Below the pieces are notes generated by a model. The model searched no databases, was not told where the DNA came from, and saw only the letters and a list, made by a program, of their open reading frames with translations. The translations under genes were made by a program, and so were the position numbers. 64,000 bases of DNA from Thermovibrio guaymasensis. GTDB lineage: Bacteria > Aquificota > Aquificia > Desulfurobacteriales > Desulfurobacteriaceae. The stretch's first letter is position 1. Each line of letters starts with the position of its first letter. Of the stretch, positions 1 through 64,000 are shown one piece after another. The stretch spans positions 791,331-855,330 of the forward strand of contig NZ_RBIE01000001.1 of the NCBI RefSeq assembly GCF_003633715.1. Direction: 5' to 3'.

Positions 1-1005
1 ATTAACTATTCCTGCGTTTAGAACGGGAACTGGAAGGAACTTTAAGGAGTTAAGAGGGAGCCCTCCTAAGTACTTCATCCTCTTTCCTGCCATATTCAGA
101 CCTGCAACAAATCCCTGCTCAAAGGCAAGGGGAAAGAGGGGAAGGGGTTTCTTCTTACCGTCGGTTACGTCAAGGCACTCTACACAATCACCGGAAGCAA
201 ATATATCTTTAACTGAGGTTTCCATGTGGTCGTCTGTTTCAATTCCTAAGTTAACCTTTACTCCTGCAGTTTGTGCAAGCTCCGTATTTGGACGAACTCC
301 AACAGCAACAACAACTGCTCCTGCCTTTAAGACCCTACCGCTACCAAGTTTAACGCCCGATACTTTCTCATCTCCCAAAATCTCAGAAACGCTGTCCTTA
401 AAGATAAACTCTACTCCTTCCTCTCTTAAAAGTTTCTCAACAATCTCCGAACCCTTTTTGTCAATAGCCCTTGCAAGAGCTCTTTCAAGGAGTTCAACGA
501 CGGTTACCTTAATGCCCAACTTCGCAAGGAAGTATGCTACTTCAAGTCCTATAAAACCTGAACCTACTATTACAACTTCCTCTAAGCCGTTTTCCTTTAT
601 GTAGTTCTTAAAGGAGAGGGCTGAAGAGAGCTCTGTAAAAGTAAAAACGCCCTTCTTATCTACCCCGGAGATTGGAGGAATAAAGGGCTTAGCCCCTGTT
701 GATATGAGGAGTTTATCGTAAGGAACCGTCTCCTCTGAATCAAGAACTACAACCTTTGAGTCAGTGTTAATTTCGACTGCCCTGTGGCCTAAAACTAGCT
801 CAACATTATTACTCTTAAAGAAGTCCTCATCCCTGTAGATTAACTTATCTTCAGGTATATCAACCAGAACATCGGCAATCATCGGCTTTGAGTAGCAGGA
901 GCTCTCATAGGAGATAACAGTTATGGGAGATTCTCTATCAACTTTCCTTATTCCAGTTATACAACCTACCGCAGCAGCGCTGTTACCAACAATGACGTAC
1001 TTCAT
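1..1005 (-). CDS. NAD(P)/FAD-dependent oxidoreductase, 3' end outside window
   Basis: The reading frame is open from an ATG at 1005 to the left edge, giving 335 residues without a stop, so the C terminus is missing. The N terminus has a dinucleotide-binding start (VIVGNSAAA). A second nucleotide-binding motif (VIVGSGFIGLEVA) lies near residue 148, and an FASGD motif near residue 270 is typical of the FAD-contacting region of the pyridine nucleotide-disulphide oxidoreductase family. It lies 27 bases downstream of a four-cluster ferredoxin and a GltB-like FMN protein. I infer that it supplies NAD(P)H electrons to an archaeal-type glutamate synthase, replacing the GltD small subunit. The overlap and order suggest one operon transcribed leftward. 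A redox-active CxxxxC pair is not seen, so it is not a disulphide reductase. Confidence 0.85.
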   Translation of the reverse strand, partial: MKYVIVGNSAAAVGCITGIRKVDRESPITVISYESSCYSKPMIADVLVDIPEDKLIYRDEDFFKSNNVELVLGHRAVEINTDSKVVVLDSEETVPYDKLLISTGAKPFIPPISGVDKKGVFTFTELSSALSFKNYIKENGLEEVVIVGSGFIGLEVAYFLAKLGIKVTVVELLERALARAIDKKGSEIVEKLLREEGVEFIFKDSVSEILGDEKVSGVKLGSGRVLKAGAVVVAVGVRPNTELAQTAGVKVNLGIETDDHMETSVKDIFASGDCVECLDVTDGKKKPLPLFPLAFEQGFVAGLNMAGKRMKYLGGLPLNSLKFLPVPVLNAGIVN

Positions 1006-1032
1006 AAAGCACCTCTCGCTATTTACTCTTTT

Positions 1033-1488
1033 CTACCTCTCAAAGTCGTATACGAGAGCTCTGTTAGGGCAAGCCTCAACACAGGCTGGAAATCCTCTAT
1101 CTTTACAGAGGTCGCACTTAAACGAGTGCCCCTTCTCCTCAGTTATGTACGGATGGGCTGCTCCAAAGGGACAGACTAAAACGCAGTTCCAACAGCCGAC
1201 ACACTTTTCCTCATCAAGGTAAACCTGTCCCTTCTCCCCAACTTGAATTGCACCGGATATGCATGAATCAAAGCAGAAAGGATGCTTACAGTGACGGCAC
1301 ATAACAGATAGAGAAACAGCACCCTTTACCTCTACAGTTGCACGGGGAAGGAGATTTTCAAGCTTATAGGCCTTAAGTGGGTCTTTGGACTTACTGTGAA
1401 CCATAGTGCACGCCACTTCACAGTAGCGACAGGAGATACAGTTTTCTTCTATTGGATAGACCTTCTTTAGCTTCCTCTTATTTCCCAT
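1033..1488 (-). CDS. 4Fe-4S ferredoxin-type electron-transfer subunit
   Basis: A 151-residue protein with sixteen cysteines in four groups (C17-C27, C64-C76, C96-C106, C125-C140). The pattern resembles HycB/DmsB-type subunits that bind four [4Fe-4S] clusters. It has no signal peptide or membrane segment, so it should be cytoplasmic. It sits between the GltB-like gene (10 bases upstream) and the flavoprotein gene (27 bases downstream). I infer that it passes electrons from the flavoprotein to the FMN/iron-sulphur glutamate synthase subunit. The ATG at 1488 follows a GGGGT-type ribosome site. An alternative is a ferredoxin for another oxidoreductase, but the gene order favours glutamate synthase. 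Confidence 0.85.
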   Translation of the reverse strand: MGNKRKLKKVYPIEENCISCRYCEVACTMVHSKSKDPLKAYKLENLLPRATVEVKGAVSLSVMCRHCKHPFCFDSCISGAIQVGEKGQVYLDEEKCVGCWNCVLVCPFGAAHPYITEEKGHSFKCDLCKDRGFPACVEACPNRALVYDFER

Positions 1489-1498
1489 CTTCTGACCC

Positions 1499-3016
1499 CT
1501 ACATTCCTGCCGGCAGAACGCCGAGGATTTTGTTTTCCTGCTCTGTTAAGCCCCAGCTCCTAAGCCTGAGCCTATTACCTCTAATTGACTCAATCGCGTT
1601 TATACCCATAGCTCCTAGGAGCTCCTTAATATCGTGAGCCCAGGCCCTTAGTAGGTTATAGAGGTTCTCAGCAACTATATCCGGATTGAGCCTCTTTGCA
1701 AGCTTTGGATCGTTTGTAGTAATTCCCCAAGCACACTTACCGGTGTGACACTGCTGACACTGAGTACAACCGGCAGCTAGCTTAGCAACAGTTCCTATAT
1801 AAACAGCGTCGGCTCCAAGAGCCACTGCCTTTAAAACGTCAACCGCGCTTCTGAAACCTCCGGCTGCTATGAGGGAGACTTCATTCCTTAAACCTTCCTT
1901 CCTAAGTCTATCGTCAACAGCAGCGATGGCAAGCTCTATAGGAATACCTACGTGGTCCCTTAAGGACTTGGGAGTAGCTCCAGTTCCACCCCTTACACCG
2001 TCAATAACTATTGCATCAGCTCCAGCATGGGCAATTCCGCAGGCAATTGCAGCCACGTTGTGGACTGCAGCAATCTTTACAAAGACCGGCCTTTCGTAGT
2101 TGGTTGCCTCCTTAAGGGCGTAAATAAGCTGACGTAGGTCTTCAATTGAGTAGATGTCGTGGTGAGGTGCAGGTGATATTGCATCAGAACCTACAGGTAT
2201 CATACGGGTCTGGGCAATACCTTCGTTAACCTTCTCTCCGGGAAGGTGTCCACCGATACCGGGTTTTGCCCCTTGACCGATCTTTATCTCAATAGCTGCA
2301 GAAGTTTCAAGGTAGTCAATGTCAACTCCGAAACGACCTGAAGCAACCTGAACTATAGTGCAGTCTTTAAACTCCCTTAAAGACTTGTGAAGGCCACCTT
2401 CACCGGTGTTCCAGTAAGTTCCAAACTCCCTTGCAGCAGTTGCCATAGCCTTTTGAAGGTTCAGGTTAATGGAACCGTAGCTCATCGCAGAGAAGAGGAC
2501 GGGTATCTCAAGCTTAAGCTGCTTCCCTATCGTAGTCTTTATTGAGACGCCGTCAGAGTCAAACTGGAGCTGGTCTGTTTTACGGCCTATGAAAGTCTTG
2601 AGTTCCATAGGTTCCCTTAACGGGTCAATTGGAGGGTTTGTAACTTGACAGGCATCAAGGAGTAAATGGTCAAAGTAGTTCTTTACGGGCTTATCGTTTC
2701 CGGTTGAAGTTAGAATTATCGCTCCTGTCAACATCTGAACGTGAATATCCCTTATTGCCTCAGCAGTCCAGTTGGCATCGGGGTGAAAGGTTGAAGGATT
2801 CTTTACAACCTTAATTGCATCTGTTGGACAGAAAGCTTCACACCTCTTACAGTTTACACAGTTCTCATTCCGGTTCATCACCATGTTAAGGTCCTCGTCA
2901 AAGTAGGTGGCATCAAAGGAGCACTGGTCAACACAGGATTTACACCTTACACACTTGTAGTCGTCCCTTAGAACCATAAAGGGATAGAAAGCTACCTGAG
3001 GTTTTTTAAAAAGCAT
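1499..3016 (-). CDS. Archaeal-type glutamate synthase, FMN (GltB domain 2-like) subunit
   Basis: A 505-residue protein of the glutamate synthase domain-2 family, the short form lacking the amidotransferase and GltB C-terminal domains. Two [4Fe-4S] motifs are visible near the N terminus (C22-C25-C28-C32 and C53-C56-C59-C63). They are followed by the FMN-binding barrel with GEGGLH, GIGGHLPG, PHHDIYS and GVRGGTGA motifs. A cysteine cluster (CTQCQQCHTGKC) near residue 423 matches the Fe-S ligands of glutamate synthases. It converts 2-oxoglutarate and glutamine-derived or free ammonia to glutamate in the cytoplasm. No glutaminase domain gene is in view, so the ammonia source is unknown. It is first in a leftward cluster with a ferredoxin and a flavoprotein. 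The ATG at 3016 is preceded by GGGGGTG. Confidence 0.9.
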   Translation of the reverse strand: MLFKKPQVAFYPFMVLRDDYKCVRCKSCVDQCSFDATYFDEDLNMVMNRNENCVNCKRCEAFCPTDAIKVVKNPSTFHPDANWTAEAIRDIHVQMLTGAIILTSTGNDKPVKNYFDHLLLDACQVTNPPIDPLREPMELKTFIGRKTDQLQFDSDGVSIKTTIGKQLKLEIPVLFSAMSYGSINLNLQKAMATAAREFGTYWNTGEGGLHKSLREFKDCTIVQVASGRFGVDIDYLETSAAIEIKIGQGAKPGIGGHLPGEKVNEGIAQTRMIPVGSDAISPAPHHDIYSIEDLRQLIYALKEATNYERPVFVKIAAVHNVAAIACGIAHAGADAIVIDGVRGGTGATPKSLRDHVGIPIELAIAAVDDRLRKEGLRNEVSLIAAGGFRSAVDVLKAVALGADAVYIGTVAKLAAGCTQCQQCHTGKCAWGITTNDPKLAKRLNPDIVAENLYNLLRAWAHDIKELLGAMGINAIESIRGNRLRLRSWGLTEQENKILGVLPAGM

Positions 3017-3055
3017 CTTACACCCCCAGAAGTGGTAAAAGGTATTCTACTACAC

Positions 3056-4678
3056 TTACTTCCTGAAGGTAAGGGCCTTTAAGAAGTCATCACAGCTAAA
3101 CATCCCAACGTAAGACCTATCCCTCTCAACTACTGGAATTTTACCTCTGTCAAGGAGGGATATGGCCTTTATAAGGTCAGAAAGGGAAGAGTCCTTGTAG
3201 ATAAAGAAAGGTTCACTGGTCATAACGTCCCTTACTTTAAGGTCCTCTCCAAAGAAGAGGGTTAACCTCAAATCCCTCACAGAGACGATTCCTACCAAAC
3301 GGTTGTCATCGTTAACAACAGGAATGTACCTCTCTGCCTCCTTTAAAAACCTTTCCTTTAAGAGGGATACTGGAGAGCTCTCATTAACAGGCTCAACAAA
3401 GGTTACAAACTTACCAATGGAAACCTCTTTGACAGGGAAAAGTTTTTCTACATCAATACCCTTATGGTAAAGGGTTCTCTTAAAGAACCTTACTTGGGAG
3501 AAAGCTCCCAAAAAGTAGTTGGTAAACGCACTAGTAAAAAGTATTGGAACTATTAGTTGATAACTGTGAGTTAGCTCAACTATAATGAGGGAGGAACGGA
3601 GGGGAGCCCCAGAGATACCGGTTAGAAATGCAGCGGCTCCTGCAAGGGCAAAAGCTCCGGGAGTGGAAGAGATGAAGGAGCCTACCGAAAAACCTCCAAA
3701 GGCTCCGATAAAAATTGCCGGAGCCATAAACCCTCCAAAGACCCCACTCCCAAAAGTAAGACAAACTGCAAGGGCCTTAATAAAGGCAATCTCACCGGCC
3801 TTCTCGGGAGAGTAGGCCCCTTTAAAGAGTAAAGTTACCTGTTCGTATCCGACTCCGACAGTCTGAGGGAACATCCACAGGAGAAAACCTACCAAAAGGC
3901 CACAAGTTATAACGGCAAAGTACCAGTAGTCCTTAAGGGAAGAGCGTAAATAGGTAAAGAATTTAAGGAGGTTGAGAATTAAAAGGACAGAAGCAGCAGC
4001 CAAAACAGACACTACGAGGAAAAGGGGAAGTTCGGAGGAGTCGTAAGAGAGGTGAGGCACCCAAAAAGCCCTAAAGTCTCCCAAGAAGTAACGGGCAACG
4101 ACGGTTGCCGTAGCTGATGAGACAATTAAAGGGATGAGTATGTAGCTGTTGATTTTACCCAGTACTACCTCTGCACCAAAGAGCACGGCAGCTACCGGAG
4201 CGTTAAAGGTTGCCGAGAGGGCAGAAGAGATACCGCAGGTAAGGTAGATGGGAAAGTGAAGGCCATCAACCTTCAGCACTTTATTAACCAGTTCTGCTAA
4301 AACTCCTCCCAGCTTTGCAATAGGACCCTCTCTTCCGACTGGAGCTCCAAAACCGATGTTAAAGGAGGTAAAACCGAGAATTAAAAGACCTTTCTTCGGG
4401 TCAAACCCTCCCCTCTCAAGGGCAACCTTCCTGGCTATCTCATCAATAGTAACGTTCTCTGGAGAAACTAGGAGTTTCCTTGAAATTAGGAAAGTTATCG
4501 AGAAGATGATAGGTATAACAAAAGGGTAGTAAGCGGGCGATCCAAAAGAACTGTTAAATAGGGAATTAAAAAGGGAAATAAGAGCCCTAAAAAGAAAGGC
4601 AGAAAGGCCTCCCAGTAAACCTAAAAGTACCGGAATTAGAAAAAAGTGCCTTAAGTTCTGTTTAACTTGACTAATCAA
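3056..4678 (-). CDS. ClC-family chloride channel/antiporter with CBS pair (first of three)
   Basis: A 540-residue integral membrane protein of the ClC family. The selectivity motif GREGP lies near residue 114, a GxFxP-like segment (FGGFMAP) follows, and there are about ten hydrophobic segments. The C-terminal ~115 residues form two CBS domains (VVNDDNRLVGIVSVRDLR and PVVERDRSYVGMF), which in this family often bind adenine nucleotides. The start is TTG at 4678. An in-frame stop lies just upstream and there is no Shine-Dalgarno sequence. A TAAAAT -10-like hexamer (4688-4693 on this strand) lies only nine bases before it, so a leaderless or near-leaderless message is possible. It is not fused to or overlapping its neighbours. 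It may be a Cl-/H+ exchanger or a channel; the sequence alone does not decide. Confidence 0.88.
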   Translation of the reverse strand: MISQVKQNLRHFFLIPVLLGLLGGLSAFLFRALISLFNSLFNSSFGSPAYYPFVIPIIFSITFLISRKLLVSPENVTIDEIARKVALERGGFDPKKGLLILGFTSFNIGFGAPVGREGPIAKLGGVLAELVNKVLKVDGLHFPIYLTCGISSALSATFNAPVAAVLFGAEVVLGKINSYILIPLIVSSATATVVARYFLGDFRAFWVPHLSYDSSELPLFLVVSVLAAASVLLILNLLKFFTYLRSSLKDYWYFAVITCGLLVGFLLWMFPQTVGVGYEQVTLLFKGAYSPEKAGEIAFIKALAVCLTFGSGVFGGFMAPAIFIGAFGGFSVGSFISSTPGAFALAGAAAFLTGISGAPLRSSLIIVELTHSYQLIVPILFTSAFTNYFLGAFSQVRFFKRTLYHKGIDVEKLFPVKEVSIGKFVTFVEPVNESSPVSLLKERFLKEAERYIPVVNDDNRLVGIVSVRDLRLTLFFGEDLKVRDVMTSEPFFIYKDSSLSDLIKAISLLDRGKIPVVERDRSYVGMFSCDDFLKALTFRK

Positions 4679-4762
4679 AGTTTTACTATTTTAACAAAAA
4701 ACACAAATATCCAGCTAAATCTCCTGGAATTCTCTCTTTTCCTGTTCACATACAAAAACACC

Positions 4763-5473
4763 TTAACGCCTAAAGAGCTCCCAAACGGCAATTGCACAGG
4801 AAACGGAAACGTTTAGGGAAGGAGTCTTTCCAACAGTTGGGATAGTAGCTACTTCATCTGAAATACTTAAGAGCTCCTCCCCAATCCCTCTCCCTTCAGA
4901 ACCCATAATCAAGCATAGGGGTCTCCTAAACTCCACGCTCCTAATATCCTTTCCTCCAGTTTCAACAGAGTAAACCCTTCCTCCTTGACTTTTAAACTTT
5001 AAGAGCGATGAACTTAAATTCTCAACTCTAACAACCTTTAGGTGGAAAAGGGAACCTGATGAAGCCTTTAGGGCCACTTCGTTTAAAGGTGCACTTCCCT
5101 TTTCAGGTAAAAGGAGTCCAACACCTCCAAAACTTTCAACAGTCCTTGCAATTGTTCCAAGGTTCTGGGGCTCTGTTACTCCATCAAGGGCAACGAAGAA
5201 AGAGTTTTTCTTTAGAGTATCCCTAAAGAGCTCCTGTTCTGAGGAATACTCAATAGGTGACAAAAGGGCAACAATCCCTTGATGTTTCTCCTTACCTACA
5301 AGTTTCCTTAACTGCTCTTTCTTCGCCCACTGATACTTTACTCCCCTTTCTTTTAGGAAGTTCAGAAACTCAGGTTCAAAGAACTTTCCGTACTGAAGGT
5401 AAACTTTCTCAACAGACCTACCAGATTTTAAAGCCTCAACAACCGCATTCTTACCGTAGATTTTCAGTTCCAA
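4763..5473 (-). CDS. rlmB: 23S rRNA 2'-O-methyltransferase RlmB (TrmH/SpoU family)
   Basis: A 236-residue SPOUT methyltransferase. The N-terminal ribosome-binding domain begins with YGKNAVVEAL. The catalytic SpoU domain shows VALDGVTEPQNLGTI, IMGSEGRGI and SLNVSVSCAIA, the three usual SpoU motifs that form the knot and bind S-adenosylmethionine. E. coli RlmB methylates G2251 of 23S rRNA; that specificity is inferred here from family and length. The gene starts with TTG at 5473, preceded by a near-perfect AAGGAGGT ribosome site, which makes the TTG start secure. It is monocistronic by position. Confidence 0.88.
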   Translation of the reverse strand: MELKIYGKNAVVEALKSGRSVEKVYLQYGKFFEPEFLNFLKERGVKYQWAKKEQLRKLVGKEKHQGIVALLSPIEYSSEQELFRDTLKKNSFFVALDGVTEPQNLGTIARTVESFGGVGLLLPEKGSAPLNEVALKASSGSLFHLKVVRVENLSSSLLKFKSQGGRVYSVETGGKDIRSVEFRRPLCLIMGSEGRGIGEELLSISDEVATIPTVGKTPSLNVSVSCAIAVWELFRR

Positions 5474-5524
5474 AAGTACCTCCTTAGGTGTTATAAATTC
5501 TAATTTTCCTATAGAATTACTATT

Positions 5525-5662
5525 ATGAAGGTAAGAGTCAAAAGTTTAATTGAGAAGATAAGAAAAATCCCCAAGAGGAAACTGATAGCGATCTCCATTT
5601 CCATTAAGGTTATTGAGGTTGCAGTATCAACCTACATTTTAAAGAAATTCTTCCTTAACTGA
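5525..5662 (+). CDS. Small basic membrane peptide, 45 residues, function unknown
   Basis: A short frame opens with ATG at 5525 and stops at 5662, giving 45 residues. The first 19 residues are rich in Lys and Arg. Residues 20 to 42 form one hydrophobic stretch (LIAISISIKVIEVAVSTYIL) consistent with a single membrane helix. It ends seven bases before the next ATG, and the GGAGAAG ribosome site of that gene follows its stop directly, so the two look cotranscribed. No Shine-Dalgarno precedes its own start. I do not recognise a family. It could be noncoding leader sequence, hence moderate confidence. Confidence 0.45.
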   Translation: MKVRVKSLIEKIRKIPKRKLIAISISIKVIEVAVSTYILKKFFLN

Positions 5663-5669
5663 GGAGAAG

Positions 5670-6020
5670 ATGGAACTTGCAGAAATATGGGGATGGTGGT
5701 TAGTCCTTATCTGCGGAACCTATCTGATTAAACCCTCCATCTGTGACATGGTCCTTGAAATGATGGGAAGGGAGGAGTTCCTATTAATATCGGCCTGGTT
5801 TTCACTATTTCTAGGAGTTCCAACTCTAATATTAAACAACTGGAGGGTACCTGAGCTCTCCTTAATTGGAATTCTGTTTACCGTCAATGGGATTTTAAGG
5901 CTCCTCTTTGCTAAGAAACTATCAAGGAAGTTTTCCTTTTACAGGAAGTATAAACAGATTCCCCTTTCAATTTCAGCGCTAGGTCTCATTTTTGGCCTCT
6001 GGCTTCTCCTTCGCTACTAA
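5670..6020 (+). CDS. Small four-helix membrane protein of unknown function
   Basis: A 116-residue protein with about four hydrophobic segments (residues ~8-25, ~40-55, ~65-80 and ~98-115) and basic loops, so probably an inner-membrane protein. It is preceded by GGAGAAG at good spacing. Its 3' end overlaps the convergent substrate-binding protein gene by 35 bases. It lies just after the 45-residue membrane peptide and the two may be made together. I do not recognise a characterised family. Confidence 0.7.
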   Translation: MELAEIWGWWLVLICGTYLIKPSICDMVLEMMGREEFLLISAWFSLFLGVPTLILNNWRVPELSLIGILFTVNGILRLLFAKKLSRKFSFYRKYKQIPLSISALGLIFGLWLLLRY

Positions 6021-7758
6021 CAAAAATCCTTTCAGGTTTGTAAGCACCCCAAACGGTAGGAAAGTAGTTCTTAACCCTATTCCTAACAGCTTCCAGAACT
6101 AAGGGAGCAGCTATATAGATTAACGGCTGTTGATAGGCTATTATGTAGTAGGCCTTTTTGTAGAGCTCCACCCTCTTTTTAAAGTCAAGGGTCCTTGCTG
6201 CCTCTTCAAAGAGTTCGTCCACTTCCTTTTCCCACTCAGTTGCAGGCTCTTTCTGGTTAGGATTCCACATGTGGAGTTGACCGCTACTCATCCACACGTT
6301 TCTACCTCCGTTTGGGTCAACAGAACCGGTTAAACCTATTATTACTGCATCAAAGTCGTAAGTGTGGAGGAGCTTCTCAACGAGGGTGTTAAAGTCTAGG
6401 GGTTGAAAGTTAACCTTTATCCCAAGCTTCTTTAAATCGTACTTTAGAATCGCTCCAATTTGAACTCTCGCAGGGTTATTGGAGTTTGTAAGGAGGTTTA
6501 TCTCTACGGTATGACCTTCTGGAGTCTCAAGCCAACCGTCGCCGTTCCTGTCCTTAAGCCCCAACTGTAGAAGGAGCTCCTTTGCCCTCTTTAAGTTGTA
6601 GGGAAACTTCGGATAACTTGAGTCCCAGTAGATTTTATTTGCAGGAGTTACGGGAGCGTAGACTGGGTAGCCGAGGCCGTTGTATACGGTAAGGATTATA
6701 CCCATCCTATCTACGGCATGGGATATAGCCCAGCGGAACTTCCTGTTTGAAAAGAGCTTCCACTTCCATTTGGGAAGGGCTTTAGGGTTCTGGTTAAAGC
6801 AGATAAAGTCGGCAGTTAGGGAAGGACCTAAGTTGTAGATTGTGTATCTGCCCTCTCTCTCTTTCTCCTTGAGTTCCGGGTAATCCTCACCGTGAATTGA
6901 GTAGAAGTCAACCTCTCCTGCTTTAAACTTCAAAAGCTGAGTATTCGCATCGGGAAGGATAAACTTCACTTTTCTATCCACGTAAGGAAGGAAGTTTCCC
7001 CAATCGTCCCTCTTCCAGTAGTTCCTATTCCTCTCATAAACTAAATACTGACCGGGAACGTACTTAACGAGCTTATAAGGTCCCGTTCCAACGAGCTTTT
7101 CAGGGGGAGTTGAAATCGTCCAGAACTCTAAAAACCTTCCTTCTTTTACAGGCTTTTCAACTATGTGCTTTGGGAAGATGGGAGCTCCGAGAGAATAAAG
7201 GAGAGGGGCAAAGGGCTCTGGGAGTATAAATTCAACTGCGTACTTATCAAGCTTTTTAACTTTAGGGAGTTTCCCACCAATCATAAAGGTATCCTTTGTA
7301 GAGTTTGGAATCTTTGGGTTAAAGTAAATACTGTTGTAGGTGAAAACTACATCGTCTGAAGTAAACTCCTTTCCGTCAAACCACTTAACTCCCTTTCTCA
7401 AATAGAAAATCCACCTAAGGCCACCATCCTTAAACTCCCAACTCTCTGCGAGGGCTCCAACCGGTTTTAGAGTTTTTAAATCAATTTCAGTTAACCCTTC
7501 AAAGAGTTCTCCGACTGCCTCTGTAGAGGAGGTTTCATGAGCGGCAACGAGGTTAAAAGTCTTCGGGTCTGAAGAGGTTGCTGAGTAAAGGGTTCCTCCA
7601 TATTTTCCTTTTAGGAATGTAACTCTATCTAAATCAACACTCTTCCCTATCTCGTACTTCTCCCTCTTCGCCCTAGGTTCAGCGTAGAAAAGGGCAGCAG
7701 CAAAGGGAGAGATAGCTACTCCAGAAAGAAAGAGAAGGAACTTACGCCTTGGATTCAT
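5986..7758 (-). CDS. ABC transporter substrate-binding protein (oligopeptide family 5), Tat-exported
   Basis: A 590-residue solute-binding protein of the DppA/OppA/NikA family (SBP family 5). The N terminus has a twin-arginine signal (PRRKFLLFLSG followed by a hydrophobic run). The family signature is seen in the stretch FDGKEFTSDDVVFTYN. It should capture a peptide or a similar ligand in the periplasm. No permease or ATPase genes adjoin it, so it is an orphan here. NikR is encoded 45 kb away, but nothing in this protein points to nickel. Start ATG 7758 has a GGAGGTC ribosome site. Confidence 0.85.
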   Translation of the reverse strand: MNPRRKFLLFLSGVAISPFAAALFYAEPRAKREKYEIGKSVDLDRVTFLKGKYGGTLYSATSSDPKTFNLVAAHETSSTEAVGELFEGLTEIDLKTLKPVGALAESWEFKDGGLRWIFYLRKGVKWFDGKEFTSDDVVFTYNSIYFNPKIPNSTKDTFMIGGKLPKVKKLDKYAVEFILPEPFAPLLYSLGAPIFPKHIVEKPVKEGRFLEFWTISTPPEKLVGTGPYKLVKYVPGQYLVYERNRNYWKRDDWGNFLPYVDRKVKFILPDANTQLLKFKAGEVDFYSIHGEDYPELKEKEREGRYTIYNLGPSLTADFICFNQNPKALPKWKWKLFSNRKFRWAISHAVDRMGIILTVYNGLGYPVYAPVTPANKIYWDSSYPKFPYNLKRAKELLLQLGLKDRNGDGWLETPEGHTVEINLLTNSNNPARVQIGAILKYDLKKLGIKVNFQPLDFNTLVEKLLHTYDFDAVIIGLTGSVDPNGGRNVWMSSGQLHMWNPNQKEPATEWEKEVDELFEEAARTLDFKKRVELYKKAYYIIAYQQPLIYIAAPLVLEAVRNRVKNYFPTVWGAYKPERIFVSSEGEARGQK

Positions 7759-7773
7759 AAGACCTCCAGGTAG

Positions 7774-7801
7774 TTGAATAAGTATTAATTTATCCTATAT
7801 T
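7774..7801 (+). promoter_or_regulatory. Predicted sigma-70 promoter for the Rad52-like gene
   Basis: TTGAAT (7774-7779) and TATATT (7796-7801) are separated by 16 bases and point right. The leader to the ATG at 7876 would be about 68 bases. It overlaps a leftward promoter. Confidence 0.45.
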
Positions 7802-7820
7802 TCACTATAGAAATTCTCAA
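7792..7820 (-). promoter_or_regulatory. Predicted sigma-70 promoter for the substrate-binding protein gene
   Basis: On the minus strand TTGAGA (7815-7820) and TAGGAT (7792-7797) are spaced by 17 bases. They lie about 34 bases upstream of the ATG at 7758. The overlap with the rightward promoter means the two genes may interfere. Confidence 0.4.
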
Positions 7821-7875
7821 TAGAAAACTCCCTGCCGGAGCTCCTGCCCTCCTTAACCAAATCAATGAGGTCAAA

Positions 7876-8478
7876 ATGGCTCAAAAAGAGAACTACTGGA
7901 AAGATATTGTAGAAAAAGTCGACAAAATTTTAGAAAAGGAAGGAGCTTCCGCAGTTCAGGAAGTTCCCGGCAGAGGAAGAACCCTCTACGGTTACAAGCC
8001 CCAATCTGTAATAGATGCCCTAAACAGCGTTATAGGAGCCAACAACTGGGGATACAAAATAGTAGAGTACTCTGTAAGTACAGTTGAGAACAGGAAAGGA
8101 GAGACCCGCTACCTTGCCTGGGTAAAAATCAGACTCTGGTTGGGGGATACTGAGTCCTTTAAAGAGGCCTTTGGAGGAAGCGAAAACTACACCCCCGGAG
8201 ATGCCTTAAAGGGAGCAACCACAGATGCAATTCAAAAGGCACTCTCCCTTTTCTCAATCGGAAGGAAAGCTTACAGGGGAGAGCTCTCAGAGCTCCTACC
8301 AAAGGCTGAAAAAGAGAAAAAGCTTGAGCTCAAAGCAACTTCAAAGCAGGTTGAGTTTATAAAGAAGCTAGCTGAGGAAACAGGGACCGACATCTCAAAC
8401 CTAAACTTCAACCTCCTAACTCAGGAATGGGCCTCTAAGATTATTGAGCAGCTAATAGCAAAGAGAAAAGCAAGCTAA
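7876..8478 (+). CDS. Rad52/DdrA-like single-strand annealing protein
   Basis: A 200-residue protein. Residues 36-137 resemble the Rad52/Rad22 fold: GYKPQSVIDALN, a tryptophan-containing strand region (NNWGYKIVEYSV), and the helical motif GDALKGATTDAIQKAL at 108-123. This last motif matches the conserved helix with TDA and K/R-A-L residues in Rad52, DdrA and phage Sak proteins. The C-terminal ~45 residues (from TSKQVEFIKKL) form a separate small helical domain seen in several phage and bacterial DNA-binding proteins. It probably coats single-stranded DNA and anneals complementary strands in repair. The ATG at 7876 follows GAGGTC. It precedes gyrB by 94 bases and has its own promoter. No phage genes are nearby. 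Confidence 0.72.
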   Translation: MAQKENYWKDIVEKVDKILEKEGASAVQEVPGRGRTLYGYKPQSVIDALNSVIGANNWGYKIVEYSVSTVENRKGETRYLAWVKIRLWLGDTESFKEAFGGSENYTPGDALKGATTDAIQKALSLFSIGRKAYRGELSELLPKAEKEKKLELKATSKQVEFIKKLAEETGTDISNLNFNLLTQEWASKIIEQLIAKRKAS

Positions 8479-8542
8479 ATTAAAAACTCTCTTTCGGGCG
8501 GTAGCTCCGGCTCTACTTTAAGTAGAGAAAGTTTAAAATTAA

Positions 8543-11377
<2,835 letters not shown>

Positions 11378-11381
<4 letters not shown>

Positions 11382-11959
11382 CCGATAGAATCGTGGGGAA
11401 CGACAACCTTTCCTGCCCACCTTGAAAGGATATCGCAAGCAACGCTAACACCGCCACCGGCTGCAGTTGCTACCATAGTAATCTCTCCAGCAGCGTTTCC
11501 ACACACAAAAACATTCTCACTTTTTGGCTTAAGTGCTACCTTTCCCGGACGGGGAGATTTTGGATGGGGAATAACCTCAACAAGGTCGGTTTTAACGTTA
11601 AACGAGTGAAAACCTGTTGCAAAGACTACAGTATCCGATTCAAACTCCCTTCCATCTGAAAGGATAACCTTAAACTTGTCCCCCTCTTTTACAACCTCAC
11701 AGACTTCACCTTCAACTAAGTTAACCTCCTCAAACTCCTCAACCTGAGACCTTAAGAATGCCAAATACTCCTCCCCCGTAGTTCCCTTCTTAACCCCCGG
11801 AACGTTATTTAAAACTGCCTTTAAAGCATCAGAAGAGTTTGAGTCAACAACTAAGAACTTCTTCCCTTTAGCAAACTCAAACCTCCTTCCTCCATCGGCT
11901 AAAGTAAGCGCACAGGAAAGCCCTGAAACACCTCCCCCTATAATCGCCACTGCATACAT
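11378..11959 (-). CDS. Small FAD-dependent oxidoreductase (thioredoxin-reductase-like fragment family)
   Basis: A 193-residue flavoprotein. It begins VAIIGGGVSGLSCAL, a clear FAD-binding Rossmann motif, has a ATG-type strand (VVFATGF) in the middle, and a C-terminal FVCGNAAG segment corresponding to the GD motif of thioredoxin reductases. It lacks the NADPH domain and the CxxC pair. Short flavoproteins of about 190-220 residues occur as free-standing proteins in many prokaryotes, so I do not think it is truncated. The partner and substrate are unknown. It is transcribed leftward from an 82-base divergent region shared with the YjbQ gene. Confidence 0.75.
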
Positions 11960-12041
11960 CCTTCACCTCCCTTATTCTTTACTAATTCAATTTAACTATT
12001 TGTGAGATAATTTCATCCCTAAAAGTCTTTGAGGAGAGGAG

Positions 12042-12455
12042 ATGAAGGCATACACAGAGTACTTACTCTTTAACACTAAGAAGAGGAGAGAGCTCATAAG
12101 AATTACAGATAAGGTTAAAGAAGCCGTAGAAAAGTCTGGAGTTAAAGAGGGACTCTGCTTAGTTTCAGCGATGCACCTCACAGCAGCAGTAATCATCCAG
12201 GATGATGAGGAAGGCCTACACGAAGATATATGGGAGTGGCTTGAAAAGTTAGCACCTTTCCGTCACGACTATAAACACCACAGAACAGGCGAGGATAACG
12301 GAGATGCTCACCTTAAGAACCTCCTGGTTCATCTTCAAGTAGTACTTCCTATCACAAAGGGAAAGCTTGACTTAGGACCGTGGCAAGAAATCTTCTATGC
12401 AGAGTTTGACGGGCAAAGGCCAAAGAGGGCCATCATAAAGATAATAGGAGAGTAG
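12042..12455 (+). CDS. YjbQ family protein (UPF0047, secondary thiamine-phosphate synthase type)
   Basis: A 137-residue protein of the YjbQ/UPF0047 family. Conserved features are the strand [34 protein letters not shown] with clustered His/Asp metal-type residues, and [13 protein letters not shown] near the C terminus. Family members form trimers, and some show weak thiamine-phosphate synthase activity; the physiological role is not settled. The ATG at 12042 follows GAGGAGAGG. The stop lies one base before the TTG start of hemH, so the two are cotranscribed with the haem genes. Confidence 0.85.
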
Positions 12456-12456
12456 T

Positions 12457-13395
12457 TTGAAGGAGGCCGTATTAATTAGCTACATGGGAGCTCCCTCAAC
12501 AACAGAAGAGATAAAGCCCTTCCTATACAGGCTCTTTTCAGATAGAGACCTGATAAACTTCGGGGTTCCTTCCTTCCTCCAAAAGCCCCTTGCTTACCTA
12601 ATTTCTACATTTAGAACTCCAAAAGTTAAACCCCAGTACGAAGCAATAGGGGGAGGAAGCCCTCTGGTTAAGTACTCCCTTGAACAGGGGGAGCTCTTAG
12701 AAAGGGAAATTGGAATTCCAGTATTTGTAGGAATGCTCTACTCAGAACCCCTTATTTCAAAAGTAGCTAAAGAAATTCTAAAAGGAAGCTTTAAAAAAGT
12801 TTATCACATAACGCTCTACCCCCAGTACTCCATAGCAACTGCAGGAGCGTGCCTTAGGGATGGAAGGAAGTACTTAGAAGGAAAAGTTGAACTTAAAGAG
12901 GTTAGAAGCTGGGCAAAGAACCCTAATTACGTTGAGTGGATAAGAAGGGCAATAAAGAGGGAATTAAGCGGGCTAAACCCTAAAGAGACTGTGATCCTCT
13001 TTTCTGCCCACAGCCTTCCAAAGTACATAGTTGAAGAAAGGGGAGATAGATACCCTCAGGAAGTAAGGGCAACTGTTGAAGCCGTTATGGATGGGTTTAA
13101 GGAGTTCCCCTACAGAATCTCCTATCAGAGTAAGGTCGGACCGATTGAGTGGCTTGAGCCAAGCACGGAGGAAGAGTTAAGGAGAGTTAAAGTAGAAGGT
13201 TTCAAAAACGTCGTAGTATTTCCGGTGAGCTTTGTCTCTGAACACATTGAAACCCTCTACGAGCTTGACGTTGAGTATGGAGAATTGGCAAAGGAACTCT
13301 CCCTTAACTATAAAAGAGTAAAACTAGACCATAGAGACCCCCTCTTAATTGGAGCTCTCAAAGAGGAGGTTGAAAAGCTTAGGGGGCAGAAATGA
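12457..13395 (+). CDS. hemH: Ferrochelatase
   Basis: A 312-residue cytosolic or peripheral ferrochelatase that inserts ferrous iron into a porphyrin. Seen are the N-terminal LISYMGAPSTTEE, the catalytic-region FSAHSLPKYIVEERGD with the metal-binding His, YQSKVGPIEWLEP, and VVVFPVSFVSEHIETLYELD with the second conserved His/Glu pair. The start is TTG at 12457, one base after the preceding stop; homologues begin at the equivalent residue. It overlaps the next gene by four bases (ATGA). Together with the next gene it forms the end of haem synthesis, so the organism makes protohaem or a related product. Confidence 0.9.
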   Translation: MKEAVLISYMGAPSTTEEIKPFLYRLFSDRDLINFGVPSFLQKPLAYLISTFRTPKVKPQYEAIGGGSPLVKYSLEQGELLEREIGIPVFVGMLYSEPLISKVAKEILKGSFKKVYHITLYPQYSIATAGACLRDGRKYLEGKVELKEVRSWAKNPNYVEWIRRAIKRELSGLNPKETVILFSAHSLPKYIVEERGDRYPQEVRATVEAVMDGFKEFPYRISYQSKVGPIEWLEPSTEEELRRVKVEGFKNVVVFPVSFVSEHIETLYELDVEYGELAKELSLNYKRVKLDHRDPLLIGALKEEVEKLRGQK

Positions 13396-14747
13396 AAGTT
13401 GCGGTAATCGGAGGAGGAATTTCGGGACTATCAACCGCCTTCTACCTTAAAAGGGGCGGTGCAGCAGTCAAGGTCTTTGAGAAAGGGGAGAGATTAGGCG
13501 GAAAGATGAGAACAGTTTACGAGGAGGGCTACATAGTTGAAACCGGCCCAAACGGTTTCTTAGATGGGAAACCTTACACTTTAAACCTCGTAAAGGCCCT
13601 TGGAATAGAGGAAGAGCTCTACCCAAGTTCAGATAAGTCAAGAAAAAGGTTTATCTACGTAAATGGAAAGCTGGTTAGACTACCTGAAGACCCGATATCA
13701 TTTATTCTCTCTTCAATCCTATCCCCAAGGGGAAAGTTAAGGCTGATCGGAGAGCTCCTCGTTCCTCCGAAAAGGGACAGTCAGGATGAAACACTTGCCC
13801 AGTTTGCAAGGAGAAGGCTTGGGGAGGAAGCTCTAAATAGACTGCTTGACCCTATGGTTGCAGGGATCTTTGCAGGAGACCCTGAGAGAATGAGCCTTAA
13901 GGCCGCCTTTCCTGCAATTTATAGGCTTGAAAAGGAGTACGGAGGGCTGATTAAGGGCCTAATAGGAAAAATAAAAGAGTCTAAAGGTAAGAGTTCATCT
14001 GGACCTGCAGGACCAGGAGGGAAGTTAACCTCCTTTAAAAGGGGAGTGAGCCAGCTAATTGAAGCCCTTGAAAGTGAGCTGAAGGAAAACGTAGAAACAG
14101 GAGTTAGCCCTAAGCTCAGAAAAGAGGGTGAAAAGTGGATAGTTGAAACTAAAAAGGGAATTGAAGAGTTTGACGCCGTTGTAATGTCAACTCCTTCTTA
14201 CTCAGCAGCAGAGATTTTAAGTGAAGTTGATGAAGAAATCAGTAACCTCCTCTCTCAAATTGAGTACTCTCCAATATCCGTTGTCGCTTTAGGCTTTGAA
14301 AAAGAGGGCTTAGAGCACGACCTTGACGGCTTTGGATTCCTCGTTCCAAGGGAGGAAGGAAGGAAAATACTTGGAGCTCTATGGGACAGCTCAGTCTTTC
14401 CAAACAGAGCTCCAGAGGGAAAGGCCCTGATAAGGGTAATGATCGGTGGAGCCCGCCAGCCGGAGCTTGCCCTTAAAAGTCCTAAAGAACTTGTAAAGAT
14501 TGCAGTAGAAGAGCTAATAGAGATAATGAAGATAAGGAGAGCTCCTGAGTTTATTAAAGTATTTAGGCACGAAAGGGGAATTCCCCACTACACACTTGGA
14601 CACTCAGAGAGGGTTGAAAGGATTTTCAACAGAGCAAGGGAAATAGGTGGATTATACTTCTGCAACAACACCTACACAGGCGTTGGAGTTAACGACTGTA
14701 CTAAGGCAGCTGAGGAAACTGCAGAAGAAATCTTAAAAAACAGATAG
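13392..14747 (+). CDS. hemY: Protoporphyrinogen oxidase, FAD-dependent HemY/HemG type
   Basis: A 451-residue flavoprotein starting VAVIGGGISGLSTAF with an ERLGGKMRTV segment, the standard FAD-binding start of the amine oxidase/protoporphyrinogen oxidase family. GIFAGDPERMSLKAAFP is characteristic of HemY-type enzymes, and the C-terminal GLYFCNNTYTGVGVNDC region closes the FAD site. It oxidises (copro)porphyrinogen III to the porphyrin. Whether it prefers protoporphyrinogen or coproporphyrinogen cannot be told from sequence alone. It overlaps hemH by ATGA and lies nine bases before purB. Confidence 0.88.
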   Translation: MKVAVIGGGISGLSTAFYLKRGGAAVKVFEKGERLGGKMRTVYEEGYIVETGPNGFLDGKPYTLNLVKALGIEEELYPSSDKSRKRFIYVNGKLVRLPEDPISFILSSILSPRGKLRLIGELLVPPKRDSQDETLAQFARRRLGEEALNRLLDPMVAGIFAGDPERMSLKAAFPAIYRLEKEYGGLIKGLIGKIKESKGKSSSGPAGPGGKLTSFKRGVSQLIEALESELKENVETGVSPKLRKEGEKWIVETKKGIEEFDAVVMSTPSYSAAEILSEVDEEISNLLSQIEYSPISVVALGFEKEGLEHDLDGFGFLVPREEGRKILGALWDSSVFPNRAPEGKALIRVMIGGARQPELALKSPKELVKIAVEELIEIMKIRRAPEFIKVFRHERGIPHYTLGHSERVERIFNRAREIGGLYFCNNTYTGVGVNDCTKAAEETAEEILKNR

Positions 14748-14756
14748 GGAGGTAAG

Positions 14757-16082
14757 ATGATAGCCCGCTATACCTTACCTGAGATGGGGAAAATCTGGGA
14801 CGAACAGAATAAGTTGAGGAACTGGTTGAAAGTTGAAGTTGCTGCAGCTGAAAGCTGGGCAGAGCTCGGGAAAATACCTAAAGAGGCCGTTGAGAAAATA
14901 AAGGAAAAGGTTAAACCCTACCTTGAGGGGGAGAAGGAATTTGACACAAAGAGAATTGCAGAGATTGAGGAGGTTACAAACCACGACGTTATAGCCTTCT
15001 TAACCTACATAAAGGAAATAGTGGGGGACGAGGCAAAGTACCTCCACTTTGGAATGACCTCGTCAGACATGCTTGATACCGCCTTTGCTCTCCAGATTAA
15101 GCAGGCGGGGGAACTCCTACTTAAAGACATTGAAAGGGTAATGGAGGCCATAAAGAAAAGGGCCTTTGAGCATAAAAATACTGTAATGATTGGAAGAACC
15201 CACGGAATCCACGCCGAGCCCATAACTTTCGGCCTGAAGCTGGCAATCTGGTACGACGAGATGAGAAGAAACTACGAGAGGCTAAAGGCTGCAGTTAAGA
15301 GGGCTGCAGTTGGAAAGATTTCTGGAGCAGTTGGAACTTTTGCAAACATTGACCCGAGAGTTGAGGAGATGACCTGCAAAAAGCTTGGAATAGACTACGC
15401 AAAGGCTTCAAACCAGGTAGTTCAGAGAGATAGGCACGCAGAGTTCCTAAACGCCCTTGCTCTAACTGCTTCATCAATTGAGAAGTTCGCTACCGAAATA
15501 AGGCACCTCCAGAGGACTGAAGTTAGGGAAGTTGAAGAACCCTTCAGGAAGGGACAGAAGGGCTCCTCTGCAATGCCCCACAAGAGAAATCCAATACTCT
15601 CAGAGAGGCTCTGCGGCCTTGCAAGGGTGGTAAGGAGTGCCTCAATAGTAGGAATGGAGAACGTTCCACTTTGGCATGAAAGGGACATCTCCCACTCATC
15701 AACTGAGAGAACAGTCTTCCCAGACGCCTGTATAGCCCTTGACTACATGCTCCAGAAATTCGCAAACCTAATGGAAAACCTCATCGTTTACCCTGAGAAT
15801 ATGCTTAAGAACCTTAACCTCCTGAAAGGTTTAATCTTCTCCCAAAGGGTTCTTCTAACTTTAATTGAGAAGGGAGGACTAACGAGAGAGGAGGCCTACG
15901 CTATAGTTCAGGAAAACGCAATGAGAGTATGGAACGAGGGAGTAGAGTTTAAGGAGCTCCTCAAGAAGGACGAAAGGGTCAGGAAGGTTCTAACAGAAGA
16001 GGAAATTGAGGAAATTTTTGACCTTTCATACCACACAAAAAACGTTGACTACATCTTTAAAAGAGTCTTCGGGGAGGCCTAA
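14757..16082 (+). CDS. purB: Adenylosuccinate lyase
   Basis: A 441-residue member of the fumarase/aspartase superfamily. The signature SSAMPHKRNP near residue 270 includes the flexible-loop catalytic serine. HFGMTSSDMLDT and GRTHGIHAEPITFG are the other two conserved regions. It cleaves SAICAR and adenylosuccinate in purine synthesis. The ATG at 14757 has a GGGAGGT ribosome site, nine bases after the porphyrinogen oxidase stop. Its last codons form the left arm of a terminator hairpin, and its stop overlaps the convergent rsmA by four bases. Confidence 0.95.
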   Translation: MIARYTLPEMGKIWDEQNKLRNWLKVEVAAAESWAELGKIPKEAVEKIKEKVKPYLEGEKEFDTKRIAEIEEVTNHDVIAFLTYIKEIVGDEAKYLHFGMTSSDMLDTAFALQIKQAGELLLKDIERVMEAIKKRAFEHKNTVMIGRTHGIHAEPITFGLKLAIWYDEMRRNYERLKAAVKRAAVGKISGAVGTFANIDPRVEEMTCKKLGIDYAKASNQVVQRDRHAEFLNALALTASSIEKFATEIRHLQRTEVREVEEPFRKGQKGSSAMPHKRNPILSERLCGLARVVRSASIVGMENVPLWHERDISHSSTERTVFPDACIALDYMLQKFANLMENLIVYPENMLKNLNLLKGLIFSQRVLLTLIEKGGLTREEAYAIVQENAMRVWNEGVEFKELLKKDERVRKVLTEEEIEEIFDLSYHTKNVDYIFKRVFGEA

Positions 16083-16096
16083 AGGCCTCCTTTATT
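16073..16096 (+). terminator. Rho-independent terminator of the haem-purB operon
   Basis: The inverted repeat GGAGGCC-TAAA-GGCCTCC is followed by TTTATT. The left arm lies in the last codons of purB and the right arm in the end of rsmA. Confidence 0.7.
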
Positions 16097-16840
16097 CAAA
16101 TACAGAGCCCTAAAGAGTTCAAAAAAAGTTTTTGGAGAAATTTCCTCAGCCCTCTTCTCTTCTAGCCCTGAAAAAGGAGGAGGAAATTTCTTTATTCCTA
16201 AGTTCTTCTTTAGTTTCTTCCTCCTCATTGAAAAGGCCTTTTTAAGGAAGTTTTCAAATGCTAAGAGCTCCCCCTCCTCCATATTAAAGCCCGTCGGCTC
16301 CATTTCAAAGACGGCAGACATAACTTTTGGAGGAGGAACAAAAGCCTTAGGAGGGACTTTAAAGAGCTTCTTTATCCTGAAAAAGTTCTGAAGGAGAGCA
16401 GGAAGGTAGCCGTACTCCTTGCCAGAGGTTGCAGTTAACCTGTCGGCAACCTCGTCCTGAACCATGAAAACCCCTCTTTTCATTACCTTCCTGTGGTCTA
16501 AAAGGTTCCTGATTATCCTAGTTGAAACGTTGTAGGGTAAATTTCCAAAGAACTTTAGGTTCTCTCCTAAGGAAGAAAAGTCAAATGTCGTAGCATCGGC
16601 GTTAAAGACTTTAACCCTATCACCGAACCTATTCTTTAAGTACTCTGCCCAATCTGGGTCAATCTCAACAAGGTAGAGCTCTAAAGGGTTCCTCTTTAAA
16701 ATCTCCTCAGTTAGGGCCCCTCCGCCGGGCCCGATTTCAACAACCCTGTCTTCGGGACCTATACCTCCGGCGTCAACTATCCTCTTTATAACTCCCTTAT
16801 CCTTTAAAAAGTGCTGGCCCAAGCTCTTCTTAAGCCTCAA
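16079..16840 (-). CDS. rsmA: 16S rRNA dimethyladenosine transferase RsmA/KsgA
   Basis: A 253-residue methyltransferase. It has the KsgA start KKSLGQHFLKD, the SAM-binding motif VEIGPGGGALTE, and the catalytic NLPYNVST motif (N-L-P-Y binds the target adenine). It dimethylates two adenines in helix 45 of 16S rRNA. The start is TTG at 16840, preceded by GGGGAGGTG, so the TTG assignment is well supported. The gene faces purB and diverges from groESL. Confidence 0.92.
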   Translation of the reverse strand: MRLKKSLGQHFLKDKGVIKRIVDAGGIGPEDRVVEIGPGGGALTEEILKRNPLELYLVEIDPDWAEYLKNRFGDRVKVFNADATTFDFSSLGENLKFFGNLPYNVSTRIIRNLLDHRKVMKRGVFMVQDEVADRLTATSGKEYGYLPALLQNFFRIKKLFKVPPKAFVPPPKVMSAVFEMEPTGFNMEEGELLAFENFLKKAFSMRRKKLKKNLGIKKFPPPFSGLEEKRAEEISPKTFFELFRALYLNKGGL

Positions 16841-16893
16841 GTTTCACCTCCCCGAGAAAAGTTAAAAACCCGCCTTTAAAGGGTCAATACCTC

Positions 16894-16927
16894 TTGACAC
16901 CGACCTTCTATTTCTTAATTTTATAGG
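16894..16927 (+). promoter_or_regulatory. Likely groESL promoter
   Basis: A consensus TTGACA -35 hexamer is at 16894-16899. The -10 is less clear: TTTTAT at 16919-16924 (19-base spacing) or the adjacent TATAGG. The CIRCE element lies directly downstream, where bound HrcA would block transcription. Confidence 0.5.
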
Positions 16928-16933
16928 TAGCAA

Positions 16934-16960
16934 TTAGCACTCATCTTAGGTGAGTGCTAA
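16934..16960 (+). promoter_or_regulatory. CIRCE operator (HrcA binding site)
   Basis: TTAGCACTC, nine bases, then GAGTGCTAA: both arms match the CIRCE consensus exactly, with the standard nine-base spacer. It predicts that a HrcA repressor, not in this window, controls groES-groEL by heat. Confidence 0.95.
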
Positions 16961-16984
16961 AAACCAGATAAAGGAGGGTGAGGG

Positions 16985-17275
16985 ATGAAGTTAAAGCCAC
17001 TTTATGACAGGGTAGTTGTAAAGAAGATTGAAATGGAGCAGAAAACTGCAGGAGGAATCATCCTTCCAGATACTGCTAAAGAAGAGTCTCAAATTGGAGA
17101 AGTTATTGCAGTAGGAGAGGGAAGACTCCTTGAGAACGGAGAAATCAGACCTCTCAAAGTTAAAGAGGGAGATAAGGTCCTCTTCAGTAAGTACGCTGGA
17201 AATGAAGTTAAGATTGACGGTGAAGAGCTCCTCGTAATAAGGGAAGAAGACATCCTAGCAATCGTTGAAGAGTAA
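16985..17275 (+). CDS. groES: Co-chaperonin GroES
   Basis: A 96-residue co-chaperonin, the normal length. It begins [12 protein letters not shown], has the mobile-loop region [15 protein letters not shown] at ~19-33 that contacts GroEL, and ends with [13 protein letters not shown]. It caps the GroEL ring and encloses folding substrates. A GGAGGGTGAGGG ribosome site precedes ATG 16985, and the CIRCE operator is 25 bases upstream. groEL follows after 26 bases. Confidence 0.98.
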
Positions 17276-17301
17276 TTAAAACCAATTAAAGGAGGTGAGG
17301 G

Positions 17302-18948
17302 ATGGCTGGAAAAGAGATCGTATTCGGAAATGAAGCAAGGCAGAAAATAAAGGCTGGTGTAGATAAACTTGCAAACGCAGTTAAAGCTACAATGGGTCCT
17401 GGTGGTAGGAACGTTGTCCTTGAGAGGAAGTTTGGTTCTCCCGTAGTAACAAAGGACGGTGTTACCGTTGCTAAAGAGATTGAACTAACAGACCCTGTTG
17501 AAAACCTCGGTGCTCAGCTCGTTAAGGAGGTTGCTCAGAAAACCGCCGACAAGGCTGGTGACGGAACAACAACAGCTACAGTTCTCGCTCAGGCAATCTA
17601 CGGAGACGGACTCAAGTTTATCACAGCCGGCGACAACGCCATTGAAGTTAAGAGGGGAATTGACGAGGCTGTTAAGGTAATCGTTGATGAGATTAAGAAG
17701 ATCGCTAAGCCTGTAGAGACCAAGGAGCAAATTGCTCAGGTAGCTACAATCTCTGCAAACTACGATAGGGAAATCGGTGAACTCATCGCCGAGGCTATGG
17801 ACAAAGTCGGAAAAGAGGGCGTTATCACAGTTGAAGAGGCTAAAGGTCTTGAGACAACCCTTGAAGTTGTTGAAGGTATGCAGTTTGATAGGGGTTACCT
17901 ATCTCCATACTTTGTAACCGATCCTGAGAAGATGGAGTGTGTTCTTGAAAAGCCATACATCCTAATCTACGGAAAGAAAATCAGCAACATTAGGGAGCTC
18001 CTACCTGTACTTGAGCAGGTAGCAAGGGAAGGAAGGCCACTCCTCATCATCGCTGAAGATGTAGAGGGTGAAGCCCTTGCAACTCTCGTTGTCAACAAGC
18101 TAAGGGGTACTCTCCAAGTATGCGCTGTTAAAGCGCCTGGATTTGGTGAGAGAAGGAAAGCAATGCTCCAGGATATTGCAATCCTCACAGGGGGAACTGC
18201 AATCCTTGAAGACCTTGGAATCAAGCTTGAGAACGTAACACTTGATATGCTTGGTGAAGCTGACAAGGTAGTTGTTGATAAAGAGCACACAACAATCATC
18301 GGCGGTAAGGGTAAGCCTGAAGACATTGAAGCAAGGATCAAGCAGATCAAAGCTGAGCTTGAAAAGGCTACATCTGAGTACGATAAGGAGAAGCTGCAAG
18401 AAAGGCTTGCTAAGCTTGCCGGTGGTGTAGCAATCATTAAAGTAGGTGCCGCTACTGAGGCTGAGCTTAAGGAGAAGAAGGCTCGTGTTGAGGACGCCCT
18501 CCACGCTACAAGGGCGGCTGTTGAGGAAGGAATCGTTCCTGGTGGTGGAACAGCTCTCCTTGCAGCTGCAATGAAGCTTGACGACCTTGCAAAAGAGCTT
18601 GACGAGAAGGGTGAAATTGACAAGAAGCACGGTGTTGAGATCGTTAAGAAGGCAGTTGAAGCTCCACTAAGGCAAATTGCAGATAACGCAGGATACGCCG
18701 GCCAAGTTATCGTTGAGAAAGTTAAAGAGCTCATCAAGGAAAAAGGTGTTGAGTGGGGCTTCAACGCAAGGAAGGGCGAATTTGAAAACCTCGTTGAAGC
18801 CGGTGTAATTGACCCTGCTAAGGTTGAAAGGATTGCTATCCAGAACGCTGCATCTGCAGCAGGACTACTCCTCACAACAGAGGCTACTGTAACTGAAATA
18901 CCTGAGAAAGAGGAGAAGACTCCAGGCGGCGGAATGCCTGAGTTCTAA
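17302..18948 (+). CDS. groEL: Chaperonin GroEL
   Basis: A 548-residue 60-kDa chaperonin. Visible are the ATP-binding [14 protein letters not shown] and [14 protein letters not shown] segments, the [17 protein letters not shown] stretch, the [14 protein letters not shown] signature, and a short glycine-rich C terminus (GGGMPEF). It forms the double-ring ATPase that folds proteins with GroES. Its codon use is shifted toward GCT, GGT and GTT relative to its neighbours, as expected for a highly expressed gene. The AAAGGAGGTGAGGG ribosome site is strong. The operon ends at a terminator 26 bases after the stop. Confidence 0.98.
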
Positions 18949-18974
18949 AACTCAAAGCTAAGATAGCTATGGAG

Positions 18975-19005
18975 GGGCGCCTTCGGGCGCCCTTTTTTAT
19001 TTTTT
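18975..19005 (+). terminator. groESL rho-independent terminator
   Basis: GGGCGCC-TTCG-GGCGCCC, a perfect seven-pair stem closed by the extra-stable TTCG tetraloop, is followed by TTTTTTATTTTTT. Confidence 0.95.
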
Positions 19006-19037
19006 AGTGCTAAAATGGAAAGAAAAGGAGGAATAAG

Positions 19038-19175
19038 GTGACAACTCCTAACGACCCAATTTTTAAGTTCTTCTACTACCTAGGCTACCTCTACATCATC
19101 GGTGCTTTCTTAGCGGGAAGCTACATAACCTACGACTGGTTCAAGAATAGGAGAAAGGGAAATGGCGATAATTGA
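19038..19175 (+). CDS. 45-residue membrane peptide overlapping the proton ATPase gene
   Basis: A GTG at 19038, six bases after a GGAGG ribosome site, opens a frame of 45 residues ending at 19175. The N-terminal half is aromatic, residues ~10-31 form one hydrophobic helix (FKFFYYLGYLYIIGAFLAGS), and the tail is basic (KNRRKG). Its last 14 bases overlap the ATPase start in another frame, a layout that favours translational coupling. I infer a single-span accessory or regulatory peptide of the proton pump, similar in idea to KdpF for KdpFABC. No family is recognised. Confidence 0.65.
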   Translation: MTTPNDPIFKFFYYLGYLYIIGAFLAGSYITYDWFKNRRKGNGDN

Positions 19176-21813
19176 TGAGTATAAGAATAAGTCTGTTGAG
19201 GAAACCATAAGAGAACTTGAGACCAACTTAGAAACCGGCTTAACGGAAGAAGAAGTTGAGAAAAGGCTTAAGAAGTACGGCTTCAACGAAATTCCCGAAA
19301 AAGAGGAACCCCTCTGGCATAGGATATTCAGAAGGTTTTGGGGACCAATCCCCTGGATGATTGAAACTGCAGCAGTTCTATCTGCACTAGTTAAAAAGTG
19401 GGAAGACTTTGTAATAATAGTTATCCTCTTGCTGGTTAATGCAGTAGTTGACTTTTGGCAGGAACACAAAGCAATATCTGCCCTAAAAGTTCTTAAACAG
19501 AAACTGGCAAGAAAGGCCATTGTCCTTAGAGACGGAAAGTGGATTGAGATAGACGTTAAATACCTGGTTCCTGGAGACATAATCAAGCTAAAAATTGGAG
19601 ATATTGTTCCTGCAGACGTAAAGCTGGTCGGAGAAGGTTTTATTCTCCTTGACCAATCTGCCCTAACGGGAGAGTCCTTACCGGTAACCAAAAAGAAGGG
19701 CGATGTAGCCTACGCCAATTCAGTAGTAAAAAGGGGAGAAACTATAGCTGTTGTAGTTGCAACGGGGCTCAATACTTACTTTGGAAGGACAGTTCAGCTC
19801 GTAGCAAAAGCTGAAAGGGAACAGAGGTCCCACTTTCAAGAAATGGTAATAAAGGTTGGAAACTTCCTGATAATAATCGCCTTAATAGTTGTAGCAGTAA
19901 TGGTAATTGTTGAACTAATGAGGGGAGCAGACAAAATAGAGCTCCTCCGTTTTGCCCTCGTTCTAACAGTAGCATCAATTCCGGTTGCCCTCCCAGCCGT
20001 TCTCACAGTAACCATGGCAGTAGGAGCTCTCAATTTAGCAAGGAAACAGGTAATTGTAAGTAGGCTAACGGCAATTGAGGAACTTGCCGGAGTTGATGTC
20101 CTCTGCAGTGATAAGACGGGAACTCTAACGAAAAATAAGATGACAGTATCTCAACCTTTTACTTTGGGAAACTTTAAAGTAGAGACTTTAATGCTCTACG
20201 CAGCACTTGCCTCTAAAGAGGAAAACAGAGACCCGATTGAGATACCAATATTTGAGTGGCTAAAGGAAAAGGGGTTGTACAGCAGATTAAAAGAGTGCAG
20301 ACAGCTCTCGTTCGTTCCGTTTGATCCTGTAAGGAAAAGGACCGAAGCAGAGGTTGAGTGTAACGGAGAGAGGTTAGTAATAACTAAGGGAGCTCCCCAG
20401 GTTATAGCAGAGCTCTCAGACTTAGGTAAAGAAGAGAGAAAGAATTACTTTAAGAAAGTTGAAGAGTTTGCAGAAAACGGATTTAGAACAATAGCAGTTG
20501 CATTTAAAAGGCCAGATGAGAAGAAGTTCCACGTAGTTGGCCTAATCCCCTTCTTTGACCCTCCAAGGGAAGACTCAAGAGAAGCGCTAGAGAAGGCTAA
20601 GGAGCTTGGAGTAGAAGTTAAGATGGTAACTGGAGACAACATAGCAATAGCAAGGTACATAGCCAAACTCCTTGGAATAGGCGAGAAAATAGTAAGCGCA
20701 AGGGAGCTTAGAGGAGAGGAGGAGAGCTACAAGGAATACTTAATCCTTGCTCAAGTAATTGCAAAAGCAATTATGGAAGTTGAAGGAAAGAGCGAAAAGG
20801 AGGCAGAAGAAAAGGCTCAAAGGGTAGTAGAGCTTGTTAAAAAAGAATTGAAAAACCTCCCTCTACCAAAAGGAGCAGTAAGGAGGCACGAGTCTGAGAT
20901 AATAAAACTGATTGAAGAGGCAAACGGTTTTGCAGAAGTATTTCCAGAGGATAAGTACTTCATAGTTGACAAACTTCAGAAGGCCGGCCACATAGTAGGA
21001 ATGACGGGAGACGGAGTAAACGACGCTCCAGCCCTAAGGAAAGCAGACTGTGGAATTGCAGTCCACAACGCAACAGACGCTGCAAGAGCTGCTGCAGATT
21101 TAGTTCTCTTAAAACCAGGTTTAAGAGTAATAGTTGACGGCTTTCAAATAGCAAGGCAGATATTTGGAAGGATGCAGGCTTATACCATTTACAGAATTGC
21201 AGAAACAATTAGAGTTATAGGCTTCATGGGGCTTTCTATTATCTTCTTCCAGATATACCCCGTTACTGCAATAATGATTATTATCTTAGCGCTCTTAAAC
21301 GATATACCAATCTTAGCCATAGCCTACGATAGGGTTAAAACATCTAAAAAGCCAGTCAGATGGGACATGTATGAGATAAACGTTATGTCATTCTACCTTG
21401 GAATAGCAGGAGTTATCTCTTCTTTCGTTCTCCTATTCCTACTCTTAAATTACTGGAAGTTACCCATGGACGTTATTCAGACAATAGTATTTTTAAAACT
21501 CGCAGTTAAAGGCCACGGAACTCTTTACAACGCAAGGATTATGGATCACCTTTGGAAAAAGCCTTGGCCCTCTCCTATCCTCTGGGCTGCAACTTACTCT
21601 ACAAGGGTAATAGGAACGTTAATTGGAGTTTATGGCTTTAACTTACTAACCCCTGTTGGCTGGGGATGGGCACTCTTTATCTGGGGATACGCCTTAACTT
21701 GGCTCTTAATAAACGACTACGTTAAACTCTTCGTCTGGAAAATGTACAAGGAGAAAAAGTTCATGTTCGCCCCCGGACACTTTAAACTGCTCAGGAAGGT
21801 ATTCTCAGCTTAA
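19162..21813 (+). CDS. P-type (P3A) plasma-membrane proton ATPase
   Basis: An 883-residue P-type ATPase most like the plasma-membrane proton-efflux group of plants, fungi and some archaea. Order: N-terminal cytosolic segment, two helices, actuator domain with TGES near residue 169, two helices with VASIPVALPAVL, the phosphorylation motif DKTGTLT near 316, the hinge TGDGVNDAP near 616, then six C-terminal helices. PVALP in helix four, rather than a PEGL or CPC motif, supports proton transport. An insert of about 65 charged residues lies around 515-580. No long C-terminal autoinhibitory tail is seen. It probably exports protons at the cost of ATP. It overlaps an upstream small membrane-peptide gene. 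Confidence 0.9.
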   Translation: MAIIDEYKNKSVEETIRELETNLETGLTEEEVEKRLKKYGFNEIPEKEEPLWHRIFRRFWGPIPWMIETAAVLSALVKKWEDFVIIVILLLVNAVVDFWQEHKAISALKVLKQKLARKAIVLRDGKWIEIDVKYLVPGDIIKLKIGDIVPADVKLVGEGFILLDQSALTGESLPVTKKKGDVAYANSVVKRGETIAVVVATGLNTYFGRTVQLVAKAEREQRSHFQEMVIKVGNFLIIIALIVVAVMVIVELMRGADKIELLRFALVLTVASIPVALPAVLTVTMAVGALNLARKQVIVSRLTAIEELAGVDVLCSDKTGTLTKNKMTVSQPFTLGNFKVETLMLYAALASKEENRDPIEIPIFEWLKEKGLYSRLKECRQLSFVPFDPVRKRTEAEVECNGERLVITKGAPQVIAELSDLGKEERKNYFKKVEEFAENGFRTIAVAFKRPDEKKFHVVGLIPFFDPPREDSREALEKAKELGVEVKMVTGDNIAIARYIAKLLGIGEKIVSARELRGEEESYKEYLILAQVIAKAIMEVEGKSEKEAEEKAQRVVELVKKELKNLPLPKGAVRRHESEIIKLIEEANGFAEVFPEDKYFIVDKLQKAGHIVGMTGDGVNDAPALRKADCGIAVHNATDAARAAADLVLLKPGLRVIVDGFQIARQIFGRMQAYTIYRIAETIRVIGFMGLSIIFFQIYPVTAIMIIILALLNDIPILAIAYDRVKTSKKPVRWDMYEINVMSFYLGIAGVISSFVLLFLLLNYWKLPMDVIQTIVFLKLAVKGHGTLYNARIMDHLWKKPWPSPILWAATYSTRVIGTLIGVYGFNLLTPVGWGWALFIWGYALTWLLINDYVKLFVWKMYKEKKFMFAPGHFKLLRKVFSA

Positions 21814-21860
21814 AAGGTATATAATTAAGGTCTCAAATTCCTTTGTCTGGATAGAACTTC

Positions 21861-23246
21861 ATGAGCTATAGAGCAATTCCGAGGAAGTATAGGCCTCAGT
21901 CCTTCAGTCAGGTAATAGGTCAGGAGTTTATTACCGAAACATTAAAGAACGCTATAAAGAGCGGTAGGCTCTCCCACGCTTATATCTTTGCAGGCCCAAG
22001 GGGAGTAGGAAAGACGACAACTGCAAGGATAATTGCAAAGGCAGTTAACTGTGAGAACCTTATAGATGGAGAGCCTTGTAATCAGTGTTCCCAGTGCATA
22101 GAGATAGCGAAAGGTTCACACCCAGACGTTATTGAAGTAGACGCTGCAAGTAACAGGGGTATTGACCAGATAAGGGAACTGAGAGAATCTGTTCACTACC
22201 TCCCTGCAAGGGGAAAGAAAAAAGTCTACATAATTGATGAGTTTCACATGCTCACGAAGGAGGCCTTTAATGCCCTCCTTAAGACGCTGGAGGAACCTCC
22301 TGAGCATGCTCTGTTTATCCTAGCTACAACAGAAATTGACAAGATTCCTCCGACAATCCTTTCAAGGTGTCAGAAGTTCATATTTAGAAGGATTCCTGAA
22401 GAGTTAATGGTAAAAACCCTATCCCAAATATGTGAGAAGGAAAAGGTTGAGTACGAAGAGGAAGCTTTAAGGTTAATAGCCCTCTCAAGTGAAGGTTGCG
22501 TTAGGGATGCAGAAAGCCTCCTTGAACAGGCAATAGCCCTTGGAAACGGTAGAGTTGAAACTAAGAAAGTCTCTGAGTTCCTCGGTATATTAACGGGAAG
22601 GGAAGTTAGAGAACTTCTAAGGTTAGGATTTAAAGGGGATAAGACGGAACTCTTTAAGAAACTGAAGAAGCTAGAGGAGGAAGGGTATAACCCTGTTTTC
22701 GTAGTTAAACAGCTTTTAGAAGTAACAGAAAAGGAATTTATGAACCCAACCGAACTAACAGAGGAAGAGAGCATTGCCGCCTTTAAGATACTCTCCCAAG
22801 GGTATAGGGAAATCTCAAAACACCCCTATCCCTACACCGCCCTCCTCTTTTACCTCTATAAGCTTTCCTACTTTAAAGAGGTCAAGAAGTTAACTGAACT
22901 TTTAGAGGGTGGAGTAAAAATAGAAGTTCCAACACAGGAAGGAAAACAGGCGGAAAAAAAAACTAAAAACGAGACTTTAGAGGCCTTTATTGAGAAAAGG
23001 ATTGATGAAGGAAGTTTTGTTAGAGTCCTTCCAGTAAGCAAGCTTGCCTACAAAATTTTGAAAGAGAGAGAGCAGGAACTTGAAGAGTCCATAGGTAAAC
23101 CGGTTAAAATAGAAGAACCTAAAGAAAGCGAGAGGAGAAAAGAACCGTCAGAGGAGTCAAAACGGATTATAAGTAAGATAGTTAAAGAACTTGAGGCAAA
23201 AGTTCTACTTGTAAAGGTTAAGGATGATGAAAGTTCTAATAGTTGA
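21861..23246 (+). CDS. dnaX: DNA polymerase III gamma/tau subunit
   Basis: A 461-residue AAA+ clamp-loader subunit. It begins YRAIPRKYRPQSF, has the Walker A motif GPRGVGKTT at 45-53, the zinc ligands C64, C73, C76 and C79, a DEFHMLTKEAFNALLKTLEE region (Walker B variant and sensor), and the SRC motif. The length fits gamma or a short tau; the C-terminal ~100 residues are charged and contain EEPKESERRK-type linker sequence. It loads the beta clamp at the replication fork. The next gene overlaps its end by 23 bases. Confidence 0.93.
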   Translation: MSYRAIPRKYRPQSFSQVIGQEFITETLKNAIKSGRLSHAYIFAGPRGVGKTTTARIIAKAVNCENLIDGEPCNQCSQCIEIAKGSHPDVIEVDAASNRGIDQIRELRESVHYLPARGKKKVYIIDEFHMLTKEAFNALLKTLEEPPEHALFILATTEIDKIPPTILSRCQKFIFRRIPEELMVKTLSQICEKEKVEYEEEALRLIALSSEGCVRDAESLLEQAIALGNGRVETKKVSEFLGILTGREVRELLRLGFKGDKTELFKKLKKLEEEGYNPVFVVKQLLEVTEKEFMNPTELTEEESIAAFKILSQGYREISKHPYPYTALLFYLYKLSYFKEVKKLTELLEGGVKIEVPTQEGKQAEKKTKNETLEAFIEKRIDEGSFVRVLPVSKLAYKILKEREQELEESIGKPVKIEEPKESERRKEPSEESKRIISKIVKELEAKVLLVKVKDDESSNS

Positions 23247-23787
23247 CGATGAGAAAACTATAAGGGAAACCCTTAAGGAGATTTTAGAGGAAGAAGGGTA
23301 TCAGGTCTTTACAGAGGAAGTTGGAAGTAAAGTTGTTGAGAGAGTAAAGGAGCTCCAGCCCAACCTAATAATCTTAGACCTGTTCCTTCCAGGAATATCG
23401 GGAATGGAAGTATTAAAAAAGTTAAACGAAGAAGGACTAACTGAGAAAATTCCGGTAGTTATAGTGTCTGGACACGGAACGGTGGAAACTGCAGTAAAAG
23501 CCATGAAGTTAAAGGCCTACGACTTTATAGAAAAACCGATAAAGTACGAAAAGTTCTTAAGTGCCGTTGAGGGGGCTCTTAAGAGAGAGGTCAAACTTGA
23601 GAATGAAAAGACCGTTTCAGAACTTACAAACCTTCCCCTAAAGAGGGCAAAGGAGGAGTTTGAGAAGGCCTATATAAAGGAAATCCTAAAGAAGTTTAAC
23701 GGAGACTTAAAGAGAGCAGCAGCCTTCATGGAAATAGACATATCAAACCTCTACAGAAAACTTAACAAGTATGGCTTCCATCAGTGA
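23224..23787 (+). CDS. Two-domain response regulator, receiver plus Fis-type helix-turn-helix (RegA/PrrA-like)
   Basis: A 187-residue protein. Residues 1-120 are a receiver domain: the acidic pair DD at 8-9, the phospho-acceptor Asp in LIILDLFLPG near 52, VVIVSGHG, and the conserved Lys in FIEKPI. The last ~50 residues (YIKEILKKFNGDLKRAAAFMEIDISNLYRKLNKYG) are a Fis-type DNA-binding domain as in NtrC-class regulators, but the sigma-54 AAA+ domain is absent. This is the RegA/PrrA/ActR architecture, whose known members are redox-responsive. Starts at 23224 or 23227 are both possible. No histidine kinase is adjacent. It overlaps dnaX and the YicG gene. Confidence 0.85.
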   Translation: MMKVLIVDDEKTIRETLKEILEEEGYQVFTEEVGSKVVERVKELQPNLIILDLFLPGISGMEVLKKLNEEGLTEKIPVVIVSGHGTVETAVKAMKLKAYDFIEKPIKYEKFLSAVEGALKREVKLENEKTVSELTNLPLKRAKEEFEKAYIKEILKKFNGDLKRAAAFMEIDISNLYRKLNKYGFHQ

Positions 23788-24406
23788 AGTTTTAGAAGCA
23801 GCAAACTGTATTGGACTTGTAGCTTTCGCCCTTTCAGGGGTCTTTAAGGGGATAAACGCAAAACTAGACCTTTTAGGAGTCTCAATCCTAGGATTCCTTA
23901 CAGCATTAGGAGGAGGAATAGTAAGAGACATCCTTGTTAACTCAGTTCCTAAAGCCCTAACCGGAATTTCAGATATAACAACTACAGCCCTTGGAATTTT
24001 CCTTGCACTTTTACTCTACAAAGTTTTTAGAAAGGACATAACGGGAACTAAGCCTGTAAAGATCATTGATGCAGCTGGGCTCTCTGCGTTCTCCGTAACT
24101 GGGTTTTTAGTGGGAGCCCAGTCAGGTCTAAACGGCTTTGGAATAGTCCTTTTAGGAGTTATAACCGGAACCGGAGGGGGACTTATAAGTGAACTACTAA
24201 CAGGTAAAGTTCCTTCTGTTTTGAAGGAGGACTTCTACGCCTCATGCTCTTTAATAGGAGGAATTCTATTCTTAATCACGTATGGGAAATTCTCTACAGA
24301 AGTATCAACCGGAATAACCTTTGTAACTATACTAACCTTAAGGTTAACGGCAATTTTAAAGGGCTGGAGGTTACCAAGGTTTGGACTTTATGAGGAAAGA
24401 GATTGA
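23771..24406 (+). CDS. YicG/TRIC-type membrane protein (UPF0126)
   Basis: A 211-residue inner-membrane protein with six to seven hydrophobic helices. Two repeated halves each carry a glycine-rich GGGxxRD- or GGGLIS-type motif (LGGGIVRDILV near 40 and TGGGLISELL near 132). This internal symmetry is typical of the YicG family, bacterial relatives of TRIC trimeric cation channels. The transported ion is not known from sequence. Its ATG overlaps the response regulator's end, and its own end overlaps the BioF-like gene, so the four genes from dnaX form one unit. Confidence 0.82.
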   Translation: MASISEVLEAANCIGLVAFALSGVFKGINAKLDLLGVSILGFLTALGGGIVRDILVNSVPKALTGISDITTTALGIFLALLLYKVFRKDITGTKPVKIIDAAGLSAFSVTGFLVGAQSGLNGFGIVLLGVITGTGGGLISELLTGKVPSVLKEDFYASCSLIGGILFLITYGKFSTEVSTGITFVTILTLRLTAILKGWRLPRFGLYEERD

Positions 24407-25475
24407 AGAGCTAATAGGAAAAAAACTCTACAGGGAACTGAGGGAAATTGAGACTCCCCAAGGTAAAAGAGTAGTTGTTGAAGGAAGAGAGCTCCTCAAC
24501 TTCTCCTCAAACGATTATCTAGGCCTTGCAAAGGAGTTTGACTGTGAATGTCTAGAAAAGTGGGGGACAGGAAGCGGAGCTTCAAGGTTAGTTTGCGGGA
24601 ACTTTAAAGTTCACAGAGAACTTGAGAGGAGACTTGCAGAGCTAAAGAAAACCGAAGAGTGCCTTTTATTTTCAACTGGATATATGGCAAACCTAGGGGT
24701 TATCTCAACACTTGCGGGAAAAGGCGATTTAATTCTCTCAGACCGGCTTAATCACGCCTCAATAATAGACGGTATAAGGCTCTCTAAGGCTGAAAAGGTC
24801 ATCTACCCTCACAGAGATTGGCAGTTCGTAAAGGACTATTTAAAGAAGAACAGAAAGGAGTTTAACAGGTGTTTAATAGTCACAGATTCAGTCTTCAGTA
24901 TGGACGGAGACATAGCTCCTTTGAATGAGCTCTTTCAGATTAAGGATGAGTTTGATGCAGTTTTAGTAATTGACGATGCACACGCAACAGGCGTTGTTGG
25001 GTGGAGTTCCTTAGAGCTTTTCAACGTTGAACCGGATAAAAGAACAGTTATAGTTGGAACTCTCGGCAAAGCGCTCGGAACTTTTGGAGCCTTTGTCTGT
25101 GGAAGTAAAGTTTTAAGGGAATACCTAATAAACAAGTGCCGGAGCTTTATCTTCACAACGGCACTTCCTCCATTCATTGCTTGCCAAACTCTAAAGAACA
25201 TTGAAAAAGTTCCCGAAAGGAGAAAGAGATTAATCAAATTAATCAATTTCTTTAAGAAGCTATCTGGAATAGAGAGCTCCAGCGCGATTTTTCCATACAT
25301 AGTAGGGGATGAAGAGAAAGCCTTAAAACTTTCAGAGATACTTCTAAAAAAAGGATTCCTGGTTCCCGCTATCAGACCACCTACCGTTAAAGAGAGCAGA
25401 TTGAGGATAACCGTTACTTCAGAGCATAGTGAAGAGGAAGTAGAAAAACTGTGGAGGGAAATAAAAGGGGGCTAA
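24390..25475 (+). CDS. bioF: 8-amino-7-oxononanoate synthase family PLP enzyme (BioF-like)
   Basis: A 361-residue alpha-oxoamine synthase. LLNFSSNDYLGLA, SGASRLVCGNFKVHRELE, FSTGYMANLG, DRLNHASIIDGI and the PLP-lysine motif VGTLGKALGTFGAF (near residue 225) are clear. In the biotin pathway it condenses pimeloyl-ACP or -CoA with alanine. The fold is shared with 2-amino-3-ketobutyrate CoA ligase. The length (~360) and lack of other markers favour BioF, but no bio genes are nearby. I use ATG 24390; a TTG nine bases earlier is possible. It ends 13 bases from convergent aclA. Confidence 0.78.
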   Translation: MRKEIEELIGKKLYRELREIETPQGKRVVVEGRELLNFSSNDYLGLAKEFDCECLEKWGTGSGASRLVCGNFKVHRELERRLAELKKTEECLLFSTGYMANLGVISTLAGKGDLILSDRLNHASIIDGIRLSKAEKVIYPHRDWQFVKDYLKKNRKEFNRCLIVTDSVFSMDGDIAPLNELFQIKDEFDAVLVIDDAHATGVVGWSSLELFNVEPDKRTVIVGTLGKALGTFGAFVCGSKVLREYLINKCRSFIFTTALPPFIACQTLKNIEKVPERRKRLIKLINFFKKLSGIESSSAIFPYIVGDEEKALKLSEILLKKGFLVPAIRPPTVKESRLRITVTSEHSEEEVEKLWREIKGG

Positions 25476-25483
25476 GAGCCCCC
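25459..25483 (-). terminator. Terminator of the ATP-citrate lyase genes
   Basis: On the minus strand GGGGGCT-CTT-AGCCCCC is followed by TTTTATTT. The hairpin lies in the last codons of the convergent bioF-like gene. Confidence 0.75.
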
Positions 25484-25488
25484 AAAAA

Positions 25489-27339
25489 TTAAGCCTCTTC
25501 AGGCCTCTTAACGTCGTAGAGAATATCGTCCCATGGGTGCCTGTAGAGAGGCATGGCAAGGCGCTTCTCATCAAGGATGTGGCCGATAAATCCGATAGAA
25601 CGGCCGAGGACAAAGAAGGCGTTAAACGCTCCTGCTTCTATTAACTCATCAATTTCAGCTTCACTAAAGCCCAGGTTTCTGAACATATCAACCAATAGAA
25701 CACCAATTGTTCCGTCAACGTTAAGGATGAGGTTCTCCTTCTTTGAGGTTGTAACCTTCTCAACCTCAAGGGCGTAGTCAAGGAGCCCTGTTGATGGGAA
25801 GTTCTCTTTTGCATAGTTCTTAAGGAGCTCCACCCTCTTATCAGGGTTCTTTGTTGACTTAATCCTATGACCGATTCCTGGAATAGGTTTCTTTTCAACC
25901 TTCTTCATGTAGTCAACGAACTCAAAGGGGTCCATTCCCTTCTCTTTAGCCATCTTAAAGTACTTGGCAGCTCCGTCAATAGCACCGCCAAACCTTGGTC
26001 CGATTGTAAGAAGACCGGTTACAAGGGAGGAGATGAGGTCCTTTCCAGCCCTTGCAGTTACTTTAGCGTTATGGGCACCTGAAACTGCAGGTCCGTGGTC
26101 TGCAACGATTTTGATTACCATGTCAATAAAGTCTGAAGCCCACTTTGGAAACTTCCTCTTGAACCATAGAAGCCCAATAACGTCAGCGATTGAGTATCCC
26201 TTCTCTACAACTTCTGAGATTGGAATACCGCAGTAAGTAGCCTCCTCTCCTCTATCGTCTGAGATTGTACAGATAAAGTGGGTAGGCCTTCTTACCTTAC
26301 CGGCCTTCCTTGCCTTGTCGTAATCTTCAGGGATAGGCGGAACTTCAGGTTCCTCAATCTCTCCAATCTCTCCCTTAGCCTTAAGGTCTTCGTAAACGCT
26401 CCTTATCAGCTCAGGGATGTCATTGAAGGAATCTGGAACCAGAGCTCCCGCCTCTTTAAGGGCCCTGTTCTTTGCATCGGCAGTTTCTCTATCTGCTCCT
26501 GCCTTTGCTCCAGCATGACCAAACTGAACCTCTCCGCCAAAGTGTTTGGCTATAGTTCCAATACACCAGGCAATTAGAGGTTTAGTAATAAGTCCTTTTT
26601 CAAGGGCTTCAACAACCCTATATTCAAGCTCTCCTCCAACTTCACCGAGCATAATCATGTACTTTACGGCAGGGTTCTTCTGGTACCTTAAAAGGTGATC
26701 AAGAAAGTCTGAACCTGGGAACCTGTCACCACCTATAGCAATACCCTCAACTATACCGTCTGCGTTACGGGCAATTATGTTTGAAAGCTCGTTAAAAAGA
26801 CCACCTGAACGGGTAACAAGACCTGCAGAGCCGGGCCTGTGGAGTTTTGACTTAACGATATTTTCAAGTGTTCCACCAGCATTTCCAATCCTGAAGGCTC
26901 CAGCAGTAATTCCACCGACGGTAGCAGGACCTATTATCCACTTACCTTCCTGCTTTGCCCTTGCAGCCATATCACGGGCAAGCCTTTCAGGAATACCTTC
27001 AGCAGTGATAGCTATAGTCCTAATAGTTGGAATGTTGAGGGCCTCCCTCGTTACATCGTAAGCCGTCCTAAAAGAAGCAAAGTTAACTAAAACGTCAGCT
27101 TCTGGATGAGCCTCTGCAGCTTCCGTAGTTGAACGGTAAATAGGAATTATTATCTCTTCAGTACCGAAGAAGAACTTTTCAAACTTCCTACTCTGAGTTG
27201 GAGCAACTATTGCAACTATTGAAGGAGAACGTCCAACTAAGTAGTCGTAATCAAGCATACGCTGAATAGCATTCCTATTTAGGTTCCAGAAAATAGCCTT
27301 CGTATTCCTATCAAAGAGAACGTAATCGGGCCTTGCCAT
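25489..27339 (-). CDS. aclA: ATP-citrate lyase, large (alpha) subunit
   Basis: A 616-residue subunit. The N-terminal half is succinyl-CoA-synthetase-alpha-like (CoA-binding; WIIGPATVGGITAG), with the phospho-histidine motif FGHAGAKAGADR near residue 273. The C-terminal half is citrate-synthase-like (PGIGHRIKSTKNPDKR, VSGAHNAKVTARAGKDL). This matches the two-subunit enzyme of Chlorobi and epsilonproteobacteria, in which AclA carries the catalytic histidine and the citryl-CoA cleavage module. It cleaves citrate to acetyl-CoA and oxaloacetate with ATP, the key step of the reductive TCA cycle. It starts at ATG 27339 with AGGAGGG, 12 bases after aclB, and ends at a terminator. Confidence 0.95.
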   Translation of the reverse strand: MARPDYVLFDRNTKAIFWNLNRNAIQRMLDYDYLVGRSPSIVAIVAPTQSRKFEKFFFGTEEIIIPIYRSTTEAAEAHPEADVLVNFASFRTAYDVTREALNIPTIRTIAITAEGIPERLARDMAARAKQEGKWIIGPATVGGITAGAFRIGNAGGTLENIVKSKLHRPGSAGLVTRSGGLFNELSNIIARNADGIVEGIAIGGDRFPGSDFLDHLLRYQKNPAVKYMIMLGEVGGELEYRVVEALEKGLITKPLIAWCIGTIAKHFGGEVQFGHAGAKAGADRETADAKNRALKEAGALVPDSFNDIPELIRSVYEDLKAKGEIGEIEEPEVPPIPEDYDKARKAGKVRRPTHFICTISDDRGEEATYCGIPISEVVEKGYSIADVIGLLWFKRKFPKWASDFIDMVIKIVADHGPAVSGAHNAKVTARAGKDLISSLVTGLLTIGPRFGGAIDGAAKYFKMAKEKGMDPFEFVDYMKKVEKKPIPGIGHRIKSTKNPDKRVELLKNYAKENFPSTGLLDYALEVEKVTTSKKENLILNVDGTIGVLLVDMFRNLGFSEAEIDELIEAGAFNAFFVLGRSIGFIGHILDEKRLAMPLYRHPWDDILYDVKRPEEA

Positions 27340-27351
27340 TTTTCCCTCCTC

Positions 27352-28653
27352 TTATGGATTCTCTGTAAGAGCTTTCTTAACGATCTCTGTCATGTGAGTC
27401 TCAGGTCCGTAAACCTCTATTGGAAGGCCAAGCTCTTCTGCGGCCTTCTTAATCTTTGCAAGACCAACTTCGTAGTTAGGCCCACCACGGCGAACGTAAA
27501 TCTTAACACCGACCTCTTTCAACTTATCTGCGTACTCTTTAAGGGCATCAATAATTCCGTCAAAGGTCTTTGCAACGTCTGTAAAGTTAGCGATAGCACC
27601 ACCAATGATTAGAATTTTTGGCCTTCCCTGCGGGTCTTTCTTCCTAGTCATAAGGTCAAGGACAGTCTTAACGTACTCCCTCGTCTCTGCCCTTGATGGG
27701 TTACCAGAGTACTCACCGTAGTTTGCAAGCTCCTTAACGTAGCCAAGGTCTGCAACCGTATCAGCGTAAACTACTGAAGCTCCACCACCTGCAACGAGAG
27801 TCCAGATGCGGCCTTCAGGATTAAGGATTGTAAGCTTTAGTGATGCTCCTGACTTTTCGTCCATTTCCTTAATGTACTTCTCCTCAGGGGAGAGTTCCCC
27901 ACCGAAACCTGCTGGAAACTCAAGCTCACCCCACTTCCTTCCAACTAAGAACTGGGCAGTATCGTCAACCCTTCCAACAAAGTCAAGGGGATAAACTTTA
28001 TTACCAACCATTACAAGTGGGTTAATCTCAAGGTAAGCAAAGTGCATATCCCTGAAGAAACGATAGAGACGCTTAACAAAGTCTGCATACTTCTCTTTAT
28101 CCTTTATCTCAGGAGGAACGTTTTCCTCAATGAGTTTGTCAATTTCTTCTTCCGTTGCAAGGGGAGGAATAACAACTTCCTTTACTTTGTCCCAGTTTTC
28201 TTCAACGTCAATTCCACCAAACGCAGACATATAGATGTGGTCACCGTCATACCCTAGTGTCATTGCAACGTAGTACTCATCCTCTGGAGCATGAGGAACG
28301 CAAGGCTCAATGAGGAAGTGAGTCAACTTTCCCTTTTTCCCTTTAATCTCAACCTCTTCCTGCATCTTTTCCCTGATCCACTTCTTAACCGTTTCATAAT
28401 CAACGTCACAGGGTTTTTCCTTTTTAAAGAGAATGAGACCGAGCTTACCCCTCTTACCAAAGAGCATGTCGGGTTTTGCAACTAAAGGCATCTCAAGTAG
28501 CCAAGGGTACTCCTGAGGTAACTTATCAAGGTCCGTTTCAGGAGTTACGAGTACAGACTTAAAGTTGTACTCAAACTCAGGAGCAAAATACTCGTTCCAG
28601 TGCTTGGCAAGAATCCTCTTGCCGTCGTACTCCCTAATTCCTCTCTGAGCCAT
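27352..28653 (-). CDS. aclB: ATP-citrate lyase, small (beta) subunit
   Basis: A 433-residue subunit with an ATP-grasp fold like succinyl-CoA synthetase beta. Seen are LEMPLVAKPDMLFGKRGKLG (nucleotide-binding), LEINPLVMV (metal-binding glutamate/asparagine) and RRGGPNYEVGL near the C terminus. It activates citrate by forming citryl phosphate with the aclA subunit. ATG 28653 is preceded by AAAGGAGGAG. A terminator-like hairpin stands 30 bases upstream, between it and icd, so acl expression may be separated from icd or set by readthrough. Confidence 0.95.
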   Translation of the reverse strand: MAQRGIREYDGKRILAKHWNEYFAPEFEYNFKSVLVTPETDLDKLPQEYPWLLEMPLVAKPDMLFGKRGKLGLILFKKEKPCDVDYETVKKWIREKMQEEVEIKGKKGKLTHFLIEPCVPHAPEDEYYVAMTLGYDGDHIYMSAFGGIDVEENWDKVKEVVIPPLATEEEIDKLIEENVPPEIKDKEKYADFVKRLYRFFRDMHFAYLEINPLVMVGNKVYPLDFVGRVDDTAQFLVGRKWGELEFPAGFGGELSPEEKYIKEMDEKSGASLKLTILNPEGRIWTLVAGGGASVVYADTVADLGYVKELANYGEYSGNPSRAETREYVKTVLDLMTRKKDPQGRPKILIIGGAIANFTDVAKTFDGIIDALKEYADKLKEVGVKIYVRRGGPNYEVGLAKIKKAAEELGLPIEVYGPETHMTEIVKKALTENP

Positions 28654-28682
28654 CTATCTCCTCCTTTAATTACTTTCATACG

Positions 28683-28707
28683 AAAAAGGGGGGCAAATCT
28701 GCCCCCC
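28683..28707 (-). terminator. G-rich terminator hairpin between icd and aclB
   Basis: On the minus strand GGGGGGCA-GATT-TGCCCCCC is followed by TTTTTCG. A promoter-like TTGTTA/TAAAAT pair with long 19-base spacing (28735-28740 and 28710-28715) lies just before it. The hairpin may therefore instead cap the 5' end of an acl transcript. Confidence 0.7.
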
Positions 28708-28743
28708 TAATTTTACAATTTTTTTACACAATTTTAACAAGGT

Positions 28744-30951
28744 TTATAGGCTATCTATTATCTCGTTAAACGTCCTTGAGGGCCTCATTGCAGCAGTGGC
28801 CTTTTCATCGTCAGGGTGGTAATAACCACCAATGTCCTTCGGAGATCCTTCGGTCGCAGCAATCTCTGAGAGGATTTTTTCTTCATTTTCAATAAGCTTA
28901 GCCGCAACCGGCTCAAAGATCTTTGCAAGCTCAGGGTCTTCTGTCTGAGCTGCTAGTTCTTCAGCCCAGTAGCGAGCAAGCCAGTAGTGGCTTCCACGGG
29001 TGTCAAGCTGACCAACTTTCCTCTTTGGAGTCTTATCTGTATCAAGGTAGCGCTCAACGGCCTTTGAGAGAGTATCTGCCATTATGAGAATTCTCTTGTT
29101 ATCGCTACCAGATTGTTTGTATGCAAGCTTTAGAGCTTCAACAAAGGCAAGGAACTCTCCAAGACTGTCCCACCTTAAGTGGCCCTCTTTTACAAACTGT
29201 TGAACGTGCTTTGGAGCTGAACCACCGGCTCCGGTCTCAAAGAGTCCACCACCGGCAAGGAGTGGAACGATAGAGAGAGCTCTTGCACTCGTTCCAACCT
29301 CAATGATTGGGAATAGGTCTGTTAGATAGTCCCTTAAAACGTTTCCTGTAACTGAAATAGTGTCAAGCCCCTTCCTAAAACGCTCTAACGTAAACTTCAT
29401 CGCTTCCCTTGGAGGCTTAATGTAGTACTCAACCCCTTCAAGGTCGTACTTATTGAGCTCCTCTTTAACCTTTTCAATCAATTCCCTATCGTGGGCCCTT
29501 AATGAGTCAAGCCAGAAGACTATAGGAAGGCCTGTTTCCTTAGCCCTGTTCACTGCAAGCTTAACCCAATCCCTAATTGCAATATCCTTAGTGTGGCAGC
29601 TACGGTAGATATCACCTTCCTCTACCTCGTGCTCCATTAAAACGTTCCCTTCCTCATCTACAATCCTGATCTTTCCGTCAGCTGGAGCAAAGAAAGTCTT
29701 ATCGTGGGAACCGTACTCCTCAGCCTTCATTGCCATGAGACCAATGTTTTGAACAGTTCCAACCTTGGTGGGATCAAACTGACCACGAACCTTAATATCC
29801 TCAACGATTTCAGAGTACATGGTAGCGTAGGAACGGTCTGGAACTGTAATTACACAGTCGTCGGTCTCCCCACTTGGGCCCCATCCTTGAAGGCCATTCT
29901 TTATGACGGCTGGAATTGAGGCATCAATAATTACGTCGTTAGGCCTGTGAAGGTTTGTAATTCCTCTATCTGAGTCAACCATGTAGAGCCTTGGCTGCTC
30001 CTTGTAAATCTCCTCTAGGGTCTTCTTAATCTCCTCCTGCTTTTCAGGAGGAAGCTTTGAGAGCTTATTCTCAAGGTCAATTAAACCCTTATTAGGGTCA
30101 AACCCGATTTCCTCAAGTTCCTTTCCGTGTTTCTCAAAGAGCTTCTTATAGTAAACCCTGATTGCATCTCCAAAGATAACAGGGTCTGAAACCTTCATCA
30201 TTGTAGCTTTAACGTGGAGGGAGAAGAGAATGTCCTTATCCTTAGCATCGTTAATGACTTCCTCAAAGAACTCCCTCAACTTCCTACGGTTCATAAAGGT
30301 ACCGTCAACTACGTCACCCATTCCAACTTCAATCTCTTTTAGAACTTGAACGTTTCCGTCCTTGTCAACAAACTCGTAGCGGATTTTCCCGTCCTTCTTT
30401 ATCGTTACGGACTTTTCGTGCTCGTAGAAGTCTCCGCTCTTCATGTAGGCAACGTAAGACTCAGACTTTGGAGAAACGTCCCTCATCTTGTGAGGGTGCT
30501 TCTTAGCGTAGTTCTTAACAGGTGGAGCAATGCGCCTATCTGAGTTACCTTGCCTTAAAACCGGGTTGACTACTGAACCAACACACTTGTCATACTTTGC
30601 TTTAATTTCCCTTTCCTCATCAGTTTGGGGATTTTCTGGATAGTCTGGAAGGTCATATCCCTGTTTTTGGAGCTCCTTAATAGCTTCAATGAGCTGAGGA
30701 AGCGAGGCTGAAATGTTCGGTAACTTTACAATATTGGCTTCAGGCTTCCAAACAAGCTCACCAAGGTAAGCAAGGTCGTCCTGCTGATAACCGAACTGGG
30801 CTAAAATCCTTCCGGCCAGAGAAATATCCCTCTGCTCAAGGTTAACTCCAGCGTGCTTAACAAAGTTCTTTATAATTGGATAAAGTGAATAGGTTGCAAG
30901 TGCAGGAGCTTCATCAACTTTAGTCCAGATGATAGTTGGCCTCTTTGACAT
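28744..30951 (-). CDS. icd: Isocitrate dehydrogenase, monomeric NADP type
   Basis: A 735-residue protein of the monomeric IDH family (about 740 residues, unlike the ~400-residue dimeric enzymes). [48 protein letters not shown] and the late [30 protein letters not shown] stretch (read in two parts) are diagnostic. In this context I infer reductive carboxylation of 2-oxoglutarate to isocitrate for CO2 fixation. It lies between acnA (upstream) and aclBA on one strand, with hairpins before and after. The start is ATG 30951 with AGGAGGA. Confidence 0.95.
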
Positions 30952-30981
30952 ATCCTCCTCCTAATATCGTTTTCAGTTAAA

Positions 30982-30997
30982 GGGGGGGTATCCCCCC
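30982..30997 (-). terminator. G-rich hairpin between acnA and icd
   Basis: On the minus strand six Gs, ATA and seven Cs form a strong short hairpin, followed by only TTTAA. The poor U-tract suggests partial termination, an RNA-processing site or 3'-end protection rather than a full stop. Confidence 0.4.
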
Positions 30998-31006
30998 AAA
31001 TTACTC

Positions 31007-32962
31007 TTAGCTGTTATTCTTCTTCTCAAACTTCTGCTTAACGTAGGCTAAGACACCACCAGCCTTGATAATTTCAACCTGTCTCTTATTCAGCCCGTGC
31101 TTTGTAGGAATTGAGATTCCCTTTGTCCTGTTAATTACTGTAATGATGTTGTCCTCACCGGGAGCAAAGTTTGAAAGGTCAACCTCCAGCCAGTCTCCCT
31201 GGTCAATCTTGTCGTAATCCTCCTTGTTAACAAAAACTAGGGGAAGAATTCCAAAGTTAATAAGGTTTGCGTGGTGGATACGGGCAAAGGACTTAGCAAT
31301 TACAGCCTTAATTCCAAGGTACATTGGACCGATAGCAGCGTGCTCACGGGAAGAACCTTGTCCGTAGTTTTCACCGCCTACAATAAATCCACCGCCTTTT
31401 TCCTTAGCTCTCTGGGCAAAGGTTTCGTCAACTACCGAGTAAACGTACTCAGAAATTGCAGGTATGTTTGAACGAAGAGGTAGTATCTTAGCTCCTCCGG
31501 GGATAATGTGGTCTGTAGTAATGTTGTCTCCTACTTTAAGGAGGACTTCCCCTTCAAGCTTGTCCCCAAGAGGTTCCTTATAGCCAACATAGTTAATTGT
31601 CGGACCTTTATAGATTTCAATCTCATCAGGATCAGCAGCAGGTGCGTAAATCATGGAATCGTCAATCTCAAACTTCTCTGGAAGGAATACCTTAATCTCA
31701 TCAAGTCCAAGGTCCCTAGGGTCTGTAATTACACCTTTCATTGCAGTTGCAGCAGCCGTTTCTGGAGAGGCAAGGTAAACTTGAGCGTCCTTAGTTCCTG
31801 AACGGCCGTAAAAGTTCCTGTTGAAGGTCCTAACAGAAACCCCTCCTGAAGGTGGAGCAAACCCCATCCCAATACACGGACCACAGGCGTTTTCAAGGAT
31901 CCTAAATCCTGCCCTTAAGAAAACGTCGTAGTAACCTTCTTTATCCATCATTCTTAGAACCTGCTTTGAGCCTGGAGAGATAGCCGCAGAAACCATAGGA
32001 TGAACCATTTTTCCGGTTCTCTTAAACATCTCTCCAACGGTTTTAAGGTCACGGTAGGAGGAGTTCGTACAGGAACCAATTGCAACCTGATGAACTCTTA
32101 AACCTTCAACCTCTTTAACTTTCTTAACGTTATCAGGCATGTGGGGACAGGCAATTAAAGGCTCAAGTTCTGAAAGGTCAATATCTATAACTTCATCGTA
32201 GGTTGCATCAGGATCAGCCTGAAGGGGTCTCCACTGGGCTTCCCTTCCCTGAGCCTTCATGAAGAGGTAAGTCTGCTCGTCACTTGGAAAGATAGAAGTT
32301 GTAGCTCCAAGTTCTGCACCCATGTTTGTGATTGTTGCCCTCTCAGGAACAGTAAGGTATTTAACTCCTTCACCACCATATTCAAAAATCCTTCCAAGAC
32401 CTCCTTTAACCGTAAGTCTGCGGAGGAGTTCAAGGATTATGTCTTTAGCAGAAACGAAAGGCCTTAACTTTCCATAGAGGTTAACCCTAACAACTTTTGG
32501 CATTGTTAAGTAGAAGGGCTCTCCAGCCATTGCAAGGGCAACGTCCATTCCACCTGCACCGATTGCAAGCATTCCGATACCACCAGCAGTAGGAGTGTGG
32601 GAGTCTGAACCTAGAAGAGTTTTGCCAGGAACTGCAAACCTTTCAAGGTGAACTTGGTGACAGATACCGTTTCCGGCTTTACTGAAGTAGACTCCGAACT
32701 TAGCAGCGGCAGTCTGGAGGAAGAGGTGATCGTTTGCGTTTTCAGGACCACCAGCTTGGAGCGTGTTGTGGTCAACGTAAGAAACTGAGAGTTCAGTTTG
32801 AACCTTTGGAAGACCCATAGCCTCAAAGTGAAGGTAGGCCATAGTTCCGGTAGCATCCTGAGTGAGGGTCTGGTCAATCCTTATTGCTATGGGCTTTCCT
32901 GGGGTCATGTCCCCTTCAACGAGGTGAGTCTTAATAATCTTTTGAACGATGTTCAGTCCCAT
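31007..32962 (-). CDS. acnA: Aconitate hydratase
   Basis: A 651-residue aconitase of the shorter bacterial/isopropylmalate-isomerase-like type. The [4Fe-4S] cysteines are in SCTNSSYRD (near 296) and ENACGPCIGMG (near 360). LGSDSHTPTAGGIGMLAIGAG and the substrate-binding QGSSREHAAIGP in the C-terminal swivelling domain are present. It interconverts citrate and isocitrate through cis-aconitate. It is the first gene of the leftward acnA-icd-aclB-aclA run and has a strong predicted promoter upstream. Confidence 0.95.
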   Translation of the reverse strand: MGLNIVQKIIKTHLVEGDMTPGKPIAIRIDQTLTQDATGTMAYLHFEAMGLPKVQTELSVSYVDHNTLQAGGPENANDHLFLQTAAAKFGVYFSKAGNGICHQVHLERFAVPGKTLLGSDSHTPTAGGIGMLAIGAGGMDVALAMAGEPFYLTMPKVVRVNLYGKLRPFVSAKDIILELLRRLTVKGGLGRIFEYGGEGVKYLTVPERATITNMGAELGATTSIFPSDEQTYLFMKAQGREAQWRPLQADPDATYDEVIDIDLSELEPLIACPHMPDNVKKVKEVEGLRVHQVAIGSCTNSSYRDLKTVGEMFKRTGKMVHPMVSAAISPGSKQVLRMMDKEGYYDVFLRAGFRILENACGPCIGMGFAPPSGGVSVRTFNRNFYGRSGTKDAQVYLASPETAAATAMKGVITDPRDLGLDEIKVFLPEKFEIDDSMIYAPAADPDEIEIYKGPTINYVGYKEPLGDKLEGEVLLKVGDNITTDHIIPGGAKILPLRSNIPAISEYVYSVVDETFAQRAKEKGGGFIVGGENYGQGSSREHAAIGPMYLGIKAVIAKSFARIHHANLINFGILPLVFVNKEDYDKIDQGDWLEVDLSNFAPGEDNIITVINRTKGISIPTKHGLNKRQVEIIKAGGVLAYVKQKFEKKNNS

Positions 32963-33022
32963 TTTTCCTCCTTATTAAAAAGAACTTTTAGTTTTCTTTA
33001 GTCATCTCACTTGGTTGCAAAA

Positions 33023-33051
33023 ATTATGTAAAAATTTTGTAAAAATTTCAA
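33023..33051 (-). promoter_or_regulatory. Predicted sigma-70 promoter of the reductive TCA genes
   Basis: On the minus strand TTGAAA (33046-33051) and CATAAT (33023-33028) are separated by exactly 17 bases, within an AT-rich stretch 61 bases upstream of the acnA ATG. Confidence 0.65.
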
Positions 33052-33183
33052 GCATGCCCGAATTCTTTAGGAGAAGTTGAAATTTTTCAAACTCCTCAAA
33101 ACCTTTACAGCTTACCCCCTACTTCTACTCAGGAAAAGTGAGCAGCATAATTTTCTAAGGGAAACCTAAAGAGGAGAGAGGGA

Positions 33184-34344
33184 ATGGCCATCGAACCGAC
33201 GGTTATTGAGGGAAGAGTTCCGATTTACGTATATGCAAAGGAAATTGAACCGGAAGTTAGAGCTCAGATTGAGAGGTTAAAGGATTTACCATTCTTTAGG
33301 AATAAAATCGTAATAATGCCAGACTGCCATGCTGGCAAAGGCTGCGTAATAGGTTTTACCGGTTACTTTGATGAGGTCGTAATACCAAACATCGTTGGAG
33401 TTGACATAGGGTGCGGCGTCTACACTTACCCTCTAGGTAAAAAAGTAAACGTAAACTTGCCAAAGTTTGATGCCTTCGTTAAAGGGAAAATTCCCACCGG
33501 GTTAACATCAAGAAGTAATAAGAACGCCAAAAAGCTACCTTTAAGTAAGGAAGACAAAGAGCTCCTATCAGAGATTCGCTCAGTTCTCATAAATACCTAC
33601 AAAATTGACCTAAACGATCCTTTACTACAGGTCGGAACGCTGGGAAGTGGAAACCACTTCCTTGAACTTGGAGTTAGCGATGAAGGGGAACTATACTTAA
33701 CGGTCCACACAGGTTCAAGGAACTTAGGATTAAGGGTCTGTAATCACTTCCAGAGGAAAGCAAGGGAGTATACTCAGAAAATTATGCCTGACCTTCCGAG
33801 CGACCTCTCATTCTTACCTCTAAATAAAGGAGGAAGAGAGTACTTAAGGGCGATGAGATTTGCCCAAAGGTACGCGGACCTAAACAGAAGAACGATTTTA
33901 AAGATAATCGTAGAGGAGTTCTTCAAAGAGGAGTTTAAAGAGGAGAAGTTAATTAAGAGCGTTCATAACTATATAGACCTTGATAGGGACATGTGCGTTA
34001 GGAAGGGGGCAATCTCAGCCCATAGAGGAGAAAGGGTCGTAATACCCTTTAACTTAACAACCGGGCTAATCATAGGTAGAGGTAAAGGTGTTAAGGAGCT
34101 TAACTGTTCTGCCCCCCACGGTGCAGGAAGGAAATTAAGTAGAAGGAAGGCAAAAGAGCTCTTTTCAGTTTCAGACTTTAGGAAGGCAGTTGAAGAGGCG
34201 GGAGTTTACTCTTCTACCGTTTCAAAGGAAACCCTTGATGAAGCTCCCTTTGCCTACAAAGACCCTGAAGAAATACTGGAGTTTCTCCCAAAGAGCGTAG
34301 AGATTGAAAAGTTCGTAAAACCTATATATAACCTAAAAGGTTAG
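33184..34344 (+). CDS. rtcB: RtcB-family RNA ligase, short form
   Basis: A 386-residue RtcB-like protein, about 90 residues shorter than the E. coli and archaeal enzymes. Core motifs remain: MPDCHAGKG, VGVDIGCGV with the metal-binding Cys, LGSGNHFLEL, VHTGSRNLG, VHNYIDL, and the C-terminal CSAPHGAGRKLSR with the His that accepts GMP. The family joins 2',3'-cyclic phosphate and 5'-OH RNA ends. The physiological role here (tRNA or rRNA repair) is not shown. The start is ATG 33184 with GAGGAGAGAGGG, divergent from acnA. Confidence 0.88.
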   Translation: MAIEPTVIEGRVPIYVYAKEIEPEVRAQIERLKDLPFFRNKIVIMPDCHAGKGCVIGFTGYFDEVVIPNIVGVDIGCGVYTYPLGKKVNVNLPKFDAFVKGKIPTGLTSRSNKNAKKLPLSKEDKELLSEIRSVLINTYKIDLNDPLLQVGTLGSGNHFLELGVSDEGELYLTVHTGSRNLGLRVCNHFQRKAREYTQKIMPDLPSDLSFLPLNKGGREYLRAMRFAQRYADLNRRTILKIIVEEFFKEEFKEEKLIKSVHNYIDLDRDMCVRKGAISAHRGERVVIPFNLTTGLIIGRGKGVKELNCSAPHGAGRKLSRRKAKELFSVSDFRKAVEEAGVYSSTVSKETLDEAPFAYKDPEEILEFLPKSVEIEKFVKPIYNLKG

Positions 34345-34360
34345 GGGGACTACTCCCCCC
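34343..34360. terminator. Shared hairpin between convergent rtcB and NIT-sensor genes
   Basis: AGGGGGA-CTAC-TCCCCCCT spans both stops. No clear U-tract follows in either direction, so function as a terminator is uncertain. Confidence 0.35.
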
Positions 34361-35360
34361 TACCCCTCAAAGATGCTATTGAAACTATTAAAATAACTGC
34401 AATAGCAACAACCGACACGACAAGAACGCCGTTAAATCTACTCTTTGCCTCAAACTTAACTTCTTTAATTTTTCCAATTAAGTCCTTAGCTATAAAGAGC
34501 TCCACCTTATGCATAAGGTCTATCTTCTGAGTAATTATCCTGAACCACTGATTAGGATCAACGTTGAGAGCCCCTTTTGTAAAGGGAGATGTAAGTGCAA
34601 GCCTTTCGTAGTCGAGAACCTGCTCTGATGGTCCGGAGGAAACGACCGTCTTTTTATAAAAGTCTATTACTCTCTCTGGAGCAGCCAAGGAGAAGGACTT
34701 TATAAATGCCTTTTGCTGAGCCAAAAGGTCAACGAACTTAGTAAACAGCTTAGAATCTGGGAACATTTTATTGGCAAAAGCCACAGAAAGGACGGCCCTT
34801 TCAAGACCTGCTTTATCCTTTGCATACATAAAGTTAGTGTAAGCTAAGAGCTCGTTAGCAATTTCAGCATTTTTAGAGTTCTTAGCAAGAAGAGCTACCG
34901 AGTCAATAAGGTCGCTGTTAAGCTTTGTGTAGAAGTTAATAGCATCCTCAAGGGAAATCTGGAGAGAGTCAACTTTTACTCTTACCTGGCTTAAGTTATC
35001 AAGGCCGTTCAAAATAACCGATAAAAAGAGCTTTTGAGCCTCTCCTGAGAGGGATGAGACGAACTCCTTGTTCAAGTACTTCTCAAGCTCTTTAATCTTA
35101 AGGTCTGTGAGCTTCCTCTGTTCCTGGAGCTCTTCCTTAAAAGTCTTCCCTCCACTTCCCAGAAATCCTGCAGTTCTTCCCCTTTCCTTCTGAAGTTCAT
35201 GAACGAGCTCAGAGATTTTGGTTGACAAAATAACGCTCTTCTCAAGGGATTCGGCATTCTTTAACGAATGCCGGGCCTCAGTAAGGAGAAAGTAAGAGAG
35301 AGTAAAGATAGAGAAGAGAGAAACCAGAGATAGTAGGATAATTCTGTGTTTAAAACTCAC
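34350..35360 (-). CDS. NIT-domain membrane protein without output domain
   Basis: A 336-residue protein with an N-terminal membrane helix (~6-27), a periplasmic helical region, and a second helix near the C terminus (~308-330), followed by only about six residues. The segment LVHELQKERGRTAGFLGSG at 52-70 is the hallmark of NIT (nitrate/nitrite-sensing) domains, followed by LTDLKIKEL. Known NIT receptors continue into HAMP, kinase, cyclase or chemotaxis domains; this one stops. It starts with GTG at 35360 after GGGAGG. It is last in a leftward set with two proteins of unknown function and may signal through them. The ligand is inferred only. Confidence 0.72.
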   Translation of the reverse strand: MSFKHRIILLSLVSLFSIFTLSYFLLTEARHSLKNAESLEKSVILSTKISELVHELQKERGRTAGFLGSGGKTFKEELQEQRKLTDLKIKELEKYLNKEFVSSLSGEAQKLFLSVILNGLDNLSQVRVKVDSLQISLEDAINFYTKLNSDLIDSVALLAKNSKNAEIANELLAYTNFMYAKDKAGLERAVLSVAFANKMFPDSKLFTKFVDLLAQQKAFIKSFSLAAPERVIDFYKKTVVSSGPSEQVLDYERLALTSPFTKGALNVDPNQWFRIITQKIDLMHKVELFIAKDLIGKIKEVKFEAKSRFNGVLVVSVVAIAVILIVSIASLRGRGE

Positions 35361-35421
35361 TCCTGCCTCCCTTAAAAAGTTTTGGTAAAACTATAACCGA
35401 GGAGGCAGGAGCAAGCAAGTT

Positions 35422-36495
35422 TTAAGCTACAGGATATGCAAATTCCGGCCTTTCCTCAACCAGTTTGACTTCAGCGGCTTCCTTAGGAAGAGGAACGACC
35501 TTAACCCTTTCAACCCACCTCTCTGGAAGGTGGAGAACCCTCTTTCCTATCCTTATCGTTGCAGGGGCAACCCTAGCTCTATACTTAATTCTCACTCCCC
35601 AAACTTTCCTGCCGAACTTATTCTCAAACTCGCCGGGACCTTCAATTTCAATATCTTTAGCACTACCGGGGAAGTAAAGTCTCTTAGCGTAATGTCTGTT
35701 CCTTCCCTTGTGGAAATAAACGAGCCATAAGACCTTTCCTTCCTTATACTTAGCTTCTGTTGGAATGTACCTCTCAGCCTTCTCCTCTTCCTCTAGGAGC
35801 CTCTGGACGTACTGCTCAATTGTCTCATCTTCCCTTACTTCGTTCTCAGTCCAGACTTCAAACTCAACTTTCCAACCTTTAACTTCCGCAACTATGTTAG
35901 CAAGCTTAACGTTTCTCTTCTCTTCCCTTTCAACAAGCTCGTCTATCTTGTCAAGGATATCTGAAAACCTCTCCCTAAAATCGGAGAGTTTAGTAATAGC
36001 AACGATTAGGTCTCCCTGTTTCTTTAACCTTTCAAGGGTCTCTTCACTATCTGCCAACACCATTGCTTTCCTGATTTCACAGAAATTGCGGCGGAGCTCC
36101 TCAAGGATTTCCGGCGAGAGCTTTAGATCAACTACGCTCTCAAGGATTTCCTTCATTACTTTCTCTGGAATTTCCTTTAGCCTCTCCTCTATAGTCAGGT
36201 TGTCACTTCCCCAAGGCCTGTACTCTTTATCCCAGCCCTTGTACCTAGCAACGTAGTTAGCAAGTCTAACAGTTACTCTGTTTTCCTCACACGCAACTTC
36301 CCTTAACTCTTCAACTATTGAACCAAACTTCTTCCTCCAGAAAGGAGAATAGGTTAAAGTACACAGGTAGTCAGAACGCTTCTTTAAATCTGTAAGCTGT
36401 TCAGGCGTTTCAACTTCAAGCATCTCATCTCTGATTATGCAGTTAATACGTCTAATGTCCTCCGGTCCTTCAACCCTTCCGTAGATTACAGCCAT
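35422..36495 (-). CDS. Protein of unknown function with a 120-residue internal duplication
   Basis: A 357-residue, highly charged cytoplasmic protein, counted from ATG 36495, which follows GGAGGGAG (a GTG four codons earlier is the only longer option). Residues ~13-107 and ~133-232 are two copies of one unit with a constant 120-residue offset. Shared positions include RR-x-x-C-x-x-R, LKK, FR-x-x-F, V-x-LAN-x-VA and KGW-x-x-E-x-x-x-W. The last ~110 residues differ and look beta-rich (LWLVYFHKGRNRHYAKRLYF). I recognise no family. It lies 57 bases after the multi-winged-helix-like gene and 61 before the NIT-sensor gene on the same strand. Confidence 0.75.
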   Translation of the reverse strand: MAVIYGRVEGPEDIRRINCIIRDEMLEVETPEQLTDLKKRSDYLCTLTYSPFWRKKFGSIVEELREVACEENRVTVRLANYVARYKGWDKEYRPWGSDNLTIEERLKEIPEKVMKEILESVVDLKLSPEILEELRRNFCEIRKAMVLADSEETLERLKKQGDLIVAITKLSDFRERFSDILDKIDELVEREEKRNVKLANIVAEVKGWKVEFEVWTENEVREDETIEQYVQRLLEEEEKAERYIPTEAKYKEGKVLWLVYFHKGRNRHYAKRLYFPGSAKDIEIEGPGEFENKFGRKVWGVRIKYRARVAPATIRIGKRVLHLPERWVERVKVVPLPKEAAEVKLVEERPEFAYPVA

Positions 36496-36552
36496 CTCTC
36501 CCTCCACTAAACTTGGTTTATTATTGGGAAGGGGGAAAATCCCCCTTCTCTT

Positions 36553-38496
36553 TTAATTAAGCTTTTCAAGGGCCTCAAGGATTAAAAGGCCTGCCTCGTT
36601 AATTGAGCTCTTACCGACGAGGTTTGAAGCCCTAAGAATAACCATTTCCTCTTCAAAGGTATCAGGGTCAAGGCCGGAGAGCTTAATAGCTTCCTTAACG
36701 TTCTTCGGAAGAACCCTAACTTTCTTCTCCTTAACGTAGAGGGTTCCGACCTTCCTGAGAGCTTCCAAAACCCTAACTGCAAGAGGAGTAATCGGGTTAG
36801 CAAGGCCCTCAGGAGTTCCAGAGAGTGCCTTCTTAATAAGCTTTCCAGCCTCAGTAAGGATTATCGCTTCGTTTTGAAGGATATCTATGTAACCCCTAGC
36901 CTCAAGCTTATTGAGGGCGTACTCAACCTCTTCCTTCCAAGTCTCATCAAAGGCATCGTAAACGTCCTTAACGAAGAACCCCTTTTCAGGTATCTTGTGG
37001 AGAACTTGAAGTTCAAACCTTGTTATGTGAGGAAGCCTCCTAATTTCATAGGCCATCTGTGCGTACATCTTACCTGCTTCGGTAGCTTCACCTCCACCGA
37101 TAAGGTAAGACTGAACTCCCTTGTTGTACCAGTCAACGTTTGGAGCGGCAAACTCCTTGTTCGTGATTGTTATTGCCTTAACTGCAACGGCAGGTATTTC
37201 CCTGAAACCGCGGGTCTTCATATCCTCAAAGACCTTCTTACCATAATCGGTAAGGTAGTGAACCTTCTTTCCTTCGTAGTTTTCAGAGCGAATCAGGTTA
37301 AAGGACTCTAGAGTATAAAGGGACTCCTGAACTATGTCGTACATCTTCTTATACCACTCATTTCCTTTCTCGTAGAAGGACTTAAAGAGCTCCTCTACAG
37401 TCTTAACCTCGCTGAACTTCTTCCTGATCTCTTCCTTCTTCTGGTAGCCTAAATCCTGGTAAAGTCTTCTTCCGTAGTACTCAATCAAGTGTTTGTACTC
37501 TTTAAGGGGTTTATAGAAGAGGTAGTGAACTAGTTCATCAACTGTTGGAAGAGTTGATGGATCCTGCTCGTGGTGTTTCCAGACCTCTTCAATTCCTCTA
37601 AGGAGCTCTGCATCAAGAATTTCAACGTTAATTGACTTAACCGGCCTGAAACTCCTCTCCTTCCAAATCCTGTAAGCTTCAAGGAGGTGCTCTCCAGCTG
37701 GAAGGGGATTACCTTCATCGTCAATTAGAGCAAGCTCAAAGAGGACCTCTTTCTCCTCTTCAGTTACAGAATCAAACCCTTCATAGACCGCTCTTTCAAG
37801 CGAGTCCATAATGTCTTCAGAAATTACCGTTTCAAGGGTTGGTGCAATAGTTTCACAGGCTGCCTTTATCTCTCTACCAAGTGGAGTAAGGGCGTAAACG
37901 TCGGATGTTGGAACTGAAAAGGCTAAAAGCCTCATAGCTCCCATTAAAATCGGGAACCTTCCTCCCGCCGGAAGCATTGAAGACTCTGCAGGTCCAGCAG
38001 GCATATCCTTAATGTACTGGCATAGTTCCCTATCAATAATTAACCTAGGGTGGGCGTTTTTAAAGACTTCGTAAACGTCCTTAGCGTACTGGTTAACTGC
38101 CTTGAAAGTCCCTTTCTTCTCTACTTTCCTCTCTTCAATGAAACCTCTCTTTTCAAGCTGTTCCTCTGTTAAAGGCCCTGGAATATCGTTGTTTTCAATG
38201 GCAGTTTCAATCATCATAAGGACTTCCGATCCTAACCACCTAAAATCATCATCCCACTTTGAAGGATGGGGAATAAGCCCCTTCTCAACCATTTCATCAA
38301 GGATGTTTGCAAGAACCCTTCCCCAGTAAGTAAGGGAATACTCAAGGGGACGAACGTACCTTAAGAGGTTCATCCTCTCAAGTTCTAAGTAAGGAGGTTC
38401 CTCACTTTTAATAAAGAGCTGACACGTAGGAGCTTTATTTTTCTCCTCCTCCCTCACTCTCAAAAGCGCAAGGGCATGTTCTTTTCTAATTACCAT
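36553..38496 (-). CDS. Large protein with repeated winged-helix-like motifs (possibly DUF505)
   Basis: A 647-residue soluble protein. A motif of the form (L/A)T-x-x-G-x-x-hydrophobic, typical of the wing end of winged-helix domains, recurs at residues 53-62, 201-210, 413-423, 469-478, 545-554 and (variant) 630-640. Each is preceded by helical segments. This suggests several tandem winged-helix modules, as in DNA- or protein-binding scaffolds. It may belong to DUF505, a family I recall from thermophilic bacteria and archaea; I am not certain. The start is ATG 38496 with GGAGGGAG. It is the first of three same-strand genes that end with a NIT-domain membrane sensor. Confidence 0.75.
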   Translation of the reverse strand: MVIRKEHALALLRVREEEKNKAPTCQLFIKSEEPPYLELERMNLLRYVRPLEYSLTYWGRVLANILDEMVEKGLIPHPSKWDDDFRWLGSEVLMMIETAIENNDIPGPLTEEQLEKRGFIEERKVEKKGTFKAVNQYAKDVYEVFKNAHPRLIIDRELCQYIKDMPAGPAESSMLPAGGRFPILMGAMRLLAFSVPTSDVYALTPLGREIKAACETIAPTLETVISEDIMDSLERAVYEGFDSVTEEEKEVLFELALIDDEGNPLPAGEHLLEAYRIWKERSFRPVKSINVEILDAELLRGIEEVWKHHEQDPSTLPTVDELVHYLFYKPLKEYKHLIEYYGRRLYQDLGYQKKEEIRKKFSEVKTVEELFKSFYEKGNEWYKKMYDIVQESLYTLESFNLIRSENYEGKKVHYLTDYGKKVFEDMKTRGFREIPAVAVKAITITNKEFAAPNVDWYNKGVQSYLIGGGEATEAGKMYAQMAYEIRRLPHITRFELQVLHKIPEKGFFVKDVYDAFDETWKEEVEYALNKLEARGYIDILQNEAIILTEAGKLIKKALSGTPEGLANPITPLAVRVLEALRKVGTLYVKEKKVRVLPKNVKEAIKLSGLDPDTFEEEMVILRASNLVGKSSINEAGLLILEALEKLN

Positions 38497-38568
38497 TTCT
38501 CTCCCTCCTATCTTTATTTCTACAATTGAAGTTATATCAAATGGCTTTTTAAGTCAACTACAGAAAAG

Positions 38569-38597
38569 TTGAAAGGTGTTGAGAAAGGGTTTATCAT
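38569..38597 (+). promoter_or_regulatory. Strong predicted promoter immediately before the second ClC gene
   Basis: TTGAAA (38569-38574) and TATCAT (38592-38597) have a 17-base spacer. The ATG at 38604 lies only six bases past the -10, so transcription should begin at or next to the start codon (leaderless message). No ribosome site is present, which agrees. Confidence 0.65.
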
Positions 38598-38603
38598 AGA
38601 AAC

Positions 38604-40346
38604 ATGATAAAGGAAATTTACGAAATAAGAAAGCTCTTATTCCTATCTGCAATTACTGGAGTAATAATAGGTCTTTTTGCCGTACTTTTCCTCAAATCGC
38701 TAGACTACAGCACCCACCTCTTCCTCGGAGAAATTGTAGGTTACACTCCTCCAAAACCGACAGGAGAAGGAGGAAGCGGAACTTACAGTTTCTTTATTGA
38801 ACACAAGTACCTCCTCCCTTTTACTACTGCTTTAGGATGCCTTATTACAGGAGCTCTAGTTTACCTCTTTTCACCGGAATCAGCAGGCATCGGAACCGAC
38901 GTTGCTATTAAGGCATTCCACTACAAACTCCCTATTAACATAAAAACGTCCATTTTCAAGCTCATAACATCAGCAATTACAATAGGTTCAGGAGGTTCCT
39001 CAGGAAGGGAAGGCCCCATGGCCTTAATTGGAGCCGGAATTGGAAGGTAGTTCGGCGAAGTCCTAAAGCTTGATAGCAGGGAGAAGAACATCCTCTTAGC
39101 AGCTGGACTAGGAGCTGGAATAGGAGCTGTGTTTAGGGCTCCCTTTGCCGGTGGAATTTTAAGCGCCGAAGTTTTCTACAAGGAAGACTTTGAAGTTGAA
39201 GCTCTAATACCAGGATTTATAGCTTCAATAGTTACTTACTTAGTGGCTGGAAGCTTTATAGGGTTCAAACCTCTATTTTCAACGTCAATTCCATTTCCAA
39301 AGTTCAACTCTGAGAAAATTGCAGGGTACATCGTCTTAGGGATAATTTCTGCACTCGTTGCAAAGTGTCTTATCTATTCCTTCTATTGGATAAGAGGAAT
39401 TTTCAACAGACTAAAACTTCACCCTATTTTAAAGCCAGCCTTCGGAGGCTTCCTCGTAGGTTTAATTGGCCTTGTTACTCCCCTTGCAGTTGGTAACTCC
39501 TACGGATGGATTCAGATCTTTATGAAGGACGGTTTAATCTACCTATCGCTCTCAAAAATTTTATTAAGCATTCCTTTAGTAATCCTAGCCCTTTCAATAA
39601 CGTTAGGTTCAGGCGGTTCAGGAGGTGTATTTGGCCCTTCACTCGTCATTGGAGGACTAACAGGAACAAGCTTAGCCTACACATTTAATCAAATGCTGGG
39701 AACCAATTTCTTTGATGTAGAAACGATGACTATCGTTGGAATGATATCAGTCTTTACTGCAGCAGCAAGCGCTCCCTTTTCTACCCTTATCCTCGTATCC
39801 GAAATGACTCAAGGGTACAACATCCTTCCTTACGCCCTAATTTCAACTACGATCGCCCACAACATAGCCGGTAAAGAGAGGACTGTATTCCAGTACCAAG
39901 TTTTAAACAGGCTGTACTCACCGATCCATAAGGATGAACTGAAAGCCTTTATCCTGAAATCTGCAAAGGTTGAAGAGGTAATGACTAGAGAAGTTATAAC
40001 CCTATCACCTGATGAGCCTGTAACAAAGGCAAGGAAGGTAATGGCAGAGAAGTTTATAGCCGGAACTCCAATAACCGTTGGAAAGAAAGTGGTAGGAATA
40101 ATAACCACATCTGACGTCCTAAAGGTTCCCCCTGAAGAGTTGAAGGAAACAAAGGTAGGTCAAATAATGACCCCAAATCCAAGGTGTGTCCTTCCACAGT
40201 GGAACCTCCTTGAGGTTATAAGAATGTTCGTAAGCGAAGGCTACGGAAGGGCTCCAGTCGTTAAAGACTTTGACAGCATGGAACTCGTCGGAATAATTTC
40301 TAGGGCCGATATAGCCCGTTACCTAGTTAAAAGGGGAATCATTTAA
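38604..40346 (+). pseudogene. ClC chloride channel with CBS pair, interrupted by one in-frame amber codon
   Basis: A single frame runs from ATG 38604 to TAA 40346 (579 amino-acid codons) apart from one TAG at 39048-39050. Both sides are clearly ClC: before it GSGGSSGREGPMALIGAGIGR, after it FGEVLKL, FRAPFAGGILSAEVF, GSGGSGGVFGPSLVIGG and two CBS domains (VEEVMTREVITLSP, VGQIMTPNPRCVLP). The stop falls inside the helix after the selectivity motif, so a truncated product of 148 residues could not work. No frameshift or other decay is visible, suggesting a recent mutation, a sequencing error or readthrough. mutL starts on the next base. It differs from the other two ClC genes here. Confidence 0.85.
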
Positions 40347-41774
40347 ATGATTAGGAAACTACCTCAAGAACTTATAAGGAAAATCGCCTCAGGGCAGATC
40401 GCAGAGAGCCCAAGGTCGGTTTTAAAGGAGCTTATCGAGAACGCCCTTGACTCGGGAGCTACCTCTATAAAGGTTGAAATTGAGAGCCCCTTTTCCTTTA
40501 AAGTCGTTGATAACGGAGAGGGAATCGGTTATAGGGAGCTCCCCCTAACAGTTGAGAGGTTTGCAACCAGCAAGATAGAGAATTTTGAAGACTTAAAAAG
40601 CTTAAGGACTTACGGCTTCAGGGGAGAGGCTCTCCACGCAATCTCCCAGCTCTCCCATCTTACTATAAAGAGCAGGAAACTGGACGAGCCCGTTGGAGGA
40701 ATTCTAAGGGTAGTTGGGGGAGAGGTTAAGGAGTACAGACCCTTTCCATTCAAAGGAGGAACATCCGTAGAGGTTAAGGAACTCTTCTTTAATACTCCTG
40801 TAAGGAGAAGGGCAACCTCAAAGGGAGAAAAAGGATTAATGTTAAAAACTGCAAAGGTCTATGCAATGTGCCATCCAGAGGTTGAGTTTAAGATATCTTC
40901 CCAGAGGTTCTTCAGGAGCTCCCTACCTGAAAGGCTCTACAGAGTTACAGGAATTCAACTCCAACAGGTATCTTCAAGTAGAACGAAGCTCTTTTTCAAC
41001 AGGGAAGTTAGAGGGATAAAACAGGTATTTGTTAACAAAAGGTCCGTAAAGGTTCCTGAGATTGAGAAAATCCTAGACGAGAAGAGGTTAAAGTCTTACA
41101 TCCTATTTATTGAAATAAGCCCTGAAGCTGTTGATTTCAACGTAACTCCAACGAAGGAAAGGGTCCTAATTGAGGATAGAACGATTTTCAGAGAAGTTGA
41201 AGAACTCTTAAGAGAAGAGTTATCACTGCCAAAAGTTTACGCATTAAGGGACAGTTCAAAGGTAGTCTATGAAGTCCCTCCAGAGCCGATAGGTTCGGAC
41301 GGAACTGTAATAATTGCCCACGATAGAGAAAACTACTACTTCTTTGACCAGCACCTAATCCACGAAAGAGTTAACTACGAAAGACTCTTAAAAATGCTGA
41401 AACGGGGAGAAATTCCTCTCACAGAAGTTCACCCACCAGTAGAACTTCCTCTAGAACTGGCCGAAGAGGTGGAGAAGTTGGGAGCTCTCTACTACAGAGA
41501 AGGAAACAGGATTTTTGTCTATAAAATACCCGAAATCCTTAAGCCGGAAGACTTTTCTTTCCTTGAAGAAAGGGGAAGCGAATCGGTCTCAGACGTTGCC
41601 TGTAAGAGAGCTCTCAAAGCAGGCTACAGAATAGAAAACTGGAAGGACTTTAAAGAGCTCTTTAAGGAGTTCCTCCAGTGTGAAAACAGAGAAACCTGCC
41701 CCCACGGAAGGCCAATCTACTATAAAATTCCTAAAAAGAGGATTTACAGTCAGATTGGAAGGACGTTAAGGTGA
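40347..41774 (+). CDS. mutL: DNA mismatch repair protein MutL (nicking type)
   Basis: A 475-residue MutL, shorter than the ~600 of E. coli. The N-terminal GHKL ATPase has SVLKELIENALDSGA, DNGEGI, and TYGFRGEALHAISQ. The C-terminal domain keeps the endonuclease motif DQHLIHERVNYE (the DQHA-x2-E-x4-E pattern with Leu for Ala) near residue 333 and CPHGRP near 450. It is therefore probably a nicking MutL as in bacteria without MutH. The linker between the halves is very short. It starts on the base after the ClC stop and has no separate promoter. Confidence 0.92.
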   Translation: MIRKLPQELIRKIASGQIAESPRSVLKELIENALDSGATSIKVEIESPFSFKVVDNGEGIGYRELPLTVERFATSKIENFEDLKSLRTYGFRGEALHAISQLSHLTIKSRKLDEPVGGILRVVGGEVKEYRPFPFKGGTSVEVKELFFNTPVRRRATSKGEKGLMLKTAKVYAMCHPEVEFKISSQRFFRSSLPERLYRVTGIQLQQVSSSRTKLFFNREVRGIKQVFVNKRSVKVPEIEKILDEKRLKSYILFIEISPEAVDFNVTPTKERVLIEDRTIFREVEELLREELSLPKVYALRDSSKVVYEVPPEPIGSDGTVIIAHDRENYYFFDQHLIHERVNYERLLKMLKRGEIPLTEVHPPVELPLELAEEVEKLGALYYREGNRIFVYKIPEILKPEDFSFLEERGSESVSDVACKRALKAGYRIENWKDFKELFKEFLQCENRETCPHGRPIYYKIPKKRIYSQIGRTLR

Positions 41775-42949
41775 AGAGAGAACTCCTGGCAGGAATAACG
41801 ACTTTCCTCACAATGTCCTACATCCTGGTTGTTAACCCGGCAATCCTCTCAAGCGCTGGAATGCCGAAGGATGGAGTTCTCTTCGCAACTGCAGTCTCTT
41901 CAGCCTTTGCAACGTTTCTAATGGGAGCTTACGCAAAACTCCCCTTTGCCCTTGCCCCTGGAATGGGACTTAACGCCTACTTTGCCTATACGGTCTGCGA
42001 CCAGATGGGCGTAAGCTGGAATACTGCTCTTGGTGCAGTGTTTATAGAAGGAATCCTATTTATAATTGGAGCTCTCTTTGGAGCAAGGAGAGCGATTTTA
42101 AAATTAATTCCAAAGAATATGGCCTACGGAATATCGGGAGGAATAGGTCTATTTATTACTCTAATCGGATTAAAAAACGCAAACCTCATTGAAAGTTCAA
42201 AGGAAACTATCCTAAAACTTGGAAACGTTACCTCCCCTGAAGCCCTTATAACTCTCTTTACCCTCCTCCTCATAGCTTTACTGGTAAATAAAAGAATTCC
42301 GGGAAGTTTGCTAATTGGAATAATTGTTTCAACGTTTCTAGGAATAGCCTTTCGAGAGGCACACCTTCCCAGCCATCTCATCGGACTTCCAAAACCTACA
42401 GCTGCAATGCAGATTGACTTTCAACACTTAATCTCAGTTTCAATTCTTCCTGTTGTCCTAGCCTTCTTAATTGTTGACGTCTTTGACACTGCAGGAACCC
42501 TATCAGCCTTGTGTACAAGACTCGGAATACCATTAACGGACAAAAGAGTTGAAAGAGCTCTAATGTGCGATGCAGCAGGAACTACAGTAGGAGCTTTCCT
42601 TGGAACTTCAACGGTGACAACTTACGTAGAAAGCGCTGCTGGAGTAGCTGCAGGGGGAAAGACCGGCTTAATGGCTATAACGGTTGGAGGTCTCTTTCTA
42701 CTTTCGCTCTTCCTCTATCCCTTAATTGAGGTAGTACCTACTTTTGCTACCTCCCCAGTTCTCATCTACGTTGGGTTCTTCATGGCCCAGAGCCTAAAGA
42801 ATATTGAATGGGAAAAGTTTACAGAATCCTTCCCGGCATTTATAACTTTTATTGGAATTCCCTTTACTTTCAGTATCTCTAACGGAATCTTAGCAGGATT
42901 TGCCGTTTACGGAGCTCTGAAGTTCTACGAAAAGTTAATCAAACATTAA
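41771..42949 (+). CDS. NCS2-family purine permease (AzgA/PbuG-like)
   Basis: A 392-residue transporter with about twelve to fourteen hydrophobic segments. LLAGITTFLTMSYILVVNP at the N terminus, APGMGLNAYFAYTV, VDVFDTAGTL and LGTSTVTTYVESAAGVAAGG are typical of the AzgA/PbuG hypoxanthine/guanine/adenine permeases. It is a little shorter than most (~430). It probably imports a purine with protons. The start is GTG 41771, overlapping the mutL stop by four bases. Confidence 0.9.
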   Translation: MKRELLAGITTFLTMSYILVVNPAILSSAGMPKDGVLFATAVSSAFATFLMGAYAKLPFALAPGMGLNAYFAYTVCDQMGVSWNTALGAVFIEGILFIIGALFGARRAILKLIPKNMAYGISGGIGLFITLIGLKNANLIESSKETILKLGNVTSPEALITLFTLLLIALLVNKRIPGSLLIGIIVSTFLGIAFREAHLPSHLIGLPKPTAAMQIDFQHLISVSILPVVLAFLIVDVFDTAGTLSALCTRLGIPLTDKRVERALMCDAAGTTVGAFLGTSTVTTYVESAAGVAAGGKTGLMAITVGGLFLLSLFLYPLIEVVPTFATSPVLIYVGFFMAQSLKNIEWEKFTESFPAFITFIGIPFTFSISNGILAGFAVYGALKFYEKLIKH

Positions 42950-43008
42950 AGAACATCCTATATTATTTTATTAATCTAACACCATAAAAAACTTAAAGGA
43001 GGAAACGT

Positions 43009-43914
43009 ATGTGGAACAGTTTAAAAACGGCAATACTCCTGGGATTCCTAACGGGACTCTTACTGCTGTTTGGAAAGCTCCTAGGCGGAAACGCCGGAAT
43101 GGTTGTAGCCCTCTTCATGGCTGCACTAATGAACTTCGGAAGCTGGTTCTTCTCGGACAAGATAGTCCTATCCATGTACGGAGTAAGACTTTTAGACCAG
43201 GAAGAAGCACCTTGGCTCCACGAAACTGTTGAGAAGCTAGCAAAGAACGCTGGAATTCCAAAACCGAAAGTCGGAATAGCACCAATGGACGTCCCTAACG
43301 CCTTTGCAACTGGAAGGAACCCGGAACACGGAGTGGTTGTTGTAACTCCAAAAATAGTAGAACTCCTTGATAGGGATGAACTTGAAGGAGTCCTTGCCCA
43401 TGAAATTTCCCACATAAAGAACAGGGATACCCTGATTCAGGCAGTTGCTGCAACAATTGCCGGTGCAATTACAATGCTTGCAAACATGGCCCAGTGGTTC
43501 TTAATGTTTGGAGGAACGAGGGAAGAAGAAGAGGGAAATGGCTGGCTTGAAACGATAGGTCTAATTTTCATGGTAATCCTTGCCCCAATTGCTGCAGCCA
43601 TAATTCAGATGGCCATCTCAAGGGCAAGGGAGTACAAAGCAGATGAGACTGGAGGAATAATTTCCGGAAAGCCTGAAGCCCTTGCAAGCGCACTTAAGAA
43701 GCTTGAAGACTACTCAAGGAGAATACCCGCTGAACTTGTAAAACAGGAGGTTAACCCTGCAACAAGCCACCTCTTTATAGTTAACCCCCTTAAAGGGGAC
43801 TTTATAGCAGAGCTCTTTTCAACCCATCCTCCGACTGAAAAGAGAATTGCAAGGCTTTTGGAGCTTGCTAGAAAGCTTTTTGGTAGAATAAGGGAAACTT
43901 TCTGGAGATACTAA
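43009..43914 (+). CDS. htpX: Membrane zinc metalloprotease HtpX
   Basis: A 301-residue M48 protease. There are two N-terminal helices, the zinc motif HEISH (in VLAHEISHIKNRD) near residue 130, two more helices at ~142-200, and the third zinc ligand in SRAREYKADETG. It degrades misfolded membrane proteins together with FtsH. ATG 43009 follows AAAGGAGG, 59 bases after the permease gene, so it may have its own promoter. Confidence 0.95.
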   Translation: MWNSLKTAILLGFLTGLLLLFGKLLGGNAGMVVALFMAALMNFGSWFFSDKIVLSMYGVRLLDQEEAPWLHETVEKLAKNAGIPKPKVGIAPMDVPNAFATGRNPEHGVVVVTPKIVELLDRDELEGVLAHEISHIKNRDTLIQAVAATIAGAITMLANMAQWFLMFGGTREEEEGNGWLETIGLIFMVILAPIAAAIIQMAISRAREYKADETGGIISGKPEALASALKKLEDYSRRIPAELVKQEVNPATSHLFIVNPLKGDFIAELFSTHPPTEKRIARLLELARKLFGRIRETFWRY

Positions 43915-43918
43915 GGGG

Positions 43919-45253
43919 TTGTCCCAAAAAGAAGATTGGAACATCCTCCTTTCCTTCATAAAAGGATGCGCAAGGACAAACTTTAAATACCGATTTGACC
44001 TATCCTCAATCTCAATATTCTTCGGCCGGTGGATTCCCTTCGCCTTCACAGTGGGGATTACCACCGGCGCTATTGCCTCTTTAATGGACGTTTTAATAGT
44101 TGAAATTAACAAACTCCTGACTCAAAACCCTCCCCTTCTGCTGCTTTATCCCCTCTTGATCTCTTCAATTACTGGATTTGCCCTCTCCGTTGACCCGATA
44201 GTAGGAGGTCCGGGAATTGGTTACGCAATACTGCACCTAAAGACGAAACTCTACATTCCACTAAGAACAGTTCTGCTAAAGCTGATTACCTCAACTTTAG
44301 CACTTTCTGGAGGTTTTATAGCAGGAAGGGAAGGCCCTTCCTTCTTCATCGGCGTTGCTCTAGGGGAGTGGTTGGGGAAAGCTCACGGTATTGGAAGGAA
44401 GTATAAGAATTTGCTGGGCCTAATAGGGGGAGGAGCCTTTACAGGAGCTCTCCTTAAAGCTCCTTTAGGAAGTTCAATATTTGCAATGGAACTTGAGGAG
44501 ATGTACAACCTTGATTACCGTCCCTTTGTCCCGATGATTGTTGCCTCAATAATCAGCTATCTAACTTTTTCCTTCTTTAGAGGGGAAAGTACCTTTATCT
44601 ACCTCTCTAAAGAGCCGGTATGGGAACTCAGAACGATACCCTACATATTAGTTATGGGACTTATAATTAGCCTTATAATCTACGTATACACTTTCATCTT
44701 CCACACGTGTAACTGCTCAAGTAAGTTCTTTGATACGAAAAGTAGACCCGTCGTTGGAACGGCCCTTGCAATTCCGGTAATGCTGATTCTTTACCTAACA
44801 ACAAAGGATACGGATCTCCTATCCGCCCCTGCCCACATGGGAATAGTTTCAAAACTTGCACAGAACGTATTTCCCATCGGCGTGGATATCTTAATAGTTG
44901 TTGCAGTAATACTAGTAACCAGCTTTACACTTGCCTTTGGAATTCCAGGAGGACTCGTTCTTCCCAACCTCCTGATTGGAGCGGCAGTCGGCAATATCTT
45001 TGGGCATTTTTTCCCCGAAGAAATAGTAACATTTACCCTTGCAGGAATGGGAGCGGCCCTTGCTGCAGGAGCCAAAACTCCCCTTGCAGCAATAGTCATG
45101 ATTACGGAGATGACCCATGCAGACGTCGTAATTCCAATGACAGCTGCAGTAATAGCCAGCTATACTACAAGTTTTGGTTTCAGCCTCTACCTTGGGCAGG
45201 AGATAAAGTTAAAACCGATGTCTGAAGGAGAAGAGGGAAAAAGTGAAGGTTAA
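43919..45253 (+). CDS. ClC-family channel/antiporter without CBS domains (third of three)
   Basis: A 444-residue ClC protein. AGREGPSFFIG is the selectivity motif with the gating glutamate, GIPGGLVLPNLLIGA the second selectivity region, and AAGAKTPLAAIVMITEMTHAD the third. It ends shortly after the last helix with no CBS pair, unlike the other two ClC genes here. The TTG at 43919 is the likely start, four bases after htpX, with AAGGGG next to it; spacing is tight, so the start is uncertain. The coaBC start overlaps its end. Confidence 0.88.
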   Translation: MSQKEDWNILLSFIKGCARTNFKYRFDLSSISIFFGRWIPFAFTVGITTGAIASLMDVLIVEINKLLTQNPPLLLLYPLLISSITGFALSVDPIVGGPGIGYAILHLKTKLYIPLRTVLLKLITSTLALSGGFIAGREGPSFFIGVALGEWLGKAHGIGRKYKNLLGLIGGGAFTGALLKAPLGSSIFAMELEEMYNLDYRPFVPMIVASIISYLTFSFFRGESTFIYLSKEPVWELRTIPYILVMGLIISLIIYVYTFIFHTCNCSSKFFDTKSRPVVGTALAIPVMLILYLTTKDTDLLSAPAHMGIVSKLAQNVFPIGVDILIVVAVILVTSFTLAFGIPGGLVLPNLLIGAAVGNIFGHFFPEEIVTFTLAGMGAALAAGAKTPLAAIVMITEMTHADVVIPMTAAVIASYTTSFGFSLYLGQEIKLKPMSEGEEGKSEG

Positions 45254-46433
45254 AGGAAAGAAAATAGTCCTTGGAATAACCGGAAGTATAGCCGCCTACA
45301 AGGGAATTGAAGTGGTGAGGGAGCTCCAGAAAAGGGGAGCTACCGTTAAGGCTGCCATTACCGAGGCGGGAAAGAGCTTCATCGGAAAGTTAACACTTGA
45401 AGCCCTAACAGGTTATCCGGTTTACGATAAAGTGATTCCTAAAAGTGGAACCGAAATAAGACACACTTCACTTGCCCAGTGGGGTGAACTCCTAGTCATA
45501 GCTCCTGCAACCGCAAATACTTTAGCAAAGATAGCCTACGGAATAGCAGATACATCCGTTACAGAGCTTGCCCTTTGTTTTGGAAGAGGCATAGTCGCCC
45601 CGGCAATGAACGTTAGGATGTACGAAAATCCAGTCACTCAAGAAAACATGAAGAAATTAAGGGATTTAGGTTGGGAAATAGTTGAACCCAAAAGCGGATA
45701 CCTTGCTTGTGGAGAGACTGGTAGAGGAAGGCTTGCAGAAGTTAGGGAGATAGTTGAGGCCGTAGAGTACTGGTTCTACCCAAAAATTCTAAGTGGGAAA
45801 AAAGTAGTAGTAACTGCAGGGCCAACTAGGGAGTATATAGACCCTGTAAGGTTCATCTCTAACCCTTCAAGTGGAAAGATGGGCTACGCCATTGCAAAAG
45901 TTGCTGCAGCAATGGGTGCAGAGGTTACTCTGATAAGCGGGAAAACATGCCTTGACGTTCCCTACAGGGTAAAGAGAATTACCGTTGAAACAGTTGAGCA
46001 GATGAAAGAAGCTGCCCTTAAGGAGTTTGAGAAGGCCGACGTTTACATATCGGCAGCTGCAGTTGGAGACTACACCCCCGTTAAAAGGAGTAATGAGAAG
46101 ATAAAGAAAGGAGAAGGGGAGCTAGTTCTAAGGCTGAAGAGGACCACCGATATACTAAAACTGATTGGTCAGAGGAAAAGAGAAGATCAGGTTGTAGTAG
46201 GATTTGCTGCTGAAACGGGGAACCTAGTTAAGAACGCAAAGGAGAAGTTAAGGAAAAAGAACCTTGATCTAATAGTTGCAAATGACGTAAGGAAAGGAGT
46301 GTTCGGGAGCTCTGAAACGGAAGTTTTTGTTCTTAACAGTAAAGGTAATTTCACAGAGATAAGGGGAAGTAAGGAAGGAGTAGCTGAGGGAATTTTGAAA
46401 CTGGTAGCTGAAATTATGAAAAGGAGGGGCTAA
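45243..46433 (+). CDS. coaBC: Bifunctional phosphopantothenoylcysteine decarboxylase / phosphopantothenate-cysteine ligase
   Basis: A 396-residue fused enzyme for two steps of coenzyme A synthesis. The N-terminal CoaC domain binds FMN (ITGSIAAYK), carries the catalytic His in IRHTSLAQWGE, PAMNVRMYENP (PxMNxxM motif), and the active-site Cys in LACGETGRGRL. The CoaB domain from ~185 has VTAGPTREYIDPVRFISN and KIKKGEGEL. The start is GTG 45243, inside the ClC gene's last codons. It ends facing metG with a shared hairpin. Confidence 0.95.
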   Translation: MKVKGKKIVLGITGSIAAYKGIEVVRELQKRGATVKAAITEAGKSFIGKLTLEALTGYPVYDKVIPKSGTEIRHTSLAQWGELLVIAPATANTLAKIAYGIADTSVTELALCFGRGIVAPAMNVRMYENPVTQENMKKLRDLGWEIVEPKSGYLACGETGRGRLAEVREIVEAVEYWFYPKILSGKKVVVTAGPTREYIDPVRFISNPSSGKMGYAIAKVAAAMGAEVTLISGKTCLDVPYRVKRITVETVEQMKEAALKEFEKADVYISAAAVGDYTPVKRSNEKIKKGEGELVLRLKRTTDILKLIGQRKREDQVVVGFAAETGNLVKNAKEKLRKKNLDLIVANDVRKGVFGSSETEVFVLNSKGNFTEIRGSKEGVAEGILKLVAEIMKRRG

Positions 46434-46441
46434 AGCCCCTC
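46424..46441. terminator. Shared hairpin between convergent coaBC and metG
   Basis: GAGGGGC-TAAA-GCCCCTC spans the coaBC stop. On the minus strand it is followed by CTTTTC, so it may terminate metG; on the plus strand the tail is poor. Confidence 0.5.
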
Positions 46442-46444
46442 AAG

Positions 46445-48022
46445 TTAACCCTTCTTCGTCTTTGCAATGCGAACTTCACCGGTATCCTTGTCGTACTCAA
46501 TCCTTGGGAAGAGAATGCCGCCCTTTTCTACCTCCTTTCCAGGCTCCATTCCACCCCACTCTTCAAACTCTGAAACCCTCAGATCTTCAACCTTCCTATC
46601 AAGCCTTAGAAGGTCGGCCATCCTCTGGGCGGAAGAGGGCATGTATGGATAGAGGAAGACAGTTATAAATCTTAAGGATTCAACCATGTTGTAAAGAACC
46701 GTATCAAGCTCCTGGTCCTTTCCCTCCTTATTGAGGGTCCACGGAGCTCTCCTATCTATGTAGTAGTTAACAAATCCAACAAACTGCCATATCTCATCTA
46801 AAGCCTTTGAAAGTTCAGCCTTCGGTATCATCTGAGCAACTGCCTTTAAAGTAGCAGAGGCCTTATTTTTAATCTTAACGTCAAGGTCATCAAAATCTCC
46901 CTTCGGCTCAGGAATAACGCTCTTCCTGTACTTCTTGAGCATTGAAAGGGTTCTGTTAAACAGGTTTCCAAGGTCGTTGGCAAGCTCTCCGTTAATCCTG
47001 GCAACGAGCTTTTCATAGGAGAAATCCCCATCAAGACCAAAAGAGACTTCCCTAAATAGGAAGAAACGAACTTGGTCAACTCCAAACTTCTCAATTATAT
47101 CAAAGGGATCTACAACGTTCCCCTTTGACTTACTCATCTTCTCACCTTCAACAGTCCACCAGCCGTGGGCAAAAACCCTCTTAGGAAGCGGAAGGCCTGC
47201 CGACATCAAGAATGCCGGCCAATATACGGCATGGAAGCGCAGGATATCCTTACCTACAAGGTGAAGGTCTGCCGGCCAGTAACGGTTAAACCTTTCGGTA
47301 TCGTCTGGATAGCCAACAGCCGTTAAGTAGTTCGTTAGAGCGTCAAACCAAACGTAAATTACGTGTTTAGGGTTAACTGGAACCGGAATTCCCCAGGTAA
47401 AGCTCGTCCTTGATATTGAAAGGTCCTTCAAACCCTGCTTTACAAAGTTAACTACCTCATTCCTCCTAAACTCAGGAGCAATAAAGTCTGGGTTCTCTTC
47501 GTAGAACTCTAAGAGCCTATCCTGATACTTACTTAACCTAAAGAAGTAGCTCTCCTCCTTGACCCTAACAACTTCCCTCTTACACATAGGGCATAGACGC
47601 CCATCTATCAAGTCCTTTTCAGTGTAGTAGGTCTCACAGGGAATACAGTACCAACCTTCGTACTCTCCAAGGTAGATATCCCCGTTCTCGTAGCACTTCA
47701 TGAATATGTGCTGAACGGCTTTAACGTGTTCAGGATCGGTAGTTCTGATAAAGTGGTCATAAGAGATGTTTAATTTCTTCCAGAGCTCCTTAAAAACAGG
47801 GACGAGGAAGTCAACAAACTCTTTTGGGATCATCCCCCTCTTCTCTGCCGCCTGCTGAATCTTCTGGCCGTGTTCGTCGGTTCCAGTTAAGAAAAAGACG
47901 TCCCTACCTAGAAATCTGTTAAAGCGGGCTACAACGTCTGCAGCAGTAGTTGTATAGGCGTGTCCAAGGTGCGGTTTATCGTTAACGTAGTAAATTGGAG
48001 TTGTTACGTAGAACTTCTCCAC
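46445..48022 (-). CDS. metG: Methionyl-tRNA synthetase
   Basis: A 525-residue class I synthetase. HLGHAYTTTAADV is the HIGH motif, CIPCETYYTEKDL with CPMC the zinc knuckle of the connective peptide, and EKMSKSKGNVVDP the KMSKS motif. The C-terminal EMAP/Trbp111-type tRNA-binding domain found in longer MetRS forms is absent; in Aquifex this part is a separate polypeptide. The start is GTG 48022 after AAGGAGGAG. It is the last gene of a leftward run. Confidence 0.95.
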   Translation of the reverse strand: MEKFYVTTPIYYVNDKPHLGHAYTTTAADVVARFNRFLGRDVFFLTGTDEHGQKIQQAAEKRGMIPKEFVDFLVPVFKELWKKLNISYDHFIRTTDPEHVKAVQHIFMKCYENGDIYLGEYEGWYCIPCETYYTEKDLIDGRLCPMCKREVVRVKEESYFFRLSKYQDRLLEFYEENPDFIAPEFRRNEVVNFVKQGLKDLSISRTSFTWGIPVPVNPKHVIYVWFDALTNYLTAVGYPDDTERFNRYWPADLHLVGKDILRFHAVYWPAFLMSAGLPLPKRVFAHGWWTVEGEKMSKSKGNVVDPFDIIEKFGVDQVRFFLFREVSFGLDGDFSYEKLVARINGELANDLGNLFNRTLSMLKKYRKSVIPEPKGDFDDLDVKIKNKASATLKAVAQMIPKAELSKALDEIWQFVGFVNYYIDRRAPWTLNKEGKDQELDTVLYNMVESLRFITVFLYPYMPSSAQRMADLLRLDRKVEDLRVSEFEEWGGMEPGKEVEKGGILFPRIEYDKDTGEVRIAKTKKG

Positions 48023-48032
48023 AGTCTCCTCC

Positions 48033-48854
48033 TTAAACAGGAACGTTAAACTCCCTCAAGACCTCATTCAGTGAAGTCTTCTTATCCGTTGACTCTTTAC
48101 GCTTTCCAATAATAAGAGCACATGGGATTTGATACTCTCCTGCAGGGAACTTCTTAACCCTAGTTCCGGGAATTACAACGCTCCTTGCAGGGACCCTTCC
48201 ATTATACTCAACCGGTTCATCTCCCGTAACGTCTATTATCTTTGTTGAAGCTGTTATAACAACTCCTGCCCCTAAAACTGCCTCCTCTTCAATTACAGCA
48301 CCTTCAACAATTATGCACCTTGAACCTATGAAACAGTTATCCTCAATAATTACAGGCCTTGCATTTGGAGGTTCAAGGACACCGCCAATTCCAACTCCTC
48401 CGGAAAGGTGAACGTTCTTCCCTATCTGAGCACATGAGCCAACCGTGGCCCAGGTATCAACCATAGTTCCAGAACCAACGTACGCACCGATGTTAACGTA
48501 GGAAGGCATTAAAATCGCTCCAGGTTCAATGTAAGAGCCGTACCTAGCTGTCGCAGGAGGAACTACTCTAACTCCCAACTTTTCCCATTCCTTCTTCAGT
48601 GGAATCTTATCGTAGTACTCAAAGGGACCAACTTCCATTACTTTCATATCGCTTATTGGGAAAAAGAGGAGAATGGCCTTCTTAACCCAGTCGTTAACTT
48701 TCCAGTTTCCAACACTAATCCTCTCAGCTACTCTAACCTTTCCTTTGTCTAAAAGATCAACTACTTCTCTAACAGCTTCTTTATACTTCTCATCCTTTAA
48801 GAGCTCCCTGTTTTCCCAGGCCTCCTCAATCATCCTCTTTAGCTCTTCCATCAT
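48033..48854 (-). CDS. dapD: Tetrahydrodipicolinate N-succinyltransferase
   Basis: A 273-residue acyltransferase with a left-handed beta-helix. Hexapeptide repeats are seen in GAILMPSYVNIGAYVGSG and VIIEDNCFIGSRCIIVEGA. GTMVDTWATVGSCAQIG is the signature of DapD. It makes N-succinyl-2-amino-6-ketopimelate in the succinylase route to diaminopimelate and lysine. The first of two ATGs (48854) overlaps the xthA stop as ATGA. Confidence 0.93.
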   Translation of the reverse strand: MMEELKRMIEEAWENRELLKDEKYKEAVREVVDLLDKGKVRVAERISVGNWKVNDWVKKAILLFFPISDMKVMEVGPFEYYDKIPLKKEWEKLGVRVVPPATARYGSYIEPGAILMPSYVNIGAYVGSGTMVDTWATVGSCAQIGKNVHLSGGVGIGGVLEPPNARPVIIEDNCFIGSRCIIVEGAVIEEEAVLGAGVVITASTKIIDVTGDEPVEYNGRVPARSVVIPGTRVKKFPAGEYQIPCALIIGKRKESTDKKTSLNEVLREFNVPV

Positions 48855-49642
48855 CTACCTCCCTTTAAATCAAATGTAGCATAAACTGGAGCGTGGTCTG
48901 AGGGTAGGATTTTACCCTTTCTCTTCCTTGGTTCAACATCAATGTCACACTCAACTGCCCTTTCAAGGAGAGGCTTTGTCACGAAAATATAGTCAATTCT
49001 TAAGCCCTGATTCCTGCTAAAAGTCCCAGTCTCTATGTCCCACCAGGTATACTTTTTCTCGTCAGGATGGAAATTCCTAAATAGGTTGTAGAGCCCGAAA
49101 GATAGGAGCTCCTTTAAGGCTTCTCTCTCATCTTCCATAAAACCTACTCTTCCTCTCCAGATTTCCGGGTCGTAAACGTCAATTTCAGTCAAAGCTACGT
49201 TAAAGTCCCCTAAAACTATCAGTAAATCCTCCGGAGAGAAGTTCTCTTCCAGGAAGAGCTTTAACTTCGTAAGGAAGTAGATCTTGTAAGCGTGCCTCTC
49301 AGTTCCCTTAACTCCACCCCTTGGAACGTAAACGTTAACCAGGGAGAAGTTTGGAAACTTAACGGTTATTATCCTCTTCTCATCCTCTTCTCCATCCGGC
49401 CAGCCCTTTATAACCTCTTTAGGTTCAATATCTGTACAGACTGCAACTCCGTTGTAAGCCTTTTGAGAGTGGACGTAACAGCCGTAACCTACCTTTTTGA
49501 AGGAACGGAAAGGGTAAAGTGAAGGCTCTACTTTTACTTCCTGAAACCCTGCACAGTTTATTCCCTTAGACTTAATCCAGTTGATTACCAGATCTCGCCT
49601 AACCCTGATTGAATTTACGTTCCAAGTGGCAACTCTCAGCAT
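48851..49642 (-). CDS. xthA: Exodeoxyribonuclease III / AP endonuclease
   Basis: A 263-residue exonuclease-endonuclease-phosphatase family protein. RVATWNVNSIRVR (metal-binding Asn), GFQEVK with the catalytic Glu, GDFNVALTEIDVYDP, RIDYIFVT and the terminal SDHAPVYA with the catalytic Asp-His are all present. It cuts DNA at abasic sites and removes 3' blocks. It overlaps dapD by four bases and starts three bases after the ExbB-type gene ends. Confidence 0.94.
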   Translation of the reverse strand: MLRVATWNVNSIRVRRDLVINWIKSKGINCAGFQEVKVEPSLYPFRSFKKVGYGCYVHSQKAYNGVAVCTDIEPKEVIKGWPDGEEDEKRIITVKFPNFSLVNVYVPRGGVKGTERHAYKIYFLTKLKLFLEENFSPEDLLIVLGDFNVALTEIDVYDPEIWRGRVGFMEDEREALKELLSFGLYNLFRNFHPDEKKYTWWDIETGTFSRNQGLRIDYIFVTKPLLERAVECDIDVEPRKRKGKILPSDHAPVYATFDLKGGR

Positions 49643-49645
49643 TAC

Positions 49646-50269
49646 TTATTTCTTCAAACCTTTAAAGTTATTGGCAATTAAGATCCCTGCACTCTCAAGC
49701 TCGGTGGCAATCTTATCAAGTTTCCTCTGAAAGATGTTGTACATAACTATTGCAGGAATTGCAACAACGAGGCCAAAAATCGTTGTTAAGAGGGCCTGAG
49801 CAACGCCGGCGGAGAGCTCTTGAGGGTTACCTATTGCTCCTCCTCCAGCGTTCAGAACTCCAAAGATCTTTACCATCCCTATAACAGTTCCTAGAAGTCC
49901 AAGGAGTGGAGAAACGGCAGCAATCGTTGCAAGGAGAGTTAACCCCCTTTCAAGCTCACTTAACTTCCTCTTTGCGCTTACCTCAAAGGAACTTAAGAAG
50001 TTTTCCCTAGTAGGAATCCCCATATTCTTAATTGCTTCATAGATAACCTCTGTTAAAAAGCTCCTCCTCTTCTTACAGAGCTCAACGGCATCTGGAATGT
50101 TCCCCTGACTCAGGAACTCAACGATAAGCCTTAAGTCCTCTTTAGGAAGGAGCTTACTTAACCTTAGAACCAGAAACTTTTCAATTATTATTGCCACTGA
50201 AATAACGGAAAGGAATAAAATTACGTACCCAACAACTCCTGCTTTCTGAAGGATCTCCACTCCTACCAC
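49646..50269 (-). CDS. ExbB/TolQ/MotA-type proton channel protein
   Basis: A 207-residue membrane protein with three helices (~13-32, ~108-135, ~155-178). SPLLGLLGTVIGMVKIF is the conserved ExbB/TolQ helix, and the next helix contains AQALLTTIFGLVVAIPAI. With an ExbD/TolR partner it would couple the proton gradient to outer-membrane work. The usual ExbD gene does not follow; xthA does. It starts with GTG (50269 or 50260), overlapping the trmI stop. Confidence 0.85.
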   Translation of the reverse strand: MVGVEILQKAGVVGYVILFLSVISVAIIIEKFLVLRLSKLLPKEDLRLIVEFLSQGNIPDAVELCKKRRSFLTEVIYEAIKNMGIPTRENFLSSFEVSAKRKLSELERGLTLLATIAAVSPLLGLLGTVIGMVKIFGVLNAGGGAIGNPQELSAGVAQALLTTIFGLVVAIPAIVMYNIFQRKLDKIATELESAGILIANNFKGLKK

Positions 50270-51060
50270 TCTACCTTTACCCCCTCAGGAAGTTTCCTTG
50301 CAAAGATCAAGTAGGCTGTATGGGCAGGCATTCTATCTTCAGGTCTAAAACGTTCAGGAACAGTCTTATACTTCCTGAGAAGGATCTCGCAAACCTCAAC
50401 GTCCATAAAAGGTAGTTCCTTCAGTTTTTTAAGAGTTTCAATAACCTGATTGGCAGTTGGAACTAAAATTCCTAAAAACCTTCCAGTCTTTAAAGCTTGA
50501 TAAGCCTTATCAATGTAAAGCCAGGGTTCCCTTAGGTCAAGGAAGACTGCATCTGCGTCCTTTTCGTCAAACCCCTCTCCAGCATCCCTGTGCTTAACTT
50601 CAACTCTCCCATCTAGGCCCAACTTCCTCAGGTTTGAAAGGGCATTCTTTATGAACTCCTCCCTCTTTTCGTAACTTACAACTTTACCGTTTGGTCCAAC
50701 CGCCTGGGCAAATACTGCTGTTAGAGCTCCACTTCCAATTCCGCTCTCAACAACCAGGTCTCCAGGCTTTACATCAAGCCTTAGGAGAATGAAAGCTGCG
50801 TCCTTTGGGTAAACTATCTGGGTCAAACGGTTAAGTTTATACATAATAAACTCGTAGAGGGAACAGGGAAGGAGTACATACTCAAACCCTTTATGTGTCT
50901 TAACGGTTGAGCCGTAAGGAAGGCCTACAAGAGTTGAGAGTTCTAATTTTCCCTTTTCAGTATTAAACTCTCCCTTAGTAAGGGAAAGGTTAAGGAAGTA
51001 CTTCTTTCCCTTTTCCGGATCAAAAAGGATTACCGTATCGCTCTCTTTCACCCTATCCAT
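50263..51060 (-). CDS. trmI: tRNA (adenine-58-N1)-methyltransferase TrmI
   Basis: A 265-residue SAM-dependent methyltransferase. The N-terminal small beta domain is followed by the SAM motif VVESGIGSGALTAVFAQ, the acidic end VSYEKREE, DADAVFLDLREPW (catalytic Asp region) and MPAHTAYLIFARK. Family members make m1A58 (and m1A57 in archaea) in the T-loop, important for tRNA stability in thermophiles. ATG 51060 overlaps the preceding stop by eight bases. Confidence 0.9.
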   Translation of the reverse strand: MDRVKESDTVILFDPEKGKKYFLNLSLTKGEFNTEKGKLELSTLVGLPYGSTVKTHKGFEYVLLPCSLYEFIMYKLNRLTQIVYPKDAAFILLRLDVKPGDLVVESGIGSGALTAVFAQAVGPNGKVVSYEKREEFIKNALSNLRKLGLDGRVEVKHRDAGEGFDEKDADAVFLDLREPWLYIDKAYQALKTGRFLGILVPTANQVIETLKKLKELPFMDVEVCEILLRKYKTVPERFRPEDRMPAHTAYLIFARKLPEGVKVEW

Positions 51061-52108
51061 TACTGTTTATCTCTCCCTTTTCCGCCTTAACTATTATTAT
51101 TGCCTCTCCTCTATAAACCACGTTACGCCTAAGTCCGTTCAGTTTCCTTATTAATGAAGGGGAAACTCCAAAGGTCCTTGCAATCTTAGTAATCCTTTCA
51201 GATCTTCTAGGTGAATAGAGGAAAATTTTCTTATCTTTATAGTACTTTAAAACTGCAAAATTACCAACTTTCCTCTCAGGAACATAGACGTAGTAACCTG
51301 AAGGTACAACTTTTCTCTTAAACTGTCTGTTAAACCTGTAGAGTTCTCTAAAGGGAACTCCGAGCTTACGTGAAATCCTGTATAAACTCGTCCTTGAAGC
51401 AACTTTTATTTTTATCAACCTTTCCTTAGTAGGCCTATTTAAAAAGCCTTTCTCGTGGATCAAAGAGAGAACTGCATAAAACTTTGGAACGTAGTTTAAA
51501 GTCTCATCCGGAAGTTTTGTTAAATCCCAAAACTCATCTGCTCCTAGTTTCTTTAACCTCTCCTTTATCCTCCCAGGACCTGCATTATAGGCAGCAATGG
51601 CAAGGTCCCATCTGCCAAACTCTTCGTAGAGTTCCTTCAAGTACTTTGCAGCAGCCCTTGTTGACTTCTCAACGTCAAACCTTTCATCAATGAACCAGCT
51701 AACTTTAAGGCCAAGCCTCCTTGCAGTTCCAGGCATGAGCTGCCACAAACCGGCAGCTCCAGCCTTTGAAACTGCCCAAGGTTTTCCATTGCTCTCTATA
51801 ACTGCTAATAGGGCAAGGTCTTCGGGCAATCCCTCTTCTCTTAGTATCCTCTTAACAATTGGATAGTAAACCTTAAAATTATCAACCTGGGAAAAGAGCT
51901 TTAACCTGTTCCACTTATTTTCGTAGTACGACCTCCAAAACTGAAAGTAGGGCTCATCCCATGGAATATTGAGGAGGGAAGAGCACTCCCTCTTCCCCGA
52001 AAAGCACATTAAAAGCTCAGTTGACTCCGATAAAACAAAGCCTTTTAAGTCCTCCCCGTAAGACGAAGAAAACGTAAAGAGAAGGAGAAGGGGGAGGAGT
52101 TTACGCAT
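51053..52108 (-). CDS. MltD-like lytic transglycosylase with two LysM domains
   Basis: A 351-residue exported murein hydrolase. There is an N-terminal signal (basic, then [13 protein letters not shown]). The SLT domain at ~80-200 has [13 protein letters not shown] with the catalytic Glu and [17 protein letters not shown]. Two LysM-like repeats follow ([16 protein letters not shown] and [16 protein letters not shown]) that bind peptidoglycan. It cleaves glycan strands with 1,6-anhydro ends. It overlaps both neighbours by eight bases. Confidence 0.88.
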
Positions 52109-52844
52109 TATTCATAACCTCTTCAGGCATATCAAAGTTTGAATAGACCTCTTGAACGTCATCAAGCTCTTCAAGGGCCATGAGGAGTTTAAGTACCTTT
52201 TGGGCGTTTTCCCCTTCAACCCTCGTCGTTGTCGTAGGAATCAAGTCAAGTTTAGCCTCTTCAATCTCTATCCCAGCATCAATTAGTCCCTTCCTTACAG
52301 CTTCAAGGTCACTAGGATCTGTGTAGATTACAAAACGTCCATCTTCGTTAACTACATCTTCAGCTCCAGCATCAATGGCAGCCATCATAACAGTCTCTTC
52401 GTCAAACTTCTCTGCCGAAACAGTAATTACTCCTTTCCTTTCAAAAAGGTAAGAAACGCAACCGGAAGTTCCTAAGTTTCCACCATGTTTTGAAAAGACG
52501 TGCCTTACCTCTGAAGCGGTCCTGTTCCTGTTGTCGGTAAGACACTTAACAATTATCGCAACTCCACCTGGACCGTATCCTTCGTAAGTAACCTCCTCGT
52601 AAGTCTCTCCCTTAAGCTCTCCAGTTCCTCTCTTTATAGCCCTTTCAATATTCTCCTTTGGCATATTGAACTTACGGGCTTTCTCTATTGCTGCCCTTAA
52701 ACGGGGGTTTTTCTCAGGATCTCCTCCCCCTTCTCTGGCAGCGACAGTAATCTCACGGGCAAGCTTTGTGTATATCTTTCCCCTCTTGGCATCCTGAGCG
52801 GCCTTTCTATGACGAATGTTCGCCCACTTGGAGTGTCCAGCCAT
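52101..52844 (-). CDS. yebC: YebC/TACO1 family protein
   Basis: A 247-residue protein beginning [20 protein letters not shown], the invariant YebC start, with [17 protein letters not shown] in the middle. It was long treated as a transcription regulator. Recent work on the family points to ribosome-associated relief of stalling, for example at proline stretches. It starts at ATG 52844, 34 bases after the nikR stop, and overlaps the lytic transglycosylase gene. Confidence 0.94.
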
Positions 52845-52878
52845 CCTCTAACCTCCTATATCTGTTTGGCCAGAAAAT

Positions 52879-53286
52879 TTAGGGCTCAATACCGGTAAAT
52901 ACCAACTTCCCGTGCTTTACTCCTTTAAGAGTCAAAAGCCTATCAGAAAGTTCCTTTAACTCACCAACTTTCCCCTTTACAGCTATTACCTCAAGACAGT
53001 GGTGGTGGTCTATGTGGATGTGCATCGTTGAAATTATGTTATTCAAGTAACTGTGCTCAATATCTGTAATCCTTTCGGTAAGCTCCTTTTGATGATGGTC
53101 GTAAACTAAAGTAATTGTTCCGAAGGCAAATTTATCCTCCTTCAAGTCCTCCTCTATGAGAGCTGCTCTTATTAAGTCCCTAACAGCTTCAGAACGGCTA
53201 ACGTAACCTCTCTTCTCTATAAGTTCTTCAAACTTAGTAAATAGCTTCTCATCAATAGAGACTGCAAACCTTACTAACTTTGCCAA
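52879..53286 (-). CDS. nikR: Nickel-responsive regulator NikR
   Basis: A 135-residue regulator. The N-terminal ribbon-helix-helix DNA-binding domain (LVRFAVSIDEKLF to RDLIRAALIEE) is followed by an ACT-like domain. H78, H89, H91 and C97 align, with a two-residue offset, to the four E. coli NikR nickel ligands (H76, H87, H89, C95), so nickel binding is expected. It fits an organism with several [NiFe]-hydrogenases. The start is TTG 53286 (LVRFAVS follows as in homologues), overlapping the upstream TatD gene. No nickel transporter is nearby; I could not find its operator. Confidence 0.92.
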   Translation of the reverse strand: MAKLVRFAVSIDEKLFTKFEELIEKRGYVSRSEAVRDLIRAALIEEDLKEDKFAFGTITLVYDHHQKELTERITDIEHSYLNNIISTMHIHIDHHHCLEVIAVKGKVGELKELSDRLLTLKGVKHGKLVFTGIEP

Positions 53287-54668
53287 TTCCTAAACCTCTT
53301 ATATGGTCTTATTCTATAGGGAACTCCCAGAGTCTCTGCCAATTTCTCAAAGTCGTCTTTATTAAAACCGGGATAATCAACAGCCGTAATTGTAACTTTA
53401 AAACCTTTACTGACCGCATCTTTAATAAACTTCAGTAGACTCTCCCAACTTCCTTTTCCAAAGGATGGCCTTACTACTTTATAGTACTCTTCAGGACTTG
53501 AAGCGTTAACGCTAACGCTAAAAGAATCCACAAGGCCTTTTAGGTGATCTAGTAAATCCTCCCTACCAGTTATGAGGTAACCAAGACCGCAGGTATCAAC
53601 CCTTATGGGAGTATCCTTTGAGAACTTTTTAATCCACTTTGCTATTTTCGTTAAGTCATCAAACCTTTCAAAGGGTTCACCGTAACCGCAAAAGACTATC
53701 TCATCGTAAACTTTTGGATTCTTAATCCTGTACATGTACTCTTCAGCTATGGGCTCCCTTTTGAGGTTTAAGTTATAGCCAAGTATGTAATCCTCAACTC
53801 CCCTAAAACAGAACTTACACGAACAAGGACATCTTGTACTAAGGTTTATATAGAGCCGATTACCTACCTTATATACAAGCCTCTCCCTCTTCTCCTCATC
53901 AGTTAAAGGGATACCAAACAGCCTCTTAGCATTAACGGTAGTTATCCTGTCGATATCGCTGAAAGAGAGGTTCAAATATTCAGAAATGACCTTTGCTGTA
54001 TAAGCAACGTAGGTTGGTTTATTTCTCCTGCCCCTTACCGGCTGAGGTGCAAGGTAAGGTGAATCGGTTTCAACTAAAAGTCTTGAAGAGGGAACGTACC
54101 TCAAAGTTTCCCTCAACTCTTCGTTCCTAGGATAGGTAACGGGACCGGCGTAGGAGATGTAGAGTCCCTCATCAAGAGCTGCTTCAAGGAGAACTTTTTC
54201 ACCGCTAAAGCAGTGAATAACTCCTTTTAATTCCCCTTTGAATTCCTTTTTAATAAATTCGGCCATCTCCTTAGCAGCATTTCTGGTGTGGATTATAACG
54301 GGCAAGTCTAGCTCCCTAGCTGCCTCAACCTGCATCTTAAAGATTTCGTACTGCTTCTCCTTGGGAGAGATGTTTCTATAGAAGTCAAGTCCCATCTCAC
54401 CGAGGGCAACTACCTTAGAAGAGCTCCTTACAATCTCAACCAACCTTTCATAGTCTTTCTCTGAGTAGTTCTTTGCCTCGTGAGGATGAATACCTACAGA
54501 GGCATAAATATTCCTCCCTTGACCGGCAACCTCTATGGCCTTTTTGCTATCCTCAAGGTCGCATCCAACCGTTATAACAGCATCAAGCTTTTCTTCACAC
54601 TCCTTAATTACCTCTTCCCTGTCCTCATCAAACTGAGGAAAGTGTATGTGTGCGTGGGTGTCTATCAA
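53274..54668 (-). CDS. TatD nuclease fused to a radical SAM domain
   Basis: A two-domain protein of about 464 residues. The first ~255 residues are a TatD metal-dependent hydrolase: DTHAHIHFPQFD with the HxH metal pair, SVGIHPHEAKNY, GEMGLDFYR, VIIHTRNA, VIHCFSG and VETDSPYLAP. From ~265 it is a radical SAM domain: the CxxxCxxC motif sits in RCPCSCKFCFRG (C284, C288, C291 counted from the GTG at 54680), then FCGYGEPFERFDD. TatD proteins are 3'-5' nucleases; the radical SAM substrate is unknown. I prefer the TTG at 54668 because GGAGG precedes it; the GTG at 54680 is the alternative. Confidence 0.88.
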   Translation of the reverse strand: MIDTHAHIHFPQFDEDREEVIKECEEKLDAVITVGCDLEDSKKAIEVAGQGRNIYASVGIHPHEAKNYSEKDYERLVEIVRSSSKVVALGEMGLDFYRNISPKEKQYEIFKMQVEAARELDLPVIIHTRNAAKEMAEFIKKEFKGELKGVIHCFSGEKVLLEAALDEGLYISYAGPVTYPRNEELRETLRYVPSSRLLVETDSPYLAPQPVRGRRNKPTYVAYTAKVISEYLNLSFSDIDRITTVNAKRLFGIPLTDEEKRERLVYKVGNRLYINLSTRCPCSCKFCFRGVEDYILGYNLNLKREPIAEEYMYRIKNPKVYDEIVFCGYGEPFERFDDLTKIAKWIKKFSKDTPIRVDTCGLGYLITGREDLLDHLKGLVDSFSVSVNASSPEEYYKVVRPSFGKGSWESLLKFIKDAVSKGFKVTITAVDYPGFNKDDFEKLAETLGVPYRIRPYKRFRNWQS

Positions 54669-55312
54669 TCCTTCCTCCACTTGAGTATGCTTTTGTAACC
54701 TGAGTTTAAGAGCTCCTTCCTAACGGCATTTGCCTCTTGCCAGCTCTTAAAATAGCCGACGATAACTCTTGCGTAATCACCTAAAAATTCAGTTTTTGCA
54801 TTGAATCCCTTACTCTTTAACTCACTTGCAAGCCTTACTGCATTTGCTCTGTTCTTAAAGACACCAACCTGAAGGTAGTAAAGCTTTTCTGCCTTTTCAA
54901 AAGTACCAGTGGACGACTCAGCCTTTAAGGTCCCTGTTCCTTGAGGTTTAGAGGAACTCTCCTTTTCCTCTACTTCTCCTACACTCTCCTCTGTTTGATT
55001 AGTTTGGGAAGGAGTAGCAACTGGTTCCTCCTCTTTAACAACTTTCTCACTTTCCTCACTCTTCTCCTTCTCCTCCACCTGTTCTTGCTCTTTAGGAGCC
55101 ACTATTTTTTCCTCTATTTGAGGCTGGGGTCTTGAAACGGGAGCTATACGGGCAAATGTTTTAACTATCTGTTTCTTCTCCAACTCGCACTTTGCCCTCT
55201 CCTCCTTTATACCAGCCTGCTTTCCAACAAAGTAGCCAACGGCGTAGGAAAAAACAAAAATAACAACGGTAGCCAAAGAAACTAAAATCACCAGTTTCCT
55301 ATCCCTCTCCAT
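54665..55312 (-). CDS. SPOR-domain membrane protein
   Basis: A 215-residue protein. A single N-terminal helix (LVILVSLATVVIFVFSYAVG) is followed by a long Glu/Lys-rich, low-complexity periplasmic linker (~65-130) and a C-terminal SPOR domain (LYYLQVGVFKNRANAVRLAS to the end) that binds denuded glycan at division sites. It resembles FtsN/DedD-type proteins. I place the start at ATG 55312, overlapping the argS stop as TGATG, with GGAGG upstream. It overlaps the TatD gene by four bases. Confidence 0.85.
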   Translation of the reverse strand: MERDRKLVILVSLATVVIFVFSYAVGYFVGKQAGIKEERAKCELEKKQIVKTFARIAPVSRPQPQIEEKIVAPKEQEQVEEKEKSEESEKVVKEEEPVATPSQTNQTEESVGEVEEKESSSKPQGTGTLKAESSTGTFEKAEKLYYLQVGVFKNRANAVRLASELKSKGFNAKTEFLGDYARVIVGYFKSWQEANAVRKELLNSGYKSILKWRKD

Positions 55313-56952
55313 CACATCCTCCTCGGTGCTTTAACGTTTAGTATCCCAAGACCAATTTCAATCGTCCTCCTTACCCCCTCAACTAAGTATAACCTCGCTT
55401 CAGTAAGTTCCCTATCCTCCCTATTTACAACTCTATGCTTGTTGTAGAACCTGTGGAGGGTTGAGGCTAGATCAATGAGGTAGTACGTTAACCTATGAGG
55501 TTCCCTCTTCAGTGCAGCCGCCTGAAGTTCATACCTTAAGAGGTAACACATTGAGATAAGCTCCCTCTCCTCCTCTGAGGAGAGGAGGTTAAGGTTAGTA
55601 GAAGATGGTTTAAATCCTTCTTCCTTTGCCTTATCAAGAACGCTACAGAGTCTAGCATGGGCATACTGAACGTAGTAAACAGGGTTTTCGCTCTTAGTTG
55701 ACAGTGCAAGGTCAATATCAAAGTCTAAGGGAGTATCGTGCCTCTTAAGTAGGAAGAAGAAGCGAACTGCATCAACTCCAACCTCATCCATAAGCCACTT
55801 AAGGGTAACAAAATCCCCCTTCCTCTTTGACATCTTTACTTCTTTGCCACCCTTAAAGAGTTTAACAAGCTGTATCAAGATAACTTCAAGCCAGTCTGGA
55901 TCTTTACCGAGGGCCTCAATTGCAGCCTTAACCCTGGGAATATAACCGTGATGGTCGGCCCCCCAGATATCTATAGCCCTATCGTAACCCCTTTTAATTT
56001 TATCCCAGTGGTAAGCTATATCTGAGGCAAAGTAGGTAAACTCACCGTTTGAACGCCTAACTACCCTATCTTTATCGTCTCCAAACAGGGTCGTTTTAAG
56101 CCAGAAAGCTCCCTCCTTCTCGTAAATCAGACCCTTCTCCTCTAAAATTCTCAAAACTTCCTCGACCTCTCCCTTCTCGTAGAGACTCTTTTCGCTAAAC
56201 CAGTTATCAAACTCAACCTTCAGCTCTTTAAGGTCTTCTTGGATTTTCTTAAGGAGGAACTCTTTACCAAACTCTGAGGCAACCTTTATTGCCTCTTCCT
56301 GGGGGAGCTCTAAGAAATCTGGCCTTAATTTTAAGAGCTCCCTTGCAACCTCAAGGATGTACTCGCCCCTGTACGCATCCTCTGGGAACTCAACTTCCTC
56401 ACCCTTTAACTCCTTTGCCCTTAGGTAGATTGAAAGGCCAAGGAGGTAAATCTGCCTTCCAGCATCGTTTATGTAAAATTCCCTCTCAACCTCAAATCCA
56501 GACAACTTCATAATCCGCGAAAGGACATCACCGACAACGGCACCCCTACCGTGCCCTACGTGTAAAGGTCCTGTAGGATTTGCAGAAACGTACTCAAGGA
56601 GAACCCTTTCTCCCTTACCTATATTGGTAGTGTAAAAATCCTCCTCTACGACCTCCTTAAGTATCTGTGAAAAGAGCTCCTGGCTAAATGTGAAGTTAAT
56701 AAATCCAGCCCCTGCAACTTCAACCTTTTCAAACTCTGGAAACTTTGAAAGTTTCCTAACCACTTCCTCAGCAATTGCCCTTGGACTCTGTTTAACGACC
56801 TTTGAGAGGAGGAAAGCAACGTTAGTAGCAAGGTCCCCAAACTCCTTCCTCTTTGGCTTTTCAAATGAAGCCCTCTCAAGGATTTCCAGAGCGTCATCAC
56901 CGTATATTTCAGATACAACTTCTTTAACTTTCTCTTTAATCAGCTCCTTCAT
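55312..56952 (-). CDS. argS: Arginyl-tRNA synthetase
   Basis: A 546-residue class I synthetase of usual length. The N-terminal Add1 domain is followed by the HIGH-type motif PTGPLHVGHGRGAVVGD, the insertion domain, MSKRKGDFVTL in the KMSKS position, and an alpha-helical anticodon-binding domain ending LGILNVKAPRRM, the standard ArgRS C terminus. It starts at ATG 56952, divergent from hypF with 58 bases between them. Confidence 0.95.
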   Translation of the reverse strand: MKELIKEKVKEVVSEIYGDDALEILERASFEKPKRKEFGDLATNVAFLLSKVVKQSPRAIAEEVVRKLSKFPEFEKVEVAGAGFINFTFSQELFSQILKEVVEEDFYTTNIGKGERVLLEYVSANPTGPLHVGHGRGAVVGDVLSRIMKLSGFEVEREFYINDAGRQIYLLGLSIYLRAKELKGEEVEFPEDAYRGEYILEVARELLKLRPDFLELPQEEAIKVASEFGKEFLLKKIQEDLKELKVEFDNWFSEKSLYEKGEVEEVLRILEEKGLIYEKEGAFWLKTTLFGDDKDRVVRRSNGEFTYFASDIAYHWDKIKRGYDRAIDIWGADHHGYIPRVKAAIEALGKDPDWLEVILIQLVKLFKGGKEVKMSKRKGDFVTLKWLMDEVGVDAVRFFFLLKRHDTPLDFDIDLALSTKSENPVYYVQYAHARLCSVLDKAKEEGFKPSSTNLNLLSSEEERELISMCYLLRYELQAAALKREPHRLTYYLIDLASTLHRFYNKHRVVNREDRELTEARLYLVEGVRRTIEIGLGILNVKAPRRM

Positions 56953-57010
56953 AACTTAAACCCCGTAACAGTTAGAAGTTTTAAGCCAAATTATAAAGGA
57001 AGGGAAAGAG

Positions 57011-59257
57011 ATGCGTTTAAAGGTAAATGTAACGGGAGTTGTTCAAGGGGTAGGTTTTAGACCCTTCGTCTACAGGCTTGCAAGAGAACTGAATCTAAAG
57101 GGTTTCGTTCTGAATAACGAACTTGGAGTAACGATTGAAGTAGAGGGAAGTAAGGAGAAACTAATTGAATTTTTAGGGAGACTTCAGGAGGAAAAACCTC
57201 CAGCGGCAGCAATTTACAGCATAAGCTCCCAGTTTCTTGAAGAGGTAGGGTACAGAGAGTTTGAAATTAAGAAGAGCCAGAAAGGAGGAGAAGTAAAGGT
57301 CTCTATTCTCCCAGACCTTGCAACCTGTAACGACTGTTTGAGGGAGCTCTTTGACCCTAAAGACCGAAGGTACCTCTACCCTTTCATAAACTGCACCAAC
57401 TGCGGACCAAGGTACACAATAATCCTCTCACTTCCCTACGATAGGGAAAACACAACTATGAAAGACTTTAAAATGTGCCCAGAGTGTGAAAGGGAGTACA
57501 ATGACCCTTTAAACAGGAGGTTTCACGCCCAACCAAACGCTTGTCCAGTCTGCGGTCCCCACGTTTGGCTTATTGATAGCCAAGGGAAGAGAGTTGCCGA
57601 AAGGGAAGAGGCAATAAAAGGCGTTGCCCAGTGGATTAGGGAAGGAAAGATAGTTGCCATAAAAGGACTTGGTGGTTTTCACCTTGTCTGCGATGCGACA
57701 AACGAAGAAGCCTTAAGGGAACTGCGCCTCAGGAAGAGGAGGGAAGAGAAACCCTTTGCGGTCATGTTTAAAGACATTGAACAGGTTAAGGAGTTTGCCC
57801 AAGTTTCCCCACTTGAGAAAGTTGCATTAAGGAGAGTTGAAGCTCCAATAGTCATTCTAAAGAGTAAGGGAAAACTCCCTAAAGAGGTTTCTCCAGATAC
57901 CCAGACTGTTGGAGCCTTCCTGCCCTACACTCCTCTTCACCACATACTCCTAAGGGAAGTAGGAAAGCCAATAGTAGCAACCAGCTGTAACCTAACAGAC
58001 GAACCAATTATGAAGGACAACGAAGAGGTTTTAAGGGAAGTTGGAAGACTCGTTGATGGAGCCCTCCTCCACAACAGGGAAATTGCCAGAAGGTGTGACG
58101 ATTCCGTTGTAAGGGTCATGGGAGGTAAAATTGTTCCAATAAGGCGTTCTAGGGGATTTGCTCCTCTTCCCATTCTCCTTCCCTTTAACCTTAAAAGGAG
58201 TGTTTTAGCCCTTGGCCCCCACATGAAAGTTACAGTAGCTCTGGGAAGGGAGAACAGGGTATATCTATCCCAGCACATAGGTGACGTTGACAACCTTAAG
58301 GCAGAGGAGTTCCTAAAGGAAACGGTTAGGGACCTTACTAAACTCTTAGAGGTTGAGCCTGAAGTCGTAGTCTGTGATTACCATCCCGGCTACTTTACAA
58401 CCAAGTGGGGAAAGGAGGAGTTTGGAAGGAAGTTGGTACAGGTTTACCACCACCACGCCCACGCAGTATCCGTCATGGCAGAGAACGGATTAGGAGTTGA
58501 TGAGAAAGTTATCGCTCTGACCTTTGACGGGACAGGTTACGGTCCCGACGGAACCATTTGGGGAGGAGAGTTTCTGATTGCCTCCTACACGGAGTTTAAG
58601 AGGGAGCTCTCCCTCCTTCCCTTTCCCCTTCCCGGTGGGGAGAGAGCAGTTAAGGAACCTTATAGAACGGCAGTATCACTTCTCAAGCTGTCAGGGTTAG
58701 AGCCAAGCGAAGTTTTAGGAGAAAGAAAAGAGGTAAACTTCGTATCCCAAATGGTTGAAAGAGGAGTAAACTCTCCAATTACATCAAGTATGGGAAGGCT
58801 CTTTGACGGAATTTCGGCAATTTTGGGTCTTAAGGAGAAGGTCTCTTACCAAGCCCAAGGAGCAATTATCCTAGAGGAGGTCGCCCTTAAAAGTTCAACT
58901 AAAGAGAGCTTGCCCGTGAAGGTTGAAGGGGACAAAATTGACTGGAGAGAGATGGTTAGGGAAGTTGTTAGGTTAAAAGAAAAGGGAGTTCCCGCTGAGG
59001 ACATAGCGAGAATGTTTCACAACTGGGTGGTTAAAGCCTCGGTAGAAGGAGTGAAAGAGCTCAGGGAAAAGTATGGGATAGAAAGGGTAGCCCTTTCAGG
59101 TGGAGTCTTCCAGAACAGGCTCTTAACGGAAACCCTCTCAGAAACCCTTAAAGGTGAAGGTTTTAAAGTCTTAACTCACCAACTGGTTCCTCCAAACGAT
59201 GGAGGTTTATCTTTAGGTCAAGCAGTTTACGGAGGACTGGTTGAAAAAGGTAGTTAA
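57011..59257 (+). CDS. hypF: Carbamoyltransferase HypF ([NiFe]-hydrogenase maturation)
   Basis: A 748-residue protein with the full HypF architecture. The acylphosphatase domain (GVVQGVGFRPFVYRLA, residues 9-24) is followed by two zinc fingers (CNDCLRELF with CTNCGPRYT; CPECEREYND with CPVCGP), a YrdC-like domain (KIVAIKGLGGFHLVCDA), and a Kae1-like domain with the metal site HHHAHAVSVM. It makes carbamoyl-AMP from carbamoyl phosphate and loads HypE for the CN ligands of the active site. It overlaps the next hydrogenase gene by 17 bases, tying maturation to that enzyme. ATG 57011 has GGAAAGAG. Confidence 0.96.
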   Translation: MRLKVNVTGVVQGVGFRPFVYRLARELNLKGFVLNNELGVTIEVEGSKEKLIEFLGRLQEEKPPAAAIYSISSQFLEEVGYREFEIKKSQKGGEVKVSILPDLATCNDCLRELFDPKDRRYLYPFINCTNCGPRYTIILSLPYDRENTTMKDFKMCPECEREYNDPLNRRFHAQPNACPVCGPHVWLIDSQGKRVAEREEAIKGVAQWIREGKIVAIKGLGGFHLVCDATNEEALRELRLRKRREEKPFAVMFKDIEQVKEFAQVSPLEKVALRRVEAPIVILKSKGKLPKEVSPDTQTVGAFLPYTPLHHILLREVGKPIVATSCNLTDEPIMKDNEEVLREVGRLVDGALLHNREIARRCDDSVVRVMGGKIVPIRRSRGFAPLPILLPFNLKRSVLALGPHMKVTVALGRENRVYLSQHIGDVDNLKAEEFLKETVRDLTKLLEVEPEVVVCDYHPGYFTTKWGKEEFGRKLVQVYHHHAHAVSVMAENGLGVDEKVIALTFDGTGYGPDGTIWGGEFLIASYTEFKRELSLLPFPLPGGERAVKEPYRTAVSLLKLSGLEPSEVLGERKEVNFVSQMVERGVNSPITSSMGRLFDGISAILGLKEKVSYQAQGAIILEEVALKSSTKESLPVKVEGDKIDWREMVREVVRLKEKGVPAEDIARMFHNWVVKASVEGVKELREKYGIERVALSGGVFQNRLLTETLSETLKGEGFKVLTHQLVPPNDGGLSLGQAVYGGLVEKGS

Positions 59258-60413
59258 AATTGAAGGAATACCTCTAACCGAAGGACACTCTGGGCTCTTC
59301 TTAAAAGTTGAAGAAGGAGTTATTGAAGAAGGGCTTTACTACGCCCTCGTTCCGGTGAGGGGGTTTGAAACCCTCCTCATTGGAAAAGATGCAAAATCGG
59401 CTCCAATAATAACGAGCAGGATATGTGGACTGTGTCAAATTACCCACTCAATAGCCTCTTCAAGGGCAATAGAGGAAGCCTGTGGAATAGAAGTTCCCCC
59501 CGAGGCAGAAGAGCTGAGGGAAGTCTTAGGTTTGGCAGTTAGGGTGTACAACAACCTTCTCCACCAGATAATCATATCTGAGGATCTATTTCCGGAGAAA
59601 ATACTGCAGCTTGACTTTATACGTAAAGTCCAAAGGGTTAGAAGGTTTATAGGGGAAGTACTTGAGAGTATAGGTGGAGAGATTATCCACTCTCCAAACG
59701 TGGTTGTTGGAGGAATATCTGAACCGCTAGAGGAAATCGTAAGGGAAAGAATACTTTCACAGATTGATGAGGTTTTTAAGGAGCTCCAATCCCTGTATAG
59801 GGAATTTGAAGAAGCGATAAACCAAATGTGGAAAAGAGAAGGTCTTCCGGAAGACTTAGGGAAACACGACCTTGACTTCCTTGCAACTGATAAGTTTTAC
59901 TCCGGCAAGATTGAAATTGACGACTTTTCTTTTCTAACGCCTCAGGAAATTTTGCCAGAAGAACTAAAGACGAGAGCTTCCAACCTCTTTCCCCTTTACA
60001 AGGGAAAGCCGGTAGAGACTGGACCGAGGGCAAGAAAGGTTCTTTTTGACGGGTATAAACCGAAAGGGGGAGTTAAGGAGCTTCACATTCTAAGGGCAAA
60101 AGAGAACCTAGAAGCCCTTAAGAGGATAAAAGAAATACTGGAAGAGAAGAGGTTTAATGGGGAGCTCTGGAACAGAGAATCACCTACGGGAGACGGGGAA
60201 ACTCTAGGAATAGGCGTCCATGAAGCCCCAAGGGGAACTAACGTTCATGCAGTTAAAATTGATAAACGAGGAAGAATATTATATTATAAAATTGTAGTAC
60301 CTACTGAGATAAACCTATTTGCAGTTAGCAGGGCTTTAAAGGGAGAAAGGGCAAGCTGGGCCGAGTTCATAGTTAGGGCTTACGACCCGTGCATCGTCTG
60401 TGCCTCTCACTGA
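59241..60413 (+). CDS. Group 3 (Frh-like) [NiFe]-hydrogenase large subunit without C-terminal peptide
   Basis: A 390-residue large subunit. The first Ni-binding motif is RICGLCQITHS (RxCGxCxxxH) near residue 60. The second is DPCIVCASH, and the stop codon follows directly after its His. Most large subunits carry a further 15 or so residues that an endopeptidase removes; none exists here. The nearest relatives by arrangement are FrhA/MvhA-type enzymes (large, small with two ferredoxin clusters, FrhB-like). Its start is TTG 59241 after GGAGG, inside hypF. It should activate H2 in the cytoplasm and pass electrons to the next two subunits. Confidence 0.88.
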   Translation: MKKVVKIEGIPLTEGHSGLFLKVEEGVIEEGLYYALVPVRGFETLLIGKDAKSAPIITSRICGLCQITHSIASSRAIEEACGIEVPPEAEELREVLGLAVRVYNNLLHQIIISEDLFPEKILQLDFIRKVQRVRRFIGEVLESIGGEIIHSPNVVVGGISEPLEEIVRERILSQIDEVFKELQSLYREFEEAINQMWKREGLPEDLGKHDLDFLATDKFYSGKIEIDDFSFLTPQEILPEELKTRASNLFPLYKGKPVETGPRARKVLFDGYKPKGGVKELHILRAKENLEALKRIKEILEEKRFNGELWNRESPTGDGETLGIGVHEAPRGTNVHAVKIDKRGRILYYKIVVPTEINLFAVSRALKGERASWAEFIVRAYDPCIVCASH

Positions 60414-60429
60414 ATAGGGGAGAATTTAG

Positions 60430-61167
60430 ATGTTTTTTAAGGATAAAATTCTAAACGAAGAAGAACCTAAGCTCAGCATCGGTTTCTTTCACCTCTCCAG
60501 TTGTTCTGGATGTCAGGTAGCATTCTTAGACATGTTTGAAGCCGCAGTTGAAATACTTGATACCGTTAAGCTCGTCTACTCCAACATGCTTACCCGCCAG
60601 AAGGAAATTCCTTACCTTGACGTTGCCTTCGTTGAAGGAGCACTTTGTCTTGAAGAGCAGCACCATCTGAACCTAATTAGGGAGCTCTCTGAAAAGAGCA
60701 AAATAATAGTTGCAATAGGAGGGTGTTCTTCATTTGGTGGAGTTAGAAGGTTTTCATGTGGGAACCAACCTCCTCAACCTCAACATCAGTCCTTTGTTCC
60801 TATAACTGAAGTAGAACTCCTAAAAGGAAAGGTTAAATACGCAATTCCTGGGTGTCCCCCAAACTCCTCACTCCTTTACAACTTCCTCCTTGCTCTCCTT
60901 GAGCTTAACGATGACTTCCTTCAACCTTTTGAAATTATGGCCCTATCAAAAAAGGCCTCCGGATTTGACGTAATAGCAGAAGTAGTTAATAAGGGGTTGT
61001 GCGTAGGATGCGGAACGTGCTCAGCAGCGTGTCCAACGAGGGCAATCTCCTTTAAAATAGAGTGTGCCAAACCTTCTTTTAATCCATCAATTTGTGTTCA
61101 CTGTGGCTCTTGCCTTGCAAGCTGTCCACAGAGCTTTAAACCTTATCCACAACCTACTTATACTTAA
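60430..61167 (+). CDS. Group 3 hydrogenase small subunit, FrhG-like, with two 4Fe-4S clusters
   Basis: A 245-residue protein. The N-terminal SSCSGCQVAFLD binds the proximal cluster, with CSSFGGVRR and YAIPGCPPNSS supplying the other ligands. The C-terminal ferredoxin-like part has CVGCGTCSAACP and CVHCGSCLASCP. This is the FrhG architecture. No Tat signal is present, so the enzyme is cytoplasmic. It follows the large subunit after 16 bases with a GGGGAG site and precedes the FrhB-like gene by 11 bases. Confidence 0.88.
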   Translation: MFFKDKILNEEEPKLSIGFFHLSSCSGCQVAFLDMFEAAVEILDTVKLVYSNMLTRQKEIPYLDVAFVEGALCLEEQHHLNLIRELSEKSKIIVAIGGCSSFGGVRRFSCGNQPPQPQHQSFVPITEVELLKGKVKYAIPGCPPNSSLLYNFLLALLELNDDFLQPFEIMALSKKASGFDVIAEVVNKGLCVGCGTCSAACPTRAISFKIECAKPSFNPSICVHCGSCLASCPQSFKPYPQPTYT

Positions 61168-61178
61168 GAGAGGTAAAG

Positions 61179-62078
61179 TTGCTCAGCCTTAATGAGAAGT
61201 TCTTAATAGGAAGCTACAAGAAAGTCTTCCTCGTGAAGAGTCAACGGGGAAATCCGGTAGAAACCTTATTTAAACTGATGCTTGAGAACGGCTTAATTGA
61301 TGGGGTTTTAACCTGTAGTGAGAAAAAGGGTAAAGCTACCCCTTCCCTCTTTCTGAAGGCCAACCAAGTGAAGGTAAATCCTTTAAATAGCTACTTTGGA
61401 ATAAATACCCTTTTAAAAAGGGCCCTTCAGAAGTACAGGTTAAACAAACTTGTCGTATTTGCTCCTCCTTGCGTTTTTGATGAACTTAACAAAACCCAGT
61501 ACTTTGGAATAGGCAGTAACTGGACAAAAACTGCGGTAGCTCTGAAAGTAGGGCTCCTCTGCACAGGAGCTCTAACTGAAAACTCCCGACAGCTAGAGGC
61601 AATTCACTTAACAGGAAAAAAGGAAAAAGTCAAAAGGTTTTTCTACGACAGGGCAAACCTCGTTTACCAGCTTGAAAGCAATAGGGAAATTATTGTTCCT
61701 GTTAATGTCCACCATAAGTACATCCTTACTGCATGTCGTTACTGTCTAAACATGGGAGCAAAGGGAACGGACATAACGTACGTTCCTAAAAAAGAGCCAA
61801 ACGAAGGCCTTTTCATAGTTAGAAGTGAAAGAGGTTGGTACACAATAGCCCAAGTTCAAAAAATTGCCCCTGCAGACCTTAAACTGAGAATATCAGAAAA
61901 GGAAGAAACAGAAGAACTCGTATCGCTCCTCAGGGATAAGAGCCTTCTTAACGTAAATGACATCCTTGAAAGGGTAGAACTTGGCTTACCTACTCCAAAG
62001 TGGAGCGATAACAAACTGAGGAAGTTCTACAGAGCCTGGAACAGCATTGAAGGAAACTTTGAAGAGGAGGTGTTCTAA
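61179..62078 (+). CDS. FrhB-like iron-sulphur flavoprotein subunit
   Basis: A 299-residue protein of the F420-hydrogenase/dehydrogenase beta-subunit family. It has VVFAPPCVFDELNK, GLLCTGALTENS and the C-terminal LTACRYCLNMGAKGTDIT, a form of the CxxC...G...DI motif seen in FrhB proteins. The family binds FAD and Fe-S and reduces F420 in methanogens; in bacteria without F420 it may use another low-potential acceptor such as ferredoxin. The start is TTG 61179 after GAGGTAA. It overlaps the regulator gene by one base. No F420 genes are in the window. Confidence 0.82.
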   Translation: MLSLNEKFLIGSYKKVFLVKSQRGNPVETLFKLMLENGLIDGVLTCSEKKGKATPSLFLKANQVKVNPLNSYFGINTLLKRALQKYRLNKLVVFAPPCVFDELNKTQYFGIGSNWTKTAVALKVGLLCTGALTENSRQLEAIHLTGKKEKVKRFFYDRANLVYQLESNREIIVPVNVHHKYILTACRYCLNMGAKGTDITYVPKKEPNEGLFIVRSERGWYTIAQVQKIAPADLKLRISEKEETEELVSLLRDKSLLNVNDILERVELGLPTPKWSDNKLRKFYRAWNSIEGNFEEEVF

Positions 62079-62365
62079 TGATTACTTACGAGGAAGTATC
62101 TGAAAGGGAACTTCTAGAGAAGGCCGAACTTTTAAAAGTTCTCGGTCATCCTGAGAGGCTGGCAATAGTTCTCCTAACACTCAACGGAGAAATGTGCGTC
62201 AAAGACATCGTTGAAACTTTGGGAATTTCGCAGCCAAAAGCGTCCCAACACGTTGGTCTCATGAAGGAAGTAGGACTTTTAACCTTCAGAAAGGAGGGAA
62301 CGAAGGTACTCTATAGAGTAAACAACGAAATCGTTAAGGAAATTATGGAGATCTTATTTAGCTAA
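62078..62365 (+). CDS. ArsR-type winged-helix regulator
   Basis: A 95-residue regulator: VLGHPERLAIVLLTL, DIVETLGISQPKASQHVGLM (recognition helix) and GTKVLYRVNNEIVKEI. In classic ArsR metal sensors the alpha-3 motif is ELCVCDL. Here it is EMCVKDI, with only one Cys, so that metal site is not complete and the signal is unknown. It is coupled to the FrhB-like gene (overlap of one base, GAGGAGG upstream) and lies just before the promoter of the second hydrogenase. I infer control of one or both hydrogenases. Confidence 0.85.
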   Translation: MITYEEVSERELLEKAELLKVLGHPERLAIVLLTLNGEMCVKDIVETLGISQPKASQHVGLMKEVGLLTFRKEGTKVLYRVNNEIVKEIMEILFS

Positions 62366-62439
62366 AAAGCAAAGCTTAGGTAAACGCAAAATTTGGAGTA
62401 AAGCCTCAAATATAAGGAAATTTTTATATTATTTGGTTT

Positions 62440-62453
62440 GTCAATTAATTGAC
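62440..62453. promoter_or_regulatory. Perfect 14-base palindrome, candidate operator
   Basis: GTCAATTAATTGAC is fully symmetrical and lies 31 bases upstream of the -35 of the hydrogenase promoter, 74 bases past the ArsR-type gene. It may bind that regulator. Confidence 0.4.
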
Positions 62454-62484
62454 TATCTTCTAAAAATAGAAAATTAGCATAATG

Positions 62485-62513
62485 TTGACTTTCGATTAAA
62501 GCTGGTCTAAAAT
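62485..62513 (+). promoter_or_regulatory. Predicted sigma-70 promoter of the group 1 hydrogenase operon
   Basis: TTGACT (62485-62490) and TAAAAT (62508-62513) have an ideal 17-base spacer. The leader to ATG 62558 is about 38 bases and includes a GAGGAGG ribosome site. Confidence 0.7.
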
Positions 62514-62557
62514 GATTTAATGAAAAAGACAAGAACCCACTTTACGAGGAGGGCACC

Positions 62558-63637
62558 ATGAATAGAAGTCTTTTCCTGGGGGGAATTCCCAAAACGATCT
62601 CCCGTAGAGGGTTCCTGAGAGCCTGTGCAATAGCTACCGCAGCTATGGGTTTACCTATGGAAATGGTTCCTAAGGTAGCTGAAGCTGCCTCAGACCCGAA
62701 AAGGCCTAGCGTTGTTTGGCTTCATTTTCAGGAGTGTACCGGCTGCTCAGAATCCCTCTTAAGAGCATCCCACCCAGACTTAGCGACTCTCATCCTTGAC
62801 CTTATCTCACTTGACTACCACGAAACCCTTGCAGCTGCTGCAGGAAAGCAGATGGAGGAAAACCTAGAAAAGGCAATTGAAAGGGGTAATTATGTCCTAG
62901 TGGTTGAAGGAGGAATTCCCCTTAAGGACGGAGGAATTTACTGTAAAATCGCAGGAAAAACGGCAGTAGAGATTCTCAAGAAAGCTTCTGAAAAGGCACT
63001 GGCAATCATCGCAATCGGAACCTGTGCTGCTTACGGTGGAGTTCAGGCTGCAAAGCCGAACCCAACAGGGGCCGTTGGAGTTTCCGAAATTATTAAGGAT
63101 AAACCTATAATTAACGTACCTGGATGTCCTCCAAACCCACACAACTTCCTTTCAACGGTTCTCTACTTCTTAACGTTTAAGAAACTTCCGCCAACAGATA
63201 AGTTTGGAAGGCCTCTGTTTGCCTACGGAAGGAAAGTTCACGACCACTGCGAAAGAAGGCCTCACTTTGACGAAGGAAGGTTTGCAGAAAGGTTTGGAGA
63301 CGTTGGTCACAGGCTCGGATTCTGTCTCTACAAGGTCGGCTGTAAGGGTCCAGAAACTTACTCCAACTGTCCAGTAATTAGGTTTAACGACGTTGAAGTA
63401 TGGCCTGTATCTGTTGGAAACGGATGTTACGGATGTACAGAGCCAAACTTCTGGGATACAATGACTCCGTTCCATAAGAGGCTTCCAAACGTTAAGATTC
63501 CTGGTGGAAAAGGTATCCAAACAAGTGCAACACAAATTGGTAAGGCTGCTCTCGGCGTAACTGCCGCAGCAGTAGCTATCCATGCCGGCGTAGGAATAGC
63601 AAAAAGACTAGCAACCGGATCAAAGTCTGAAGAGTAA
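62558..63637 (+). CDS. Periplasmic group 1 [NiFe]-hydrogenase small subunit
   Basis: A 359-residue small subunit. It has a twin-arginine signal (SRRGFLRACAIATAAMG) and a mature part with HFQECTGCSESLLRA (proximal cluster), GTCAAYGGVQAA, NVPGCPPNPHNF, HDHCERRPHFDEGRF (His-ligated distal cluster), CLYKVGCKGPETYSNCP (medial/distal clusters) and GNGCYGCTEPNFWD. A hydrophobic C-terminal helix (AALGVTAAAVAIHAGVGIA) suggests anchoring in the membrane. It passes electrons from H2 into the respiratory chain. The large subunit follows after 29 bases. Confidence 0.95.
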   Translation: MNRSLFLGGIPKTISRRGFLRACAIATAAMGLPMEMVPKVAEAASDPKRPSVVWLHFQECTGCSESLLRASHPDLATLILDLISLDYHETLAAAAGKQMEENLEKAIERGNYVLVVEGGIPLKDGGIYCKIAGKTAVEILKKASEKALAIIAIGTCAAYGGVQAAKPNPTGAVGVSEIIKDKPIINVPGCPPNPHNFLSTVLYFLTFKKLPPTDKFGRPLFAYGRKVHDHCERRPHFDEGRFAERFGDVGHRLGFCLYKVGCKGPETYSNCPVIRFNDVEVWPVSVGNGCYGCTEPNFWDTMTPFHKRLPNVKIPGGKGIQTSATQIGKAALGVTAAAVAIHAGVGIAKRLATGSKSEE

Positions 63638-63666
63638 TAACTAAACCCACGGTGGGGAGGTAAAAG

Positions 63667-64000
63667 ATGGCAAACAGAGTAGTAGTTGACCCAATTACGA
63701 GAATTGAGGGTCATTTAAGGATAGAGGTCGTTCCAGAAAATGGTTTTATAAAAGACGCTTACTCTTCCGCTCAGATGTGGAGGGGTATTGAAGTTATCCT
63801 TCAAGGAAGGGACCCAGACGACGCGTGGATGTTTGCACAGAGGATCTGTGGAGTTTGTACAACAGTCCACGCCATAGCTTCCGTTAGGTCTGTGGAGAAC
63901 GCACTACAACTTGAAGTCCCCTACAACGCTCAGATGGTTAGAAACATCATCATCGCAGCCCACGCCCTCCACGACCACATCGTTCACTTCTACCACCTTT
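63667..64000 (+). CDS. Group 1 [NiFe]-hydrogenase large subunit, 5' part only
   Basis: The frame opens with ATG 63667 after GGGGAGG and runs off the right edge after 111 codons. VVVDPITRIEGHLRIEVV at the N terminus and RICGVCTTVHAIASVRSVE (RxCGxCxxxH, first nickel site) identify the large subunit. It is cotranscribed with the small subunit and will be exported as its partner on the Tat signal of that subunit. The second motif and the C-terminal peptide lie outside the window. Confidence 0.95.
   Translation, partial: MANRVVVDPITRIEGHLRIEVVPENGFIKDAYSSAQMWRGIEVILQGRDPDDAWMFAQRICGVCTTVHAIASVRSVENALQLEVPYNAQMVRNIIIAAHALHDHIVHFYHL

What the first reader, a model, noticed from the sequence alone, without database searches (positions are those of the whole stretch)
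34350..38496. Three-gene cassette of unknown function: repeated winged-helix-like protein, duplicated-repeat protein and NIT sensor
Seen: three same-strand genes with gaps of 57 and 61 bases encode a 647-residue protein with recurrent winged-helix-like motifs, a 357-residue protein built on a duplication, and a membrane NIT-domain protein with no output domain. Inference: the sensor may signal to the two soluble proteins by contact, and the large protein may bind DNA or RNA. I know of no described system with this set. It is my best candidate for an undescribed system in this window.
Basis: partly seen in the sequence, partly recalled or inferred. Interest (0 to 1): 0.65.

Follow-up and report, generated by a model that had tools for sequence, protein, structure and literature searches.

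The report
DUF505 gene pair in thermophile module
Two of the three genes (a protein of a named but unstudied family and its partner) travel, across several phyla of heat-loving bacteria, with an apparently undescribed set of chaperone-like, RNA-binding-like and membrane proteins, while the third gene, a sensor fragment, is a local add-on whose translation start is locked in an RNA hairpin.

Summary
The three genes are real and placed as described. A (36553-38496) is DUF505 (PF04458), a named Pfam family of unknown function. Its model (pLDDT 92) is a chain of about eight winged-helix-like units, but they are not repeats in sequence. B (35422-36495) matches no library; its duplication is genuine (E 7e-21). 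C (34350-35360) is a NIT sensor cut off just after its second membrane helix; relatives continue into HAMP and MCP signalling domains.

The A-B-C order occurs only in the window's own family. A-B is the core: all 33 B-bearing Aquificota genomes, and all 3 in a second phylum, also hold A, usually unlinked outside that family. A in turn tracks a conserved cluster: UPF0128, a Csm5-like RAMP, prefoldin alpha, a prefoldin-beta-like protein and two small membrane proteins (45 of 47 genomes; UPF0128 12 of 13 in the second phylum). A physically joins it in Aquifex, Anaerolineales and other lineages. The window's genome carries this cluster near 470 kb of its contig.

C's Shine-Dalgarno and start codon lie in a covarying hairpin directly after B, absent where B is absent: probable translational coupling. 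I found no published description of the module; its biochemical role remains inferred.

The parts
36553..38496 (-). Gene A: DUF505 (PF04458) protein, 647 aa, about eight winged-helix-like units in the predicted fold
   Evidence: Pfam E 2.9e-238 over residues 1-642; AlphaFold2 mean pLDDT 92.1, pTM 0.90; present in 65 of 136 Aquificota genomes and in T. maritima and M. jannaschii controls
35422..36495 (-). Gene B: 357-aa protein of a new family; two copies of a helical unit of about 110 residues plus a basic beta-rich C-terminal domain (about 254-346)
   Evidence: Duplication hhalign E 7e-21; fold (mean pLDDT 78.5, thin alignment); no library family above cut-off; B never found without A
34350..35360 (-). 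Gene C: standalone membrane NIT sensor, 336 aa, ends just after the second membrane helix
   Evidence: PF08376 E 5.9e-61; NasR 4akk E 4e-15; relatives of about 660 aa carry HAMP and MCPsignal after the same NIT domain
38531..38557 (-). Promoter-like block upstream of A (TTGACTTAAAA...TTTGATATAACTT), conserved in the family; hexamer spacing 15, so the exact assignment is uncertain
   Evidence: Read across 17 loci of the family, including genus g4, whose flanks differ
36526..36550 (-). G+C-rich hairpin between A and B; probable leaky terminator or processing site that would lower B relative to A
   Evidence: A hairpin with changing sequence at this place in all non-g4 relatives; followed by a T run in relatives that lack B (L183, L184). 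Fold z only -0.8 to -1.6
35355..35416 (-). B-C hairpin: 17-bp stem (arms 35416-35400 and 35371-35355) that pairs the Shine-Dalgarno and GTG start codon (35360-35358) of C
   Evidence: z -5.8 here and -5.8 to -7.2 in four relatives; most extreme of 53 gene starts in the window, z -6.3 against -3.2 for the next; changes on both sides at stem positions -9, -8, -6, -5, -2, -1, 3, 4 relative to the start codon; no such hairpin where B is absent

Best explanation
A and B are the window's share of a thermophile module whose other genes lie elsewhere in this genome (G000:C1, about 467.7-470.8 kb): UPF0128, a Csm5-like RAMP protein, prefoldin alpha and two small membrane proteins (some relatives add a prefoldin-beta-like gene). 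Shown: co-inheritance of the families, physical joining of DUF505 to the cluster in several lineages, the domain content, the B duplication, the B-C hairpin. Inferred mechanism: no member looks like an enzyme, so the products most likely form a non-catalytic, partly membrane-attached ribonucleoprotein or chaperone assembly in which DUF505 is a long multi-winged-helix scaffold, UPF0128 its closest partner, the RAMP-like protein and B's basic domain contact RNA, and prefoldin holds unfolded client or assembly proteins at high temperature. B is an optional partner made in smaller amount than A. C is a recent local addition: the sensor half of a NIT chemoreceptor that lost its signalling half, translated only when ribosomes finishing B open the hairpin over its start.
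For: B within A: 33 of 33 Aquificota genomes (A in 65 of 136) and 3 of 3 in the phylum of G144. UPF0128, RAMP-like and prefoldin alpha found with A in 45 of 47, 46 of 48 and 45 of 47 genomes; at genus level 14 of 14 UPF0128 genera are among the 18 DUF505 genera of 30, p 2e-5; second phylum UPF0128 with A in 12 of 13, p 6e-11. Physical joining: Aquifex operon prefoldin alpha-TM-TM-UPF0128-RAMP-prefoldin beta-DUF505 with overlapping genes; UPF0128-DUF505 in three Anaerolineales and in G208 (15 nt apart); DUF505 beside prefoldin alpha in family f2 (L175, L236); A-B divergent from the two membrane genes in genus g4. Cluster without A in the second phylum (L230, L235, partly L231). Domain content. 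Hairpin. NIT-HAMP-MCP relatives.
Against: Co-occurrence p-values ignore phylogeny except through the genus count; all carriers I know of are thermophiles, so shared habitat and gene exchange could give part of the association. 16 of 65 DUF505 genomes have none of UPF0128, RAMP or prefoldin, some 98-99% complete (G098, G121, G123, G132), and 9 of 17 DUF505 genomes chosen from other loci lack UPF0128, so DUF505 can act without the cluster. RAMP assignment is below the curated cut-off (27.8 against 38.3 bits) and rests on the N-terminal part. No fold match for A or B at E below 0.001. No direct evidence for RNA binding, a complex, or membrane attachment.
Confidence: 0.45

Rival explanations
1. 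A is a DNA-binding architectural or regulatory protein of thermophiles, with B as co-factor; its link to the UPF0128/RAMP/prefoldin cluster is only shared transfer between thermophiles, without a common complex.
For: Winged-helix-like units in the predicted fold; Foldseek hits, all weak, are to winged-helix proteins such as DtxR/MntR, RPC62 and the TFIIH p52 region; 16 of 65 DUF505 genomes lack the cluster; all carriers are thermophiles.
Against: A is acidic overall (net -19); winged helices also serve as protein-protein modules; adjacency to UPF0128 recurs independently in three phyla and to prefoldin in two lineages, which transfer alone does not explain well.
Confidence: 0.25
2. One reading: a three-gene signalling cassette in which membrane NIT protein C senses an external ligand and controls A and B by contact.
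For: C is conserved as a standalone, intact gene in about twelve genomes of the family and always lies in the same order after A(-B); purifying selection; translational link to B.
Against: g3, g4 and g5 keep A-B without C; g7 keeps A-C without B; A and B are conserved far beyond the family without C. In G121 a standalone NIT gene sits instead beside an NtrC-type regulator and a histidine kinase, so the NIT module is interchangeable.
Confidence: 0.12
3. Ordinary neighbourhood: three unrelated genes in a directon; associations arise from shared ancestry of thermophiles.
For: A and B each form their own transcription unit outside the family; promoter-like block in front of A and hairpin between A and B.
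Against: A-B adjacency survives in genus g4 although all flanking genes differ; B is nested in A in two phyla; genus-level p 2e-5.
Confidence: 0.13

Closest known systems
DUF505 family (Pfam PF04458)
   Same: Gene A is a full-length member (residues 1-642 of 647 on 621 of 622 positions).
   Different: The family has no described function; no paper found under this name or accession that treats the protein.
NIT-HAMP-MCP chemoreceptors (PF08376 + PF00672 + PF00015) and the NIT regulator NasR (PDB 4akk)
   Same: Same NIT domain and same membrane topology up to the second helix.
   Different: C stops after the second membrane helix; HAMP and MCPsignal are absent. A recombinant NIT domain of another chemoreceptor bound neither nitrate nor nitrite (PMC6381276), so the ligand cannot be assumed.
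Archaeal/eukaryotic prefoldin (GimC)
   Same: The partner cluster encodes prefoldin alpha above the curated cut-off (TIGR00293, 93.9 against 53.9 bits) and in some genomes a short prefoldin-beta-like protein.
   Different: Here it is bacterial and sits in a conserved cluster with UPF0128, a RAMP-like protein and membrane proteins; I know of no such link.
Type III CRISPR effector subunit Csm5 (RAMP superfamily)
   Same: Cluster protein shares the N-terminal RAMP part with its 'PGS.I..A' motif; best NCBIfam, PADLOC and PDB matches are all Csm5.
   Different: Only about 240 aa, below Csm5 cut-offs, and encoded with prefoldin and UPF0128 rather than in the Csm gene sets its relatives come from.

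Membership tests
DUF505 (PF04458) | Whole-protein Pfam score above gathering cut-off | tested here: met
   792.8 bits against 28.7
Winged-helix repeat protein (gene A) | Several helix-helix-beta hairpin-helix units in the fold | tested here: met
   Secondary structure of a model with mean pLDDT 92
Winged-helix repeat protein (gene A) | Units recognisably repeated in sequence | tested here: not met
   1 of 36 unit pairs above the highest shuffled score
NIT-domain sensor | PF08376 above cut-off | tested here: met
   207.3 bits against 24.9
NIT chemoreceptor (MCP) | HAMP and MCPsignal output domains | tested here: not met
   No other Pfam hit in C and a few residues after helix 2; relatives have both
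NIT-domain sensor | Binds nitrate or nitrite | not testable with these tools
   Needs binding assay
Known anti-phage defence system | Match of A, B, C or cluster proteins to PADLOC models | tested here: not met
   Only weak coiled-coil (LmuB) and Csm5-type RAMP matches
Prefoldin alpha (partner cluster) | TIGR00293 and PF02996 above cut-off | tested here: met
Prefoldin beta (partner cluster) | PF01920 / TIGR02338 above cut-off | tested here: inconclusive
   PF01920 29.9 against 27.6 in one genome, 20.7 in another; TIGR02338 below cut-off
Csm5 / type III CRISPR | Csm5 equivalog score above cut-off | tested here: not met
   27.8 bits against 38.3 at best
RAMP superfamily | RRM-like RAMP fold | not tested
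Chromodomain or Rad52 (gene B) | Pfam/PDB match above threshold | tested here: not met
   E 0.01-0.15 only; the region is helical in the model

The most novel reading that the evidence does not exclude
Thermophilic bacteria, and perhaps archaea such as M. jannaschii, carry an undescribed membrane-linked ribonucleoprotein or chaperone machine outside CRISPR, built from DUF505 (multi-winged-helix scaffold), UPF0128, a single-unit Csm5-like RAMP, a prefoldin pair, two small membrane proteins and, optionally, protein B; some Desulfurobacteriaceae plug a chemoreceptor-derived NIT sensor into it through translational coupling.
Probability: 0.3. Interest if true: 0.85.

Novelty: categorically new. 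Interest (0 to 1): 0.62.

Why it matters
If the association is functional, it gives first neighbours and a testable role to two old 'unknown function' families (DUF505 and UPF0128) that mark thermophiles of several phyla, shows prefoldin and a RAMP-like protein working together outside their known settings, and suggests a heat-specific machine that textbook lists of thermophile adaptations do not include. The hairpin over C is a clean, testable case of translational coupling that stays folded, by prediction, at 70-80 C.

Tried and rejected
1) Foldseek of A against PDB and viral models and of B against PDB: nothing at E below 0.001, so no fold-based function. 2) Chromodomain and Rad52-like hits in B: E 0.01-0.15 and in a helical region; rejected. 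3) PrgI-like hit of A (E 0.007): short helical hairpin; treated as chance. 4) B in viral contigs and plasmids: none, so no sign of mobile-element cargo. 5) Hairpin between A and B as a classical terminator on the transcribed strand: rejected for the window (no T run after it) but likely in relatives lacking B. 6) RNA thermometer for C: less likely, because the stem is predicted to stay folded at 70-80 C and vanishes where B is absent. 7) Rfam: no match. 8) Literature: nothing on DUF505, UPF0128, TIGR00703 beyond one table entry for COG2083 in archaea; the library holds open-access papers only. 10) One alignment call contained a wrong reference and was replaced.

Full report
WHAT IS THERE. The window lies in an assembly of 1.62 Mb (G000, contig 1, 791331-855330); related loci named in public records are Desulfurobacteriaceae (Aquificota). 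Three genes on the minus strand run A (38496-36553), B (36495-35422) and C (35360-34350) with gaps of 57 and 61 nt. A is DUF505/PF04458, E 2.9e-238. B has no family above cut-off in Pfam, NCBIfam or PADLOC. C is NIT/PF08376, E 5.9e-61, with no other domain.

ANATOMY OF A. An AlphaFold2 model from 44 sequences of several phyla is confident (pLDDT 92.1, pTM 0.90). The order of elements shows about eight units of two helices, a beta hairpin and a helix, with a helical middle part (about 290-375). Foldseek gives only weak matches, mostly winged-helix proteins (DtxR, MntR, RPC62, TFIIH p52 region; best E 0.04). The units do not resemble one another in sequence more than shuffled controls do. A is acidic (net -19).

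ANATOMY OF B. Residues 8-118 and 119-245 are a duplication (E 7e-21), each a bundle of three helices in the model (pLDDT 78.5, only nine close sequences allowed), followed by a beta-rich C-terminal domain with net charge +11. B is strikingly conserved: 60-94% identity across families, almost without indels.

ANATOMY OF C. Two membrane helices flank the NIT domain and the protein ends a few residues after the second. The closest full-length relatives in Hydrogenothermaceae are NIT-HAMP-MCP chemoreceptors. C is therefore the sensor half of such a receptor. About twelve standalone copies in the family are intact.

NEIGHBOURHOOD. A-B-C is found in genera g1, g2 and g6 of the family; g7 has A-C; g3 and g5 have A-B; g4 has A-B in entirely different surroundings, next to two membrane genes discussed below. 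Outside the family A and B are unlinked. Even so, every B genome has A: 33 of 33 in 136 Aquificota genomes (A 65) and 3 of 3 in 147 genomes of the phylum of G144.

THE WIDER MODULE. In Aquifex A is the last gene of a tight operon (L121, L123, L189): prefoldin alpha, two small membrane proteins, UPF0128, a RAMP-like protein, a prefoldin-beta-like protein, DUF505, with overlaps of 1-8 nt. Assignments: UPF0128/TIGR00703 (E 4e-100), prefoldin alpha TIGR00293 (above cut-off), RAMP-like with Csm5 as the best match but below cut-off. The same cluster without A lies elsewhere in the window's own genome (L202, G000:C1 about 467.7-470.8 kb) and in Hydrogenothermaceae and other families. UPF0128, RAMP-like and prefoldin alpha occur in nearly the same genomes (44-46 shared of 47-48) and 45-46 of these also have A; the two exceptions, G092 and G095, are 86% and 78% complete. 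At genus level 14 of 14 UPF0128 genera fall among 18 DUF505 genera of 30 (p 2e-5). In the second phylum UPF0128 and A are together in 12 of 13 (p 6e-11). A and UPF0128 are adjacent again in three Anaerolineales and in G208, with the RAMP gene beside them in L132; A is beside prefoldin alpha in family f2. These independent joinings argue for a functional link beyond shared thermophily. The association is not absolute: 16 of 65 Aquificota DUF505 genomes lack all three, and 9 of 17 further DUF505 genomes lack UPF0128. Among 14 control genomes, M. jannaschii has DUF505, UPF0128 and prefoldin; T. maritima has only DUF505.

REGULATION. A promoter-like block upstream of A is kept through the family, including g4. 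A G+C-rich hairpin with changing sequence lies between A and B; it is followed by a T run only where B is missing, so it is probably a leaky terminator that lowers B (energy alone is not significant). Between B and C a 15-19 bp stem buries the Shine-Dalgarno and start codon of C. Its z-score is -5.8 to -7.2 in five genomes, it is the strongest of 53 gene starts in the window, its arms differ between genera while pairing is kept, with double changes at eight positions, and it is absent in the two B-less relatives tested and in MCP homologues. It is predicted to hold at 70-80 C. The simplest reading is that ribosomes ending at the stop codon of B, 8 nt before the left arm, open it: C is made only together with B.

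MECHANISM, WITH STATUS. Shown: family content, co-inheritance, physical joinings, duplication, hairpin. Inferred: a non-enzymatic, partly membrane-linked assembly with DUF505 as scaffold, RAMP-like and B's basic domain as possible RNA contacts and prefoldin as holdase. Speculative: what it does for the cell; protection or assembly of RNA or proteins at high temperature is my first guess.

VERDICT. The interesting object is DUF505-B plus the UPF0128/RAMP/prefoldin/membrane cluster; the NIT gene is an accessory. The rating 'categorically new' refers to gene content; biochemical novelty is unproved.

Noticed in passing
38604-40346 (+): ClC chloride channel-CBS gene appears split into two ORFs (38604-39050 and 39129-40346), while relatives have one gene of about 580 aa: a frameshift, a decayed gene or a sequencing error.
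   Followed up: no
L187: 5820-9232: In G121 a standalone NIT gene (with an internal TAA in the search) lies beside an NtrC-type response regulator and a histidine kinase, not beside DUF505: the NIT module moves between partners.
   Followed up: partly
G007:C21: 6961-7442: Gene B is broken into fragments with a stop in this Aquifex-type genome, although DUF505 and UPF0128 are intact: B is dispensable.
   Followed up: no
L202: 5699-8846 (-): Cluster UPF0128, RAMP-like, prefoldin alpha and two small membrane proteins in the window's own genome; bacterial prefoldin in about a third of Aquificota genomes.
   Followed up: yes
G108, G109, G111, G112 (family f5): Two UPF0128 copies per genome, one of a divergent type.
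   Followed up: no
L127, L116-L118: A MAG titled Thermotogota groups with MAGs titled WOR-3 by DUF505 sequence, gene order and the search tool's phylum: probably a mislabelled record.
   Followed up: partly
33184-34344 (+): RtcB-like gene converges on C with a gap of 5 nt; kept at this place in most of the family.
   Followed up: no

Follow-up and report, generated by a model that had tools for sequence, protein, structure and literature searches.

A tail-less FrhA-type hydrogenase large subunit conserved with an ArsR-family partner gene in the Desulfurobacteriaceae

Most [NiFe] hydrogenases need a C-terminal tail to be cut off. In the methanogen FrhAGB (group 3a), the FrhA tail amounts to 17–19 residues, as seen from PDB entries 3zfs (chain A, 405 residues) versus 4ci0 (386 residues) and from 9r51, in which the methanogen FrhA chain A has 410 residues and the match ends at 393. 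One literature account records natural tail absence for groups 2b, 2d, 4c, 4e, and 4g, with group 3a not among them (PMC7294309); a second account of the tail-less groups omits 4g. HoxBC and HupUV (group 2b) are described as tail-less yet Hyp-matured (PMC7294309) and as working with a two-component system containing a histidine kinase (PMC6367845), and Ech and CooH (groups 4e and 4c), likewise described without a tail (PMC7294309), are membrane complexes of another lineage. Outside the methanogens, Thermococcus has an Frh that reportedly reduces thioredoxin reductase, which acts upstream of the regulator SurR; the enzyme has been suggested to be regulatory (PMC10025317; PMC6367845).

In the window, that is, the whole 64,000-nucleotide stretch of Thermovibrio guaymasensis DNA analysed here, an frhA-like gene (59241–60413, + strand) encodes a [NiFe] hydrogenase large subunit of 390 residues, with a TTG start codon 5 nt after GGAGG. 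Its start is overlapped by the end of hypF (57011–59257, +; NCBIfam TIGR00143, 864.6 bits; cut-off, 466.1), encoding the carbamoyltransferase for the CN ligands of the [NiFe] cofactor. Genes follow on the same strand for an frhG-like small subunit that carries a pair of ferredoxin motifs (60430–61167), an frhB-like subunit with a TTG start (61179–62078), and an ArsR-family winged-helix regulator (62078–62365; NF033788, 82.8 bits, cut-off 55; PF01022, 39 bits, cut-off 22), whose start codon overlaps the frhB stop at 62078. Farther downstream are hynS, for the small subunit of the group 1 hydrogenase (62558–63637, +; TIGR00391, 484.8 bits; cut-off, 179.5), and hynL, which starts at 63667 and continues beyond the window end.

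The FrhA polypeptide ends with VRAYDPCIVCASH, the last residue being the His of the terminal motif DPCIVCASH, and a TGA stop follows directly (motif plus stop, 60384–60413, +), as an earlier note on this DNA had read it. Translation past the stop gives only eight codons (IGENLDVF) before TAA, and the DNA there is the ribosome-binding stretch of frhG, the ATG of which lies at 60430. The note's observation is confirmed. All 20 full-length relatives (51–100% identity, own genome included), from 20 of the 22 Desulfurobacteriaceae genomes and all seven genera, end at the same His; in the NCBIfam frhA model of 412 positions, the end of the protein described here falls at position 395. Of the 22 genomes, the two that lack frhA are just 83% complete. 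The absence of the FrhA tail is therefore a property conserved across seven genera of this family. The note had named a base error at the stop, together with close homologues carrying a cleavable extension, as what would overturn its reading. A TGA within the HydA frame of the same genome does look recoded, which lends some colour to a sequencing error, frameshift, or recoded stop hiding the tail. The 20 frhA sequences, however, all terminate at one and the same codon position, use all three stop codons there (TGA in nine, TAA in nine, and TAG in two), and have dissimilar DNA beyond it. This excludes both a base error and recoding of the stop, and we regard such an artefact as having a negligible chance of being correct.

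By lineage, the protein belongs with FrhA of the methanogens rather than with group 2: TIGR03295 is its best model, albeit at 360.4 bits below the equivalog cut-off of 392.5, and in a tree containing 14 of the 20 family sequences and no group 2b sequences its sister group consists of two methanogen FrhA (99/99 support). It shares the tail-less large subunit with HoxBC and HupUV but not their descent, and a Pfam scan of the 16 neighbouring proteins revealed no histidine kinase domain. A scan of genome contigs returned ten loci of the family and one of Lokiarchaeota, and a plasmid search returned only hydrogenases below 60% identity. The three subunits are the same as in the methanogen enzyme, and FrhG and FrhB, as partners of group 3a type, retain 12 and 4 Cys residues, respectively, invariant in 20/20 sequences, each subunit scoring below its own equivalog cut-off (FrhG: TIGR03294, 240.3 bits, cut-off 245.5). 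The frhB product (PF04432, 39.5 bits) has FrhB as its best PDB profile matches, and its AlphaFold model shows the FrhB fold (mean pLDDT, 83.4).

The Desulfurobacteriaceae enzyme differs from the methanogen Frh also in its surroundings, with the arsR gene within the unit and CofD found in none of the 22 family genomes, the same search scoring over the cut-off in three control genomes. Matches to the CofH model were obtained in 22/22 genomes at E 0.001, three of them over the cut-off, which at first seemed to speak for F420 use. Six were rescanned, namely the three that exceed the cut-off and three from the source genome, and all six have MqnC or MqnE as their best-scoring model.

In the N-terminal active-site motif RICGLCQITH (59418–59447, +), both Cys residues and the His are invariant in 15/15 aligned rows. 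Tail loss could in principle mark a decaying relic that no longer matures, and the fast divergence of frhB (29–69% identity to the copy in the window) and the lack of detected Frh in two proteomes, as reported, are consistent with decay. Yet the alignments made show no variation in the active-site and partner Fe–S cysteines and the frhA frame is free of inner stops in 20/20 family members, so that decay appears very improbable.

The earlier note inferred maturation without an endopeptidase, and this is supported by the distribution of HycI-type proteases: among the 31 matches listed over the 22 family genomes, none lies by frh itself, save where the whole hyn cluster follows frh. The frhA locus thus has neither the cleavable C-terminal extension nor the protease of its own that go with group 3a Frh. 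As to the note's question whether the genome has endopeptidases matched only to the group 1 enzyme, the source genome carries two, one by the group 1 and one by a 3c-like hydrogenase. Presumably, the large subunit is made already in processed form, and the Hyp proteins would insert Fe(CN)2CO and Ni with no cleavage checkpoint, as in the H2-sensing hydrogenase.

The constant presence of arsR beside frhB is a new observation. It was found in 20/20 frhA-positive genomes, one arsR being broken by a contig end, and the order frhA-frhG-frhB-arsR is kept also in four genomes in which the unit is separated from both hypF and hyn; hynS comes next in 12 of the 17 loci readable past arsR. No ArsR orthologue (at least 59% identity) was found in the two frhA-negative genomes. 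Invariant residues of ArsR include E17, H24, E38, C40, and H58, Cys40 being the sole invariant Cys (19/19). Members of the ArsR/SmtB family frequently bind metals, and these residues could be ligands, which would fit an ArsR that senses nickel or another metal to control the hydrogenase genes, FrhAGB having no signalling role. We consider this unlikely: only one Cys is invariant, the gene that arsR pairs with is frhB and not hyn, and the window already contains a gene for NikR (52879–53286; PF08753, 114.6 bits), which is the regulator usual for nickel.

As read from the sequences, the unit thus combines a large subunit tail-less in 20/20 cases, intact NiFe ligands, Fe–S cysteines intact as far as the FrhB-like subunit, no CofD, and a constant arsR. 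We propose that FrhAGB may be an H2-responsive regulatory hydrogenase of group 3a descent, an assignment of role that we hold to be about evenly poised. The sensor-like role suggested in the earlier note stands only in part: the Ech-like subunit of the same genome, which ends with CTAR, is tail-less too although Ech is no sensor, so that tail absence alone is no mark of one, whereas the ArsR-type partner, the lack of CofD, and the literature point towards such a role. What favours it, besides arsR, is the regulatory role suggested for Thermococcus Frh and the published H2 dependence of hydrogenase levels. In the family member D. thermolithotrophum HR11 at low H2, HydBCDA was reported to be 10.5–17.7-fold, Ech 7.8–15.2-fold, and Hyn 2.5–3.1-fold more abundant, HynC not at Padj 0.01, and a keyword search of the main text of that study showed no H2 regulator (PMC12724263).

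In the proposed mechanism, electrons from H2 oxidation would pass through FrhG and FrhB to a thiol relay of the thioredoxin type or straight to ArsR, Cys40 of ArsR or a bound ligand would change state, and the hydrogenase operons (hyn and perhaps hyd-ech) would then be tuned to the H2 supply. The Thermococcus onnurineus enzyme is alike in being a non-methanogen Frh with a suggested tie to a redox-switched regulator (PMC6367845; PMC10025317), but there SurR is reached via TrxR and Pdo. The signal step from hydrogenase to ArsR is one that we infer, and an ArsR encoded next to a hydrogenase could equally be a switch that responds to sulfur or a metal. Indeed, FrhAGB may instead be an ordinary metabolic hydrogenase, reducing ferredoxin or thioredoxin, that has lost its tail and whose ArsR controls only its own operon by redox, sulfur, or metal; this we take as a real possibility of somewhat less than even probability. 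Such a function agrees with the conserved redox chain, with the proposal of the T. ammonificans authors that Frh works with ferredoxin (PMC5441870), and with the description of the tail-less Ech as energy-converting (PMC7294309), but less well with the published proteomes, Frh being given as the group not found in T. ammonificans (PMC5441870) and FrhAGB as undetected in D. thermolithotrophum HR11 (PMC12724263), which may mean no expression under those conditions. Moreover, inspection by eye of the DNA preceding hypF and frhA revealed no conserved inverted repeat, and autoregulation of frh is therefore not evident.

Upstream of hyn, an AT-rich inverted repeat, ATATAAGGAAATTTTTATATTA (62410–62431, no strand assigned), forms a candidate operator; of the 20 hynS-upstream stretches read, 11 contain it. 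It precedes a sigma-70-like promoter (TTGACT, 17 nt, TAAAAT; 62485–62513, +), conserved in the hynS-upstream alignment except in the disrupted stretch of G115. Because the hyn sites themselves served to define the operator pattern, they are found by construction. With at most one mismatch, it gave 43 matches in 22 genomes versus 13 for the reversed control pattern, one palindrome being countable twice, on both strands. Six genomes have no site within one mismatch before hyn: the four designated g4 (shuffle p 0.036 to 0.51), G123, which is complete (p 0.285), and G128 (p 0.293), the matrix for these p-values including the sites under test.

Before hydB, tested with leave-one-out matrices and dinucleotide shuffles (the G122 stretch being 91 nt), the best site reached p ≤ 0.05 in 11 of 18 upstream regions and missed it in G116, G117, G118, G120, G123, G128, and G132; the genomes are related, and these statistics are accordingly not independent. 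Several of the hydB-upstream candidate sites overlie the −10 box, and, over 116 kb of the source genome, its two hydB-upstream sites rank under the hyn site and one other at 42042. An operator shared by hyn and hyd-ech is thus a lead only, for which the sequence evidence is mixed.

Whatever its role, the tail-less clade of 3a lineage, standing beside tailed relatives, provides a natural before/after pair on tail function. If the link to ArsR is true, it would be a candidate for H2-dependent hydrogenase control in Desulfurobacterium with no histidine kinase involved. More broadly, FrhAGB–ArsR might be a co-encoded H2-sensing switch setting the levels of the group 1, 3b, and Ech hydrogenases in the Desulfurobacteriaceae and, together with the Asgard HTH-HdrA-linked [NiFe] hydrogenases, represent a recurrent route of group 3 to DNA-linked, tail-less sensors, which we consider doubtful. 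The Asgard enzymes, which came to light in this analysis, are alike in that the tail is absent in 24 of the best 30 loci and a DNA-binding domain is linked to the complex in 18/18 regions fetched, a parallel suggesting that hydrogenases may have become linked to DNA-binding domains on more than one occasion. They differ in that the large subunit is 3b/3c-like and the DNA-binding domain is fused to HdrA, and Gln replaces the first-motif His in all those read, 23 of the 24 tail-less Asgard loci.

The gene for the FrhA-like large subunit (59241–60413, + strand) encodes 390 residues and, as the earlier note described, its stop codon directly follows the His of DPCIVCASH; the eight codons beyond (IGENLDVF), which that note had taken not to be an extension, are the ribosome-binding stretch of the following gene. 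Among 136 genomes of the phylum, full-length close relatives (51–100% identity) were found in 20 of the 22 Desulfurobacteriaceae genomes, including the genome under study, and in all seven genera, the top match outside the family having 32% identity (E = 2.9e-27). Comparison of these homologues revealed that the same terminal His closes the frame in all 20 family sequences, followed by TGA (9), TAA (9), or TAG (2) and by dissimilar DNA. Thus, judging from the sequences, the missing tail, that is, the C-terminal extension normally cut by a HycI-type endopeptidase, is a real and conserved feature.

NCBIfam frhA outscored every other model by a wide margin (360.4 bits; runner-up, 104.6), its equivalog cut-off of 392.5 not being reached, and the best solved relatives were methanogen FrhA proteins (349.4, 289.6, 289.3, 252.4, and 250.5 bits; MvhA, 155.5). 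A maximum-likelihood tree was built from 29 large subunits, among them 14 of the 20 family sequences and three long-branched rows (Ech-like, Loki, and 3c-like); it contained neither group 2b nor Thermococcus sequences. The family sequences grouped together (100/99) with two methanogen FrhA as their sister (99/99), and the group 1, 3b, 3c-like, and Ech-like subunits of the genome under study fell outside this clade. Methanogen FrhA is synthesized with a 17–19-residue tail, whereas the family FrhA has none. Because the own group 1, 3b, and 3c-like subunits are tailed as well, tail loss in the stem of Desulfurobacteriaceae would be the simplest reading from these few outgroups. A further extension-less clade in a second Aquificota family (loci L034, L038, L039, and L043), ending in D(L/V)CSVCT plus two residues, falls together with the group 1 large subunit of the genome under study (98/94) and possibly belongs to group 2d. 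The own group 3b-type HydA (locus L011, 7553–8850; C1:393552 onward) reads RAYDP-TGA-IACAVH, followed by a 14-residue tail, and its TGA, a candidate selenocysteine codon, occupies the position of the first Cys of the motif; HydA-type matches contain one in-frame TGA in 13 family genomes and none in the four genomes of a group designated g4.

Two HycI-type proteases are encoded in the genome: the gene for one follows the group 1 hyn genes, and that for the other follows the 3c-like hydrogenase, whose large subunit is tailed, so that endopeptidases are not matched only to group 1, the pattern that the earlier note had proposed checking for. Immediately upstream of frhA lies hypF, and HypA and a HypB-type GTPase are encoded downstream of hyn. 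None of the 31 HycI-type matches in the 22 genomes lies by frh, save where the whole hyn cluster follows it; in the g4 genomes, either a different contig carries them or some 38 kb separates them from frh. With the tail absent and no protease match by frh itself, the proposed maturation of FrhA without cleavage is well supported at the sequence level. Such maturation is not exotic, since groups 2b, 2d, 4c, 4e, and 4g share it naturally (excerpts of PMC7294309 and PMC12134894), and a membrane-bound hydrogenase engineered to be tail-less still matured, in lower yield (excerpt of PMC7294309). Group 3a is missing from the lists of tail-less groups in the same excerpts (PMC7294309, PMC12134894), and a full-text search of the open-access literature retrieved no paper treating the C-terminal extension in group 3a. 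The window also encodes the nickel regulator NikR, about 6 kb from frhA (52879–53286, − strand; PF08753, 114.6 bits). A single ORF elsewhere in the window (53274–54680, − strand) encodes a TatD-type DNase (PF01026, 278 bits) fused to a radical SAM domain (PF04055, 69 bits).

The redox chain linking the active site with FrhB seems to be functional. Both large-subunit motifs, RxCGxCxxxH and DPCxxCxxH, are fully conserved across 15 aligned sequences, and all 20 family sequences retain 12 invariant Cys residues in FrhG, sufficient for three [4Fe-4S] clusters, and four in the FrhB-like subunit. The predicted FrhB-like structure had a mean pLDDT of 83.4, with two segments of poor quality, and gave TM scores of 0.72–0.80 with five FrhB chains and 0.60–0.64 with a sixth (3zfs_C). 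F420 is unlikely to be the acceptor, because CofD was found in none of the 22 family genomes and the six CofH-model matches scanned were all MqnC/MqnE, in agreement with a published statement for T. ammonificans (excerpt of PMC5441870). Across the family, frhB has 29–69% identity to the window copy (61179–62078) and diverges faster than frhA, frhG, and arsR, as might be seen if constraint on its acceptor site were slight or variable. In the genome under study, MqnE-type aminofutalosine synthase is encoded by two tandem genes, both over the TIGR03700 cut-off (locus L078, 366–2469; C1:732265–734368).

Directly after frhB lies an ArsR-family gene (62078–62365), which in the window overlaps the frhB stop codon. 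Every one of the 20 genomes with frhA has it at this position, the contig of G122 ending after its first 34 codons. A search for an orthologue in the two genomes in which frhA was not found, each 83% complete, yielded just 43% paralogues. Its product has a single invariant Cys (Cys40, 19/19). The group 1 hyn operon comes next in 12 of the 17 loci readable that far. In the g4 genomes, frhA-frhG-frhB-arsR is unbroken, with neither hypF nor hyn within the 12–19 kb read (little upstream sequence being readable in one, G127), and G115 is a fifth genome without adjoining hyn. No kinase domain was found among 16 neighboring proteins scanned.

Between arsR and hynS lies an AT-rich inverted repeat (consensus ATATAAAGAATTCYTTATATTA), a candidate operator, which recurs in 11 of 20 hynS upstream stretches. 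The pattern derived from it was matched exactly at 15 places across the 22 genomes. Of these, 13 precede hynS, in 11 genomes, which is partly by construction; the informative point is that only two occur elsewhere. With one mismatch allowed, there were 43 matches versus 13 for a reversed control pattern. A weaker similar sequence precedes hydB of the 3b-Ech cluster (p ≤0.05 in 11/18), part of it being the −10 box. No convincing site was found before hyn in the g4 genomes, G123, or G128. The G115 stretch upstream of hynS contains a repeated sequence and no copy of the inverted repeat, an exact match to which occurs on the frh contig, some 1.2 kb beyond arsR (L140 435–458, L085); a rearrangement may have split the repeat from hynS.

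The regulator SurR is ArsR-like. In Thermococcus, Frh is reported to oxidize H2 and reduce thioredoxin reductase, which feeds SurR, a regulator of hydrogenases, and a role as regulatory hydrogenase has been suggested (excerpt of PMC10025317); in T. onnurineus, deletion and overexpression of frhA altered other genes (excerpt of PMC6367845). At low H2, D. thermolithotrophum HR11 contained more HydBCDA, Ech, and Hyn, an [FeFe] hydrogenase was partly opposite in trend, and FrhAGB was undetected; searching the main text of that study revealed no named H2 regulator (PMC12724263). Frh was the sole hydrogenase group missing from the T. ammonificans proteome (excerpt of PMC5441870). The missing tail, from which the earlier note inferred that the enzyme may have a sensor-like or otherwise atypical role, does not by itself justify the sensor reading; the ArsR partner gene and the literature make that reading plausible. 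We favor, and at each step infer, a chain in which H2 would act on FrhAGB, FrhAGB would act on ArsR by a thiol relay or direct contact, and ArsR would act on hydrogenase genes.

A Lokiarchaeota locus from the scan for relatives also encodes a large subunit ending at His, beside an HdrA that starts with a winged-helix domain. Among the 30 loci in 148 Asgard genomes that best matched this locus, which are not a random sample, 24 end at His, one has an 11-residue tail, two have 7-residue tails, and three have an altered end motif. All 18 upstream regions fetched encode HdrA with the winged-helix domain, including those of three tailed and two altered loci, so that the two traits do not coincide fully. 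The Asgard large subunits are mostly tail-less, with Gln replacing the His of the first motif, and the winged-helix domain fused to HdrA-FlpD beside the [NiFe] hydrogenase (L054, 2628–7212; L142–L189) looks like part of a hydrogenase-linked DNA-binding complex.
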